From contig JADFAE010000033.1 of NCBI GenBank assembly GCA_015665415.1, forward strand, positions 1 through 49,732: a stretch of 49,732 nt of DNA, written 5' to 3'. The translations under genes were made by a program, and so were the position numbers. Of the stretch, positions 1 to 49,732 are shown in pieces (the stretch's first letter is position 1; the number at the start of each line of letters is the position of its first letter). The stretch comes from Roseobacter sp. (GTDB lineage Bacteria; Pseudomonadota; Alphaproteobacteria; Rhodobacterales; Rhodobacteraceae). The notes under the pieces are model-generated. The model searched no databases. It had not been told where the DNA came from and saw only the letters and a list, made by a program, of their open reading frames with translations.

Positions 1-53
1 GCAAGATCCTGAACGCACGCCGCGCACGTGGCCGCAAGGAGCTGAGCGCATAA
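1..53 (+). CDS. rpmH: Ribosomal protein L34, C-terminal end (partial)
   Basis: Only the last 16 codons are present, ending in TAA at 51-53. They read KILNARRARGRKELSA, the basic C-terminal tail usual for L34 in this group. The gene begins left of the window. L34 is a small protein of the large ribosomal subunit and nearly always precedes rnpA in bacteria, as it does here (26 bp to the rnpA ATG). Confidence 0.9.
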   Translation, partial: KILNARRARGRKELSA

Positions 54-79
54 GCGCGACGCCCCAAGGATTGACAGAT

Positions 80-520
80 ATGACACCGCCGAAGGCCCCT
101 CAGGACAGCTCAGCTGCCGCCGGGAACCAGCCTTCGGCGGTTTCTGTTTGCGCAGAGCACCCCAAGCCCCGGGTCAAATTGGCACCCCTGGTGGTGCTGT
201 CCAAGCGCAGCGAGTTTCTCGCCGCCGCCCGCGCCCGCCGTCAGGGCACCAAGAGCATGATGGTTCAGGGCCGCCAGCGCAAGGAAGGCGAGGCCGAGGG
301 CTTTCGCGTCGGGTTTACCTGCTCCAAAAAAGTGGGCAATGCGGTGGCCCGCAACCGCGCCAAACGCCGGTTGCGCGAAGCGGCCCGTCTGGTGCTGCCC
401 GGCATTGGCCGCGCCGGTTGGGATTACGTGCTGATCGGCCGTGCCGAAGCGACGGCCACTCGCAATTTCGAAGACCTGAAGCGCGATCTGGCCTATGCGG
501 TCAAAAAGATCCACGGATGA
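80..520 (+). CDS. rnpA: Ribonuclease P protein component
   Basis: Protein subunit of RNase P, which with the M1 RNA removes 5' leaders from pre-tRNAs. The signature helix with the RNR box (ARNRAKRRLREA) lies in the C-terminal half, preceded by the family's GFTCSKKVGNAV strand. I chose the ATG at 80 (146 aa) over an in-frame TTG at 71 because AAGGA at 66-70 sits 9 nt before the ATG but touches the TTG. The first 40 or so residues are a low-conservation extension. It follows rpmH and precedes yidD, the standard operon in which ribosome and membrane-insertion genes are linked. Confidence 0.95.
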   Translation: MTPPKAPQDSSAAAGNQPSAVSVCAEHPKPRVKLAPLVVLSKRSEFLAAARARRQGTKSMMVQGRQRKEGEAEGFRVGFTCSKKVGNAVARNRAKRRLREAARLVLPGIGRAGWDYVLIGRAEATATRNFEDLKRDLAYAVKKIHG

Positions 521-557
521 TCTTCTTTGCGCGCCGCATTCGCCCTATCTTGGCCCC

Positions 558-857
558 ATGACCCCGCTTGCCCATATCCTGGCCCTGCCTGTGCGTGCCT
601 ATCGGTTGATTTTCTCACCCTGGGTGGGGTTCAACTGCCGCTACCAACCGACCTGTTCCGCCTATTCGCTGGAAGCGCTTGAGAAACACGGCGCGATCAA
701 GGGCACCTGGCTGACCCTGCGCCGCATCGGTCGCTGCCACCCCCTGGGCGGAGATGGCTATGATCCGGTGCCCGGTTGCGGCAATCACCCGGGCGTTCCT
801 CCCAAGGTCACTTCAGCGAAAGGTTACCCTGATCGGTCCGACCCCGGGTTGGAATGA
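558..857 (+). CDS. yidD: Membrane protein insertion efficiency factor YidD
   Basis: 99-residue UPF0161 protein thought to assist YidC-dependent membrane protein insertion. The family core FNCRYQPTCSAYSLEAL and the downstream RRIGRCHPLGGDGYDPVP are both intact, with the three conserved cysteines. I chose the ATG at 558 because the family starts at this MTPLAHIL point; a longer frame from 495 overlaps rnpA and is not conserved. The last 50 bp overlap the 3' end of the convergent hydrolase gene, and no terminator separates them. yidC itself is 3.6 kb downstream rather than adjacent. Confidence 0.92.
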   Translation: MTPLAHILALPVRAYRLIFSPWVGFNCRYQPTCSAYSLEALEKHGAIKGTWLTLRRIGRCHPLGGDGYDPVPGCGNHPGVPPKVTSAKGYPDRSDPGLE

Positions 858-1743
858 CCTCACGATCCAATTTGCCCATGAAGGTGTGAAAAAGATCCTC
901 GTAAAAGCGTGGTGAATCAAAATACCACCGATGGGAAATGCCCACGGCATCGCCAAAATCATCGCTATTGTCCCTGAAAAACTTGCCGCAATAGAGGTTC
1001 GCCGCCTTGTCGCTGTGATCTTGCGGCAACCCGATCCGCCCCAGACGGCGGCTGACCCCAATGCGCTTCACCTCCGAAATCGACAGGATATCGTCATAGG
1101 GATTGTAGTAGCTGGTCACCCGGGTGCTGTGACGCAGCAAAGACGCCGACTTTGAACTGCCATCACGCAGGGATTTTTGCGAGATATCCGCCGCCACCAG
1201 GGCAACCTGGCTTACGGTCCAGCTTTTCTGGGCTGTCTTGTGATCATCATCGGCGTAGTCAAATGCCTCACGAAGCAAGAAGCAGCCCATGGAATGCGCC
1301 AAGACATGGATGTTAAAGTCGCAATCCTCCTGTTGAAGGGCTGAAAGCTCCGTGAGCCCATCGCGGAACAGACGGTCCGCCGACAGCCGGGCATCGCGTC
1401 GATCCGAAGAATACCCAAAAGCAGAGCCGTTGCTGGGCCAGTCAAAACTGATCAGCGTCCCCTTGAACCCATGAGCCTCCAGCCCCTTTCGAATCTTACG
1501 GTGGCGTTCCAGCATATCGTATAGCTCTGTGTTGAAACCGTGGACAAAGATCACGATGTGGCCCTTGATCAACGGCTTGGCTCCTGCCTTGGATTGCACG
1601 GCCTTGAACCATTTGCGCTTGTCGATCTCATGGGCGCGCGTTGCCTGTTTTACCGATCCGGGGATCGCCAAGTATTTGGCCTTGCCGAGTTTATCAGAAT
1701 AGAGATCACCAGCGCGGCCACGTACGGAGAAAAAATAGTCCAT
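808..1743 (-). CDS. Alpha/beta hydrolase, DUF900-like
   Basis: 311-residue predicted serine hydrolase of the DUF900 type. Visible landmarks are an oxyanion-side HGFN motif (about residues 68-71), SFDWPS (99-104) and the nucleophile elbow AHSMG (149-153) with Ser151 as likely nucleophile. No signal peptide or membrane segment is seen, so it is probably cytoplasmic. The ATG at 1743 has AAAGG 7 nt upstream; an in-frame ATG at 1782 lacks that spacing. Its 3' end overlaps yidD by 50 bp in convergent orientation. The substrate cannot be told from sequence. Confidence 0.8.
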   Translation of the reverse strand: MDYFFSVRGRAGDLYSDKLGKAKYLAIPGSVKQATRAHEIDKRKWFKAVQSKAGAKPLIKGHIVIFVHGFNTELYDMLERHRKIRKGLEAHGFKGTLISFDWPSNGSAFGYSSDRRDARLSADRLFRDGLTELSALQQEDCDFNIHVLAHSMGCFLLREAFDYADDDHKTAQKSWTVSQVALVAADISQKSLRDGSSKSASLLRHSTRVTSYYNPYDDILSISEVKRIGVSRRLGRIGLPQDHSDKAANLYCGKFFRDNSDDFGDAVGISHRWYFDSPRFYEDLFHTFMGKLDREVIPTRGRTDQGNLSLK

Positions 1744-1864
1744 CAAAAAACCTTTCAACAAATCACAGAGCCAGGATTCCACAACTCAAGGGTGCCAATA
1801 TAGGGTTTTGACTTTCCCCGCACTCCTGGCCTATGCCTCGCGGCCATGACTCAGGAGCGTGGCC

Positions 1865-2752
1865 ATGTTTGATGACGACCAGACCGAAATACACCCACTC
1901 TTTGCCGGAGCGCCCTCGACCACCGAGTTCAAGAAGCTGCGCAAACGCATCGTGCGGCAGGCGCGTGAGGCGATTGAGCAATACGGAATGATCGAGCGTC
2001 CTGCCGATGGTAGCACGCCCAAATGGCTGGTCTGCCTGTCGGGGGGCAAGGACAGCTACACGCTGCTGGCCGTGTTGCACGAATTGAAGTGGCGCGGGCT
2101 TTTGCCGGTGGAGCTACTGGCGTGCAATCTGGACCAGGGGCAGCCGGGTTTTCCGGCCACGGTGCTGCCGGAGTTTCTGGAAAAGATGAGCGTACCCCAT
2201 CGCATCGAATACCAGGACACCTATAGCGTCGTGATGGACAAGGTGCCTGCGGGGCGCACCTTCTGTGCGCTCTGCTCCCGTCTGCGACGGGGCAATCTTT
2301 ACCGGGTCGCACGCGAAGAGGGCTGCTCGGCGGTGATTCTGGGCCACCACCGCGACGACATCCTGGAAACCTTTTTCATGAATCTCTTTCATGGCGGTCG
2401 TCTGGCCACCATGCCGCCCAAACTGGTCAACGAGGAAGGCGACCTCTTTGTCTATCGCCCGCTGGCCCATGTGGCTGAGGTGGATTGTGAAAAATTCTCA
2501 AAAGCAATGGATTACCCCATCATTCCCTGTGACCTTTGCGGCAGTCAGGATGGATTGCAGCGCCAACAGGTGAAGCAGATTCTCGACCAATGGGAGGCCA
2601 ATAGCCCCGGTCGGCGTCAAGTCATGTTCCGCGCCCTGACCAATGCCCGCCCCTCGCATCTTCTGGACCCCAAACTGTTCGATTTTGCTGGTCTTGCACG
2701 CAATATTGCCGATGAAACTGCAGAATCGGATGAAATTCCTCTGCTGCGTTAA
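1865..2752 (+). CDS. ttcA: tRNA 2-thiocytidine(32) synthetase TtcA
   Basis: 295-residue ATP-dependent, Fe-S containing enzyme that thiolates cytidine 32 of certain tRNAs. The N-type ATP pyrophosphatase loop SGGKDS lies near residue 59. The cysteine pair of the cluster site ([10 protein letters not shown]) and the later CDLCGSQ are intact, with [13 protein letters not shown] between. The ATG at 1865 has AGGAG at 1853-1857, a 7-nt spacing; the upstream in-frame GTG at 1859 is only 1 nt from it. Its promoter would lie in the 115-bp gap shared with the divergent hydrolase. Confidence 0.92.
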
Positions 2753-2817
2753 CTTTGGAGTCAGGAGCCGTCCCCTATCCTGCCGGAGCATTCCTGCTTT
2801 AGGCGAGAGGTCTCAAA

Positions 2818-4362
2818 ATGACACAAACGAATTCCGGTATCCTGAACCGAATTCGAGCAAGGCTGGCTCCGGTGCTTTTAGCACCGCCAATTCTTGCATT
2901 CTTGCCTGCCCTAACCCTTGCCACCTTTTGGATTGGCGGTGAAGTTGCTCTGCTGTGGGTTGCCCTTGGCCTGCCAGTGCTTTTTGCTTCGATTGGCGGG
3001 TTCTCCGTCACCAGTCGCAACAACACTCCCCGGGACAGCGTCACCGGGTTGATTCTTCGCGAAGGCTTTGAGGCCCAGCTGGAGCATACGCTGGAAGATT
3101 GCGCCAAGACCGACCTGCGTTCGGCGCTCTATTTCATCGAAATCGACGACTATAAGGAGCTGACCCATCGCGAAGGGCAGGAAGCCATCGATCGGGTCTT
3201 GCAGAGCTGCGGCGAACGCATCGCCAGCACCCTGCGCAACCGGGACACGGTTGCCCGGATCGGCGATAGCAAGTTTGCCGTCATACTTTCCCCGGTGATG
3301 CAGCTGGATCTGGAAACCTGCGTGCAAATGGCCGGACGTCTCCAGGCCGCCATGGAAGAGCCGATTTCTCTGGACGGCACCTCACTTTATGCGTCCTGTT
3401 CCGTCGGGCTCTGCCTCAACACGCGGGCACCTGGCAAGACCGGCAATGACTGGTCCCACGCCGCCGCCGCAGCCCTGTCCGAGGCGCAGCAAAATGGGCC
3501 TTCCGGCATTCGCGTCTTCTCTACCGATATGCAACAGCGCACCAAGGCCCGTGGCTCCCTGCGCGAAGAAGTGACCGAAGCGCTGGAGGCCGGCCATATT
3601 CTGCCTTGGTTCCAGCCTCAGATCTGCACTGACACCGGCCGTGTCTCCGGGTTCGAAGCCCTAGCCCGCTGGATGCATCCGGTCCGTGGCCTGATACCGC
3701 CCGGAAAATTCCTGCCAGTACTGGAAGAAGCCGGACTGATGGAGCGCCTCAGCCAGGTGATGCTGTATCACTCGCTGACCGCCCTCAATGCCTGGGATGC
3801 CGCCGGCCTCAAGGTGCCTTCGGTGGGGGTGAACTTTGCCACACCGGAACTGCGAAATCCCAATCTCTCCGAGAACATCAAATGGGAGATGGAACGGTTT
3901 GATCTGCCTCCGTCGCGTCTCTCGGTTGAGATTTTGGAGACCGTGATGACCGACCGCCCGGATGATGTCGTCACCCGCAACATTGCCGCGCTCAGCGAAT
4001 TGGGCTGCCGCATCGAGTTGGACGATTTTGGCACCGGCCATGCCTCGATCTCTGCGGTGCGCCGTTTCAACATCTCGCGCATCAAGATTGATCGCTCCTT
4101 TGTGCTGCGCGCCGACCGCGACCCGGAACAGCAAAAACTGATTTCCGCAATTCTCACCATGGCTGAGCGTCTCGAACTTGAGACCCTGGCAGAGGGCGTG
4201 GAAACCGTGGGCGAACATGCACTACTGTCCCAGCTGGGCTGCGGACATGTGCAGGGGTTCGGCATTGGTCGCCCGATGCCCTTTGACCAGACGCTGGACT
4301 GGATCACCGCCCATGAAGCCAAGCTGCAGGAAGCGCCTGAAATCGGTCGTCACACGCGCTGA
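2818..4362 (+). CDS. Membrane-anchored EAL phosphodiesterase with degenerate GGDEF domain
   Basis: 514 residues. Two N-terminal hydrophobic segments (about 18-38 and 43-62) anchor it in the inner membrane. A GGDEF-like domain (about 72-240) follows, then an EAL domain (about 255-500). The GGDEF signature is replaced by IGDSKF (148-153), so cyclase activity is unlikely. The EAL domain keeps EAL (280-282), EILET (371-375), DDFGTG (402-407), KID (423-425) and AEGVET (458-463), so c-di-GMP hydrolysis is expected. The ATG has GAGAGG 7 nt upstream. A G+C-rich hairpin without a U-tract follows at 4381-4400. The link to c-di-GMP signalling is firm; the process it controls is unknown. Confidence 0.88.
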   Translation: MTQTNSGILNRIRARLAPVLLAPPILAFLPALTLATFWIGGEVALLWVALGLPVLFASIGGFSVTSRNNTPRDSVTGLILREGFEAQLEHTLEDCAKTDLRSALYFIEIDDYKELTHREGQEAIDRVLQSCGERIASTLRNRDTVARIGDSKFAVILSPVMQLDLETCVQMAGRLQAAMEEPISLDGTSLYASCSVGLCLNTRAPGKTGNDWSHAAAAALSEAQQNGPSGIRVFSTDMQQRTKARGSLREEVTEALEAGHILPWFQPQICTDTGRVSGFEALARWMHPVRGLIPPGKFLPVLEEAGLMERLSQVMLYHSLTALNAWDAAGLKVPSVGVNFATPELRNPNLSENIKWEMERFDLPPSRLSVEILETVMTDRPDDVVTRNIAALSELGCRIELDDFGTGHASISAVRRFNISRIKIDRSFVLRADRDPEQQKLISAILTMAERLELETLAEGVETVGEHALLSQLGCGHVQGFGIGRPMPFDQTLDWITAHEAKLQEAPEIGRHTR

Positions 4363-4417
4363 TCCAAGGTTTTCTGCCATCGGGGCAGATTGCCGCCCCG
4401 GATTCCCGCGATTCTAC

Positions 4418-4446
4418 TTGACCTTTGGGGTCCACCTCTGTTGAAC
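4418..4446 (+). promoter_or_regulatory. Candidate promoter upstream of yidC
   Basis: TTGACC at 4418-4423, a 17-bp spacer, then TTGAAC at 4441-4446, 38 bp before the yidC start. The -35 is close to consensus and preceded by the CT often seen in alphaproteobacterial promoters. The -10 matches only three of six positions. This is pattern evidence only. Confidence 0.3.
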
Positions 4447-4484
4447 CACTCCCTGTCATTCCCTACACGAGGTGGCAGTCCCAA

Positions 4485-6290
4485 ATGGACGACCAGAACA
4501 AGAATCTCATTCTCGCAACCGCTCTCAGTTTCCTTGTGATCCTCGGGTGGTATAGTTTTTTCCCTCCCCCAGAGGTCGAGCCCGCGCCCGAGGCCCTGAC
4601 GGCCGAGACCGCGCCCGCTGCTGATACCGCCAGCGTTCCAAGCGCCGCGGGCGGCGAAGCTGTGGCCAGCCAGTCGACCGAAGAGGCCGGTGCATCGGAT
4701 GCGCCCCGCGTCACCATCGACACGGATCGGCTCTCGGGCAGCATCTCGCTGCAGGGGGGGCGCATCGATGATCTGGCGCTGAAAGACTATCGCGTCACCA
4801 TCGACAACCCCGAAATTGTCCAGTTCCTGAAACCGGTCGGCGAGCCTGGTGCGTATTACGCGCTCTACGGCTGGGCTCCTGGTGCCGGACTTGGCTTTGA
4901 TGATGTGCCCGGGGCCAATACCCTCTGGTCGGCCTCCGCTGACGCGACTTTGACCGTCGACACCCCCGTGACCCTGAGCTGGGACAACGGCAAGGGTCTG
5001 ACTTTCAATCGCACCATCGCGGTTGACGCGAACTATATGTTCTCCGTCACCCAATCGGTGACCAATGACAGCGGCGAGACCGTTGCCCTGGCCCCCTACG
5101 GCACCCTGGCCCGTCACGGCGAACCTGCGGATTTGAAGAACTTCTTCATCCTGCACGAAGGTGTGGTTGGCATGGCCGACGGTGAGCTGGCCGAGCTGGA
5201 CTACGACGATGTCGCCGATTTTGATCTCGATCCGCGGGATGGCGCGCGCTCTGAGGTCAAACAGGTCGAAGCCAATGGCTGGATCGGTTTCACCGATCAT
5301 TACTGGATGTCGACACTGATCCCGGCCCCCGGCCAGGCCTTCCGTTCGATTGCCAAATTCGACGAACGCCGCGACATCTACCAAACTGACATCGTACTGC
5401 CGACAATGTCTGTCGTCGCGGGTCAATCTGCAGAAGTCACCACCCAGCTGTTTTCCGGTGCCAAGGAATGGGCCACCATCCGCGCCTATGAAAAAGGTGG
5501 CATTGCCGGTTTCCTCGACAGCATCGACTGGGGCTGGTTCTTCTTCCTGACCAAACCGATCTTTGCGGTTCTGCACTGGCTCAATGCGCTGATCGGCAAC
5601 ATGGGCTGGGCCATCATCGCCCTGACGGTTCTGATCAAGATCATCGTCTTCCCGCTGGCTTATAAATCCTATGCCTCGATGGCCAAGATGAAAGAGCTGC
5701 AGCCGGAGATGGAGAAGCTGAAAGAACGGGCCGGTGACGACCGTCAGAAACAGCAAAAAGAGATCATGGAGCTGTACAAGCGGGAGAAAGTGAACCCCGC
5801 GGCCGGCTGTCTGCCGATTCTGATCCAGATCCCGATCTTCTTCTCGCTCTACAAGGTGATCTTTGTCACGCTGGAGCTGCGCCATGCGCCCTTCTTTGGT
5901 CCCTTCCAGGATCTGAGCGCGCCGGATCCGACCTCGATCATGAACCTCTTTGGCCTGCTGCCCTTTGGCGGTCCCGCGCCCGAAAGCATCATGGCCCTGG
6001 TCTTTATCGGCATCCTGCCTCTGCTCTTGGGTATCTCGATGTGGCTGCAGCAAAAGCTGAACCCGGCTCCCACCGATCCCACCCAGCAGATGATCTTTGC
6101 CTGGATGCCTTGGGTCTTCATGTTCATGCTGGGCGGTTTTGCCTCGGGTCTGGTGGTCTACTGGATTGCGAACAACACCATCACCTTTACCCAGCAGTAT
6201 CTGATCATGCGCAGCCACGGCTACAAGCCCGACGTCTTTGGCAACATCAAGGCCAGCGTCAAGCGTAAGCCAAAAGCGGATCAGAAATGA
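4485..6290 (+). CDS. yidC: Membrane protein insertase YidC
   Basis: 601-residue type I YidC, the Oxa1-family insertase of the inner membrane. It has an N-terminal signal-anchor (about residues 7-25) and an acidic, Ala/Pro-rich linker. A large periplasmic domain reaches to about residue 340, followed by the conserved insertase core with the cytoplasmic coiled-coil hairpin (KMKELQPEMEKLKERAGDDR) and NPAAGCLPILIQIPIFFSLY. The ATG at 4485 fits the family N-terminus MDDQNKNLILAT; GAGGTGG lies 9 nt upstream. It overlaps the next gene by 4 bp (ATGA), so yidC, the MOSC gene and engB are probably one transcript. Confidence 0.96.
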   Translation: MDDQNKNLILATALSFLVILGWYSFFPPPEVEPAPEALTAETAPAADTASVPSAAGGEAVASQSTEEAGASDAPRVTIDTDRLSGSISLQGGRIDDLALKDYRVTIDNPEIVQFLKPVGEPGAYYALYGWAPGAGLGFDDVPGANTLWSASADATLTVDTPVTLSWDNGKGLTFNRTIAVDANYMFSVTQSVTNDSGETVALAPYGTLARHGEPADLKNFFILHEGVVGMADGELAELDYDDVADFDLDPRDGARSEVKQVEANGWIGFTDHYWMSTLIPAPGQAFRSIAKFDERRDIYQTDIVLPTMSVVAGQSAEVTTQLFSGAKEWATIRAYEKGGIAGFLDSIDWGWFFFLTKPIFAVLHWLNALIGNMGWAIIALTVLIKIIVFPLAYKSYASMAKMKELQPEMEKLKERAGDDRQKQQKEIMELYKREKVNPAAGCLPILIQIPIFFSLYKVIFVTLELRHAPFFGPFQDLSAPDPTSIMNLFGLLPFGGPAPESIMALVFIGILPLLLGISMWLQQKLNPAPTDPTQQMIFAWMPWVFMFMLGGFASGLVVYWIANNTITFTQQYLIMRSHGYKPDVFGNIKASVKRKPKADQK

Positions 6291-7039
6291 GCCACACCGT
6301 TACAGATATCTGGCGCCACCCGCTCAAATCTCACGGGCGGGAAGCACTGGAAACGGTAACCATGATCGCCGGGCAAACACTGCCCGGCGATCGTGTCTGG
6401 GCTGTTGCGCATGAGGCCTCAGAGGCGGATGGCAGCCAATGGGAACCCTGTGCCAATTTCACCCGGGGCGCCAAGGCACCGCAGTTGATGGCGATCGATG
6501 CCCAGCTGGAGGATGCCACCGGCAGGCTGACCCTCAGCCATCCAAAGCAACCGGACCTGACATTCGACCCAAATTCCCCTGCGGATCTGCAACGGTTCCT
6601 GGATTGGGAAAAGCCTCTCACCCCTGCCAATCGGGCGGCCTCTGCCCGGATCATCCGGGTGCCCGGTCGCGGCATGACCGACACCGATTTCCCCTCGGTT
6701 ACTTTGTGTAACTGGTCCTCTCACCGGGCGGTCGAGACCGCCATGGGCCAAGAGCTGTCGCCGAAACGCTGGCGCGGCAACATCTGGTTCGACCTTGGTG
6801 AGGCTTGGGTCGAGAATGATCTGATTGGCCGCCAGGTTCAGATCGGGGACGCCGTTTTCCTGGTTCGCGAACGCGTGATGCGCTGCCTGGCCACCACCGC
6901 CAATCCGCAGACCGGCGAACGCGACGCCGACACCCTGAAAGCCCTCAACGAAAATTGGGGCCATCAGGATTTCTCTGTCTACGCCGAAGTCGTCACAGGT
7001 GGTGACATCAAACTCGGCGATAGCGTAAAGGTACTCTGA
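6287..7039 (+). CDS. MOSC domain protein
   Basis: 250 residues matching MOSC sulfurase-type proteins, which handle sulfur bound to a conserved cysteine and are related to the C-terminus of molybdenum cofactor sulfurase. The N-terminus has the beta-barrel start IWRHPLKSHGRE; the candidate sulfur-carrying cysteine is in MRCLATTANPQTGERD near residue 204. Translationally coupled to yidC by ATGA at 6287-6290, and to engB by a shared base at 7039. The physiological substrate is unknown; family assignment is good. Confidence 0.85.
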   Translation: MSHTVTDIWRHPLKSHGREALETVTMIAGQTLPGDRVWAVAHEASEADGSQWEPCANFTRGAKAPQLMAIDAQLEDATGRLTLSHPKQPDLTFDPNSPADLQRFLDWEKPLTPANRAASARIIRVPGRGMTDTDFPSVTLCNWSSHRAVETAMGQELSPKRWRGNIWFDLGEAWVENDLIGRQVQIGDAVFLVRERVMRCLATTANPQTGERDADTLKALNENWGHQDFSVYAEVVTGGDIKLGDSVKVL

Positions 7040-7689
7040 TGCAGATGCAGTTTTCCCTGGCCGAAGAGCCAGACCAGTTCACCGCCGAAAAGGGCCGCAA
7101 ATTGTTCGCCGGCCAGTCGGAATTTGTCAAAGGCGTGGTTGCCATGTCCGGTCTGCCCGATGCGGACCGGCTGGAGGTCTGCTTTGCCGGCCGCTCCAAC
7201 GTGGGCAAATCCACCCTGATCAATGCCCTGACCGGAACCAAGGGGTTGGCACGCGCCTCCAACACCCCGGGCCGTACCCAGGAAATCAACTTCTTCACCC
7301 AAGGCCCAGAGCTCTATCTCGTTGACCTGCCCGGCTATGGCTATGCCAATGCGCCTCTGGCCGTGGTCGAGAAATGGCAAAAGCTGCTCAAACGCTATCT
7401 GTCAGGGCGCCAGACCCTGCGGCGCGCCTTTGTGCTGATCGACAGCCGCCATGGCGTCAAAGAGGTCGACGAGGAAATCATGAGCCTGCTCGACAGCGCC
7501 GCCGTGACCTTCCAATGCGTGATGACAAAAGCCGACAAGGTCAAACTCAAAGACCGCGAGCGGGTCATCGAACAGGTCAAAACCGCCCTGGGCCGACACC
7601 CTGCGGCCTACCCCGAGATCGTGCTGACCTCCTCGGAAAAAGGCGATGGCATCGCCACCCTGCGCTCCATCATCTGCGGCCTCGAATAA
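7039..7689 (+). CDS. engB: Ribosome biogenesis GTPase EngB/YihA
   Basis: 216-residue GTPase of the TrmE-Era-EngA-YihA-Septin class, needed for 50S subunit assembly. All G motifs are visible: G1 GRSNVGKS (about 51-58), G2 with NTPGRTQEINFF, G3 DLPGYGYA, G4 TKADK and G5 TSS. It starts on the last base of the MOSC stop codon (TGATG). Length is normal for the family. Confidence 0.95.
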   Translation: MQMQFSLAEEPDQFTAEKGRKLFAGQSEFVKGVVAMSGLPDADRLEVCFAGRSNVGKSTLINALTGTKGLARASNTPGRTQEINFFTQGPELYLVDLPGYGYANAPLAVVEKWQKLLKRYLSGRQTLRRAFVLIDSRHGVKEVDEEIMSLLDSAAVTFQCVMTKADKVKLKDRERVIEQVKTALGRHPAAYPEIVLTSSEKGDGIATLRSIICGLE

Positions 7690-7693
7690 ACCC

Positions 7694-8059
7694 ATGCGTC
7701 GCCTGCTGTCCTATCTCATGATGCTGGCCATCCTGGCCGTCGGGTTGATCCCGGCGGGCTGGATGCCCGCGCACGGCAGCGACGGCAAGGTGCTCTTGGT
7801 GATCTGTACCACCGATGGAGTCGAGGAGCGCTGGATCGATCTTGGCGAGGGCGTGCCTGCTCCCACAGGTGGCGATCAGATGGAGGATCGCATCTGTCCC
7901 TTCTCGGCCCTCTCGGCCTCTGCCACGCTGCCTGCAGGCGGTCTGGCTCTCACCCTCAAAGCCCCGGTCACCGACCGCTGGTCACACGAGGGATTTACCC
8001 ATCACACCGCCGGGTTTCACTGGCGCTATGATGCCCGCGGTCCGCCCGCTCTCTCCTGA
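7694..8059 (+). CDS. Small exported protein, DUF2946-like
   Basis: 121 residues with a clear N-terminal signal or anchor (RRLLSYLMMLAILAVGLIPAGWMPA). A short region follows with LLVICTTDG and, later, ICPFSAL, a pattern I associate with DUF2946 proteins, which often sit in copper or heme/iron gene clusters. The ATG at 7694 is 5 bp after the engB stop. The next gene encodes a PepSY membrane protein, in line with a metal-related role. Family assignment is moderate and function unknown. Confidence 0.65.
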   Translation: MRRLLSYLMMLAILAVGLIPAGWMPAHGSDGKVLLVICTTDGVEERWIDLGEGVPAPTGGDQMEDRICPFSALSASATLPAGGLALTLKAPVTDRWSHEGFTHHTAGFHWRYDARGPPALS

Positions 8060-8139
8060 ACGTTCAAACCCACAAACTTTGTTTCCCGCCTGCCCTGGTC
8101 CCATGGGCGCAGGCAACGTTCTGATATGGAGAGATCCCC

Positions 8140-9537
8140 ATGGCCACCAGCCAACCGCAAGACGCGGGCCAATCACGCTCGCTTGCTGAGAAATTCTACT
8201 TTGCCGCCTGGCGCTGGCACTTTTATGCCGCGCTCTACGTGATCCCCTTCTTTGTCATGCTGGCCGTGACCGGGTTGATGATGATGTTCATCACCCAGTT
8301 CGACGGGCGTGACGGCGAAAAGATCCGGATCACCCAGGGCGAGGCCATGCTGAGCCTTGCCGACCAATCCGCCGCCGCTCTGAAAGCACAGCCCGGCACC
8401 ATTGCCGAATGGATCGGCCCCAAGGCCCCCGATCTGGCCACTGTCTTTCGCATCAAAACCGATGAAGGTCAGCGTCTGGTTGCGCTGAACCAATACACTG
8501 GCGAAGTGGTGCAAATCTGGGACCGCCGCGCCGGCTGGTATGATTTTGCCGACAGCATCCACTCGGATCTGTTGATCGGCACCGCGGGTGACCGGATGAT
8601 CGAAATCGCCGCCGGGCTGGGCCTGGTTCTGGTGCTGACCGGGCTTTACATCTGGTGGCCCCGTGGCAATGCCATCTCGGCCTTTGTGCCTGACTTCCGT
8701 GCCCGTGGCCGGGCCCTGTGGAAAAGCCTGCATGCGGTCACCGGCTTCTGGATCTCGGCGCTTCTGGTGATCTTTCTGATCTCCGGCCTGGCCTGGACCG
8801 GGATCTGGGGTGGCAAGCTGATGCAGGCCTGGAGCACCTTCCCGGCGGAAAAATGGGACAATGTCCCGCTGTCGGATTCGGTGCATGCGGATATGAACCA
8901 TGGGGCCACCAATGATGTGCCCTGGGCGCTGGAGCAGACGCCGATGCCTGCCTCCGGCTCTGAGGCCGGGATCACCGGCATCCCCGAAGGCACGGCAGTC
9001 AATATCCACAGCCTGGTGGTTCTGGGCCGTATGTTGGGTATGGAGGGGCGCTTTCGCGTGGCCTATCCCGGTGGCGACGGCGGCGTCTGGACCATCACCC
9101 GTGACAGCATGAGCAGCGATTCCGATGATCCCTTTGTCGACCGCACCATCCATATTGATCAATACACCGGCAAGATTCTGGCCGATGTGAAATACGAGGA
9201 TTACTCTTGGGCCGGCAAGGCCATGGCTGTGGGTATTCCCTTTCACATGGGGCTGATGGGCACATGGAGCTTTATTCTCAACGTGGTCTTCTGTCTCTCG
9301 GTGATCTTTGTGTCGATCTCGGGCGTGGTGATGTGGATCAAACGTCGCCCCGCCAAGGCCGGACGTCTTGCCGCGCCGCCGGTGCCAGCGGATCTACCCT
9401 TCTGGAAAGGTGCCGTGCTGATTGGCCTCTTTACCTCGATGGCCTTCCCGCTGGTGGGGGCAACCCTGCTGGCGGTGCTCGCTTTTGACCTGCTGATCCT
9501 CAGCAATATTCCGGCGATGAAGCGCGCCCTGAGTTGA
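8140..9537 (+). CDS. PepSY-associated membrane protein
   Basis: 465 residues with the usual PepSY-TM layout. The first helix follows the motif RWHFYAALYVIPFFVMLAVT (about 25-45). A periplasmic PepSY-like segment comes next (NQYTGEVVQIWDRR). Two middle helices (about 147-168 and 197-222) lead to a second periplasmic region repeating the pattern (IDQYTGKILADVKYEDY), and three helices close the protein. Such proteins are often linked to siderophore, heme or copper uptake; some act as reductases. The ATG at 8140 has GGAGAG upstream. It follows the DUF2946-like gene after 80 bp containing a GCCTGC/GCAGGC hairpin. Confidence 0.82.
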   Translation: MATSQPQDAGQSRSLAEKFYFAAWRWHFYAALYVIPFFVMLAVTGLMMMFITQFDGRDGEKIRITQGEAMLSLADQSAAALKAQPGTIAEWIGPKAPDLATVFRIKTDEGQRLVALNQYTGEVVQIWDRRAGWYDFADSIHSDLLIGTAGDRMIEIAAGLGLVLVLTGLYIWWPRGNAISAFVPDFRARGRALWKSLHAVTGFWISALLVIFLISGLAWTGIWGGKLMQAWSTFPAEKWDNVPLSDSVHADMNHGATNDVPWALEQTPMPASGSEAGITGIPEGTAVNIHSLVVLGRMLGMEGRFRVAYPGGDGGVWTITRDSMSSDSDDPFVDRTIHIDQYTGKILADVKYEDYSWAGKAMAVGIPFHMGLMGTWSFILNVVFCLSVIFVSISGVVMWIKRRPAKAGRLAAPPVPADLPFWKGAVLIGLFTSMAFPLVGATLLAVLAFDLLILSNIPAMKRALS

Positions 9538-9569
9538 CCGGCCTGAGCTGACTGGCCTGAGCTGACCGG
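9528..9569 (+). repeat. Three 14-bp direct repeats spanning the PepSY gene stop codon
   Basis: Three head-to-tail copies of CCTGAGYTGAYYGG at 9528-9541, 9542-9555 and 9556-9569, each differing from the others at one or two positions. A degenerate fourth copy may follow. The TGA stop at 9535-9537 lies in copy 1. Confidence 0.75.
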
Positions 9570-9618
9570 TCGGCGCTCAACGAACAGCCCCTGGCGCATC
9601 CCTCATGCGGCAGGGGTC

Positions 9619-9660
9619 GGGTTGCTGGGGCCCTTTGCGTCCCTTGAGGCCCCGCAACCC
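9619..9660. other. Inverted repeat between convergent genes
   Basis: GGGTTGCTGGGGCC (9619-9632) pairs with GGCCCCGCAACCC (9648-9660) apart from one bulged base. It lies between the convergent PepSY and SDR genes. It could terminate transcription from either side but lacks a T-tract on both strands. Confidence 0.4.
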
Positions 9661-9724
9661 ACACAGCCCCCGCAGAGCCTAGACACCTTTGTGGGGGCGC
9701 CGTTTTCCCAAATGGCTCGCGCCG

Positions 9725-10447
9725 TCAGACGTGCTGCGCGCCGTTTACTTCGATCTCGGTCCCGGAGATGTAGGAGCTCTCCTGCGAACACAGGAAATAG
9801 ATCGCCGCCGCCACTTCCTCAGGCTGGCCCAGGCGCTGCATCGGCAGTTTTTCGACAATCTTGTCAGTGCCCGGTGACAGGATCGCCGTTTCCACCTCGC
9901 CCGGGGCGATGGCATTGACCCGCACCCCCAAGGGGCCAAAATCATGCGCCATCTCGCGGGTCAGTGCCGCCAGCGCCGCTTTCGAGGTGGCATAGGCTGC
10001 ACCGGCAAAGGGATGCACCCGACTGCCCGCAATCGAGGTCACATTGACCACGGATCCCTTGGCGGCAGCCAGCTCATCCTTGAGACCACGCGCCAGCACC
10101 ACAGAGGCAAAGAAGTTGACGTGAAAGACCTTGCCCCAGGTCATCAGGTCGGTGTCCAGCGTGCTGAGACGTTCGCCCTCGGGTCCCTTGGGAGAGACCC
10201 CGGCATTATTGACCAGCGCGTCCAGCTTGCCGCCCAGCTTTTCTTGCATCTCCCCCACCGCGTTGATGGTGTCTGAGGGGTCCGACAGATCCAGGGTCAC
10301 GTGGTCCTCGCCGCCCCAGGGGCAGTCATCCGGCAACGGGTTGCGCGAACAGGTGATGATGCGCCAGCCCTCGGAATGAAAGCGTCGCACGGTGGCATGA
10401 CCGATACCGCGGCTGGCTCCGGTCAGGAGCAGAGTCTTCTGTCGCAT
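9725..10447 (-). CDS. Short-chain dehydrogenase/reductase
   Basis: 240-residue classical SDR with a Rossmann fold. It shows the nucleotide-binding GASRGIG (about 10-16), NNAG, the catalytic Ser (VTSIAGS) and YATSK (Tyr-x3-Lys), then the PGEVETAI segment. It is probably an NAD(P)-dependent oxidoreductase in the cytoplasm; substrate unknown. Transcribed divergently from argB with a 139-bp gap, and convergent with the PepSY gene. Confidence 0.88.
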   Translation of the reverse strand: MRQKTLLLTGASRGIGHATVRRFHSEGWRIITCSRNPLPDDCPWGGEDHVTLDLSDPSDTINAVGEMQEKLGGKLDALVNNAGVSPKGPEGERLSTLDTDLMTWGKVFHVNFFASVVLARGLKDELAAAKGSVVNVTSIAGSRVHPFAGAAYATSKAALAALTREMAHDFGPLGVRVNAIAPGEVETAILSPGTDKIVEKLPMQRLGQPEEVAAAIYFLCSQESSYISGTEIEVNGAQHV

Positions 10448-10586
10448 GGGCTCATTCCATCTGTCTTGGGCGTTGCGGTGACCCTAACAGCCGTCAGCGG
10501 GGCTGCAATCTCTATGTCGCATTGGATGTCGCACTTGGCAGCCGCGCCGGAACCGCGTAACACCACATGCCAAAGGGACACGAGCC

Positions 10587-11447
10587 ATGAAGAAACAAGA
10601 TATGAACCGCGACTGGATTGCCACTGCCGAAACCCTCTCTAGCGCCCTGCCCTATCTGCAGCGCTACGACGGGGCCATTGTTGTCATCAAGCTGGGCGGC
10701 CATGCCATGGGCAGCGCCGAGGCGATGGAGACCTTTGCCCGTGACATCGTGCTGATGCGCCAGGTCGGGGTCAATCCGGTCATCGTTCATGGCGGTGGCC
10801 CGATGATCAATGCGATGCTGGAAAAGCTACAAATCGAATCGAGTTTCGTCAACGGCAAACGAGTTACCGATCAGGCCACCATGGAGGTGGTCGAGATGGT
10901 GCTGTCCGGCGTCGTCAACAAAAGCATCGTACAGGCGATCAACGCCCAGGGAGGCCGCGCGGTGGGCCTGTCGGGCAAAGATGCCAATCTGATCACCTGT
11001 GATCAGGCCAATGCCGATCTCGGCTTTGTGGGCGCCCCCGCCGAGATGGACCCGCAGGTGCTGCATGATCTCTTTGAGAACGACATCATCCCAGTGATTG
11101 CGCCTATTGGGGCCGGTCGCAATGGCGAGACCTTCAACATCAACGGCGACACCGCCGCCGGGGCCATCGCCAAAGCGCTGGAAGCTGATCGCCTGTTGTT
11201 GCTCACGGATGTGGCTGGCGTCAAGGATGGCAGCGGCGAGGTGGTCACCGAGCTGAAGGCCGCAGATGTCGAGGCAATGACCAAAAGCGGCGTGATCGCC
11301 GGTGGCATGATCCCCAAGACCGAGACCGCACTGGAGGCCGTCAGATCCGGCGTGCGGGCCTGTACCATCGTTGATGGCCGGGTTCAGAACGCCGTTCTGC
11401 TGGAGCTGTTTACCGAACACGGTGCCGGCTCAATGATCCGCGCCTAG
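10587..11447 (+). CDS. argB: Acetylglutamate kinase
   Basis: 286-residue amino acid kinase that phosphorylates N-acetylglutamate, the second step of arginine synthesis. Visible are the phosphate-binding IKLGGHAMG near residue 34, the [11 protein letters not shown] loop (about 70-80), the [12 protein letters not shown] segment and the [11 protein letters not shown] region. Length is normal. An in-frame ATG at 10602 is possible; the first ATG keeps the usual N-terminal helix that mediates hexamer formation in arginine-sensitive enzymes. It is monocistronic, with a terminator at 11489-11521. Confidence 0.95.
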
Positions 11448-11488
11448 GAAGCGCCCCACCCTAACGGGCCTGAGCGTAAAACCGCAGA

Positions 11489-11521
11489 CAGGGGCGCAAC
11501 TGGCCCCTGCGGGCCGTTTTT
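11489..11521 (+). terminator. Rho-independent terminator of argB
   Basis: CAGGGGC (11489-11495), 7-nt loop, GCCCCTG (11503-11509), then CGGGCCG and five T at 11517-11521. It lies 42 bp after the argB stop. Confidence 0.6.
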
Positions 11522-11584
11522 GCATCCTGTCACGCGCTCTCCCCTGCTATGATCCCTGCACATGCCATATGCAGGGGGGGGCAG

Positions 11585-12286
11585 ATGACAACAACCAGGG
11601 CCACCACATTCAATCGTGAAACCACCCCAAGCTATCTCCAGGTAGAGACTGCAGTGCAGGCGCTTGGCTTGCAGATCTACGGCGCACTGCACCCCGCGCA
11701 GCAGCCGGTACAGGGCCTCTCAGATGGGGTTTTGGTCCTGGTGGGAACCGGCCCCGGGTTCTGGCCACATTTCACCCTCTCGTCAGAGTATCTGGATCAG
11801 CTGCCCGATTCGGTGGATCGCTGGTCCAGCCGCAGCCTTGGCGCTTTGGCCAAGGAACTGGGCGCAGAGGCCTATTTTCCCTTTGGCGGGCCGCCCTATA
11901 CCCCTTTCATCAATTGGGCGCAGGCCTCGGGGCGGGCCTTCACATCCCCGTCACAGATGATGGTGCATGATGAGGTCGGAATGCTGATTTCCTACCGCGG
12001 AGCCCTTCACTTCGATCAAAGCTTTGACATCCCCCCCCCATCTTTGGCACACTCCCCCTGCGTGACCTGTGCAGCCAAGCCGTGTCTGAACACCTGCCCG
12101 GCACAAGCACTGATTGACGGCGGTCCCTATGATTTGACCGCTTGTCACCATCACCTGGATACTCCGGCCGGTACGCCTTGCATGACGCAGGGATGCCTCG
12201 CCCGGCGTGCCTGCCCTCTCAGCCAGGGGGCTGGCAGAAGCTTCGAACAAACTGCTCATCACATGAGGTATTTTCACCGATCATGA
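11585..12286 (+). CDS. Ferredoxin-like 4Fe-4S protein
   Basis: 233 residues. The C-terminal third has a cysteine cluster SPCVTCAAKPCLNTCPAQAL (about 165-184), spaced C-x2-C-x4-C-x3-CP as for one Fe-S cluster. More cysteines follow in TPCMTQGCLARRACP. The N-terminal two thirds match no family I can name and have no signal peptide. The overall shape recalls QueG-type ferredoxin domains but is far shorter. The ATG at 11585 follows a G-rich stretch; an upstream in-frame ATG at 11549 lacks one. Its stop overlaps the next gene by 4 bp (ATGA). Probably an electron carrier; partner unknown. Confidence 0.7.
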   Translation: MTTTRATTFNRETTPSYLQVETAVQALGLQIYGALHPAQQPVQGLSDGVLVLVGTGPGFWPHFTLSSEYLDQLPDSVDRWSSRSLGALAKELGAEAYFPFGGPPYTPFINWAQASGRAFTSPSQMMVHDEVGMLISYRGALHFDQSFDIPPPSLAHSPCVTCAAKPCLNTCPAQALIDGGPYDLTACHHHLDTPAGTPCMTQGCLARRACPLSQGAGRSFEQTAHHMRYFHRS

Positions 12287-12792
12287 CCCGTACCCTGATT
12301 TTGACCCGCCATGCCAAATCCGCCTGGGGCAACAACGCACCCAGCGACCACGCCCGCCCCCTGAACAAGCGGGGCCGCCGATCTGCAGCCGCGCTGGGAG
12401 ACTGGCTGCGCCGGAACGATCAGATCCCCGACCAAATTCTCTGCTCTTCTTCGCAACGCACCCGCGAAACACAGGAGCTCATGGCGTTTGACGCCCCCAC
12501 AGTCTTTATTGAGCGGCTGTATCACGCCAGTTCTGAAATCATTTTTCAGGCCCTGCGCGAGGCCACGCAGAACCGGGTGATGCTCGTCAGTCACAACCCC
12601 GGAATCGCCGCCTTTGCCCATGCCGTCGTCGCCACACCTCCGGATCACATCCGATTTGACGACTATCCGACCGGCGCAACGCTGGTGGTGCGCTTTGACA
12701 TCAACAACTGGGCAGACCTCAGCTGGAGCTCGGGCAATGTGGTGGATTTTGTAGTCCCGCGCGAACTGTTGGAAGAAGAGGTCGGGGCCTGA
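12283..12792 (+). CDS. SixA-like histidine phosphatase
   Basis: 169-residue histidine phosphatase superfamily member. The catalytic RHA variant of the RHG motif is in TLILTRHAKSAW (His10), and the second histidine in LVSHNPG near residue 105. Short length and TRHAKSAW place it with the SixA-type branch, whose E. coli member removes phosphate from phosphohistidine on HPt or PTS proteins. Coupled by ATGA to the ferredoxin-like gene. The local substrate is not known. Confidence 0.82.
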   Translation: MTRTLILTRHAKSAWGNNAPSDHARPLNKRGRRSAAALGDWLRRNDQIPDQILCSSSQRTRETQELMAFDAPTVFIERLYHASSEIIFQALREATQNRVMLVSHNPGIAAFAHAVVATPPDHIRFDDYPTGATLVVRFDINNWADLSWSSGNVVDFVVPRELLEEEVGA

Positions 12793-12898
12793 CCTGCGAC
12801 AAACCGCCGCTCCCGTGGGGCAAGCTTGTGGAATTCCAGCTTGGACTTGGCGTAGCTAGTCGATGCACGCGCCCCCTTGCCCATTCAGGAGTATCCCC

Positions 12899-13351
12899 AT
12901 GCAACGTCGCTCATTCTTGCTGTCAGCTGTAGCCATCCCCTTTGCAACCCTCCCTGCGCTGGCCATATCCCCAGAGGTGATTGAGGTGATGAAATCCCCC
13001 TCCTGCGGATGTTGTGGGGCCTGGGCCAGCCATTTGGATAACGCCGGCCTGAAGACCGAAATCCGCAATGTTGATGATGAACAACTGTGGACCATGAAGG
13101 ATCGCCTCGGGATCACCGCAGAGCTCGCCTCGTGCCACACGGCATTGGCTGGGACCTATGTAATCGAAGGCCATGTGCCTGCGACTGACATCCAGCGGCT
13201 TTTGTCGGAACGCCCCGATGCGATTGGCCTGACTGTTCCCGGTATGCCACTTGGCTCTCCCGGCATGGAGATGGGCGCTGAGCGCGACGCCTTTGAGACA
13301 CTTCTGATCCGCGCGGATGGATCAACAGAGGTCTTTGCCCGTCACGGCTAA
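12899..13351 (+). CDS. Exported DUF411 protein, probable copper binder
   Basis: 150 residues. The N-terminus MQRRSFLLSAVAIPFATLPALA looks like a signal peptide with a Tat-like RRSFL start. The mature part has the DUF411 hallmark SPSCGCCGAW (about 39-48), a cysteine motif thought to bind metal, then SCHTALAGTYVIEGHVP. DUF411 proteins are commonly linked to copper or silver resistance loci. The ATG at 12899 has AGGAG upstream. No copper pump lies adjacent, so the role here is inferred from the family only. Confidence 0.83.
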   Translation: MQRRSFLLSAVAIPFATLPALAISPEVIEVMKSPSCGCCGAWASHLDNAGLKTEIRNVDDEQLWTMKDRLGITAELASCHTALAGTYVIEGHVPATDIQRLLSERPDAIGLTVPGMPLGSPGMEMGAERDAFETLLIRADGSTEVFARHG

Positions 13352-13406
13352 CGACCCTGACCTACCTGCAGATCCATGCCCGCCCAAAGAGGAGGGGCCC
13401 AAATTG

Positions 13407-13436
13407 AGAAAGGCCGGGCAAATGCCCGGCCTTTCT
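13407..13436. terminator. Bidirectional terminator between DUF411 gene and aapP
   Basis: Perfect 14-bp inverted repeat, AGAAAGGCCGGGCA (13407-13420) and TGCCCGGCCTTTCT (13423-13436), in the gap between convergent genes. T-rich flanks on each strand suit termination in both directions. Confidence 0.85.
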
Positions 13437-13462
13437 GTCTTCATCCGTCTTGCGGATCTGGC

Positions 13463-14254
13463 TCAGTGACCCAGGATCTGGCTCAGGAACAGCTTGGTCC
13501 GTTCGCTCTGTGGGTTGTTGAAGAACTCTTCCGGTTCGTTCTGCTCTACAATCTGGCCCGCATCCATAAAGATCACCCGGTTCGCCACCTGACGGGCAAA
13601 GCCCATCTCGTGGGTCACACACAGCATGGTCATGCCCTCTTCAGCAAGCTCGATCATGGTGTCGAGCACCTCTTTGATCATCTCGGGGTCAAGCGCCGAG
13701 GTCGGCTCATCAAACAACATGATCCGCGGCATCATGCAAAGGCTACGAGCAATCGCCACACGCTGCTGCTGACCACCCGACAGTTGGCCGGGGTATTTGT
13801 TGGCCTGCTCGGGGATCTTCACCTTTTCCAGGAAATGCATCGCCCGCTCTTCCGCCTCTTTACGAGGCGTCTTGCGCACCCAGATCGGGGCCAGCGTGCA
13901 GTTTTCCAGAATGGTCAGATGCGGAAACAGGTTAAAGTGCTGAAACACCATCCCCACTTCGGAGCGGATCTTGTCGATGTTCTTGAGATCATTGCTGAGC
14001 TCGGTCCCATCCACCACGATCTTGCCCTGCTGGTGCTCTTCCAGCGCGTTCAGACAGCGGATCAGGGTTGATTTGCCAGAGCCCGAAGGCCCGGCGATAA
14101 CAATCCGCTCACCCTGATTGACGGTGAGGTTGATGTCACGCAGCACGTGGAAAGACCCGTACCACTTGTTCATATTGTTGATTTCGATCGCAACCTCATC
14201 CGAGACTTGCATCTTGGAGCGGTCGATTTGACGGTTCGTTGCCAGTTCAGACAT
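13463..14254 (-). CDS. aapP: General L-amino acid ABC transporter, ATP-binding protein
   Basis: 263-residue ATPase of a polar amino acid uptake ABC system (AapP/BztD). It has Walker [10 protein letters not shown] (about 55-63), Q-loop FQHFNLFPH, signature LSGGQQQR, Walker [14 protein letters not shown] and the switch histidine in CVTHEMG. It is the last gene of aapJ-aapQ-aapM-aapP, 12 bp after aapM. The complex works at the inner membrane, importing a broad range of L-amino acids in Rhizobium, or Glu/Gln/Asp/Asn in Rhodobacter (bzt). The bidirectional terminator follows. Confidence 0.95.
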
Positions 14255-14266
14255 ATGTTGAACTCC

Positions 14267-15574
14267 TTAACGGTGGCCGGTCTGAAGCTTGCGCTCCAGA
14301 TACATGGAATAGCGAGACATGGAGAAGCAGAAGACAAAGAACATCAGGGCGATAAAGCCGTAAAGTTCCCAGACCACGCCGTTCCAATTGGCATCTGCAC
14401 GGATGGCGTTGGACAGGCCCAGAGGATCCAGCAGACCAATCACCGACACCAGCGTGGTGTCTTTGAACAGTCCAATGAACGTCGAGACGATGCCCGGAAT
14501 GGAGATCTTCAATGCCTGTGGCATGATGATCAGACGCTGCGCCTGCCAGTAATCGAGACCAAGCGAATCCGCCCCCTCGTACTGGCCCTTTGGCAGCGCC
14601 GCCAATCCCCCCCTGATCACTTCCGCCATATAGGCAGAGGCAAAGAGGGTGGCCATGATGATGACCCGCATGATGATGTCAAAGTTAGTTCCCGGAGGCA
14701 TAAAGATGTTCAGCAGGGTGGAGGCCACGAACAGCAATGTGATCAGCGGAACCCCCCGGATGAACTCGATAAAGCCCACGCACAGCGCCTTGACGATCAG
14801 CAGATCCGACTGACGCCCCAGCGCCAGAACGATGCCGATGGGCAGGGAAAAGCCGATCGAGACCACACCGATGGTCAGCGAAAGCATCATGCCCCCAAAC
14901 TTGCGGCTATCGACGGGTTCCAGCCCCAGTGGAATAAGATCCGCCAGCGCTCCCGACAGCGGCGACACGGCCAGCAGCCACCACAGAACCGCGGCCACGA
15001 CAGCGGCGATCAAGCCGATCAGCTCGCTCATCCGTTCGGTCAGCGCCCTGTAGACCACATAGGCCAGAACAAAGCCCGCCAGCACCATGATAGGGGTCCA
15101 GATCGAACCGCCCCACAGCAACAGTGGCATCAGGAAGGGGTAAAGACCCGTGAACCAGATCATTTTGGACGGAACCTTGTCCGAATAGAGGATCGGCAAC
15201 AAGGCAACACCCAACAGGATGAAGGCCGCAATCGGACGCCAGTATTCTTCAGCGGGATAAAACCCCATGAAAAGCTGCACCCAACGATCGCGGATAACCC
15301 CCCAGCACGCGCCAGAGAAGTGACCCTCGCGCCCCAGCTCAGCCAGGATCTCGCGGCAGTTCTTGAGCGACGTGGCATTCCAGGTCGGAGACCAGGCCCA
15401 GGGGACCAGCTTTGCCAATACGTAGTAGATCAGCGCCACAGCCGCCAGGGTCAGGGCCGTGTTCAGGGTTGACGAGAACAGATTGGCACGGGCCCAACCG
15501 ATTGCTCCAACAGAAGAAGGAGGTGGGGCCTGTTCGGGCAACATCTCCGTGCGGACAAATGAAATATCGCTCAT
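14267..15574 (-). CDS. aapM: General L-amino acid ABC transporter, permease AapM
   Basis: 435-residue inner membrane permease (AapM/BztC type). It is longer than usual HisM-type permeases because of extra N-terminal helices and loops, as is typical of Aap/Bzt permeases. The C-terminal half holds the canonical permease fold with the ATPase-contact loop AEVIRGGLAALPKGQYEGADSLG. It starts 1 bp from the aapQ stop, so the two permeases are probably translationally coupled and form a heterodimer. Confidence 0.94.
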   Translation of the reverse strand: MSDISFVRTEMLPEQAPPPSSVGAIGWARANLFSSTLNTALTLAAVALIYYVLAKLVPWAWSPTWNATSLKNCREILAELGREGHFSGACWGVIRDRWVQLFMGFYPAEEYWRPIAAFILLGVALLPILYSDKVPSKMIWFTGLYPFLMPLLLWGGSIWTPIMVLAGFVLAYVVYRALTERMSELIGLIAAVVAAVLWWLLAVSPLSGALADLIPLGLEPVDSRKFGGMMLSLTIGVVSIGFSLPIGIVLALGRQSDLLIVKALCVGFIEFIRGVPLITLLFVASTLLNIFMPPGTNFDIIMRVIIMATLFASAYMAEVIRGGLAALPKGQYEGADSLGLDYWQAQRLIIMPQALKISIPGIVSTFIGLFKDTTLVSVIGLLDPLGLSNAIRADANWNGVVWELYGFIALMFFVFCFSMSRYSMYLERKLQTGHR

Positions 15575-15575
15575 A

Positions 15576-16844
15576 TTACCGCTCCACCAGTTTGACGCGT
15601 TTGTTGTACCAATTCATGACCGCCGAGATGCTCAGCGAGATCGACAGATAGATCAGCATGGTCAGCAGAACCGTTTCCAGCTCACGTCCGGTCTGATTGA
15701 GGGTGATCCCCATCAAGGTCCCGGTGATGTCCATGTAGCCCACCGCAATCGCCAGCGAGGAGTTCTTGGTCAGGTTCAGCCAGTTAGAGATCAGCGGAGG
15801 AATGATCACCCGCATCGCCTGGGGCAGGACCACCAGCGACATGATCTTGCCCGGACGGATACCCAAGGCGGCCGCCGCTTCAGTCTGGCCATGGCTCACA
15901 GCCAGGATACCGGCGCGCACGATCTCAGCGATAAAGGCGGCCGTATAAAGAGACAGGGCCAACCAAAGCGCGATGAGGGAGTTGCGCAGATGGGTGCCAC
16001 CCTTGAAGTTGAAGCCTTTAAGTTCAGGATAGCCAAAGTGGAAGCCAAGCGCGACCAGCAGGACAGCGGTCGGCACAACAATCAAGCCAAGGCGTGTATG
16101 CCATGTTCTTGGCCGTTCCCCGGTCTTTTCCTGAATTTTATCAGCCCGTAGCTTGATTTTGGCAGCGCCCCAGAGGCTCAGCCCCAGCACCAGCACAATT
16201 GCAATCAAATCAAGGCTGACATCAAAGCGCATGGACCCCTGTCCCAGCAGATGCACATCCCCCAGGCTACGCGAAAACAGTGGCTCAGGGATGTAGATCC
16301 CACGGTTGGTCACCGCCACGCTGTCGTTCAGCGCCATGGTTGCCACCGGGTTTTCCCCCTTGAAGGCACGCGGCGCCGGCATGGTTTCGATCATGATCGC
16401 CATGGTGAAAACAATCCACAAGAGCACCGGAACATTCCGGAAAATCTCGACGTAGATGGTTGTCAATTTGGCCACGACCCAATTGCTGGACAGGCGCAAC
16501 ACACCAATGATCACCCCAAGAATGGTTGCGGTTATACAGCCCAGAAAGGCTACGACCAGAGTGTTGAGCAATCCCAGAAGAGCAGCGCGCAGGTGGCTGT
16601 CGCGAGAGGTGTACTCAAGCAGGCGTTGGTTGATGTCATAGCTGGCCGGCTCCCCCAGAAAGCGAAAGCTGGGCTCTTTGCCAAGCGTCGCCAGGTTCTG
16701 GGCGGTATTAGTCACCAACATGCCAAGTAAAAGAAGAAATCCGATCAATGCGATGATCTGGATTGTCATAGACCGATATCGGGTGTCGTAAATCAGCATC
16801 GATAGCCGAAACGACTCCTTCGGTGGGTCAGTGAGAGTAGTCAT
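15576..16844 (-). CDS. aapQ: General L-amino acid ABC transporter, permease AapQ
   Basis: 422-residue inner membrane permease (AapQ/BztB type) with about eight predicted helices and a long periplasmic loop in the first half. The conserved cytoplasmic EAA loop is AEIVRAGILAVSHGQTEAAA. It is preceded by 143 bp that hold a strong hairpin after aapJ, which would let aapJ be made in excess over the membrane subunits. Confidence 0.94.
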   Translation of the reverse strand: MTTLTDPPKESFRLSMLIYDTRYRSMTIQIIALIGFLLLLGMLVTNTAQNLATLGKEPSFRFLGEPASYDINQRLLEYTSRDSHLRAALLGLLNTLVVAFLGCITATILGVIIGVLRLSSNWVVAKLTTIYVEIFRNVPVLLWIVFTMAIMIETMPAPRAFKGENPVATMALNDSVAVTNRGIYIPEPLFSRSLGDVHLLGQGSMRFDVSLDLIAIVLVLGLSLWGAAKIKLRADKIQEKTGERPRTWHTRLGLIVVPTAVLLVALGFHFGYPELKGFNFKGGTHLRNSLIALWLALSLYTAAFIAEIVRAGILAVSHGQTEAAAALGIRPGKIMSLVVLPQAMRVIIPPLISNWLNLTKNSSLAIAVGYMDITGTLMGITLNQTGRELETVLLTMLIYLSISLSISAVMNWYNKRVKLVER

Positions 16845-16942
16845 GACCTAGTGATCCCCATGGCTTAACGATCCCCTGTCCGGCTGGGTTGATCCCAGCT
16901 CGCGTCAGATCTTAAGCGTTTTTGGTTTGGATAGTAGTTCTA

Positions 16943-16978
16943 AGGAAAAAGGGCGCAGGATGTCCTGCGCCCTTTCCT
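16943..16978 (-). terminator. Hairpin between aapJ and aapQ (partial terminator)
   Basis: On the minus strand AAAGGGCGCAGGA pairs perfectly with TCCTGCGCCCTTT (arms 16963-16975 and 16948-16960, 2-nt loop), and the run CCTTTTTCC follows. It starts 12 bp after the aapJ stop. In binding-protein operons such hairpins usually act as leaky terminators or mRNA stabilisers. Confidence 0.75.
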
Positions 16979-16987
16979 AAACGGGTC

Positions 16988-18004
16988 TTAGCGGAAGGGA
17001 GGCGAATACAGCAGACCACCTTCGGTCCACTGAGCATTCAGGCCACGTGCCAGACCGATTGGTGTTGCTTCACCGATGTTGTCAGCAAAGACTTCGCCGT
17101 AGTTGCCACCAACGGACAGAGCATTTTTGCCCCAGTCAGCCGAGAGGCCCAGCATCTCGCCCAGGGTGCCTTCGGTACCCAGCAGACGGTTGATTTCAGG
17201 GTTGTTTGTGCCGCCAGCCATCTCTGCGAGATTGGCCGAAGTCACACCCAGCTCTTCAGCAGTGATCAGAGCATTCAAAGTCCAGCGAACAACGTCGCCC
17301 CACTCATTGTCGCCGTGGCGAACCAGTGGGCCAAGAGGCTCTTTGGAGATGATTTCAGGCAGCAGGACGTGGTCCGCAGGCGATTCAAAGGTGGCGCGGG
17401 TTGCGGCCAGACCGGAAGCGTCGGTGGTGTAAACGTCACAGGCGCCAGCCAGATACTGCTGCTGCGCTTCGGCGTTGGTTTCGATCGGAACAGGCTCGTA
17501 AGAGATGTTGTTCGAACGGAAGAAGTCCGCCAGGTTCAGCTCGGTGGTGGTGCCGGTCTGAATGCAGACAGTAGCGCCATCGAGTTCTTTGGCCGAAGAA
17601 ACGCCCAGCTCTTTGGGGACCATGAAGCCCTGACCGTCGTAGTAGTTCACGCCGGTGAATTCGAACTTCAGGTCAACATCGCGCGAGAAGGTCCAGGTGG
17701 TGTTACGGGCCAACACGTCGATTTCGCCAGACGCCAGCGCAGTAAAGCGGGTCTTGCCAGTTGTTGGCACGAATTCAACAGCGCTGCCGTCGCCCAGTAC
17801 GGCCGCAGCAACAGCGCGACAGACGGCAACGTCAAAGCCTTTCCATTCCCCATTTGCATCCGGAGCCGCAAAGCCAACCAGACCGGTGGTGACGCCGCAG
17901 TTCAGTTTGCCGCGTGCTTTCACGTCGTCCAGTGTACCGGCAGCAGCTGCGCCAGCAGACAGGCCAGCAATGGTCAGCGCGCCCAAAATTACGGTATTTT
18001 TCAT
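16988..18004 (-). CDS. aapJ: General L-amino acid ABC transporter, periplasmic binding protein
   Basis: 338-residue solute-binding protein (AapJ/BztA). An N-terminal signal peptide, MKNTVILGALTIAGLSAGAAAA, ends before GTLDDVKARG. The mature protein shows the family 3 binding signatures GFDVAVCRAVAAAVLG and the ARNTTWTFSRDV ligand region. The ATG at 18004 has AGAGGT 5-6 nt upstream; an in-frame ATG at 18028 would spoil the signal peptide. First gene of the operon, with a structured 5' leader. Confidence 0.95.
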   Translation of the reverse strand: MKNTVILGALTIAGLSAGAAAAGTLDDVKARGKLNCGVTTGLVGFAAPDANGEWKGFDVAVCRAVAAAVLGDGSAVEFVPTTGKTRFTALASGEIDVLARNTTWTFSRDVDLKFEFTGVNYYDGQGFMVPKELGVSSAKELDGATVCIQTGTTTELNLADFFRSNNISYEPVPIETNAEAQQQYLAGACDVYTTDASGLAATRATFESPADHVLLPEIISKEPLGPLVRHGDNEWGDVVRWTLNALITAEELGVTSANLAEMAGGTNNPEINRLLGTEGTLGEMLGLSADWGKNALSVGGNYGEVFADNIGEATPIGLARGLNAQWTEGGLLYSPPFR

Positions 18005-18024
18005 ATTTACCTCTTCCTGATGTT

Positions 18025-18071
18025 CCACCTATTGCGGTGGTTTTTTTTATCCCGGCAGGAGTGGTGCCGGG
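18025..18071 (-). promoter_or_regulatory. Two hairpins in the aapJ 5' leader
   Basis: On the minus strand CCCGGCA...TGCCGGG (18065-18071 with 18051-18057) comes first, then an A8 run and CCACC...GGTGG (18036-18040 with 18025-18029), ending about 20 nt before the start codon. They could protect the mRNA or modulate initiation. No known riboswitch was recognised. Confidence 0.45.
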
Positions 18072-18109
18072 GAAGGCTTGAAACGGAGCCAGGCTCCAAT
18101 TCGTAACGG

Positions 18110-18139
18110 AGTTTGGTCCCATTCATCAACAAACGTCAA
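18110..18139 (-). promoter_or_regulatory. Candidate aapJ promoter
   Basis: Minus strand TTGACG (18139-18134), 18-bp spacer, CAAACT (18115-18110). The -35 is near consensus; the -10 matches three of six. Upstream, CGAATA (18165-18170) and TATTCG (18184-18189) form an inverted repeat that could be a regulator site. Confidence 0.35.
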
Positions 18140-18235
18140 GTATGTGATCATGAAATTCAATGTCCGAATAGCGAACTATCCATTATTCGATACAAAATTT
18201 CCAAACCGGGATCAGCCCCGCAACTTGCTGTCTCC

Positions 18236-18940
18236 TTAGCTAAAGTCGTAGAAATTTTTGGCATGCAAAAAGGCCACCCGCTTCAATTCTGCTGCCGCTT
18301 TGGCCTCGTCATCAACCCCCCATTGCTCTTCCTGCCAGGACTCGTCCACACGGGAAATACGCCAAATTTCGCCCGTGTCGCGCCAATTATGCGCTGCTGC
18401 AAAGCCCAGAACCAAGGATCCGGACATGGAAACCAGGTCATGAAAGGCGGCGAGTTGGAAGTTGCTGAGCGCATGTACGCCGTCTCGCAGCCTCTTCAGA
18501 GCGTCCGCTTCCTGGGGTTGGTGCAAGAGCCCGGTACGCGGTGCCAACCGGGCTCCCAGGGTCTGTTCAGCCCAGTCCAGCGCCGGCCCCCATTCCGCCT
18601 CCTGACGCTGCACTAATTCCTGAGGCGCGTCAGCGCGATAGCACAAAAGGTCCGAATCACCATAGTCCGCCAGCATATCCGCGACCTCTGCGTGCTGATT
18701 CGCGACCTTGTCGATGGCGGCATTGGCAGAGCGGGTAAAGGGCATGGTCTCGGGGTTGATGCCCTCGATCTGGGCGTCCCATTCTGCCGCGATGGCCTCG
18801 GCCATCTCCCGGCTTGGAACCACCAAAGCCGCCTTGGCCGGTGTCTTGACCCGGCGGCCATCCAGCTCAACCGCAAAGCCAGCTTCAGCCGCAACCGCCC
18901 GGGCCTCTTTCCAAAACCGTTTCTGCTTCCAGTCACTCAT
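18236..18940 (-). CDS. ATP12 family F1-ATPase assembly chaperone
   Basis: 234 residues matching the ATP12 family. In mitochondria Atp12 binds the F1 alpha subunit before assembly; alphaproteobacteria carry a homologue. Seen here are the N-terminal RFWKEARAVAAEAGFAVELD, the conserved MPFTRSANAAIDKV and the DLLCYRADAPQELVQRQ stretch. It is the last gene of the run crcB-rluC-HAD-ATP12, 3 bp after the HAD gene. No obvious terminator follows. Confidence 0.9.
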   Translation of the reverse strand: MSDWKQKRFWKEARAVAAEAGFAVELDGRRVKTPAKAALVVPSREMAEAIAAEWDAQIEGINPETMPFTRSANAAIDKVANQHAEVADMLADYGDSDLLCYRADAPQELVQRQEAEWGPALDWAEQTLGARLAPRTGLLHQPQEADALKRLRDGVHALSNFQLAAFHDLVSMSGSLVLGFAAAHNWRDTGEIWRISRVDESWQEEQWGVDDEAKAAAELKRVAFLHAKNFYDFS

Positions 18941-18943
18941 CTC

Positions 18944-19612
18944 TCATGCCTTCCAGATCTGCTGCAGCAGCGGCTCCAATTGCGCAAAACTGCTGATGAT
19001 ATGGTCTGCGCCCAGACCGGCAGCCGGGTGATAGCCCCAGTCCACGGCGATGGTGCAAACTCCTGCAGCGCGGCCCATATCAATGTCATAACTTGTATCC
19101 CCGATCATCACCGCATCGCGGGCCTCGACACCGGTTTCCGCCAGTGCCGTCAGCACCATCGACGGATGTGGCTTTGAGGGGTGATGATCTGCCACTTGCC
19201 GGGTGACAAAACAATCGAGCCCGTGGGACGCGATCAGCGCATCCAGGCCCCGCTGCGATTTCCCCGTGGCAACGCCCAACAGATACTCGGGCACCAAATT
19301 CAGCGCCGCCAAGGTTTCCGCCGCGCCCGGGAACAGGGGCGAATGCCCGGCCCCCTGTGCCAGCCGCCTGTCCATATAGGCCCGCTTGTAGCCCGCAACC
19401 AGCTCCGCCTGCACCGCAGGGGTTTGGGTTGGTGCCAATTGCGCCATGGCCAGCGGCAGGCTGAGTCCGACGATCGAAAGAATCTCCGCCCGCGACGGCA
19501 CCGACAGCCCAACCCCTTCAAATGCCGCGACCATTGCTGATGCGATGGCATTCTGGCTATCTGCCAGGGTGCCATCTACATCAAAGAGGATCAGCCGCAG
19601 CGGCTCGCTCAC
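18944..19612 (-). CDS. HAD-family phosphatase, phosphoglycolate phosphatase-like
   Basis: 222-residue HAD hydrolase. Motif I is FDVDGTLADS with nucleophile Asp11 and Asp13; motif II/III is around VATGKSQRGLDALI; motif IV is MIGDTSYDIDMG. The cap between motifs I and II suits the Gph/PGP subfamily. It overlaps the rluC end by 4 bp (ATGA). Linkage to a pseudouridine synthase is a common arrangement in Rhodobacteraceae and does not identify the substrate. Confidence 0.85.
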   Translation of the reverse strand: MSEPLRLILFDVDGTLADSQNAIASAMVAAFEGVGLSVPSRAEILSIVGLSLPLAMAQLAPTQTPAVQAELVAGYKRAYMDRRLAQGAGHSPLFPGAAETLAALNLVPEYLLGVATGKSQRGLDALIASHGLDCFVTRQVADHHPSKPHPSMVLTALAETGVEARDAVMIGDTSYDIDMGRAAGVCTIAVDWGYHPAAGLGADHIISSFAQLEPLLQQIWKA

Positions 19613-20655
19613 AGCAGCCCCTCAAAAGGATCATCCGCCGCCAGGTCTTCGGTCCAACCAAAGGTGTCCCAGCTGTCCTTCATGTGCTCTGGCAGCTCTG
19701 CCGTCATCACGATGTCTTTTTTGGTGCTCGGATGTTCAAACACCAGACGGCGCGCATGCAGGTGCAGCTTTTTGCTGATCACACCACCCAGCTGCGCACC
19801 CCAGCCATCGCCAAGGTTTTCCTGACCCGAGCCGCCATATTTGCCGTCACCGATGATAGGGTGCCCGATCTCTGCCATATGGGCACGCAACTGGTGCGTG
19901 CGCCCCGTCACCGGCTCCATCGCCACCCAGGAGGCACGCCCCGCCACCCGGTACAGGGTTGCGTAATAGGTATGCGCCCGTTTGGCCCCTGGTGTCCTGT
20001 CGATCTCATTCGGGTGCACGGCGATCATCTTCTCGCCCTCACCGCCAGCGCCATGACCACCAGCCTTGACCAGACCAGCCTTGATCTCGCCCAGGTAGGG
20101 CGTCGGCACGCCCGCCACCAGGGCCCAGTAGATCTTACGGGTGTTGCGGTGCCGGAAGGCCGCCGTCAGCGCCTTGGCCGCAAGACGGGTCCGCGCCAGC
20201 ACCAGCACCCCAGAGGTGTCCTTGTCGAGCCGGTGCACCAGACGCGGCTTTTCTTCGGCGTCAAAGCGCAGCGCATCCGACAAACCGTCCACGTGTTTTG
20301 TCGTGCCGCTGCCGCCCTGCACAGCCAGACCTGCGGGTTTGTTCAACACAATGACATCATCGTCTTTGTAGATTACGCAGCCGCGGATCATCTTGGCATC
20401 CGCTTCTGAGATGCGCGCCATGCGCGGCTCTGCCCGTTTCAGATCCGTTTCCGCCAGTGGCGGCACCCGGACCACCTGACCCGCTGCCACGCGGCTGTTG
20501 GCCTTGACCCGGCCGCCATCCAGACGCAGCTCGCCCTTGCGACACATCTTTTCGATACGTCCCTGGTTCACATGCGGAAACAGCCGACGCAGCCAACGAT
20601 CGATCCGTTGGTCATCATCCGCCTCGGCTACGGTAATCATCTGTACGCCGCTCAT
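19609..20655 (-). CDS. rluC: Ribosomal large subunit pseudouridine synthase RluC/RluD family
   Basis: 348 residues. An N-terminal S4-type RNA-binding domain (about 13-60, DQRIDRWLRRLFPHVNQGRI) precedes the RluA-type catalytic domain with HRLDKDTSG (141-149, catalytic Asp144) and GRTHQLRAHM. The enzyme converts specific 23S rRNA uridines to pseudouridine. I chose the ATG at 20655 because AGAGGAG lies 8 nt upstream and it gives the ATGA overlap with crcB; an in-frame ATG at 20679 lacks these. Rlu subclass is assigned by overall likeness only. Confidence 0.9.
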   Translation of the reverse strand: MSGVQMITVAEADDDQRIDRWLRRLFPHVNQGRIEKMCRKGELRLDGGRVKANSRVAAGQVVRVPPLAETDLKRAEPRMARISEADAKMIRGCVIYKDDDVIVLNKPAGLAVQGGSGTTKHVDGLSDALRFDAEEKPRLVHRLDKDTSGVLVLARTRLAAKALTAAFRHRNTRKIYWALVAGVPTPYLGEIKAGLVKAGGHGAGGEGEKMIAVHPNEIDRTPGAKRAHTYYATLYRVAGRASWVAMEPVTGRTHQLRAHMAEIGHPIIGDGKYGGSGQENLGDGWGAQLGGVISKKLHLHARRLVFEHPSTKKDIVMTAELPEHMKDSWDTFGWTEDLAADDPFEGLL

Positions 20656-21032
20656 GCGAACACTCCTCTTGCGAGCCAAAGGCCCAGAAACAATCCACCA
20701 ACCGACAGGCCAACAGAAAGTAAAACATATAGCGCGGCCTGCCCATGGGCACCGCGCTCGATCAGATTGGCCGTCTCCAGAGAAAAGGCCGAAAAGGTGG
20801 TGAACCCACCCAAAAGTCCAGTCATCACCAGCGGGCTGAGATGGGTCAGCCCCTTATGCGCCGCTGCCACCACAAAGGCCCCCATCACAAAAGAGCCAAT
20901 CACATTGACCGTGATGATGGCGAGCGGAAATTCCTGATGGCCAATCAGGCGGAGCACGCCGAGGCCAGTCAGGTAACGCAGCACCGCGCCGCAAGCGCCG
21001 CCCAGGGCGACCAGTGAAACCGTAGAAATCAT
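20652..21032 (-). CDS. crcB: Fluoride exporter CrcB/Fluc
   Basis: 126-residue four-helix membrane protein forming a dimeric fluoride channel. Family signatures GGACGAVLRYL, NVIGSFVMGAF and GLLGGFTTFSAFSLE are intact. It overlaps rluC by 4 bp. I saw no fluoride riboswitch in the 132 bp upstream, which instead hold an intergenic repeat. Confidence 0.95.
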   Translation of the reverse strand: MISTVSLVALGGACGAVLRYLTGLGVLRLIGHQEFPLAIITVNVIGSFVMGAFVVAAAHKGLTHLSPLVMTGLLGGFTTFSAFSLETANLIERGAHGQAALYVLLSVGLSVGGLFLGLWLARGVFA

Positions 21033-21082
21033 CCCGGGTCTGTGGCGCTACAGCGACGGGAAGTCAAGTTTTCATAGCGCAT

Positions 21083-21136
21083 GGCTGCTTTGCAGCCCCC
21101 TCCACCTTCATATTTCAACAAATACTTCCGCCGGAG
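21083..21136. repeat. Intergenic repeat, copy A
   Basis: A GGCTGC-TTT-GCAGCC hairpin (21083-21097), a CCCTCC run, then a core CTTCATATTTCAACAAATAC from 21106. The core resembles, in opposite orientation to its hairpin, the element at 48361-48386. I recall such elements as common between genes in Roseobacter genomes, but cannot count copies here. Confidence 0.5.
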
Positions 21137-21139
21137 GCC

Positions 21140-21163
21140 GCGGTTTTCAGCATGGAAAACCGC
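21140..21163 (-). terminator. Hairpin after rarA
   Basis: GCGGTTTTC (21140-21148) and GAAAACCGC (21155-21163) form a perfect 9-bp stem with a 6-nt loop, starting 1 bp past the rarA stop. No U-tract follows, so termination is uncertain. Confidence 0.45.
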
Positions 21164-21164
21164 T

Positions 21165-22484
21165 TCACGAGTTCCGCTTCAATCTCAGATTGGCAAAATA
21201 TTCGCTGCGCCGCTTCAACTCACGCTCAAACCCCCGCTCAACCGGCTGGTACAGTACCGGGCGTTTGACCCCTTCCGGGAAATAATTCTGCCCCGAAAAC
21301 CCATCTTCGGCGTCGTGATCATAGGCATAGCCCGCGCCATAGCCCTGCTCCGACATCAGCTTTGTCGGGGCATTCATGATATGTTTGGGCGGCGGCGCTG
21401 ATCCGGTCTCTTTGGCCAAACGCCGGGCCGCCTTGATGCCCACATAGACCGCGTTGGATTTGGGTGCCAATGCCAGGTAAACGGCGGCATTGGCCAGCGC
21501 CAACTCACCTTCCGGGCTGCCCAGGCGCTCATAGGTGTTCCAAGCATTCAGGCAAACGGTATTGGCCTGCGGATCGGCAAGGCCGATGTCCTCGGTCGAC
21601 ATCATGGTCAGACGGCGGGCCAGAAACCGCGGATCTTCGCCGCCTTCCAACATGCGCCCCAGCCAATAGAGCGCCGCATCCGGGTCAGAGCCACGAATGG
21701 ATTTGTGCAAGGCCGAGATCAGATTGTAATGCTCATCGCCGGTTTTGTCGTATTTTGCCGCCCGCCGCATCAGCCGGGTCGCCAGCGCGTCACGGCCCAA
21801 CGGGGCCTGCACCCGCCAGGCCGCAACCTGTTCAATCAGATTGAGCAGTGTGCGCCCATCCCCATCCGCCATTTCCTGCAGCGCGTCGCGGGCCTCACCA
21901 TCCAGCGGCAGCGCCCGTCCCAGCTCCTGTTCGGCGCGCTGGGTCAAATGCTCGAGATCCACCAAAGACAGACGCTCAAGCACCAGCACTTGTGAACGCG
22001 ACAACACAGCGGCGTTCAACTCAAACGAGGGGTTTTCAGTGGTGGCCCCGACCAAGAGGATGGTGCCATCTTCCATGTAGGGCAGGAACCCGTCTTGCTG
22101 CGCCTTGTTGAACCGGTGGATCTCATCCACAAACAACAGGGTTCCCTGCCCGTTTTGACGCCGGATCTTGGCCGCCTCAAAGACTTTGCGCAGGTCCGGC
22201 ACGCCGGTAAAAATCGCCGAAATCTGGACAAAATGCAGATCGGTTTCACGTGCCAACAGCCGCGCAATGGTGGTCTTGCCCACCCCGGGAGGCCCCCAGA
22301 AAATCAAGGACGACAGCGAACCCGAAGACAGCATCACCCCAAGCGGTGCCTCTTCTCCCAGCACCTGGGCCTGACCAATCACCTCTGACAGAGTTTGCGG
22401 TCGCAGGCGATCCGCCAGGGGCCGATTCAGCTCTGCCCCGGGTTGCGATTTTGCATCTTCACCACTGTCAAAGAGATCCGCCAT
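21165..22484 (-). CDS. rarA: Replication-associated recombination protein A (RarA/MgsA)
   Basis: 439-residue AAA+ ATPase related to clamp loaders, acting at stalled forks. Walker A GPPGVGKTT (about 64-72), Walker B LLFVDEIHRFNKAQQD, sensor 1 GATTENPSFELN, and the C-terminal MgsA region with DPDAALYWLGRMLEGGEDP are all present. Length is normal. It starts 3 bp after the protease stop, so the two share a transcript. The ADRLRPQTLSEVIGQ N-terminus supports the start. Confidence 0.95.
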   Translation of the reverse strand: MADLFDSGEDAKSQPGAELNRPLADRLRPQTLSEVIGQAQVLGEEAPLGVMLSSGSLSSLIFWGPPGVGKTTIARLLARETDLHFVQISAIFTGVPDLRKVFEAAKIRRQNGQGTLLFVDEIHRFNKAQQDGFLPYMEDGTILLVGATTENPSFELNAAVLSRSQVLVLERLSLVDLEHLTQRAEQELGRALPLDGEARDALQEMADGDGRTLLNLIEQVAAWRVQAPLGRDALATRLMRRAAKYDKTGDEHYNLISALHKSIRGSDPDAALYWLGRMLEGGEDPRFLARRLTMMSTEDIGLADPQANTVCLNAWNTYERLGSPEGELALANAAVYLALAPKSNAVYVGIKAARRLAKETGSAPPPKHIMNAPTKLMSEQGYGAGYAYDHDAEDGFSGQNYFPEGVKRPVLYQPVERGFERELKRRSEYFANLRLKRNS

Positions 22485-22487
22485 CGC

Positions 22488-23897
22488 TCAGCGCCGCATC
22501 CGCAGGCTGACCCGCTGGCCACGCCGGTTCAGATCCAGTTGCAAACGACGCCCGGCCGCCTCCAGTAGATGCGGCACAGTCTCGGCCTCCAACACCTCTT
22601 CGCCATTGATCGCCAACAGAATATCCCCAGGCTTCACCCCGGCGCGCCCGGCATAGGGACCCGGATCCAGCACCACAACGCCAGTGGCGGACAGCGGCAG
22701 TTGCAGGCGCACGATGGCCACCGGATTGATCAACCCAACCGTCAACCCCGGCAGCGGGCTGTGCTCGTTCAACACCAGGGATCGCGAGGGCGGATCATTG
22801 GGGGCGGTGAACATCTCAACCTTCAGGATCTCGCGCGCATCCCCACGCAGACGGGACACCGCAGAGGTGCCGTCAAGACCGGCCACCGACATGCGAAACA
22901 CCATTTCAGACGGCGAATTCACCACCTGGCCGTCGACCTCGGTGATGACATCGCCAACCTCGAACCCGGCCTTGGCAAAGGGGCTTTGCGGGTGCAGTTC
23001 AGAAATCACCATCCCCTCTGGCAGCTCCATCCCCAAAGAGGCCGCCAGATCCGCATCCACCGGCTGGCCGCTCATGCCGGCCCAGGGGCGCTGGAACCCT
23101 TCGGAACCCGCCCGCGCCTGTTTGACAAATTCGCGCACCAGATTGGCAGGAATGGCAAAACCGATCCCGTTTGAGCCACCAGAGCGGCTGAGGATCCGGG
23201 TATTGATGCCAATAAGATCGCCATTCACATCGATCAACGCGCCGCCGGAATTGCCGGGGTTGATCGGTGCATCGGTCTGAATGTAATAGCCAAACCCCTC
23301 GCCCGAGGCGGTGCCAGATCGCGCCAGCCCCGAGACAATGCCGCTGCTGACCGTTTGCCCCACCCCAAAGGGGTTGCCGATGGCCAGCGCCAATTCTCCG
23401 ACCTCGACCTCATCGCTATTGCGCAAATCAAGGAAAGGCAGGTCCGACACTTCTTCCAGCTGCAGGATCGCCAGATCACTGGCCTGATCCGCCAGCACCA
23501 CCCGGGCGTCATATTCGCGCTTATCTGTGGTCACCACCCGGATTTCAGTTGCCATGCCAACCACGTGGTAATTGGACACAACAATGCCATCCTGCGACAG
23601 GATGACCCCAGACCCCAGAGAGCTTTCCACCCTTGGGCGCGGGCTGGAAAAATTGCGAAAGAAATCCTCAAAAAACGGATCATTCATAAAGGGCGAGCGC
23701 TGCTGTGTCTGGCGCACGATCTTGGCGTAGATATTCACCACTGCCGGGGCCGCCTGTTTGACCAGGGGCGCAAACCCCAAAGAAATCTCTGACTGGGACT
23801 GCGGGATACGGGTCTCAGCCTGAGCCGCAGGGCTCAGCATCGCAAGGGTCAGGCCGAGGGCCAAGCCCAAGCGGGGGATAAGGGCAGTACGGAACAT
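22488..23897 (-). CDS. Periplasmic Do/DegQ-type serine protease
   Basis: 469 residues. After a signal peptide (ALGLTLAMLSPAAQA) comes the trypsin-like domain with His in NYHVVG, Asp in SDLAILQ and Ser in GNSGGAL, then two PDZ domains (about 265-345 and 375-465). This is the HtrA/Do layout, so it should degrade or chaperone misfolded periplasmic proteins. The ATG at 23897 has GGAGA upstream; a longer frame from 23945 would precede the signal peptide with unrelated residues. DegP and DegQ are not separable by eye. Confidence 0.92.
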   Translation of the reverse strand: MFRTALIPRLGLALGLTLAMLSPAAQAETRIPQSQSEISLGFAPLVKQAAPAVVNIYAKIVRQTQQRSPFMNDPFFEDFFRNFSSPRPRVESSLGSGVILSQDGIVVSNYHVVGMATEIRVVTTDKREYDARVVLADQASDLAILQLEEVSDLPFLDLRNSDEVEVGELALAIGNPFGVGQTVSSGIVSGLARSGTASGEGFGYYIQTDAPINPGNSGGALIDVNGDLIGINTRILSRSGGSNGIGFAIPANLVREFVKQARAGSEGFQRPWAGMSGQPVDADLAASLGMELPEGMVISELHPQSPFAKAGFEVGDVITEVDGQVVNSPSEMVFRMSVAGLDGTSAVSRLRGDAREILKVEMFTAPNDPPSRSLVLNEHSPLPGLTVGLINPVAIVRLQLPLSATGVVVLDPGPYAGRAGVKPGDILLAINGEEVLEAETVPHLLEAAGRRLQLDLNRRGQRVSLRMRR

Positions 23898-24021
23898 GGG
23901 TTCTCCGGCAAAAAGGGTCACCAAAGGATATGCTTCTGGCACCAATCAAATGCAAGCTTTGCCAACCCGCCTCCTGCCCCCGCCCGAACACCCGGGCGCA
24001 GGGCGAGAGGCCTTGCCCCCG

Positions 24022-25092
24022 TCAGCCCGCAAGCTGGGCGGGCATTGCCCGGCGCGCTTTGACCGCCGCCACCAGTTTGCGCAGCTCAACCACGGTGTCG
24101 TCCCAGCCGATGCAGCCATCGGTGATCGACTGGCCATAGGTCAGCGTGCCCTTGCCCAGGTCCTGACGCCCGGCAACCAGATGGCTTTCGATCATCACGC
24201 CGGTGATTCTCTGCTCACCTGCGCGCATCTGGTCGCCGACATCCTGCAGCACCAGGGGCTGTTTGGCCGGGTCCTTGTCACTGTTGGCATGGCTGGCGTC
24301 GATCATCACATGGCCGCGAATGCCGTCCTGTTCTGCCTTGTTGCAAGCCGCATCCACAGAGACCGCAGTGTAATTCACGCCGCCGCCACCCCGCAGAATG
24401 ACATGGCAATCCGGGTTGCCGCTGGTCGCCGCAATCGCCGCGCGGCCGTTTTTGGCCAGGGCCATGAAATGATGCGGATGCGCCGCAGAGCGCGCGGCAT
24501 CAATGGCGATCTGCACGTTACCACGGGTGCCGTTTTTGAACCCTACCGGGCAGGACAGGCCAGAGGCCATCTCGCGGTGGATCTGGCTTTCGGTGGTACG
24601 GGCCCCAATGGCGGCCCAGGCCATCAAATCCGACAGATATTGCGGCACGGCTGTATCGAGGAACTCGGTGCCGACCGGCAGGCCCATCTGGTTGATATCG
24701 AGCAGGAGCTTGCGCGCCATTTCCAGCCCCTCGTTGATGCGGAAGGAGCCATCAAGGCGCGGGTCATTGACCAGCCCCTTCCAGCCGCTGATGGTGCGGG
24801 GTTTTTCAAAATAGACCCGCATCACCACTTCCAGCTCACCCGCCAGCTCATCGCGCAGCGGCTTCAGACGTTCTGCATATTCAAGTGCGGCCTTGGTGTC
24901 GTGGATCGAGCAGGGGCCGACCACAACAATCAGCCGATCATCGGCGCCGCGCAGCACCTTTTGGATATCGGCGCGGCTGTCCAGCACGGTTTTGCTGGCC
25001 AGATCATTGCTGGGCAGTTTCTCTGCCAGTTCATCCGGCGAGATCAGTTCCTGCATATCGGTGATGCGGAGGTTTTCGATTTGGGTGGTCAT
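24022..25092 (-). CDS. aroG: 3-deoxy-7-phosphoheptulonate synthase (DAHP synthase, class I)
   Basis: 356-residue type I (AroG/AroF/AroH-like) enzyme condensing phosphoenolpyruvate and erythrose 4-phosphate, the first step of the shikimate pathway. Seen are VVVGPCSIHDTKAALEYAERL (metal-binding Cys in GPCSIHD), the MRVYFEKPRTISGWKGLVNDP substrate loop, IGARTTESQIHREMASGLS and the late IDASHANSDKDP. The N-terminal segment normally carrying allosteric contacts is present, so feedback inhibition is likely. The leader ORF and hairpin upstream also suggest transcription attenuation by aromatic amino acid supply. Confidence 0.95.
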   Translation of the reverse strand: MTTQIENLRITDMQELISPDELAEKLPSNDLASKTVLDSRADIQKVLRGADDRLIVVVGPCSIHDTKAALEYAERLKPLRDELAGELEVVMRVYFEKPRTISGWKGLVNDPRLDGSFRINEGLEMARKLLLDINQMGLPVGTEFLDTAVPQYLSDLMAWAAIGARTTESQIHREMASGLSCPVGFKNGTRGNVQIAIDAARSAAHPHHFMALAKNGRAAIAATSGNPDCHVILRGGGGVNYTAVSVDAACNKAEQDGIRGHVMIDASHANSDKDPAKQPLVLQDVGDQMRAGEQRITGVMIESHLVAGRQDLGKGTLTYGQSITDGCIGWDDTVVELRKLVAAVKARRAMPAQLAG

Positions 25093-25138
25093 GGTCCTAA
25101 GGTTCCTTGCGGGAGGCCCCGGAGCGTAGCGGCGGATA

Positions 25139-25168
25139 CAAAAAAACCGCCATCTGCTGAGGGCGGTT
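25139..25168 (-). terminator. Attenuator hairpin upstream of aroG
   Basis: On the minus strand AACCGCC (25168-25162), a 10-nt loop, GGCGGTT (25151-25145) and a run of about seven T, ending 47 bp before the aroG ATG. It is a canonical intrinsic terminator placed between a leader ORF and its structural gene. The 5' arm is complementary to GGCGG inside the leader ORF (25228-25224), giving a possible antiterminator. Confidence 0.8.
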
Positions 25169-25197
25169 GGTGTGGTATCTGCTGGTGCGTGCCTATG

Positions 25198-25278
25198 TCA
25201 TCTGCGCGCCAAGACCCCTCCGTCCGCCTGTCGGCCCGGATAAAAATAAAACCAGATTGCAGCATAGGCTTGGGTCAT
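25198..25278 (-). CDS. Aromatic-rich leader peptide of aroG (attenuation)
   Basis: A 26-codon ORF starting MTQAYAAIWFYFYPGRQ and stopping at TGA (25198-25200). Codons 9-13 are Trp-Phe-Tyr-Phe-Tyr, with another Tyr at codon 5; such a run has no likely other purpose in a short ORF before DAHP synthase. GCCTATG in codons 4-6 (25269-25263) is perfectly complementary to CATAGGC just after the stop codon (25197-25191), suiting the 1:2 pairing of an attenuator. No strong ribosome site precedes the ATG, and the best -35/-10 pair (TTGAAA at 25340-25335) is weak. Known trp, phe and his leaders have this design; the exact folding here is my inference. Confidence 0.8.
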   Translation of the reverse strand: MTQAYAAIWFYFYPGRQADGGVLARR

Positions 25279-25457
25279 GCGGGCGACGCTAGCGGAGATT
25301 CGGGGGGTTGTCTATCTGGAAACTTAGTACTGATTTTCAAAACTTTGCTAGCCAGGCATGGAGATCACTTCGACAAAAGTACAACGTCTGCTTTGAGCCC
25401 ACTTTGACCGATGCCGCGTGTCGCACCAACTGCAGCAATGCATCAGAACAAGGCTAT

Positions 25458-25946
25458 TTAGACCTCTGTACGATTTGCCTTAGCCATGGCTTGAAAGTTT
25501 ACATCCGAAGAATCGAAGAAATAACTCACAAGGTCGGCATAAGCTTCTTCAAGTGACACATGTGTGTGACTGAAATCACCAGGCCCCGGTCCGGGTGCAT
25601 ACTGATGGACTTCTGTGCGCCACTGTGTGCCACAGCCCCAAATTACAACGCTAGGCATAAATGTTTTCGCTTCGTTGCCATTGCTGTCGGTAAAATAGAC
25701 TTCGATATCGAAGCCGCGGTTCCCGCCATTTTCTGCCGGTAGAATAATCTGATAGCCAGATGGAGTTGCTACATGCGTGCTGACAAAAAATGGAAAGCCG
25801 TCGATAGAAAGCCCAATTTCTCGTATTTTCTGAATGAACTCCGGCGGTAAGAGGCGCTCTTCTGGATGTGTGCGGTTCTCCGGACGATCCGCATTAGCGG
25901 CCTCACGTAGCATCTTCTCGCGCATTCGCTTCGCATTCTTGCCCAT
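25458..25946 (-). CDS. Hypothetical protein
   Basis: 162 residues, no family recognised. The basic N-terminus MGKNAKRMREKMLREAANADR is probably helical. The middle (IGLSIDGFPFFVSTHVATPSGYQIILPAENGG) and the rest look like a mixed alpha/beta cytoplasmic protein. No signal peptide or membrane segment is seen. The frame is open for 489 bp with lower GC than neighbours, hinting at later acquisition. It lies upstream of and in line with the aroG leader, 179 bp away. A weak start site (GAGC before the ATG) leaves the exact start open. Confidence 0.6.
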   Translation of the reverse strand: MGKNAKRMREKMLREAANADRPENRTHPEERLLPPEFIQKIREIGLSIDGFPFFVSTHVATPSGYQIILPAENGGNRGFDIEVYFTDSNGNEAKTFMPSVVIWGCGTQWRTEVHQYAPGPGPGDFSHTHVSLEEAYADLVSYFFDSSDVNFQAMAKANRTEV

Positions 25947-26280
25947 AGCTCGATCCCAAACTCGTTGTCAAAACGACAGAAGCAATGACATTAATGAAAT
26001 GAGAGACTTAAGCAAGGTCCGCTTCGCGCAGCGAGCCGTCGCTGGCTTGTGGGATATGAACAGCGGCTTTGTCCGCATAGCTGCCCTTCAAGGGTTTTCA
26101 CAACCAGCTGTTTCATCAATTGCCAAAGCCTGGCTTTGGCAGCGCCCGAACCGCCCCCACGGGGCGGGCGCTTTGCGTCCCACCCCTCGGTTCGGACGCG
26201 GTGGTTTTGTGAAGCGGCTCAAAGACAACAAAGCCCGCAAAGCAGACACGCGTTAGAAAATTCACCGTCTGATATCGTCA
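25947..26280. other. Gene-free stretch with palindromic elements
   Basis: Between the unknown gene and the rplQ terminator. It holds a TGCCAAAG/CTTTGGCA hairpin (26121-26141) followed directly by the REP-like element listed separately. The one open frame (to 26256, plus) has no ribosome site or family likeness and reads through these palindromes, so I do not call it a gene. Confidence 0.6.
26142..26199. repeat. REP/MITE-like palindromic element
   Basis: 58-bp element bounded by inverted repeats GCGCCCGAACCG (26142-26153) and CGGTTCGGACGC (26188-26199), one mismatch in 12. An inner CCGCCCC/GGGGCGG stem lies inside. The left part aligns with the element at 45950-46012 (shared GCAGCGCCCGA and GGGCGCTT). 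Confidence 0.65.
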
Positions 26281-26313
26281 AAAGAAAAGCCCCCGCTCCA
26301 GTAGAGCGAGGGC
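26281..26313 (-). terminator. Terminator of the alpha operon (after rplQ)
   Basis: Minus strand GCCCTCGCTC, 5-nt loop, GAGCGGGGGC (26313-26289, one G-T pair), then TTTTCTTT. It lies 28 bp after the rplQ stop. Confidence 0.85.
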
Positions 26314-26340
26314 CAAACCATCTGACGATGTTAGACAGTC

Positions 26341-26766
26341 TTATTCTGCGTCTTCGACTTCGACTTCGGCCGCAACGCGGGCCTTGTCGGCGGCGCCTTT
26401 GGCTGCAACGTCACGGTCGACGAATTCGATGATCGCCATCGGTGCCATGTCACCATAGCGGAAACCCGCTTTCAGGATACGGACATAGCCGCCCGAACGC
26501 TCAGCGTAGCGAGGGCCCAGAACGTCGAACAGTTTCGCAACATACTGGTCTTCTTTCAGGCGCGCGTTGGCCTGACGACGGGCGTGCAGGTCGCCGCGTT
26601 TTGCCAGGGTGATCATCTTTTCGATGATCGGGCGCAATTCTTTTGCCTTGGGCAGAGTGGTTTTGATCTGCTCGTGCTCGATCAGCGAGCCGGCCATGTT
26701 GGCAAACAGGGCTTTGCGGTGCTCGTGAGTACGATTAAGGCGGCGGTAACCACGTTTATGACGCAT
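26341..26766 (-). CDS. rplQ: Ribosomal protein L17
   Basis: 141 residues. The conserved N-terminus [20 protein letters not shown] and [20 protein letters not shown] identify L17 of the large subunit, near the exit tunnel. An acidic C-terminal tail (VEVEVEDAE) is an alphaproteobacterial habit. Last gene of the alpha operon, 142 bp after rpoA, with an intrinsic terminator downstream. Confidence 0.97.
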
Positions 26767-26873
26767 GTGAATATTCCTTCGATCTTGCGTTTTTGCTTTG
26801 TCTGTCAGCCGATGCGTGTCAGCTGATCTCCTTGGGGCATGTGCCCGGCATTCCCCGCCAGTGCGGGCATTTC

Positions 26874-26893
26874 GGGGAGGGTTGCCCCTCCCC
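26874..26893 (-). other. GCAA-capped hairpin between rpoA and rplQ
   Basis: On the RNA strand GGGGAGGG-GCAA-CCCTCCCC, a perfect 8-bp stem with a GNRA tetraloop, 15 nt past the rpoA stop. No U-tract follows. It may stabilise the rpoA 3' end after processing. A second stem with CCCGC/GCGGG follows at about 26841-26867. Confidence 0.55.
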
Positions 26894-26908
26894 TAATCTG
26901 GTTTGGCT

Positions 26909-27925
26909 TTAGAAGCTGTCTTCGAACTTCTTGGCCAGATCTTCGATGTTGTCCGGTGGCCAGTCCTCGACGTCCATGCCGAGGTGCAGACCCATGCCGG
27001 ACAGAACTTCTTTGATCTCGTTCAGCGACTTGCGGCCAAAGTTTGGCGTGCGCAGCATCTCTGCTTCGGTCTTCTGGATCAGATCGCCGATGTAAACGAT
27101 GTTGTCGTTCTTGAGGCAGTTTGCCGAACGCACGGACAGTTCCAGCTCGTCCACTTTCTTCAAGAGAAGCGGGTTGAACTCGAGACCATCGTCTTCGTCC
27201 TGGCGGTTGGCCGACTCGGGCTCTTCGAAGTTGACGAAGATCGACAGCTGATCCTGCAGGATGCGCGCGGCATAGGCCAGGGCATCGTCAGGGGTGATCG
27301 AACCATCGGTTTCGATCTTCAGCGTCAGCTTGTCATAATCCAGCACCTGGCCCTCGCGGGTGGGCTGAACATCATAAGAGACCTTTTTCACAGGCGAGTA
27401 GATCGCATCGATCGGGATCAGGCCGATGGGTGCGTCTTCTGGCTTGTTCTTGTCGGCAGAGACATAGCCTTTGCCGGTGTTGACGGTCAGTTCCATGAAC
27501 AGGTCAGCGCCATCATCCAGGTGGCAGATGACGTGGTCGCGGTTCAGGATCTCGATACCAGCGCTTTCAGAGATGTCACCGGCGGTGACAACTGCTGGGC
27601 CCTTGGCATTGATCGACAGGCGCTTGGGGCCTTCGACTTCCATGCGCAGGGAAACACCTTTGAGGTTCAGGATGATGTCGGTGACATCTTCGCGAACGCC
27701 AGCAACGCTGGAAAATTCGTGCAGAACGTTGTCGATCTGAACGGATGTGATCGCCGCACCCTGCAGCGAGCTCATCAGGACGCGGCGCAGCGCGTTACCC
27801 AATGTCAGACCAAAACCACGCTCCAGCGGTTCGGCAATGATGGTTGCCTGACGTGCGGGATCATTGCCCGGCTTTGCGTCAAGCTGTGTAGGCTTGATCA
27901 GCTCTGCCCAATTTTTATGGATCAT
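26909..27925 (-). CDS. rpoA: RNA polymerase subunit alpha
   Basis: 338 residues. The N-terminal assembly domain ([27 protein letters not shown] near 35-60) is followed by a flexible linker rich in E and D. The C-terminal domain (about 255-325) has the DNA and activator-contact region [19 protein letters not shown]. The ATG at 27925 has GGAGGG 6 nt upstream; a frame from 27955 is not conserved. Lies between rpsK and rplQ as in most bacteria. Confidence 0.98.
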
Positions 27926-27992
27926 GCAGTCCCTCCATTCCTGTCTGTACCTCATGTCCGAAGGTGCAGACGCCCGAGGTTTAAAATGACGG

Positions 27993-28025
27993 ACTGGGGC
28001 CCTGCCGAAATTGCGGGGCCCCAGT
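27993..28025 (-). other. Strong hairpin between rpsK and rpoA
   Basis: Perfect 10-bp inverted repeat ACTGGGGCCC (27993-28002) and GGGCCCCAGT (28016-28025) around a 13-nt loop that can pair further (CCG/CGG). It starts 14 bp past the rpsK stop, without a U-tract. Possible processing or partial-termination site that sets the rpoA level. Confidence 0.55.
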
Positions 28026-28039
28026 TGAAATCTCGATGA

Positions 28040-28429
28040 TTAGACGCGGCGGCGCTTTGGCGGACGGCAGCCGTTGTGCGCCATTGGTGTCACATCACGG
28101 ATCGAGGTGATGTTGAACCCAACTGCGGCCAGAGCGCGCAGAGCCGATTCACGACCGCCACCGGGGCCCTGAACTTCGACCTCGAGGGTTTTGACACCGT
28201 GGTCCTGTGCTTTTTTGCCAGCGTCTTCGGCGGCAATCTGAGCAGCGTAAGGTGTCGACTTACGCGACCCTTTGAAGCCCATGGAACCGGCGGAGGACCA
28301 TGCAATTGCATTGCCCTGAACGTCGGAGATCAGGATTTTGGTGTTGTTGAACGAAGAGTTCACGTGAGCAACGCCTGTGGCGATGTTCTTGCGCTCTTTT
28401 TTCTTTGTACGAGTCTTATCGCGTGCCAT
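28040..28429 (-). CDS. rpsK: Ribosomal protein S11
   Basis: 129 residues of the small-subunit platform protein. Signatures include [26 protein letters not shown] without the first few residues, and the C-terminal [23 protein letters not shown]. It follows rpsM by 15 bp. Confidence 0.97.
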
Positions 28430-28444
28430 TGATCAAACCCTCCC

Positions 28445-28813
28445 TTACTTCTTCTTGCCAGCGATGGCCTTTGCGGGGCCTTTGCGGGTGCGAGCGTTGG
28501 TGTGGGTACGCTGACCGCGAACGGGCAGGTTACGACGATGGCGCAGACCGCGATAGCAGCCGAGGTCCATCAGACGCTTGACGTTCATCTGAACTTCACG
28601 ACGCAGGTCACCTTCAACGGTGAAGTTTGCATCGATGTGCTCACGGATGGCCAGAACTTCGGCGTCGGACAGCTCATTGACGCGACGGGCTGCGTCGATG
28701 CCAACAGCTTCGCAGATCGAAGCAGCCGAGGTGTTACCGATACCGGTGATATAGGTGAGGGCGATTGGTACCCGCTTTGCAGTGGGGATGTTTACGCCGG
28801 CAATACGTGCCAC
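28445..28813 (-). CDS. rpsM: Ribosomal protein S13
   Basis: 122-residue head protein of the 30S subunit. N-terminus [18 protein letters not shown] and C-terminal [16 protein letters not shown] are as expected. It begins with GTG (28813-28811), with AAGGAA 8 nt upstream. First gene of the alpha operon here, separated from adk by an unknown gene and by a 272-bp leader with its own candidate promoter. Confidence 0.97.
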
Positions 28814-28919
28814 GTGTCACTTTCCTTTTCGTTGCGGTTCCGTAATACCAGAACCTTTTTTCACAACGCTTGGCCTTGGCAGTGCCGCCAGAGAGCCCAG
28901 CATTTTGAGGTGGTCATAT

Positions 28920-28963
28920 GGGCGAAGAGACTCGCCCACGTAGAATCATCCCATGAAGGGATG
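28920..28963 (-). promoter_or_regulatory. Two perfect hairpins in the rpsM leader
   Basis: In transcript order CATCCC-N5-GGGATG (28963-28947), then GGGCGA-N6-TCGCCC (28937-28920). They fall just after the candidate promoter and about 110 bp before rpsM. Such tandem stems could be a ribosomal-protein autoregulatory site, but I recognise no known leader class. Confidence 0.4.
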
Positions 28964-28967
28964 GGGT

Positions 28968-28996
28968 TGCGTATGAGGAATTCCCGAGATCGTCAA
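28968..28996 (-). promoter_or_regulatory. Candidate promoter of the alpha operon
   Basis: Minus strand TTGACG (28996-28991), 17-bp spacer, TACGCA (28973-28968), inside the gap before rpsM. Good -35, poor -10. Supported by the adk terminator upstream, which makes a separate promoter necessary. Confidence 0.4.
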
Positions 28997-29085
28997 GGGA
29001 CCGCTGCCAGCATGCCTACTTTTTTCTACAATCTCTGTGATCTAGGCAAGAAAACCCTACGTGAAATCGCACGCGACCTCCTCGG

Positions 29086-29922
29086 CTAATCCTGCTCGCG
29101 GATATTTCGGGCCAGAAGCTTGTGCAGACGCCCGGCATCTTTCTCAAAGTCCTGGGTCTCATGGGAATTCATCTGAAAATGGCTCAACACGTTCGGTTCA
29201 TACAGATTCGACCGGCCAGTCAGCACACAAAACAGCTTGATCGCCCGCTCAAAGGCATGTCCAACCGGCTTTTCATTTCCCATGTACATGGCCAAAGGTG
29301 TGAACCAACGCACGAAGTCTTCCAACGTCTTTCGCTGCATCGCCACGTTGTTGGTGGCTGGCCAGAATTTGTCTTCTGCAAGCTTCATATGCGTCTTCAA
29401 CAGCGGCCCGATGTCGAGACCATAAACCGCCTTGCACGCGGCGCGCAGTGGGGCATAGCCCATATTGTCCCGAATGAAGTTCCGGTCCTTCATGGCAACC
29501 GGTGAATAGCCAACAACAGAGGCAGGCGAGCGTTCCAACGCGGCCAGGCTCTGGCTTGCAAAATCACCGGCCAGGCTCACGTCGTACTGGATCAGGCAGA
29601 TATTTTCGCCAGTCGCAATACCATTCCGGACACAGGCGTACCACGACGTGAAATCGACAAGATATTTATGGGTTTCGATATTGTCCGGCAGATCCCGGGC
29701 TACGACAACATTTTCCAAATGGGAAATCTTGTCCGTAGCCCCCTGTCCCACAAAAACATAAGTTGTCGGAACGGCCTGCTTGGCAAATTTCCGCTCTGCC
29801 TCATAGGCAAGCAGCAAATCCTGATCATGAATGGTCACGAGGATACTAATGTTTGACTGACCTAACACCGAGGTTCTCCGCTTGCTGGACTGTGGCTGCT
29901 CATGCTCCCTGATACTTAGCAT
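29086..29922 (-). CDS. Hypothetical protein, possibly glycosyltransferase-like
   Basis: 278 residues, no firm family. A segment SILVTIHDQDLLLAYEAERKF followed by TTYVFVGQG and ENICLIQYDVSL recalls the start of a GT-A nucleotide-sugar fold, but no clear DxD is seen. No signal peptide or membrane helix. The ATG at 29922 has no ribosome site; an in-frame GTG at 29868 has GGAGA at good distance and may be the true start. It sits between adk and rpsM, where no gene is usually found, and after the adk terminator, so it needs its own promoter. Confidence 0.7.
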   Translation of the reverse strand: MLSIREHEQPQSSKRRTSVLGQSNISILVTIHDQDLLLAYEAERKFAKQAVPTTYVFVGQGATDKISHLENVVVARDLPDNIETHKYLVDFTSWYACVRNGIATGENICLIQYDVSLAGDFASQSLAALERSPASVVGYSPVAMKDRNFIRDNMGYAPLRAACKAVYGLDIGPLLKTHMKLAEDKFWPATNNVAMQRKTLEDFVRWFTPLAMYMGNEKPVGHAFERAIKLFCVLTGRSNLYEPNVLSHFQMNSHETQDFEKDAGRLHKLLARNIREQD

Positions 29923-29981
29923 AGAGCTATGAGATCAGAACATTCAAACGGCGATCTGGCGCTCTTTCGAAGCCTCAAACC

Positions 29982-30014
29982 AAAACGCCCCGCCCCAAAA
30001 CGGGGACAGGGCGG
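29982..30014 (-). terminator. Terminator after adk
   Basis: Minus strand CGCCC-TGT-CCCC-loop-GGGG-C-GGGGCG followed by TTTT, 24 bp after the adk stop. It would end the rplO-secY-adk transcript. Confidence 0.65.
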
Positions 30015-30037
30015 AGTTTCAGAAACAGCGCTGTGGT

Positions 30038-30682
30038 TCACCCCAGGACTTTGCCGATTGCCGCCTTGACCTCATCGATTGCAACCAAGCCATCCACCGA
30101 TTTGAGATCCCCCTTGGCGTAGTAATAGCCAAGCAGCGGCGAAGTCTTTTTATAATACTCCATCAGACGGGTCTTGAGACTGTCCTCATTGTCGTCCGCG
30201 CGGCGCTTGATGTCTGTGCTGCCGCAATTGGTGCATTTGCCATCCGCAGCCCAGGGTTTGGTCTGGTCGTGATAGACCTCGCCACAGCCACCACAGGTGG
30301 AGCGCCCGGTGATGCGCGCGACCAGCGCGGCATCATCCACGGCCATTTCAATCACCGCATCCAGCTTGAGCCCGGTTTCCGCCAGCAAATCTCCCAGCGC
30401 ATCCGCCTGCCCAAGGGTCCGGGGGAAGCCATCAAAGATGAAACCGCCCTTGGCACCTTCGGCAATTTTTTCACGGATCAGGCCGATCACGATCTCGTCG
30501 GTGACCAGCTCGCCGCGTTCGATCACTGCGGCGACCTTCTTGCCCATCTCGGATCCATTGGCCTGGGCCTCGCGCAGCATATCCCCAGTGGAGAGCTGCA
30601 CCATGCCGCGGGTTTCAACCAGGTGACGCGCCTGCGTCCCCTTGCCCGCACCGGGCGGGCCCAAGAGAATGATATTGATCAT
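30038..30682 (-). CDS. adk: Adenylate kinase
   Basis: 214 residues; converts ATP and AMP to two ADP. P-loop [10 protein letters not shown] (7-16), [14 protein letters not shown] and the LID domain with two CxxC-type pairs ([10 protein letters not shown] and CTNCGS), so a zinc-bearing LID as in Gram-positive enzymes. Coupled to secY by a 4-bp overlap. Confidence 0.97.
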
Positions 30683-32043
30683 CGGCGCGATGGTCCCCGT
30701 TTTCCACGTTTCTTGTTGCGTCCGCGCAGCTGGCTCTTTTCGATGAGCCCTTCGTATTGATGCGCAAGCAGATGGCTCTGAGCCTGCTGAATGGTATCCA
30801 TCGTAACCGAGACAACAATCAAGACTGACGTTCCGCCAAAATAGACCGGAAAGGCAAATTGGCCGCGCAGAACTTCGGGCAACAGGCAGACCAGCGCCAG
30901 GTAACCCGCGCCCAGGACCAGCACCCGATTAACCACATATTCGATGTATTCAGCGGTCTTCTTGCCGGGGCGGATACCGGGAACAAAGCCGTTCTGGTTC
31001 TTCAGATTGTTTGCAACATCCTCGGGCTTGAAGGCCACGTTGAAGGTGTAGAAATAGGCAAAGAACACAATCATCGCGACAAAGAACAACAGGTACAGAG
31101 GCTGACCAGGGCCAAAGTTGGCCAAGAGCCAGGACATCACCGGACCGCTGGTTGCACCAGAGGAAAAGGTCGAAATCGTAGTCGGCAACAGCAGCAGCGA
31201 GGAGGCAAAGATCGCCGGGATCACGCCCGCGGGGTTCACCTTGACCGGCAGATGCGATGAGCCCCCGTCATAGACCTTCATGCCCACCTGACGGCGGGGG
31301 TACTGGATGTGGATCTTGCGCAGGGCGCGCTCCATGAAGACCACAAACATGATCACTGCGATCACCATCAGGATCACACCGATGATCACCGCTGGGCTGA
31401 TGGCGCCAGAGCGACCGGAGGCAAAGAACTGCGCAATAGAGGCCGGAACCTCGGCAATGATGCCCACAAAGATGATCAGCGAAATGCCGTTGCCGATGCC
31501 ACGCTGGGTGATCTGCTCGCCCAGCCACATCAGGAACATGGTGCCGCCGACCAGAGTGATCATGCAGGCCATGCGGAAATACATGCCCGGATCGGTGGCC
31601 AGATCCCCGGCCTCAAGCGAAACAGCCAAACCATAGGCCTGCGCCGTCGCCAGGGCCACGGTGCCATAGCGGGTATATTGGTTGATCTTTTTCTGGCCCT
31701 GCGCACCCTCTTTTTTGAGCTGCTCAAGCGCCGGAACCATCGAGGTCAGCAATTGGACAATGATCGAGGCCGAAATATAGGGCATGATGCCCAGGGCAAA
31801 GATGCCCATACGGCCAAGCGCGCCACCGGTGAACATCGACACCATACCGCCGATGCCCTGTCCTGCCGCTTCCATAAAGTCACGCAGGGCGTTTGCGTCG
31901 ATGCCAGGAACCGGAATAAAGGTGCCAAGGCGATAGACGATCAGAAGGCCAAGCGTAAACAGGATGCGATTGCGCAGATCCGTGGCTTTGCCAAGCGCGG
32001 ACCAGCTGGTGTTCGCTGCCATTTGTTCTGCTGCTGATACCAT
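30679..32043 (-). CDS. secY: Protein translocase subunit SecY
   Basis: 454 residues, ten transmembrane helices; the channel of the Sec translocon. Conserved [14 protein letters not shown] (start of the first loop), [14 protein letters not shown], the cytoplasmic [13 protein letters not shown] loop and the C-terminal [21 protein letters not shown] region are present. It overlaps adk by 4 bp. 109 bp separate it from rplO, with a hairpin just upstream of secY. Confidence 0.97.
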
Positions 32044-32063
32044 GAAATGGGTCTCTTCTTGCG

Positions 32064-32102
32064 AAAACGCCGCCCGGAACCGTTTTCCGGCTCGGACGGC
32101 GT
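32064..32102 (-). other. Terminator-like hairpin just upstream of secY
   Basis: Minus strand ACGCCG (32102-32097) pairs with CGGCGT (32072-32067); an inner stem CCGGAA/TTCCGG stacks above an internal loop, and TTTTC follows. It ends 20 bp before the secY ATG. It may be a partial terminator limiting secY relative to ribosomal proteins. Confidence 0.5.
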
Positions 32103-32152
32103 ATTGGAAAACTGTGACCTATGTAAGCGGCATTATCGCCGCTCACAAGCCG

Positions 32153-32623
32153 TTACTCGGCGGCGGCTGCAGTTGCCACGGTCAATGCGCCACCGGCCTT
32201 TGCAACTGCTTCAACAGCAGCGGCAGATGCGCCTGTAACGGAGATGGTGGCTTTTGCGGTGAATTCACCTTTGGCCAGCACCCGGATACCGTCTTTTTTG
32301 CGACGGATCAGACCGGAAGCAACCAGCGTGTCTTCGGTGATCGACGCTGCGTCAAGTTTGCCCAGGTCGATGAATTTCTGGATCAGACCCAGGTTCACAA
32401 CGGCAAATGCCTTGCGGTTTGGCTTGTTGAAGCCACGCTTAGGCAGACGTTGGTACAAAGGCATCTGGCCGCCTTCGTAACCATTGATCGAAACACCCGA
32501 ACGGGATTTCTGACCTTTGATACCACGGCCACCCATTTTGCCCTTGCCAGAGCCGGGACCACGGGCAACGCGCATGCGTTTTTTGGATGCGCCAGGATTG
32601 TCGCTGAGTTCGTGAAGTTTCAT
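32153..32623 (-). CDS. rplO: Ribosomal protein L15
   Basis: 156 residues. N-terminus [22 protein letters not shown], the glycine-rich [19 protein letters not shown] and [12 protein letters not shown] identify L15, with an Ala-rich C-terminal end. It follows the inserted DUF1127 gene and its terminator instead of rpmD, so it probably has its own promoter in 32624-32820. Confidence 0.97.
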
Positions 32624-32820
32624 TTCGCTTCTCCTTCGCCGGATGTGATCCCAGAAGCGTAAACAGGATCAACCACGGCATGTTTTCAATGTGATTCCAT
32701 GACCCCGAAAGGCCACCGTGTGCCTATAGCCCCCCTGCCCTGCTGGATCAAGCCCTAGCTGACCCGGGTCGTGCTCTGCGGTGCAGGCGCTGCGCAGGGA
32801 TCCAGAGTGCCGAGAAACGG

Positions 32821-32852
32821 AAAACGCCCCCGCAGAATGCAGAGGCGCTTTT
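32821..32852 (-). terminator. Terminator after the DUF1127 gene
   Basis: Minus strand CGCCTCTGCA-loop-TGCGGGGGCG followed by TTTTCC; G-T pairs in the stem. It lies 53 bp after the DUF1127 stop. Confidence 0.65.
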
Positions 32853-32905
32853 GGTCCGGAACCGAGGGAGGAGAAGGTTCCGGAAGGGAGCAGTAGATCT
32901 GGGTG

Positions 32906-33118
32906 TCAGACGTCGTAGACGTGCTTGCGGGCGATATCCGCGATGTCGCAGCGGCGCAAACCGATGTCGGCCAGCTCACGGTTGGTCAGGCGCGACAGCT
33001 CTGTGTAGGTGCGCTTGTACTCGCGCGCCATTGCCCAATTGGAAGCGGCCTGTGCTGCAAAGGCGCGCAGACGCGCAATGAGGCCAAACTCGACGGTGGT
33101 GTTCTGGACATATGCCAT
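32906..33118 (-). CDS. DUF1127 small protein
   Basis: 70 residues. The C-terminal half RTYTELSRLTNRELADIGLRRCDI is the DUF1127 (YjiS-like) motif. Short arginine-rich members in alphaproteobacteria have been linked to phosphate and carbon metabolism and RNA handling; this longer type is less well known. The ATG at 33118 has AAGGA upstream; an in-frame ATG at 33151 does not. Terminator downstream and 163 bp upstream suggest a single-gene unit. Confidence 0.85.
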   Translation of the reverse strand: MAYVQNTTVEFGLIARLRAFAAQAASNWAMAREYKRTYTELSRLTNRELADIGLRRCDIADIARKHVYDV

Positions 33119-33281
33119 GTGTGTATTCCTTTTTCTCTGGCCGGGACCCATTCCCCAGCCCTTGTGTGGTGCCCTATTAGGTACCTCTGAAATAAAGGAA
33201 TTAATCTGCCCCGGACAACCGACGCTTTGGTCGACCCGTTATGCGCACGCTGCATAGGCAGTTAAGAAATCGTCAAAATCG

Positions 33282-33701
33282 CTACAGCAAATGCCAGATC
33301 GCCATCACAGCCAGCACAATCAGCGCCGCCCAGCCTGCAACATAGGCAAAGGTCCGCAGACCCTGCACCGGATTGCCGAGGCTCTGAGCATAGACCACGA
33401 CATAGAGAACACGGGTGATCAGAAAAAAGATCATCACCCCATTGGCCACCGAGGCAGAGACCCCGGCGAGAATCGCCGCGGCCAGAACGATCCCGGCTGC
33501 GGGCATGATCTCAACCCCGTTCTGATGAGAACGGTTCAACCGGTAGATCGACGAGCTGTAATCGGCTGCAGGCTCACCGCCCGGCAGAACCTTGGCCTTG
33601 GCTTTGGCCGCCCCCACAAGGGCGGACTGGAACAAGACTATCAAGACAAAGACCAGCAACGAGATCAGAGCCAGTGAATAGTCGGAAACTACTATATCCA
33701 T
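33282..33701 (-). CDS. MAPEG family membrane protein
   Basis: 139 residues with four predicted helices. The motif YRLNRSHQNGVEIMPAAGIV near residues 47-66 matches the MAPEG signature. Eukaryotic members use glutathione; the role of bacterial ones is largely unknown. The ATG at 33701 has GAGG 6 nt upstream; in-frame ATGs at 33713 and 33779 do not improve it. Lies after the rpmD terminator, so it needs its own promoter. Confidence 0.85.
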   Translation of the reverse strand: MDIVVSDYSLALISLLVFVLIVLFQSALVGAAKAKAKVLPGGEPAADYSSSIYRLNRSHQNGVEIMPAAGIVLAAAILAGVSASVANGVMIFFLITRVLYVVVYAQSLGNPVQGLRTFAYVAGWAALIVLAVMAIWHLL

Positions 33702-33833
33702 GGGGAACCTCATACATTCAAGAAAGCGGCATTTAACAACATAATACAAAATTGGCCCGGGCGACGCCCCATTTGTCAAGCATCAGAACCCGGCCTGCCC
33801 TGCGGCCGCTGCCCAAAACCTGCCATGAAATGC

Positions 33834-33866
33834 AAAAAACGCCCCCGGTTTCCCAGGGGCGTTTTC
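33834..33866 (-). terminator. Terminator after rpmD
   Basis: Minus strand AAAACGCCCC-TGG-loop-CC-GGGGGCGTTTTTT, 22 bp after the rpmD stop. Strong stem plus U-tract; it ends the rpmC-to-rpmD transcript inside the spc operon. Confidence 0.9.
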
Positions 33867-33887
33867 TATTGGTCAGTCAAAGAGGGC

Positions 33888-34076
33888 TTAGTCGCGCTCT
33901 TCGATGATCTCCACCATATGGGAGATCTTGCGCACCATGCCACGAACCGAAGGCGTATCTTCCAGTTCACGGGTTTTGTGCATCTTGTTCAGACCCAGAC
34001 CGATCAGCGTTGCGCGCTGGTCGGCGGGGCGGCGGATCGGGGAACCGATCTGCTTGACAACGATTGTTTTAGCCAT
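33888..34076 (-). CDS. rpmD: Ribosomal protein L30
   Basis: 62 residues; [22 protein letters not shown] and [20 protein letters not shown] are typical of bacterial L30. It follows rpsE by 12 bp. Normally followed by rplO; here a terminator and two unrelated genes come between. Confidence 0.97.
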
Positions 34077-34088
34077 CTGTCCGTTTCC

Positions 34089-34658
34089 TTACGCTTCAGC
34101 AGCTTCAGCAGCTGGTGCTTCGTCCCGCTTGGACAGGATGTCAGCAACCTTTTTGCCACGACGCTGGGCAACCGAACGGGGGCTCTGCTCTTTGGTCAGA
34201 CCGTTCAGGGTTGCGCGGATCATGTTGTAGGGGTTCTGCGAGCCGATCGACTTGGACACAACGTCTTTGACGCCGAGCATTTCGAAGACTGCACGCATAG
34301 GACCACCAGCGATGATACCGGTACCTTCAGGCGCGGTCCGCATCACAACTTTGCCGGCGCCGTGGCGGCCGTCGATGTCGTGGTGCAGGGTGCGACCCTC
34401 TTTCAGAGGCACGCGAACCATCTGGCGCTTGGCTTGTTCAGTTGCCTTGCGGATGGCCTCAGGTACTTCTTTGGCTTTACCTTTACCAAAGCCAACACGG
34501 CCTTTCTGGTCACCAACAACAACCAGGGCTGCAAAACCAAAGCGCTTACCGCCTTTTACAGTTTTGGAGACGCGGTTGATCGCAACCAGGCGATCTGCGA
34601 ATTCCGGTGTTTCATCGCGGTCGCGACGGTTACCCCGGCGGTTATCACGTTCTGCCAT
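34089..34658 (-). CDS. rpsE: Ribosomal protein S5
   Basis: 189 residues. A double-stranded-RNA-binding-like N-terminal domain with [20 protein letters not shown] is followed by the C-terminal fold with [23 protein letters not shown]. It has an Ala/Glu tail typical of the group. S5 lies at the mRNA entry and affects decoding fidelity. Confidence 0.97.
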
Positions 34659-34743
34659 AAGGCATTCCTTTCATGATGGCGCTTGGCGCCTTTTGTTCCA
34701 ATCCTGGTGGGACACCCTGCAAAGAGTATCCCCCGGATCATCG

Positions 34744-34763
34744 GGGCGGCGTTGCCGCCGCCC
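34744..34763 (-). other. GCAA-capped hairpin between rplR and rpsE
   Basis: RNA strand GGGCGGCG-GCAA-CGCCGCCC, a perfect 8-bp stem with a GNRA loop, 7 nt after the rplR stop. No U-tract. Same design as the hairpin after rpoA. Confidence 0.55.
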
Positions 34764-34770
34764 GCAATAT

Positions 34771-35130
34771 TTAGATCTTCAGGCCGCCTTCGCGCGCTGC
34801 GTCGGCCAGAGCCTTCACCTTGCCGTGGAACAGGAAGCCGCCACGATCAAAGTATGCCTCGGTGACACCGGCCGCCTTGGCGCGCTCGGCGATAACCGAA
34901 CCCACTTTGGTGGCGGCTTCGATGTTGTTCTTGCCAACAAAGCCGAGATCTTTTTCCAGGGTCGAAGCCGCTGCCAGAGTCTTGCCTGCGCGATCGTCGA
35001 TCAGCTGAACCGAGAGGTTCTTGTTCGAGCGGTGCACGGAAAGACGCAGACGACCTGCGTTGACCTTGCGAAGTTTGTTCCGGACGCGCAGGCGACGCTT
35101 CAGAAACAGGGTACGTTTGCTGTTTGCCAT
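34771..35130 (-). CDS. rplR: Ribosomal protein L18
   Basis: 119 residues; [37 protein letters not shown] and the C-terminal [20 protein letters not shown] are the L18 hallmarks; it binds 5S rRNA. I chose the ATG at 35130 since the frame upstream (from 35226) only overlaps rplF in another reading. Confidence 0.96.
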
Positions 35131-35141
35131 TGTGCTGGTCC

Positions 35142-35675
35142 TTACTTCTTCTTGCCTTCCTTGCGGAAGATGAATTCGCCCTTGTAGCGGATGCCTTTGC
35201 CTTTGTAGGGCTCGGGACGGCGCCATTCACGGATCTTTGCCGCGACTTCGCCTACCTGCTGCTGGTCGATACCTTCCACAACGATTTCGGTCTGCTTCGG
35301 AGCGGTAATGGTGATACCTTCCGGAGCTTCGAATTCGACATCATGGCTGTAACCCAGGTTCAGCTTCAGGGTGTTGCCCTGCATCTGAGCCCGGTAACCC
35401 ACACCCTGGATCTCCAGCTCTTTCTTAAAGCCGGTGGTCACGCCGGTTACCAGATTGGCAACCATGGTGCGGGACATGCCCCACTGCTGACGCGCGCGCT
35501 TGGACATGCCGCGAGGAGCGACAGATACAGCGTTGTCTTCAACAGTCAGAGTGACGTCGTCGGTAGCGGTGAAGCTGCGGGTCCCTTTGGGACCTTTGAC
35601 TTCGATGCTCTGGCCGGACACGGCAGCGGATACACCGCTGGGCAGTTCGACTGATTTTTTACCAATACGGGACAT
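35142..35675 (-). CDS. rplF: Ribosomal protein L6
   Basis: 177 residues; [14 protein letters not shown] at the start and [24 protein letters not shown] minus its last residues at the end identify L6, near the factor-binding site of the 50S. 11 bp before rplR. Confidence 0.97.
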
Positions 35676-35687
35676 CGATAGACCTCC

Positions 35688-36080
35688 TTAGAAGACGGTG
35701 CAAAGCACTTCGCCGCCAACATTGGCCGCGCGTGCGTTTGCATCCGACATCACACCCTTGGGGGTGGAGACAATCGACACACCCAAGCCCTGACGGACCG
35801 ACGGGATGTCATTGACGCCCATGTAGACGCGACGGCCAGGTTTGGAAACCCGCTTCACTTCGCGAATGACAGGATCGCCATCATAGTATTTGAGGCTGAT
35901 TTCCAGGGCCGGATGGCCGCGTTCATCAGTGGATTTCTCATAGCCGCGGATGTAACCCTCGTCTGCAAGCACATCCAACACCCAAGCGCGCAGTTTCGAC
36001 GCAGGGGATGATACGGTGGATTTGCCGCGCATCTGTGAGTTACGGATACGGGTGAGCATATCGCCGATAGGATCGTTCAT
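35688..36080 (-). CDS. rpsH: Ribosomal protein S8
   Basis: 130 residues; [31 protein letters not shown] and [20 protein letters not shown] are typical. In E. coli S8 represses the spc operon by binding mRNA at rplE; whether this occurs here cannot be told. Confidence 0.97.
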
Positions 36081-36093
36081 ATCTGTCTCTCCC

Positions 36094-36399
36094 TTACCAG
36101 CTCGATTTCACCATACCGGGGATCTGGCCATTCGAGCCCAGTTCCCGCAGCGCGATCCGGCTTACCTTCAGCTTACGATAGTAAGCGTGAGGACGGCCGG
36201 TCAGCTGGCAACGATTGTGAAGACGAGTTGCCGAAGAATTCCGCGGCAGTTTTGCCAGTGTCAGACGCGCTTTGAAACGCTCTTCCATCGACTTGGATTC
36301 GTCATTCGCGATTTCTTTAAGCTCGGCGCGTTTTGCGGCATATTTTGCCACCAGACGCTCGCGCTTTTTCTCGCGTTCGATCATGCTTTTCTTAGCCAT
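36094..36399 (-). CDS. rpsN: Ribosomal protein S14 (zinc-independent type)
   Basis: 101 residues of the long, cysteine-poor C-minus type: no CxxC pairs, with [20 protein letters not shown] in the C-terminal half. Starts 20 bp after rplE. Confidence 0.97.
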
Positions 36400-36419
36400 G
36401 TCTCTAGTCCTTCCCGCGC

Positions 36420-36983
36420 TCAGCTATTGAAGGGCATGTTGAAAGCTTTCAACAGCGCCTTTGCTTCCGCGTCGGTACCCGCGGTGGTGGCAATCACGAT
36501 ATCCATGCCCCAGTTTTCGTCGATTTTATCAAAATCGATTTCTGGGAACACGAGGTGCTCTTTCAAGCCCATGGCATAGTTGCCACGGCCGTCAAAAGAG
36601 GTGCCCGAAACGCCGCGGAAGTCGCGGATACGGGGCATCGCGATGGTGATCAGACGGTCGAGGAATTCGAACATCCGGTCGCCGCGCAGTGTCACCTTTG
36701 CGCCCATTGGCATGCCTTCGCGAACGCGGAAGCCAGCAATGGAGTTCTTTGCAATGGTGGTCAGAGCTTTCTGGCCAGCGATTGTGGTCAGGTCAGCCTG
36801 AGCCGACTTGGCTTTTTTGCTGTCTTTGACAGCAGCGCGGCCACAACCGATGTTCAGAACGATTTTTTCCAGCTTTGGCAGCTGCATGTCGTTCTTATAG
36901 CCGAACTCTTCTTTCAGGGCGCCACGGATGGTGTCCTTGTAAAGAGTCTTCAGACGCGGGGTGTAGGTTGCGTTATCAAGCAT
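36420..36983 (-). CDS. rplE: Ribosomal protein L5
   Basis: 187 residues; [38 protein letters not shown] and the [19 protein letters not shown] region identify L5, a 5S rRNA binder. It shares one base with the rplX stop. Confidence 0.97.
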
Positions 36984-37288
36984 CAGACAGTCTCCCCAGT
37001 CGTTTTGGCGAAGCGGACCTTTTTGTCGTCTTCCATGCGGAAGCCAACGCGGGTTGCTTTACCATTGGAGTCCAGCAGCGCCAGGTTCGACAGATCGATT
37101 GGCAGTGCTTTGGGCAGACGGCCGCCCTGTTCGTTCTGCGACTGACGGGTGTGGCGGATCGCCATGTTCACGCCATCAACAACAGCTTTGCCGGCTTTGG
37201 GGTCAACGGAGGCGATGGTGCCTTCTTTGCCCTTGTCCTTACCGGCCAGTACGACAACCTTGTCGCCTTTGCGGAGTTTAGCAGCCAT
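36983..37288 (-). CDS. rplX: Ribosomal protein L24
   Basis: 101 residues; [20 protein letters not shown] is the KOW motif. L24 starts 50S assembly. It follows rplN by 2 bp and overlaps rplE by 1 bp. Confidence 0.97.
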
Positions 37289-37290
37289 GG

Positions 37291-37659
37291 TTACAGCACC
37301 TCCGGAGCAAGCGAGATGATTTTCATGAAGTTCTTGGCGCGCAGCTCGCGAACAACTGGGCCAAAGATACGTGTACCTACGGGCTCATTGTTGTTGTTGA
37401 GGATGACGGCGGCGTTGCGATCAAAGCGGATCGCGGTACCATCGGCACGACGGACTTCTTTGGCGGTGCGAACGACGACGGCCTTACGGACATCACCTTT
37501 CTTAACGCGACCGCGGGGGATGGCTTCCTTAACCGAGACAACAATGATGTCGCCTACGGATGCGTATTTACGCTTGGAACCACCCAGAACCTTGATGCAC
37601 TGAACTCGGCGAGCGCCGGAGTTGTCAGCAACATCCAGGTTTGTTTGCATCTGGATCAT
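37291..37659 (-). CDS. rplN: Ribosomal protein L14
   Basis: 122 residues; [20 protein letters not shown] and [18 protein letters not shown] are standard L14 segments. Separated from rpsQ by 97 bp, longer than other gaps in this run. Confidence 0.97.
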
Positions 37660-37756
37660 GTGGTTTCTCCCGACCTATGGGGCAGCGATGCGTGCTGTTG
37701 TCCCCCAGGGTTTCGACAAACTGGTCAGTCTGCCGCTTATGGGACCTTACGGTCGA

Positions 37757-37987
37757 TTAAGCGGTGACAACTTCCCAGCGTTTCGTTTTCGATTTCGGCG
37801 CGCATTCGATGATGCGGACTTGATCGCCGACCTTGAAAGCGTTCTGTTCATCGTGCGCCCGATATTTCTTGGACTTACGAATGGTCTTTTTCAGAACAGG
37901 GTGCGTGAAGCGGCGTTCAACCGAAACTGTTACGGTCTGGGCGTTGGCGTCGCTGGTCACGGTGCCTGTGAGAATACGTTTGGGCAT
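37757..37987 (-). CDS. rpsQ: Ribosomal protein S17
   Basis: 76 residues; [19 protein letters not shown] and [19 protein letters not shown] are typical of S17, a 16S rRNA 5'-domain binder. 12 bp after rpmC. Confidence 0.97.
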
Positions 37988-37999
37988 CTGTCAGGCTCC

Positions 38000-38203
38000 T
38001 TATTCTGCAGCTGCGGCTGCAGCTTTTTCGTTCAGGATGGTTTTCACGCGGGCAGCATTGCGGCGTGCCGCTTTGATGCCTGCAGTGTTTTCCAGCTGAC
38101 CGGTAGCTTGTTGAAAACGGAGATTGAAGCTCTCTTTTTTCATGTTCGCAAGCACATCGCGGAGTTCATCCACGGTCTTGTCACGCAGATCATTGGCGTT
38201 CAT
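38000..38203 (-). CDS. rpmC: Ribosomal protein L29
   Basis: 67 residues; [20 protein letters not shown] and [19 protein letters not shown] are standard. Usually directly follows rplP; here four foreign genes and a terminator come between, and rpmC has its own candidate promoter and a 150-nt leader. Confidence 0.96.
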
Positions 38204-38349
38204 CGCCTTTGTTCCTTGTCCAAAGCACCAGAAGGCCCCGTGAGGGTCACCTTTTTCCCTGGTGGGTTATGTAAAACCCGCACTCGAAGAAGTGCAGAAA
38301 AGAATCACAGGGGCCAAATCCAAGACGAATTTAGCCCAAGCGATGTGCT

Positions 38350-38378
38350 CCTATAGGGGAGATGCAGGTTGGGGGCAA
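38350..38378 (-). promoter_or_regulatory. Candidate promoter for the rpmC-rpmD unit
   Basis: Minus strand TTGCCC (38378-38373), 17-bp spacer, TATAGG (38355-38350). It lies about 150 bp before rpmC. A GGGTT/AACCC stem lies in the leader. The upstream terminator-like sites make a promoter here necessary. Confidence 0.5.
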
Positions 38379-38427
38379 GGGAAAGGTTGGGCTGGTCCGG
38401 ATCCTACCCATAACACTCTGCTCCACC

Positions 38428-39519
38428 TCAGCCCGTATACAAAGTTTGAGCTGCCTGAACGATGGCATCCGTCGTGCGTTGCAGCAAGTTTTCATCCGTT
38501 ACCGCCGCGGGCAAATCGGCAGGGGTATGGAAATTTGGTGCCAGCCCCGCGATCGACAGCATCCGCAACCCTTTGGGAGCCCAGCAACTGGATTCCCCCG
38601 ACCAGGCTTCTGGGGCATGTACGGGATGCGGAAGCTCGCTCTTCAGTCCCAACGGGGAAAGGGCGCGATCCACCCCACCCCGCACTCGGGGTGGGGCCGA
38701 ACAATTCACATCAAAACTGGCGTCGAAGTTGGCGATACAGGAGCCGAGGTGCAAAACGGATGTGGCCGCCCCGCTGTAATCTTCCGCCAAAGCATAGCCG
38801 CCACGAAAGCCCAATTCGTGCCCACTGGCCAGCAACAGCTCGACATTGACATGCCGGGACAGATGCACAGCGCTGTGCAGCGCCACGGCCAGTCCTGCGC
38901 CGCGTTCTCCCGCACAATTGAACCAGCCTGAAACAGGCGTGGTCACAACCAAGGTCGGCGCCCCCTCTCGAACTGGAAAGCGCGCTACGATATTGGTGGC
39001 CCTTGCACTGCGAGTCTCCGCCGCAAATGATATCGACGCAGCTGCGGTGCGAAACTGTCGAAGACGCTGCGGAGAGGCCAGAAACACCGGCAACTTGCAC
39101 GCCGTCTCACGGCTGCGATTTATCGCGCAGACGCCGGCTTCAGTGGTGCCCGTTTGCAAAATCACACCATCATGACCCGCAGCCAACCCGGCCTCGACCA
39201 GGTGATCAATCTGCGCGAACAGCACAGGCTCGGCGGCGTGCCCATCGACCTCCGCGATCAGAGGATTGGTGACCGTGGTTTGGCCCTGAAATGAGAAAAA
39301 TAGCGGTACGACGTCCGCCACCTCAGCCGCAGGCTCCAGCTGCAAGTCATAGGGATAGTGAGGATAGTCGAAGGAGGGCATTGAAACGTCTGCCCCCTGC
39401 CCTCTTAGCAGCTCTGCCAGCCAGGCCTGCGTCTGTACATCGCTGAGTGTTCCTGTGCGGTGAAAACCGAACTGGGAATAGCGGTAGACCAGCTCAAACA
39501 GGGGGTCCAAGTCCGTCAT
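38428..39519 (-). CDS. M28-like aminopeptidase-type protein
   Basis: 363 residues resembling M28 zinc peptidases with an inserted PA-like region (about 85-150). Metal-site candidates are GHELG (233-237, where M28 has a glutamate pair) and NFHTPAD (329-335, the conserved last histidine). The first ligand region, normally HxD, reads TPVSGWFNCAGERGAG and lacks its histidine. Catalysis is thus doubtful or altered. No signal peptide. First-in-line neighbour of rpmC, in the block inserted between rplP and rpmC; a conserved ERGAGLAVALH stretch supports the family call. Confidence 0.75.
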   Translation of the reverse strand: MTDLDPLFELVYRYSQFGFHRTGTLSDVQTQAWLAELLRGQGADVSMPSFDYPHYPYDLQLEPAAEVADVVPLFFSFQGQTTVTNPLIAEVDGHAAEPVLFAQIDHLVEAGLAAGHDGVILQTGTTEAGVCAINRSRETACKLPVFLASPQRLRQFRTAAASISFAAETRSARATNIVARFPVREGAPTLVVTTPVSGWFNCAGERGAGLAVALHSAVHLSRHVNVELLLASGHELGFRGGYALAEDYSGAATSVLHLGSCIANFDASFDVNCSAPPRVRGGVDRALSPLGLKSELPHPVHAPEAWSGESSCWAPKGLRMLSIAGLAPNFHTPADLPAAVTDENLLQRTTDAIVQAAQTLYTG

Positions 39520-39603
39520 GCAATACCTTCTTTAGCTTTCCCGAAAGGGGGGCAATTCCCGTTTCCACCCGCAACATTTAGTTCCGGACAAAAGGCCCGC
39601 GCA

Positions 39604-39636
39604 GTGCCTGACGCTGCGAGGGTCAGGCGCTGCCCT
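39604..39636. repeat. REP-like palindrome
   Basis: GCCTGAC (39606-39612) and GTCAGGC (39622-39628) form a stem. GGTCAGGCGCTGCCCT at 39621-39636 matches GGTCAGGCGCCGCCCT at 45998-46013 in 15 of 16 positions. Confidence 0.55.
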
Positions 39637-39677
39637 AGTGTTGTGCATCTGGCCTTGGGCTACGCCCGTTCGCAAGC

Positions 39678-39700
39678 GAAACGCTCCCCCAGAGCGTTTC
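39678..39700 (-). terminator. Terminator-like hairpin after the 2OG oxygenase gene
   Basis: GAAACGCTC (39678-39686) and GAGCGTTTC (39692-39700) form a perfect 9-bp stem, 12 bp past the stop. The U-tract is only three bases. Confidence 0.55.
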
Positions 39701-39712
39701 CGAGAAGCTTGC

Positions 39713-40333
39713 TCACTCCCAGCGATAATTGAAGCTGACTGAGATCCGCTCATCTTCGGCCATGTTCATCGGCACCTCATGGCGCAGCCAGCTCTCCCAC
39801 AGCAGCACATCGCCCACATCAGGTTTCATGTAGATAAAGGGCTTCAGCTCGCGCCGGGCCTCTTTGCTGCGCACAGGCGCCGCCATCATCATGGCAGAGC
39901 GTGGATCTTCCAGTTTCAGCGCGCTAGTGCCCTCGGGCATCGACACATAGGTGGTGCCGGAAATCACCGAGTGCGGGTGAATATGCGAGGCATGCATGCC
40001 GCCTTCGGGCAGGATATTAATCCAAAGATCCTCCAGCACCAGCTTGCGGCCATCGAGATCAAACTCCAGATCCTTGGCGAAATTGGCGACGTGTTCATCC
40101 AGCGACTTCACCAGATCGGCAAAGACCGGAAAGCGCCAGGGCAAATCCGTCAGGGAGGCATAGGAGGTATAACCGGGATAGCCGTTCTCCTCGCACCACT
40201 CCTGTCCGGCCTCGTCATCTTCGGCGATGACAATGCAAGAGGTTTCCATTTCCTGCGCATCAATGGCCGGTCCGAACTCGGACAGGGCAGCGCGGTACAA
40301 GCGGGTCACAAAGAGGGATTCGATCTGGGCCAT
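39713..40333 (-). CDS. Putative 2OG-Fe(II) oxygenase (TIGR02466 type)
   Basis: 206 residues matching small proteins of the TIGR02466 kind, predicted 2-oxoglutarate/iron oxygenases. Candidate iron ligands lie in GGMHASHIHPHSVISGTTYV (H117-H121) and LRHEVPMN (His185), with Arg196 in ERISVSFNY for 2-oxoglutarate. The segment SALKLEDPR lies between. Substrate unknown. Divergent from the DM13 gene across 292 bp. Part of the block between rplP and rpmC. Confidence 0.8.
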   Translation of the reverse strand: MAQIESLFVTRLYRAALSEFGPAIDAQEMETSCIVIAEDDEAGQEWCEENGYPGYTSYASLTDLPWRFPVFADLVKSLDEHVANFAKDLEFDLDGRKLVLEDLWINILPEGGMHASHIHPHSVISGTTYVSMPEGTSALKLEDPRSAMMMAAPVRSKEARRELKPFIYMKPDVGDVLLWESWLRHEVPMNMAEDERISVSFNYRWE

Positions 40334-40625
40334 ACCGCCCTAGTAACGCAGTGCTGCCGCAGAACCAATCCGGCATTCCCAACGAAGCGGACCTTTAAGC
40401 TATATCTCCCTAGGCTGGCATCAAGATGGCAAAAGGCAGCCCAATGAAGCAGCCACCGCTCAGCCAGGCCGGCGATGACGCCCCCCCCATTAACGCGACT
40501 CCTTTGGGGAATAGGAGGTTTGGCCCCGGTCTGATCGGTGGACGTCTCTGACGGCTTTGCAAACCAGGCTTTCTTCCATCGCCGCGCATCCATAGGGTGG
40601 TCCCCAAACAGAAGAGGACAAACAG
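40334..40625. other. Divergent gap between 2OG oxygenase and DM13 genes
   Basis: Should hold both promoters, but no clear pair was found. A 35-codon ORF (40444-40551, plus) has AAAGG upstream and no recognisable product. CTCC/GGAG near 40499-40517 is a weak stem. Confidence 0.4.
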
Positions 40626-41096
40626 ATGCGGTGGATCTTGCGTTTGGTGACACATGGGACTGCGCTGGCCCTTGGGGTGGCACTTGGCATCTATCTGTTG
40701 CCGATCCTGACGGAACCGGAGGGCCCCGATCCACTTCGCCTGACACAAGCTGCGGCACAAGCCCGCTACAGCAGTGACTTCAGCCGTGACCTTGCAGGCA
40801 GCGATTTCCTGCATTGGGGCGAGGGCAGCATCAGCCTGTCGCCTACTCAGATCACCCATATCGGCGCTCTGGCACCCGGGCCGGATTACCGTCTCTACCT
40901 GACCCCAGAACTTGTCACCACCGAGGCTGAATTTCTGGCGATCAAATCGCAATCAGCCCAGGTCGGCGAGGTCAAGATGTTCAGCGGCTTCATCCTGGAC
41001 GTCCCGCCAGAGATCAACATCGAGGACTACACCTCTGTGGTGATCTGGTGCGAGGCCTTTGGAAAATTCATCACCGCCGCCCAGTATCGAGCGTGA
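40626..41096 (+). CDS. DM13 domain protein
   Basis: 156 residues. An N-terminal hydrophobic segment (LVTHGTALALGVALGIYLLP) exports or anchors it. The rest is a DM13 domain: GSISLSPTQITHIGALAPGPDYRLYL, the central FSGFILDVPPEINIEDY and the hallmark VVIWCEAFGKFI with its single conserved cysteine (about 142). DM13 is thought to be a redox or extracytoplasmic electron-transfer domain. GAGGAC precedes the ATG. Convergent with the DUF922 gene, 12 bp apart. Confidence 0.85.
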   Translation: MRWILRLVTHGTALALGVALGIYLLPILTEPEGPDPLRLTQAAAQARYSSDFSRDLAGSDFLHWGEGSISLSPTQITHIGALAPGPDYRLYLTPELVTTEAEFLAIKSQSAQVGEVKMFSGFILDVPPEINIEDYTSVVIWCEAFGKFITAAQYRA

Positions 41097-41108
41097 TCCA
41101 AAAGCACC

Positions 41109-41717
41109 CTAACCAATGTCCGTATTCAGTGCGGCCCCGTGTTTGGCCCCGTGCTTGGTGGTTTTGTCGAACTTCTTTGAAGCCTCTGTGATGCGTTTGG
41201 AGATCTTCTTGCCACTGTAATCCGCAAGATAGAGTTTGATGAAATCGGCCTTGCCCGCTTCAAAGGACTTCTTTTCATCCTTGGCGACCCCAAAGCCCTC
41301 GAGTTTCAGGATCTCCTCGCCCATCTCTTTGGCCACCTTTTCGGTGACGTCGATATGCTCGCGCTCATGGCTGTCCAGCTTTTTGACAAAGCGATCCCAT
41401 TCCTTTTTGGCGGGTTTTGACAACGCATGTTTGCCGAGCTTGGGCATCTTGATCGACGTGACGATCTTCATGGAGATGTTCTTGGCCCCGACATAGGTCT
41501 CCATGGTGCCATCCTCCAGACAGCTGCCACCGCGTATTTCAGGATCCCATTTATCCGCCACCTCAATCGTGGTTTCGGTCAGCGCGGCGACCTTCTTGTT
41601 GTCATTGGGGTCTTTGGGGCCCTTCTTTTGAATATAGGCCCAGATGTCTTTTAGCGAATTGCCAGTCACGGCATAGGTCGTGATCTTGGGTTTGGCGACG
41701 GTAATCTTGTTACCCAT
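41109..41717 (-). CDS. DUF922-like protein with HExxH motif
   Basis: 202 residues. N-terminal ITTYAVTGNSLKDIWAYIQKKGP and the central SHEREHIDV (HExxH, 117-121) match DUF922, a predicted zinc protease family. Unlike most members, it has no signal peptide. It is rich in Lys. The C-terminus (KHGAKHGAALNTDIG) looks flexible. AGGAGG precedes the ATG at good distance. Lies directly after the rplP terminator in the inserted block. Protease activity is inferred from the motif only. Confidence 0.75.
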   Translation of the reverse strand: MGNKITVAKPKITTYAVTGNSLKDIWAYIQKKGPKDPNDNKKVAALTETTIEVADKWDPEIRGGSCLEDGTMETYVGAKNISMKIVTSIKMPKLGKHALSKPAKKEWDRFVKKLDSHEREHIDVTEKVAKEMGEEILKLEGFGVAKDEKKSFEAGKADFIKLYLADYSGKKISKRITEASKKFDKTTKHGAKHGAALNTDIG

Positions 41718-41843
41718 GGGAACCTCCTGTCACTCTTGAACATGTACACAAGGACCAGTGCAGCCGACCCAAAGCCGCTAAGCAAGGGTTTTATCGCCGC
41801 TCAGGGCTCAGTTTTGCGCGGCACAAACCCGAGGCAGACAGAC

Positions 41844-41877
41844 GAAAAAACCCCCGCTGATTGCTCAGCGGGGGTTT
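41844..41877 (-). terminator. Terminator after rplP
   Basis: Perfect 13-bp stem AAACCCCCGCTGA (minus strand, 41877-41865) and TCAGCGGGGGTTT (41860-41848), GCAA loop, followed by six T in all. It is 25 bp past the rplP stop and ends the rplB-rplP unit. Confidence 0.93.
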
Positions 41878-41902
41878 CAAAATGTTTCCGAGAATACCGG
41901 GA

Positions 41903-42316
41903 TTACCAGTCTTCGCGAACCACGACGCGGGTTTTCACCGGCAGTTTCATCGCGGCCAGGCGCAGGGCCTCGCGGGCGATGTCGTCGTTGACGCCGTCGA
42001 TTTCGAACATCACGCGGCCAGGTTTGACCTTGCATGCCCAATAATCCACGGAACCTTTACCCTTACCCATACGAACTTCGACGGGCTTGGAGGTCACTGG
42101 GGTATCTGGGAAGATACGGATCCAGACACGACCCTGACGTTTCATGTGACGGGTCATGGCACGACGGGCAGCTTCGATCTGACGCGCGGTGACGCGCTCA
42201 GGTGTGGTTGCCTTGAGGCCGTAGGTGCCAAAGTTCAGATCAGAGCCGCCTTTGGCTTCGCCCTTGATCCGACCTTTGTGCATCTTGCGGAATTTTGTAC
42301 GCTTTGGTTGAAGCAT
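41903..42316 (-). CDS. rplP: Ribosomal protein L16
   Basis: 137 residues; [20 protein letters not shown] at the start, and [20 protein letters not shown] and [20 protein letters not shown] inside, identify L16 at the tRNA A site. Last gene before a strong terminator. Confidence 0.97.
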
Positions 42317-42327
42317 CTATTCTCTCC

Positions 42328-43038
42328 TTAGCGACGACCGCCACCAGCACCACGAGGTGCAGGGCCGTCCTGGAGTTCCTGTGCTTTACGGTCACGTGCC
42401 TGTGGATCGTGTTCCATGATCTCGCCTTTGAAGATCCAGGTTTTGATCCCGATGATACCGTAAGGTGTCATGGCTTCGTTGTGAGCGTAATCGATGTCGG
42501 CGCGCAGAGTGTGCAGAGGCACACGACCTTCGCGGTACCATTCGGTACGGGCGATTTCAGCACCACCCAGACGGCCAGCAACGTTCACCCGGATACCCAG
42601 GGCGCCCATGCGCATGGCAGACTGTACGGCACGCTTCATCGCGCGACGGAAGGATACACGACGTTCCAGCTGCTGAGCAATCGACTCACCAACCAGCTGC
42701 GCGTCCAGCTCGGGCTTGCGAACTTCAACGATGTTGAGGTGCAGTTCCGAATCTGTCATCGCAGCCAGCTTCTTGCGAAGCACTTCGATGTCAGCGCCTT
42801 TTTTACCGATGATCACACCAGGACGTGCAGTGTGGATGGTCACACGGCATTTCTTGTGTGGACGTTCGATGATCACGCGGGCAACGCCAGCCTGTTTGCA
42901 CTCGGTCTTGATGAACTCGCGCAGTTTCAGGTCTTCGAGCAGCAGATCACCAAAATCTTTGGTGTCGGCATACCAACGGCTGTCCCAGGTGCGGTTGATC
43001 TGCAGGCGCATGCCAACCGGATTGACTTTATGTCCCAT
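42328..43038 (-). CDS. rpsC: Ribosomal protein S3
   Basis: 236 residues; [19 protein letters not shown], the KH domain ([19 protein letters not shown]) and the C-terminal [20 protein letters not shown] are typical. It shares one base with rplV. Confidence 0.97.
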
Positions 43039-43418
43039 TAGGCTTGCTCCTCAACTTGACGCACCTTGATGGTGATCTCAGCGAACGGTTTCAAGATCTT
43101 GCCGAAACGACCACGCGCCCGAGGACGGCCACGCTTGAGGGTCATGTTCTTACCAACCCAGGCTTCGGCAACGATCAGCTCGTCGACGTCCAGGTTATGG
43201 TTGTTTTCAGCATTGGCGATTGCGGACTGAAGGCATTTCTTCACGTCCTGCGCCACGCGCTTGTTCGAGAAAGTCAGGTCGGTCAGAGCCTTGTCGACTT
43301 TCTTGCCGCGGATCATTTGCGCAACCAGGTTCAGCTTCTGCGGGGAGGTCCGGAGCATGCGCGTTTTCGCCATTGCTTCGTTGTCTGCCACGCGGCGGGG
43401 ATTTTGTACCTTACCCAT
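43038..43418 (-). CDS. rplV: Ribosomal protein L22
   Basis: 126 residues; [19 protein letters not shown] and [20 protein letters not shown] are standard; the tunnel loop [12 protein letters not shown] is intact. The family in Rhodobacteraceae starts [15 protein letters not shown] as here. Confidence 0.97.
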
Positions 43419-43421
43419 GAC

Positions 43422-43700
43422 TTACTTCCGCTTCGCTTTTTTGTCAGCGGCGTGACCATAATAGGTACGAGTTGGCGAATACTCACCAAACTTCTGACCG
43501 ATCATGTCTTCCGAGACGTTGACTGGGATGTGCTTGTGACCGTTGTACACACCAAATGTCAGACCCACGAACTGGGGCAGAATGGTGGAACGACGCGACC
43601 AAATTTTGATGACTTCATTGCGGCCGGATTCGCGCGCAGCTTCGGCTTTCTTAAGCACATAGCTGTCGACAAAAGGGCCTTTCCATACAGAGCGAGACAT
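43422..43700 (-). CDS. rpsS: Ribosomal protein S19
   Basis: 92 residues; [19 protein letters not shown] and [20 protein letters not shown] identify S19 of the 30S head. 3 bp both sides to rplB and rplV. Confidence 0.97.
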
Positions 43701-43703
43701 AAA

Positions 43704-44546
43704 TTAACGTCCCTTCTTCTTGGCGTGACGCGAGCGGATGATCAGCTTTTGCGACGCTTTGTTCTTGTTCCGGGTACGAGCACCTTTGGTCGGCTTGCCC
43801 CATGGGGTCACCGGGTGACGACCACCCGAGGTCCGGCCTTCACCACCACCGTGGGGGTGATCGATCGGGTTCATGACAACACCACGTACCGAAGGACGGA
43901 TGCCCTTGTGACGCATGCGGCCCGCTTTACCAAAGTTCTGGTTGGAGTTGTCGGGGTTCGACACCGCACCAACTGTGGCCAGGCATTCCTGGCGAACCAG
44001 GCGCAATTCACCCGAGGACAGGCGGATCTGAGCGTAGCCACCGTCGCGACCAACGAACTGAGCGTAAGTACCGGCTGCACGGGCGATCTGGCCGCCTTTG
44101 CCGGGCTTCATTTCGATGTTGTGGATGATGGTACCGATCGGCATGCCGGAGAAGGGCATTGTATTGCCGGGCTTGATGTCTGCCTTTGCCGAAGCAATGA
44201 CCTTGTCACCAACGCCAAGACGCTGAGGTGCCAGGATATAGGCCTGCTCACCATCTTCGTATTTGATCAGAGCGATAAACGCGGTCCGGTTCGGGTCATA
44301 CTCGATCCGTTCAACGGTTGCCGCAATATCGAATTTGTTACGTTTGAAATCGACGATACGATAGAGGCGTTTCGCCCCGCCACCTTTGCGGCGCATCGTG
44401 ATCCGTCCGGTGTTGTTCCGGCCGCCCTTTTTGGTCAAACCCTCAGTGAGAGATTTAACCGGACGCCCTTTCCAAAGCTCCGAACGGTCGATCAGAACCA
44501 GCCCACGCTGGCCCGGCGTCGTCGGCTTATACGACTTGAGTGCCAT
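43704..44546 (-). CDS. rplB: Ribosomal protein L2
   Basis: 280 residues; [20 protein letters not shown] at the start, and [20 protein letters not shown] with the essential peptidyl-transferase-region histidine near the end. The inverted DUF4062 gene lies upstream, so rplB to rplP needs its own promoter in 44547-44849. Confidence 0.97.
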
Positions 44547-44849
44547 GCTTTCTGTCTTCCGTTTAGCGTGCGGACCCTTAGGTTTTTGTCTTTGGACCCG
44601 CTATGTGTAAGCCCCCCGTCCGCCTGCCCCTAGGGAACAATGACTACTAAGGTGGCCAGTCTTTAGGGCCCCGAAGGTCCCCAGCTCATTCCATCCCACA
44701 AAACTAACGGCCCCAGAACGAATCTGAGGCCAGTAGGATTGGGCGGATGTAGCAGGGTTGGGGGTGGGTGGCAATGGGGAAGAGGCATTGATCCAAAGGC
44801 AAACTTGGTTCAGACAACTTTGAGTGGTTCTTCTAATCTTAGGTGCACG
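44547..44849. other. Divergent gap rplB / DUF4062
   Basis: 303 bp that must contain promoters for rplB (minus) and the DUF4062 gene (plus). GGAAG precedes the rplB ATG. I found no convincing -35/-10 pair on either strand. The DUF4062 side is AT-richer than the rplB side. Confidence 0.5.
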
Positions 44850-45932
44850 ATGGGCGAAAAGCGATACACTGTTTTCATCAGTTCAACTTTTGAAGATTTA
44901 AAGGAAGAACGAAAAGCAGTTCAGGACGTCATCCTAAGCGGAGGCGATTTTCCAGTTCAAATGGAGTACTTCCCGGCTACCGACGAGGATCAACTCGACT
45001 TCATCAAGCCGCTTATCGATCAGTGCGACTACTATGTATTGATCATTGCTGGCCGTTACGGAACTGCTACCAGTGATGGAATAAGCTACACGGAAAAGGA
45101 GTTCCAACACGCCGTCTCCAGAGACATACCCATCCTAGTTATGCTAAACGGGGATCCCTCAAGCATTGCCGCAGGTAAATCAGAGACATCGAAGACGGGG
45201 AAAGCTAAGCTCAGTCGCTTCATTGAAAGGGCCCAACAAGGTCGTATACGCAAGACATGGGCCAACATATCAGAGCTAAAGTTGGCAGTAACTCAAGCAC
45301 TCGCTCACGCAAAGAAGGCTAAACCTAGTGTCGGCTGGACAAGAGCCGACAGGCTAGCGAGCAGAGAGGCCTTAGAAGAGCTAAATGAACTGAGGCGAGA
45401 GAATACAAAGATCAAGGATGCGATCGGACACCTTGAGGTCGAACTCGCCCTACCTCCAATTCCTTCAGCTGAGGCCCCGGTCGAAGTGGAATTGATCCCA
45501 ATCTATGACAGCACTAGCCCGAACGAATATTCGACCCCAGCGACAATTCAGACTTCTTGGATTGGCGCATTCCCTGTCTTTGCGTCCAATCTTGTATGGA
45601 CAACCCATGATTGGGCAGGAGAGGATTTTATTAGTGTCAACATTGAGAACACCTGCGACGCTCTAGGTGCAGCTTTCGCGGCTGAACACTCACCCCTAAA
45701 TACGCAAGGTTGGTATACCATTTCCAAGTCAACTTACGAAAGGTTGTCTAGCTACTATGTTGAGGTCGGCCTCATGAACGACAGGGGGACGCATCCGTTT
45801 ACAGATTCCGGACTCCGAATTGCCAGAAGGCAGCGCATTTCTGAGGCCTCCAATGTTACCTCCATCCTAACTTCTGGCGACATATCGATCAAAACCACTT
45901 CCCCATTGTCTGGCGAGGAAATTCCTTTTTAG
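44850..45932 (+). CDS. DUF4062 protein, possible stress or defence function
   Basis: 360 residues. The N-terminal DUF4062 domain (about 5-95) shows YTVFISSTFEDLKEERKAV, MEYFPATDEDQ, YYVLIIAGRYG and the conserved SYTEKEFQHA (79-88); it is a Rossmann-like fold related to TIR/deoxyribosyltransferase-type domains and occurs in signalling and some defence proteins. A likely coiled coil follows (about 168-200, EALEELNELRRENTKIKD), then an unrecognised C-terminal domain (about 210-360). The ATG at 44850 has AGGTG upstream and starts the domain. It is opposite in strand and clearly lower in GC than the ribosomal genes around it, suggesting transfer. Confidence 0.8.
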   Translation: MGEKRYTVFISSTFEDLKEERKAVQDVILSGGDFPVQMEYFPATDEDQLDFIKPLIDQCDYYVLIIAGRYGTATSDGISYTEKEFQHAVSRDIPILVMLNGDPSSIAAGKSETSKTGKAKLSRFIERAQQGRIRKTWANISELKLAVTQALAHAKKAKPSVGWTRADRLASREALEELNELRRENTKIKDAIGHLEVELALPPIPSAEAPVEVELIPIYDSTSPNEYSTPATIQTSWIGAFPVFASNLVWTTHDWAGEDFISVNIENTCDALGAAFAAEHSPLNTQGWYTISKSTYERLSSYYVEVGLMNDRGTHPFTDSGLRIARRQRISEASNVTSILTSGDISIKTTSPLSGEEIPF

Positions 45933-45936
45933 AGCA

Positions 45937-46013
45937 CCGGCCGTAGGCCGGGCAGCGCCCGACCCTCCCCGCGGGAGGGCGCTTCGCAACCACCCAAGGT
46001 CAGGCGCCGCCCT
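45937..46013. repeat. REP/MITE-like palindromic element after the DUF4062 gene
   Basis: CCGGCC-GTA-GGCCGG (45937-45951) leads into a 63-bp unit with imperfect terminal inverted repeats GGGCAGCGCCCGACC (45950-45964) and GGTCAGGCGCCGCCC (45998-46012), two mismatches in 15. An inner CCCTCCC/GGGAGGG stem lies at 45963-45979. It is 5 bp after the stop and could also terminate that gene. Confidence 0.7.
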
Positions 46014-46034
46014 CTCGATAGACGAGTACCCCAA

Positions 46035-46068
46035 TGAAAAAGGCCCCCGCTTTCCAGCGAGGGCCTTT
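46035..46068 (-). terminator. Terminator after rplW
   Basis: Minus strand AAAGGCCCTCGCT (46068-46056), GGAA loop, AGCGGGGGCCTTT (46051-46039, one G-T pair) and TTTTT in all. 25 bp past the rplW stop. Confidence 0.92.
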
Positions 46069-46093
46069 CCATTCAGTGCAAAAGAGCCTGATC

Positions 46094-46390
46094 TCAGAGT
46101 CCGGTGGACACGTCGATTGTGTTGCCCTCTTCGAGCGTCACATAGGCTTTTTTCACGTCTTTGCGACGGCCGATCTGGCCGCGGAACCGCTTTTGCTTAC
46201 CCTTGGTGATGGTGGTGTTGACCGCCTTCACTTTCACACCAAAGAGGCTTTCAACAGCTTCTTTGATCTGGGGTTTGTTGCTGTCGATCGCAACTTCAAA
46301 AACTACCGCACCGTTTTCGGATGCCATGGTGGTTTTCTCGGTGATGATCGGCTTGCGGATCACATCGTAGTGTTCTGCTTTAGCGTTCAT
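46094..46390 (-). CDS. rplW: Ribosomal protein L23
   Basis: 98 residues; [20 protein letters not shown] and [18 protein letters not shown] identify L23 at the tunnel exit, docking site for trigger factor and SRP. Overlaps rplD by 4 bp. A terminator follows, so the S10 run ends here rather than reading into rplB. Confidence 0.97.
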
Positions 46391-47004
46391 TTCAGGCGAG
46401 CCTCCAGTGCTTCGAGACCTGCTTTGGTGATCACCAGGGTGTCACGCTTCAGGATGTCATAGACGTTCGCACCCATTGTTGGCAGGATATCCAGACCTTC
46501 AATGTTGCGCGACGCTTTCAGGAAGCCTTCGTTTACCGAGGCGCCATCGATGACCAGCGCGCGTTTCCAGCCCAGGTTTGCAACCTGTTTGGCCAGAGCA
46601 CCGGTTTTGCCTTCGGCAGCAGCGTCAGAGATCACCACCAGTTCGCCGGCTTTTGCCTTTGCGGAGAGTGCGTGACGCAGACCCAGCTTGCGGAACTTTT
46701 TGGTCAGCTCGTGGCCGTGCGAACGCACAACGGGACCTTTGTAGATACCACCACCGCGGAAGATCGGTGCCGAGCGCGCGCCGTGGCGTGCGCCACCGGT
46801 GCCTTTTTGGCGATAGATCTTCTTGGTAGAGTATTTGACTTCCGAACGGGTCTTTACCTTGTGGGTACCGGCCTGCGCGTTGTTGCGCTGCCAGCGGACC
46901 ACACGGTGCAGAATGTCCGCACGGGGCTCCAGACCAAAGAGGTCAGCGTTCAGCTCGATGTCGCCAGCCTTGCTGCCGTCGAGATTCATCACATCAAGTT
47001 TCAT
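46387..47004 (-). CDS. rplD: Ribosomal protein L4
   Basis: 205 residues; [20 protein letters not shown] is the long tunnel loop, and the C-terminal [20 protein letters not shown] is typical. In E. coli L4 autoregulates the S10 operon; no matching leader was recognised here. 4-bp overlaps on both sides. Confidence 0.97.
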
Positions 47005-47711
47005 GCTTCACCACCTTCCGCAGGGGCTTCGCTTGCAGCGGCTTTGACACCAGCTGGGAAGGGAAGACCTTCAGGAGCTTTCTTCTTCACGGCATCCTTG
47101 ACGGTGACCCAGCCGGATTTCGGACCAGGTACGGCGCCTTTGATGAAGACCAGACCACGGTCGGCGTCGGTTTTGACGACTTCCAGGTTCTGAGTGGTTA
47201 CGCGGGCAGCGCCCATGTGACCAGCCATCTTCTTGCCTTTGAAAACCTTGCCGGGATCCTGACACTGACCCGTTGAGCCATGCGAACGGTGAGAGATCGA
47301 AACACCGTGCGAGGCACGCAGACCGCCAAAGTTCCAGCGCTTCATCGCACCGGCAAAACCTTTACCGATCGAAGTACCGGTGACGTCCACTTTCTGACCT
47401 TCCAGGAAGTGCTCGGCCGAGATTTCGGCACCGACTTCGATCAGAGCGTCGGCAGGCACGCGGAATTCCACGAGCTTACGCTTGGGCTCTACCTTGGAGG
47501 CCGCAAAGTGACCGCGCATCGCTTTGGATGTGCGCTTTGCCTTGGCGGAGCCTGCACCGAGCTGAACAGCTGTGTAGCCGTCTTTGTCTTCGGTACGCTG
47601 AGACACAACCTGCAACCCGTCCAGGTGAAGAACGGTCACAGGGATCTGCTTACCATCTTCCATGAACAGGCGAGTCATGCCGACTTTTTTTGCAATAATA
47701 CCAGAGCGCAT
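47001..47711 (-). CDS. rplC: Ribosomal protein L3
   Basis: 236 residues; [20 protein letters not shown] at the start, and [20 protein letters not shown] plus [20 protein letters not shown], the peptidyl-transferase-reaching loop, are clear. 18 bp after rpsJ. Confidence 0.97.
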
Positions 47712-47729
47712 TATCTATACCCTCCGATC

Positions 47730-48044
47730 TTAAGATTGCAGCTTGATCTCGACGTCCACACCAGCGGCGAGGTCGAGCTTCATCAGCGCGTCCACGGTCT
47801 GGGGGGTCGGATCAACGATGTCGAGCATACGCTTGTGCGTACGGATCTCGAACTGGTCACGAGATTTCTTGTCAACGTGGGGACCACGCAGAACGGTGAA
47901 TTTCTCGATCTTGTTTGGCAGTGGGATCGGGCCGCGAACAGTCGCGCCGGTCCGCTTGGCAGTGTTGACGATCTCTTGTGTGCTGGCATCCAGTACACGA
48001 TAGTCAAATGCCTTCAGCCGAATACGGATATTTTGGCTTTGCAT
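47730..48044 (-). CDS. rpsJ: Ribosomal protein S10 (NusE)
   Basis: 104 residues; [40 protein letters not shown] and [19 protein letters not shown] are standard. S10 also acts in transcription antitermination as NusE. First gene after tuf, from which a strong terminator and about 500 bp separate it. Confidence 0.97.
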
Positions 48045-48456
48045 TAGTCAGCCTTTATCTAGGCGTGAAGGTTGAGAGGAGGGCCTGCGACCACCGCGAA
48101 CCCTCATCGAACCCAAAAGGCGGGAATCACCCCGCCTTCATTCGCACGAAGCGAACTAGCGCCCTATACGCCTGATACGCGGACCTGGCAAGACGTTTCG
48201 CGCGCGAAACAGTTGCCTTTGGGGAGGACGGTCGGTTTAGGGGCTGATTGGTTTTTGAAAATTCCCAAAACAGTCCAAACACCCGAATTCGGGGACACAA
48301 CCTCTTTGGATGCTGATCTTTGATTGGGGCGCTGCCCCTCTTGGCCTGCGGCCAATTCACCCCGGGATATTTGCGGCCAAATGAAGACGGGGAAGCGCGA
48401 TCTTCGGCAAAGGAGGGGACTGGTGCAACTGTGCCGGAAGGTCGCGCATGCAAAGC
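48045..48456. other. Long gap between the tuf terminator and rpsJ
   Basis: Should hold the S10 operon promoter and leader. It contains a perfect palindrome CCCGAATTCGGG (48282-48293) and the repeat listed below. A TTGGAC (minus) about 225 bp before rpsJ is a possible -35 but its -10 is poor. No ORF here looks real. Confidence 0.5.
48326..48386. repeat. Intergenic repeat, copy B
   Basis: GGGGC-GCT-GCCCC and TTGGCC-TGC-GGCCAA (48341-48355) stems followed by the core CCCGGGATATTTGCGGCCAA and ATGAAG (48361-48386). Its reverse complement resembles the core at 21106 (CTTCATN9-10CAAATA). Confidence 0.5.
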
Positions 48457-48484
48457 AAAAGGGCCTCCCGAGGGAGGCCCTTTT
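48457..48484 (-). terminator. Terminator after tuf
   Basis: Perfect 13-bp inverted repeat AAAAGGGCCTCCC (48457-48469) and GGGAGGCCCTTTT (48472-48484), T-run on the minus strand. 72 bp past the tuf stop. Confidence 0.92.
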
Positions 48485-48556
48485 GATTATCTCACCTGTG
48501 TGGTTCTCAGTGATTTTCCCCTGTGGGGAAGATCACCTGTCACCACTGTTTCAAAA

Positions 48557-49732
<1,176 letters not shown>

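Follow-up and report, generated by a model that had tools for sequence, protein, structure and literature searches.

The aroG gene of Roseobacter sp. is preceded by a leader that is very probably a ribosome-mediated transcription attenuator answering a shortage of any aromatic amino acid. The window, the whole stretch of 49,732 nucleotides that was analysed (contig JADFAE010000033.1), carries both on its minus strand. This reading rests on the anatomy of the leader, its conservation, a pair of mutually exclusive pairings and the fit of a folding model to the position of the ribosome. Sequence and modelling together reveal the elements of the attenuator class: a short ORF bearing the regulatory codons, an intrinsic terminator, and a predicted antiterminator, formed by ORF sequence, that excludes the terminator. 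The attenuation of DAHP synthase by an aromatic leader, proposed in a preliminary description of this DNA, is supported by the conserved run, the terminator and the complement between ORF and terminator.

Anatomy of the aroG leader

The features, in the order of transcription, are as follows:

25309..25314, minus strand: -35-like element TAGACA (sequence)
25286..25291, minus strand: -10-like element TAGCGT, 17 nt from the -35-like element and 7 nt before the leader ATG
25198..25278, minus strand: leader peptide ORF of 26 codons, MTQAYAAIWFYFYPGRQADGGVLARR (sequence, relatives)
25272..25276, minus strand: arm 1, GACCC, at the ORF start; tentative partner GGGTC at 25217-25213, enclosing the aromatic codons
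25240..25254, minus strand: regulatory codons Trp-Phe-Tyr-Phe-Tyr, codons 9-13 (TGG TTT TAT TTT TAT in sequence)
25213..25228, minus strand: arm 2, GGCGGACGGAGGGGTC, in the ORF, antiterminator 5' strand, beginning 11 nt past the last aromatic codon
25174..25179, minus strand: GATACC, inner 3' strand of the antiterminator, partner GGGGTC (folding, alignments)
25162..25168, minus strand: arm 3, AACCGCC, terminator 5' arm, common to the antiterminator
25145..25151, minus strand: arm 4, GGCGGTT, terminator 3' arm (folding)
25140..25146, minus strand: seven-T run of the intrinsic terminator (sequence)
24022..25092, minus strand: aroG-type class I DAHP synthase, 356 aa, the putative controlled gene (PF00793, TIGR00034)

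Direct reading of the minus strand bore out the coordinates of the preliminary description, including a 26-codon ORF (25278-25198) with Trp-Phe-Tyr-Phe-Tyr at codons 9-13. The hairpin with about seven T that it had placed ahead of aroG is seen at 25168-25140, between the leader ORF and the gene (AACCGCC...GGCGGTT followed by seven T), with a folding energy of -12.7 kcal/mol and z = -4.06 against shuffles. A consensus scan, whose loop limit is 8 nt, reported no terminator at this leader. The complement between the ORF and the terminator 5' arm is likewise present, GGCGG at 25228-25224 facing CCGCC at 25166-25162, and it recurs in relatives. The other alternative stem that had been proposed, GCCTATG/CATAGGC, exists at 25269-25263 and 25197-25191 but is not conserved within the genus: in seven relatives it is down to 4-5 bp (ACCTATG with CATAAGC or CATAGTG), and the pair was therefore set aside as probably a chance match.

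The antiterminator stretch folds at z = -1.75, with 9 of 200 shuffles equally good. The stability of the whole leader is ordinary (z = -0.30 against shuffles), and its folding energy is uninformative. In a profile search, the aroG product matched PF00793 (7.6e-90) and TIGR00034, aroFGH (5.3e-152), which identifies it as an AroFGH-type class I enzyme.

The aromatic run exceeds chance expectation

As controls, stretches of 450 nt were taken from both strands of the same loci, the regions ahead of aroG being masked. Short ORFs with five or more aromatic residues in six turned up in 3 of these 3382 stretches, and ORFs with four or more in 74. Of 30 regions ahead of class II DAHP synthase genes, many of them from one genus, none reached five in six (29 are valid, L126 having been misplaced into the gene by a contig edge) and 10 reached four. 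A leader was accepted if at least four aromatics in six were followed by a terminator; 88 of the 111 accepted leaders have five or six aromatics and 23 have four. On the class II upstream regions, the recurrence at aroG and the control rate, a chance ORF was rejected.

Conservation of the regulatory codons

The leaders share a common order: aromatic codons, GGCGG in the ORF, stop codon, CCGCC terminator arm, GGCGG 3' arm and U-run. Between the last aromatic codon and the arm motif lie 11 nt in 70 of the 111 leaders, 14 nt in 14, 17 nt in 10 and some other number in 10; in the remaining 7 the motif is missing from the span searched. Outside these elements the peptides diverge widely, as in MSAKFYFYFFWHLKPLADREG (Burkholderiaceae) versus MITVATSYFWYFSYDSSLAAGGSRSI (Bradyrhizobium).

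All 17 distinct Rhodobacteraceae ORFs have TGG as codon 9, and their codons 10-12 encode Phe or Tyr at 50 of 51 positions, with TTT and TAT interchanging. Pro14 (16/17) and Ala18 (17/17) are also conserved. Retention of aromatic codons while Phe and Tyr swap is as expected of a sensor of aromatic tRNAs, and is less likely for a functional peptide. Across all 111 leaders the run always contains both Phe and Tyr, and it contains Trp in 89. Trp is found in every run of the Rhodobacteraceae (22), Bradyrhizobium (14), Xanthomonadales (13) and a Mesorhizobium-like group (10); the 22 runs lacking it belong to Oxalobacteraceae (8/9), Burkholderiaceae (6/19), other alphaproteobacteria (6/9) and miscellaneous loci (2/2). 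Codon choice is also skewed within the runs. Counting related rows and leaving out loci above L183, Phe is encoded by TTT in 226 of 273 cases versus 228 of 793 in the aroG genes, and Tyr by TAT in 158 of 262 versus 200 of 583; the TAT bias is absent from the Mesorhizobium-like group.

Predicted mutually exclusive pairing of the RNA arms

With the ribosome modelled at the last aromatic codon, the RNA ahead of it folds so that arm 2 pairs with CCGCC, together with an inner helix of the GGGGTC:GATACC type. A GGCGG-type ORF arm opposite the terminator CCGCC was found in 105 of the 111 leaders, and it is these leaders that are in register for pair counts (63 distinct; L012, L014, L015, L156, L173 and L207 are out). 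Leaders lacking the core motifs cannot enter this register, and arm 2 was taken as the best complement; core pairing therefore arises by construction, and the informative observations are flanking pairs and changes of pair type. Flank pairing exceeds all 2000 shuffles across the 63 related rows; when each of the 12 lineage groups is represented by a single row, 74 of 5000 shuffles reach it. L113, L208 and L209 have A-U in place of G-C at one core pair, although the competing terminator arm retains G.

The preliminary description had called for covarying stems in relatives. The exclusive stems are indeed conserved, but the covariation is modest. Alignments A2-A4 cover 78 of 98 distinct antiterminator stretches. 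A4 has a two-sided change at one pair (covariation score reached by 13 of 500 shuffles; 5 cells on one pair, reached in 16 of 500), as has A2 (205 of 500; 1 cell, reached in 257 of 500), and A3 has no such pair. Formal covariation is weak to modest because the core pairs hardly vary.

When the ribosome is moved along 104 distinct leaders in a folding model, arms 2 and 3 share about 6 pairs on average as long as the A-site codon is no later than the last aromatic one, and 4.3, 2.0, 0.9 and 0.2 at the next four codons, a switch point that assumes a 13-nt ribosome edge and partly restates the 11-nt spacing. Near the beginning of the ORF, modelled pairing is weaker in Rhodobacteraceae (3.7-4.8) and in L208 and L209; in Devosia and Oxalobacteraceae it persists for longer. 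Once arm 4 is present, even a stalled ribosome leaves the terminator with more than 5 expected pairs in 11 of the 12 lineage groups; the switch must therefore rely on co-transcriptional timing. Known attenuators likewise switch co-transcriptionally. In the model, Roseobacter sp. leader RNA free of ribosomes leans towards the antiterminator (7.6 pairs) as long as arm 4 has still to be made, so that an untranslated leader might allow read-through; lineages vary in this respect. The model predicts a hairpin of arms 1 and 2 around the aromatic codons, with 3 or more expected pairs, in 90 of 99 distinct leaders. Only 19 of the 99 beat shuffles (p <= 0.05), arm 1 pairing being hardly stronger than in shuffles; for the Roseobacter sp. 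leader p = 0.46.

Transcription start

Given a -10-like element 7 nt before the ATG, the RNA probably begins at the ATG or a few bases from it. Of 68 alphaproteobacterial leaders, 58 have a GACA-like element 27-38 nt upstream of the ATG, versus 282 of 8994 control ATGs, and in Rhodobacteraceae the columns from -13 to -8 are conserved. No Shine-Dalgarno-like motif was found ahead of 109 of the 111 leaders. A consensus scan found no promoter at the Roseobacter sp. leader. Judged from the sequence, the leader is probably near-leaderless and read from the very 5' end of its RNA; in Burkholderiaceae the promoter seems likely to lie further upstream. The trpL RNA of S. meliloti has been shown to start at its leader AUG (excerpts of PMC7298713 and PMC10117765).

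Proposed mechanism and alternative explanations

From this arrangement we infer a transcription start before the leader, ribosome stalling, termination, a transcriptional response and three-way sensing. Transcription would begin on or very near the leader AUG, with a ribosome translating the leader as the RNA grows. When charged tRNA for Trp, Phe or Tyr is scarce, the ribosome would wait with one of codons 9-13 in its A site, leaving arm 2 (GGCGG...GGGGTC) free to pair with GATACC...CCGCC. The resulting antiterminator would block the terminator, and aroG would be transcribed. With all three amino acids plentiful, the ribosome would cover arm 2 up to the stop codon, arm 3 would be free to pair with arm 4, and transcription would stop before aroG. 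Shortage of any single aromatic amino acid should suffice to open the gene.

It is possible, if rather unlikely, that a genuine attenuator responds to just one or two of the amino acids (Phe or Tyr, for example), the remaining aromatic codons being tolerated because their tRNAs are charged well enough. The C. glutamicum aroR leader, where Tyr is without effect despite a Phe-Tyr-Phe run (excerpt of PMC11802643), points this way, as do the 22 of 111 leaders whose run has no Trp. Against it stand the four lineages that keep Trp in all their runs and the invariant TGG at codon 9 in 17 of 17 Rhodobacteraceae ORFs. Conserved residues outside the run, Pro14 and Ala18, would suit arrest by the nascent peptide on a free aromatic amino acid, in the manner of TnaC, instead of tRNA shortage. 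Such arrest is highly improbable here, since Phe and Tyr swap at codons 10-12, the peptides differ greatly among lineages and the conserved Ala codon sits in arm 2. TnaC-type arrest, moreover, raises expression with amino acid supply, which is the wrong sign for a biosynthetic gene.

The remaining alternatives move the function away from aroG. The near-leaderless layout resembles that of S. meliloti trpL (excerpt of PMC7298713), and the main product could be a terminated small RNA or peptide acting elsewhere, like rnTrpL/peTrpL, with control of aroG secondary. We consider this very improbable, as between lineages the peptide is poorly conserved beyond its aromaticity and the arms. That the hairpin merely terminates an upstream gene, the leader ORF being a coincidence, has a virtually negligible probability. 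A 162-aa ORF on the same strand does end at 25458, but the combination of ORF, spacing and complement is found in 111 of the 181 regions ahead of aroG despite quite different peptides, and such a run appears in only 3 of 3382 control stretches; recurrence at aroG and the control rate led us to reject this explanation. Attenuation answering a shortage of any aromatic amino acid remains our preferred reading of the aroG leader.

Genome context

Neither the TrpR nor the TyrR family had a match in the Roseobacter sp. genome; the E. coli control matched both. This is consistent with the earlier statement that aroG control here is unlike the TyrR/TrpR control of E. coli. The genome also carries a class II DAHP synthase, as do 51 of the 60 genomes searched, its own included. 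No comparable leader was found before the class II DAHP synthase or trpE of this genome, and the pattern of aromatic run plus GGCGG occurs once in it, at the aroG leader (3 hits for the reversed-pattern control). A second string of the leader codon type, at 5535-5546, was discarded: it lies inside a 621-codon ORF (4425-6290).

Upstream of the leader, the minus-strand 162-aa ORF (25458-25946) has no Pfam or NCBIfam match. A dispersed repeat at 26059-26247 matches ten other places in the genome with 79-93% identity over 36-177 bases, and near it lies an ORF that we take to be rplQ. Short ORFs ending in YRWLPFYY or similar precede class II aroG at L116, L134-L138 and L140. They begin 62-164 nt ahead of the match to class II DAHP synthase, occur in several members of the genus and are variable; they may be promoter sequence.

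Distribution and evolution of the leader

Leader and terminator were found together in 111 of the 181 aroG upstream regions examined. By source, they are present in 42 of 79 regions from the best 80 loci listed from named genome contigs (L060, with only 58 nt upstream, was left out), 25 of 25 from relatives and family surveys, 34 of 37 from class and phylum surveys, and 10 of 40 picked from the phylum listing to span families. The least biased figures for spread are those of the family and class surveys. In the family survey, all 17 class I aroG loci from 394 genomes have the aromatic run, the terminator and the ORF-to-terminator complement. The preliminary description had staked its reading on conservation of codons and stems in relatives, and the aromatic run of the ORF and the terminator and antiterminator arms are kept in these 17 loci and far beyond. 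In the class survey, 12 of 14 AroG loci from 385 genomes have leader and terminator; a fifteenth match, G139, is not AroG and was left out. Of the other two loci, L147 stops at a contig edge, and L154 keeps the arms with a run shrunken to Phe-Tyr. The phylum survey matched 227 of 398 genomes, and upstream regions were taken from part of these.

The leader also occurs in Rhizobiales, Phenylobacterium, Xanthomonadales, Burkholderiaceae and Oxalobacteraceae. Among the named loci examined, it was found in none of 10 from Enterobacterales and none of 3 from Vibrionaceae. Seven of the other 70 regions have an aromatic ORF without an accepted terminator (L059, L070, L076, L083, L191, L218, L219); L218 and L083 look like true leaders whose terminator was missed by the acceptance rule. 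L175 has no leader within an Oxalobacteraceae-like group, and at L045 the terminator alone remains. No leader was found ahead of the annotated start of a plasmid-borne Caballeronia aroG-like gene or in an Aeromonas caviae plasmid record.

Several loci depart from the common form. L113, L114, L115, L208, L209 and L226 have a divergent type with an FYWFR or FYWYR run and a CAGCGG or CCGGCGG arm. This type includes Paracoccus denitrificans PD1222, with leader MPCTISFYWFRCPQRSRV or a longer start, which is absent from the PLSDB gene table (the table is incomplete). Outside Proteobacteria, L076 (an Anaerolineae MAG) has an ORF, MSRYFSFFSWYGYFAAGQ..., ahead of class I aroG, with a strong hairpin and no U-run. 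The sister loci L153, with a scattered Phe/Tyr run, and L154, with Phe-Tyr left and RNA arms intact, are possibly a decaying sensor.

On a tree of 141 AroG proteins (L077 left out), 75 of 77 rows on the alphaproteobacterial and Xanthomonadales side have the leader, the other two being unclassified. So do 24 of 26 in Burkholderiaceae and Oxalobacteraceae (one without, one unclassified), and two more leader rows (L056, L064) fall in the remainder. Four state changes suffice for leader presence, versus a mean of 32.2 for shuffles, on a tree that was built by a quick method, is unrooted and has 56 of 138 inner branches weak. A single ancient origin followed by losses would fit this pattern. We give somewhat less than an even chance to an ancient single-origin three-aromatic attenuator that originally controlled class I DAHP synthase in the alphaproteobacterial/Xanthomonadales and Burkholderiales lines, travels together with the gene and is missing from groups governed by TyrR and TrpR (Enterobacterales, Vibrionaceae).

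Significance and relation to known systems

For bacteria that lack TyrR and TrpR, the leader suggests a way, open to direct test, of matching shikimate pathway entry to the supply of its three end products: a single short ORF would act as an OR gate for aromatic shortage. It is a candidate regulatory RNA for three classes of Proteobacteria, laboratory strains among them, with no Rfam match found. A search of 24900-26500 gave three Rfam matches up to E = 1, none of them a leader family and all below gathering, and 20 loci had no match at gathering. The leaders also form a natural data set on the joint evolution of regulatory codons, ribosome footprint and RNA arms, and engineering of aromatic production may benefit.

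The multivalent leaders of ilvGMEDA and ilvBN read several end products at a shared pathway step; they differ from the aroG leader in concerning branched-chain amino acids. With the enteric trpL, pheL, pheST and hisL attenuators, the aroG leader shares regulatory codons, an antiterminator overlapping the ORF and an intrinsic terminator. Each of these responds to one amino acid, and their targets are not pathway entry but a terminal branch or a tRNA synthetase (in part from an excerpt of PMC11802643). S. meliloti trpL (rnTrpL/peTrpL) is likewise an alphaproteobacterial attenuator with an RNA starting from the leader AUG, but it concerns Trp only and lies before trpE (excerpts of PMC7298713 and PMC10117765).

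Leaders of DAHP synthase genes are described in C. glutamicum and predicted in Acholeplasma and Shewanella, so the kind itself is already known. In C. glutamicum, an aromatic-codon leader peptide with attenuation, aroR, stands ahead of the DAHP synthase gene aroF, reportedly described by Neshat et al. 2014. As given in excerpts of PMC11802643 and PMC4046766, aroR has Phe-Tyr-Phe and responds to Phe, not Tyr; compared by description, it differs from the aroG leader in its actinobacterial host, in the absence of any mention of a Trp codon and in the lack of a Tyr effect. The Acholeplasma uORFC-13-1 motif before aroF is similarly a predicted uORF plus terminator ahead of DAHP synthase, but it has Phe codons and its own RBS, belongs to another phylum and is a prediction (excerpt of PMC8632094). 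In Shewanella, regulatory RNAs are predicted before the DAHP synthase genes aroF and aroH, and aroF is listed as an "attenuator sensing tyr-tRNA" after E. coli work; these motifs concern Tyr only, and the excerpt (PMC2659441) does not describe a three-way run. Attenuation control of E. coli aroF was itself once hypothesised (excerpts of PMC4046766, PMC8632094 and PMC2659441).

In the literature searches and the excerpts covered, no report of the leader was found for alphaproteobacteria, betaproteobacteria or Xanthomonadales; Vitreschak 2004 and Panina 2001 could contain it. The main text of PMC2965389, as excerpted, mentions none of DAHP, aroF, aroG or aroH. The preliminary description had called a leader of this kind unusual, which has to be narrowed, since DAHP synthase leaders had already been described or predicted. 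What does look new is the predicted three-way aromatic sensor at pathway entry, together with its spread.
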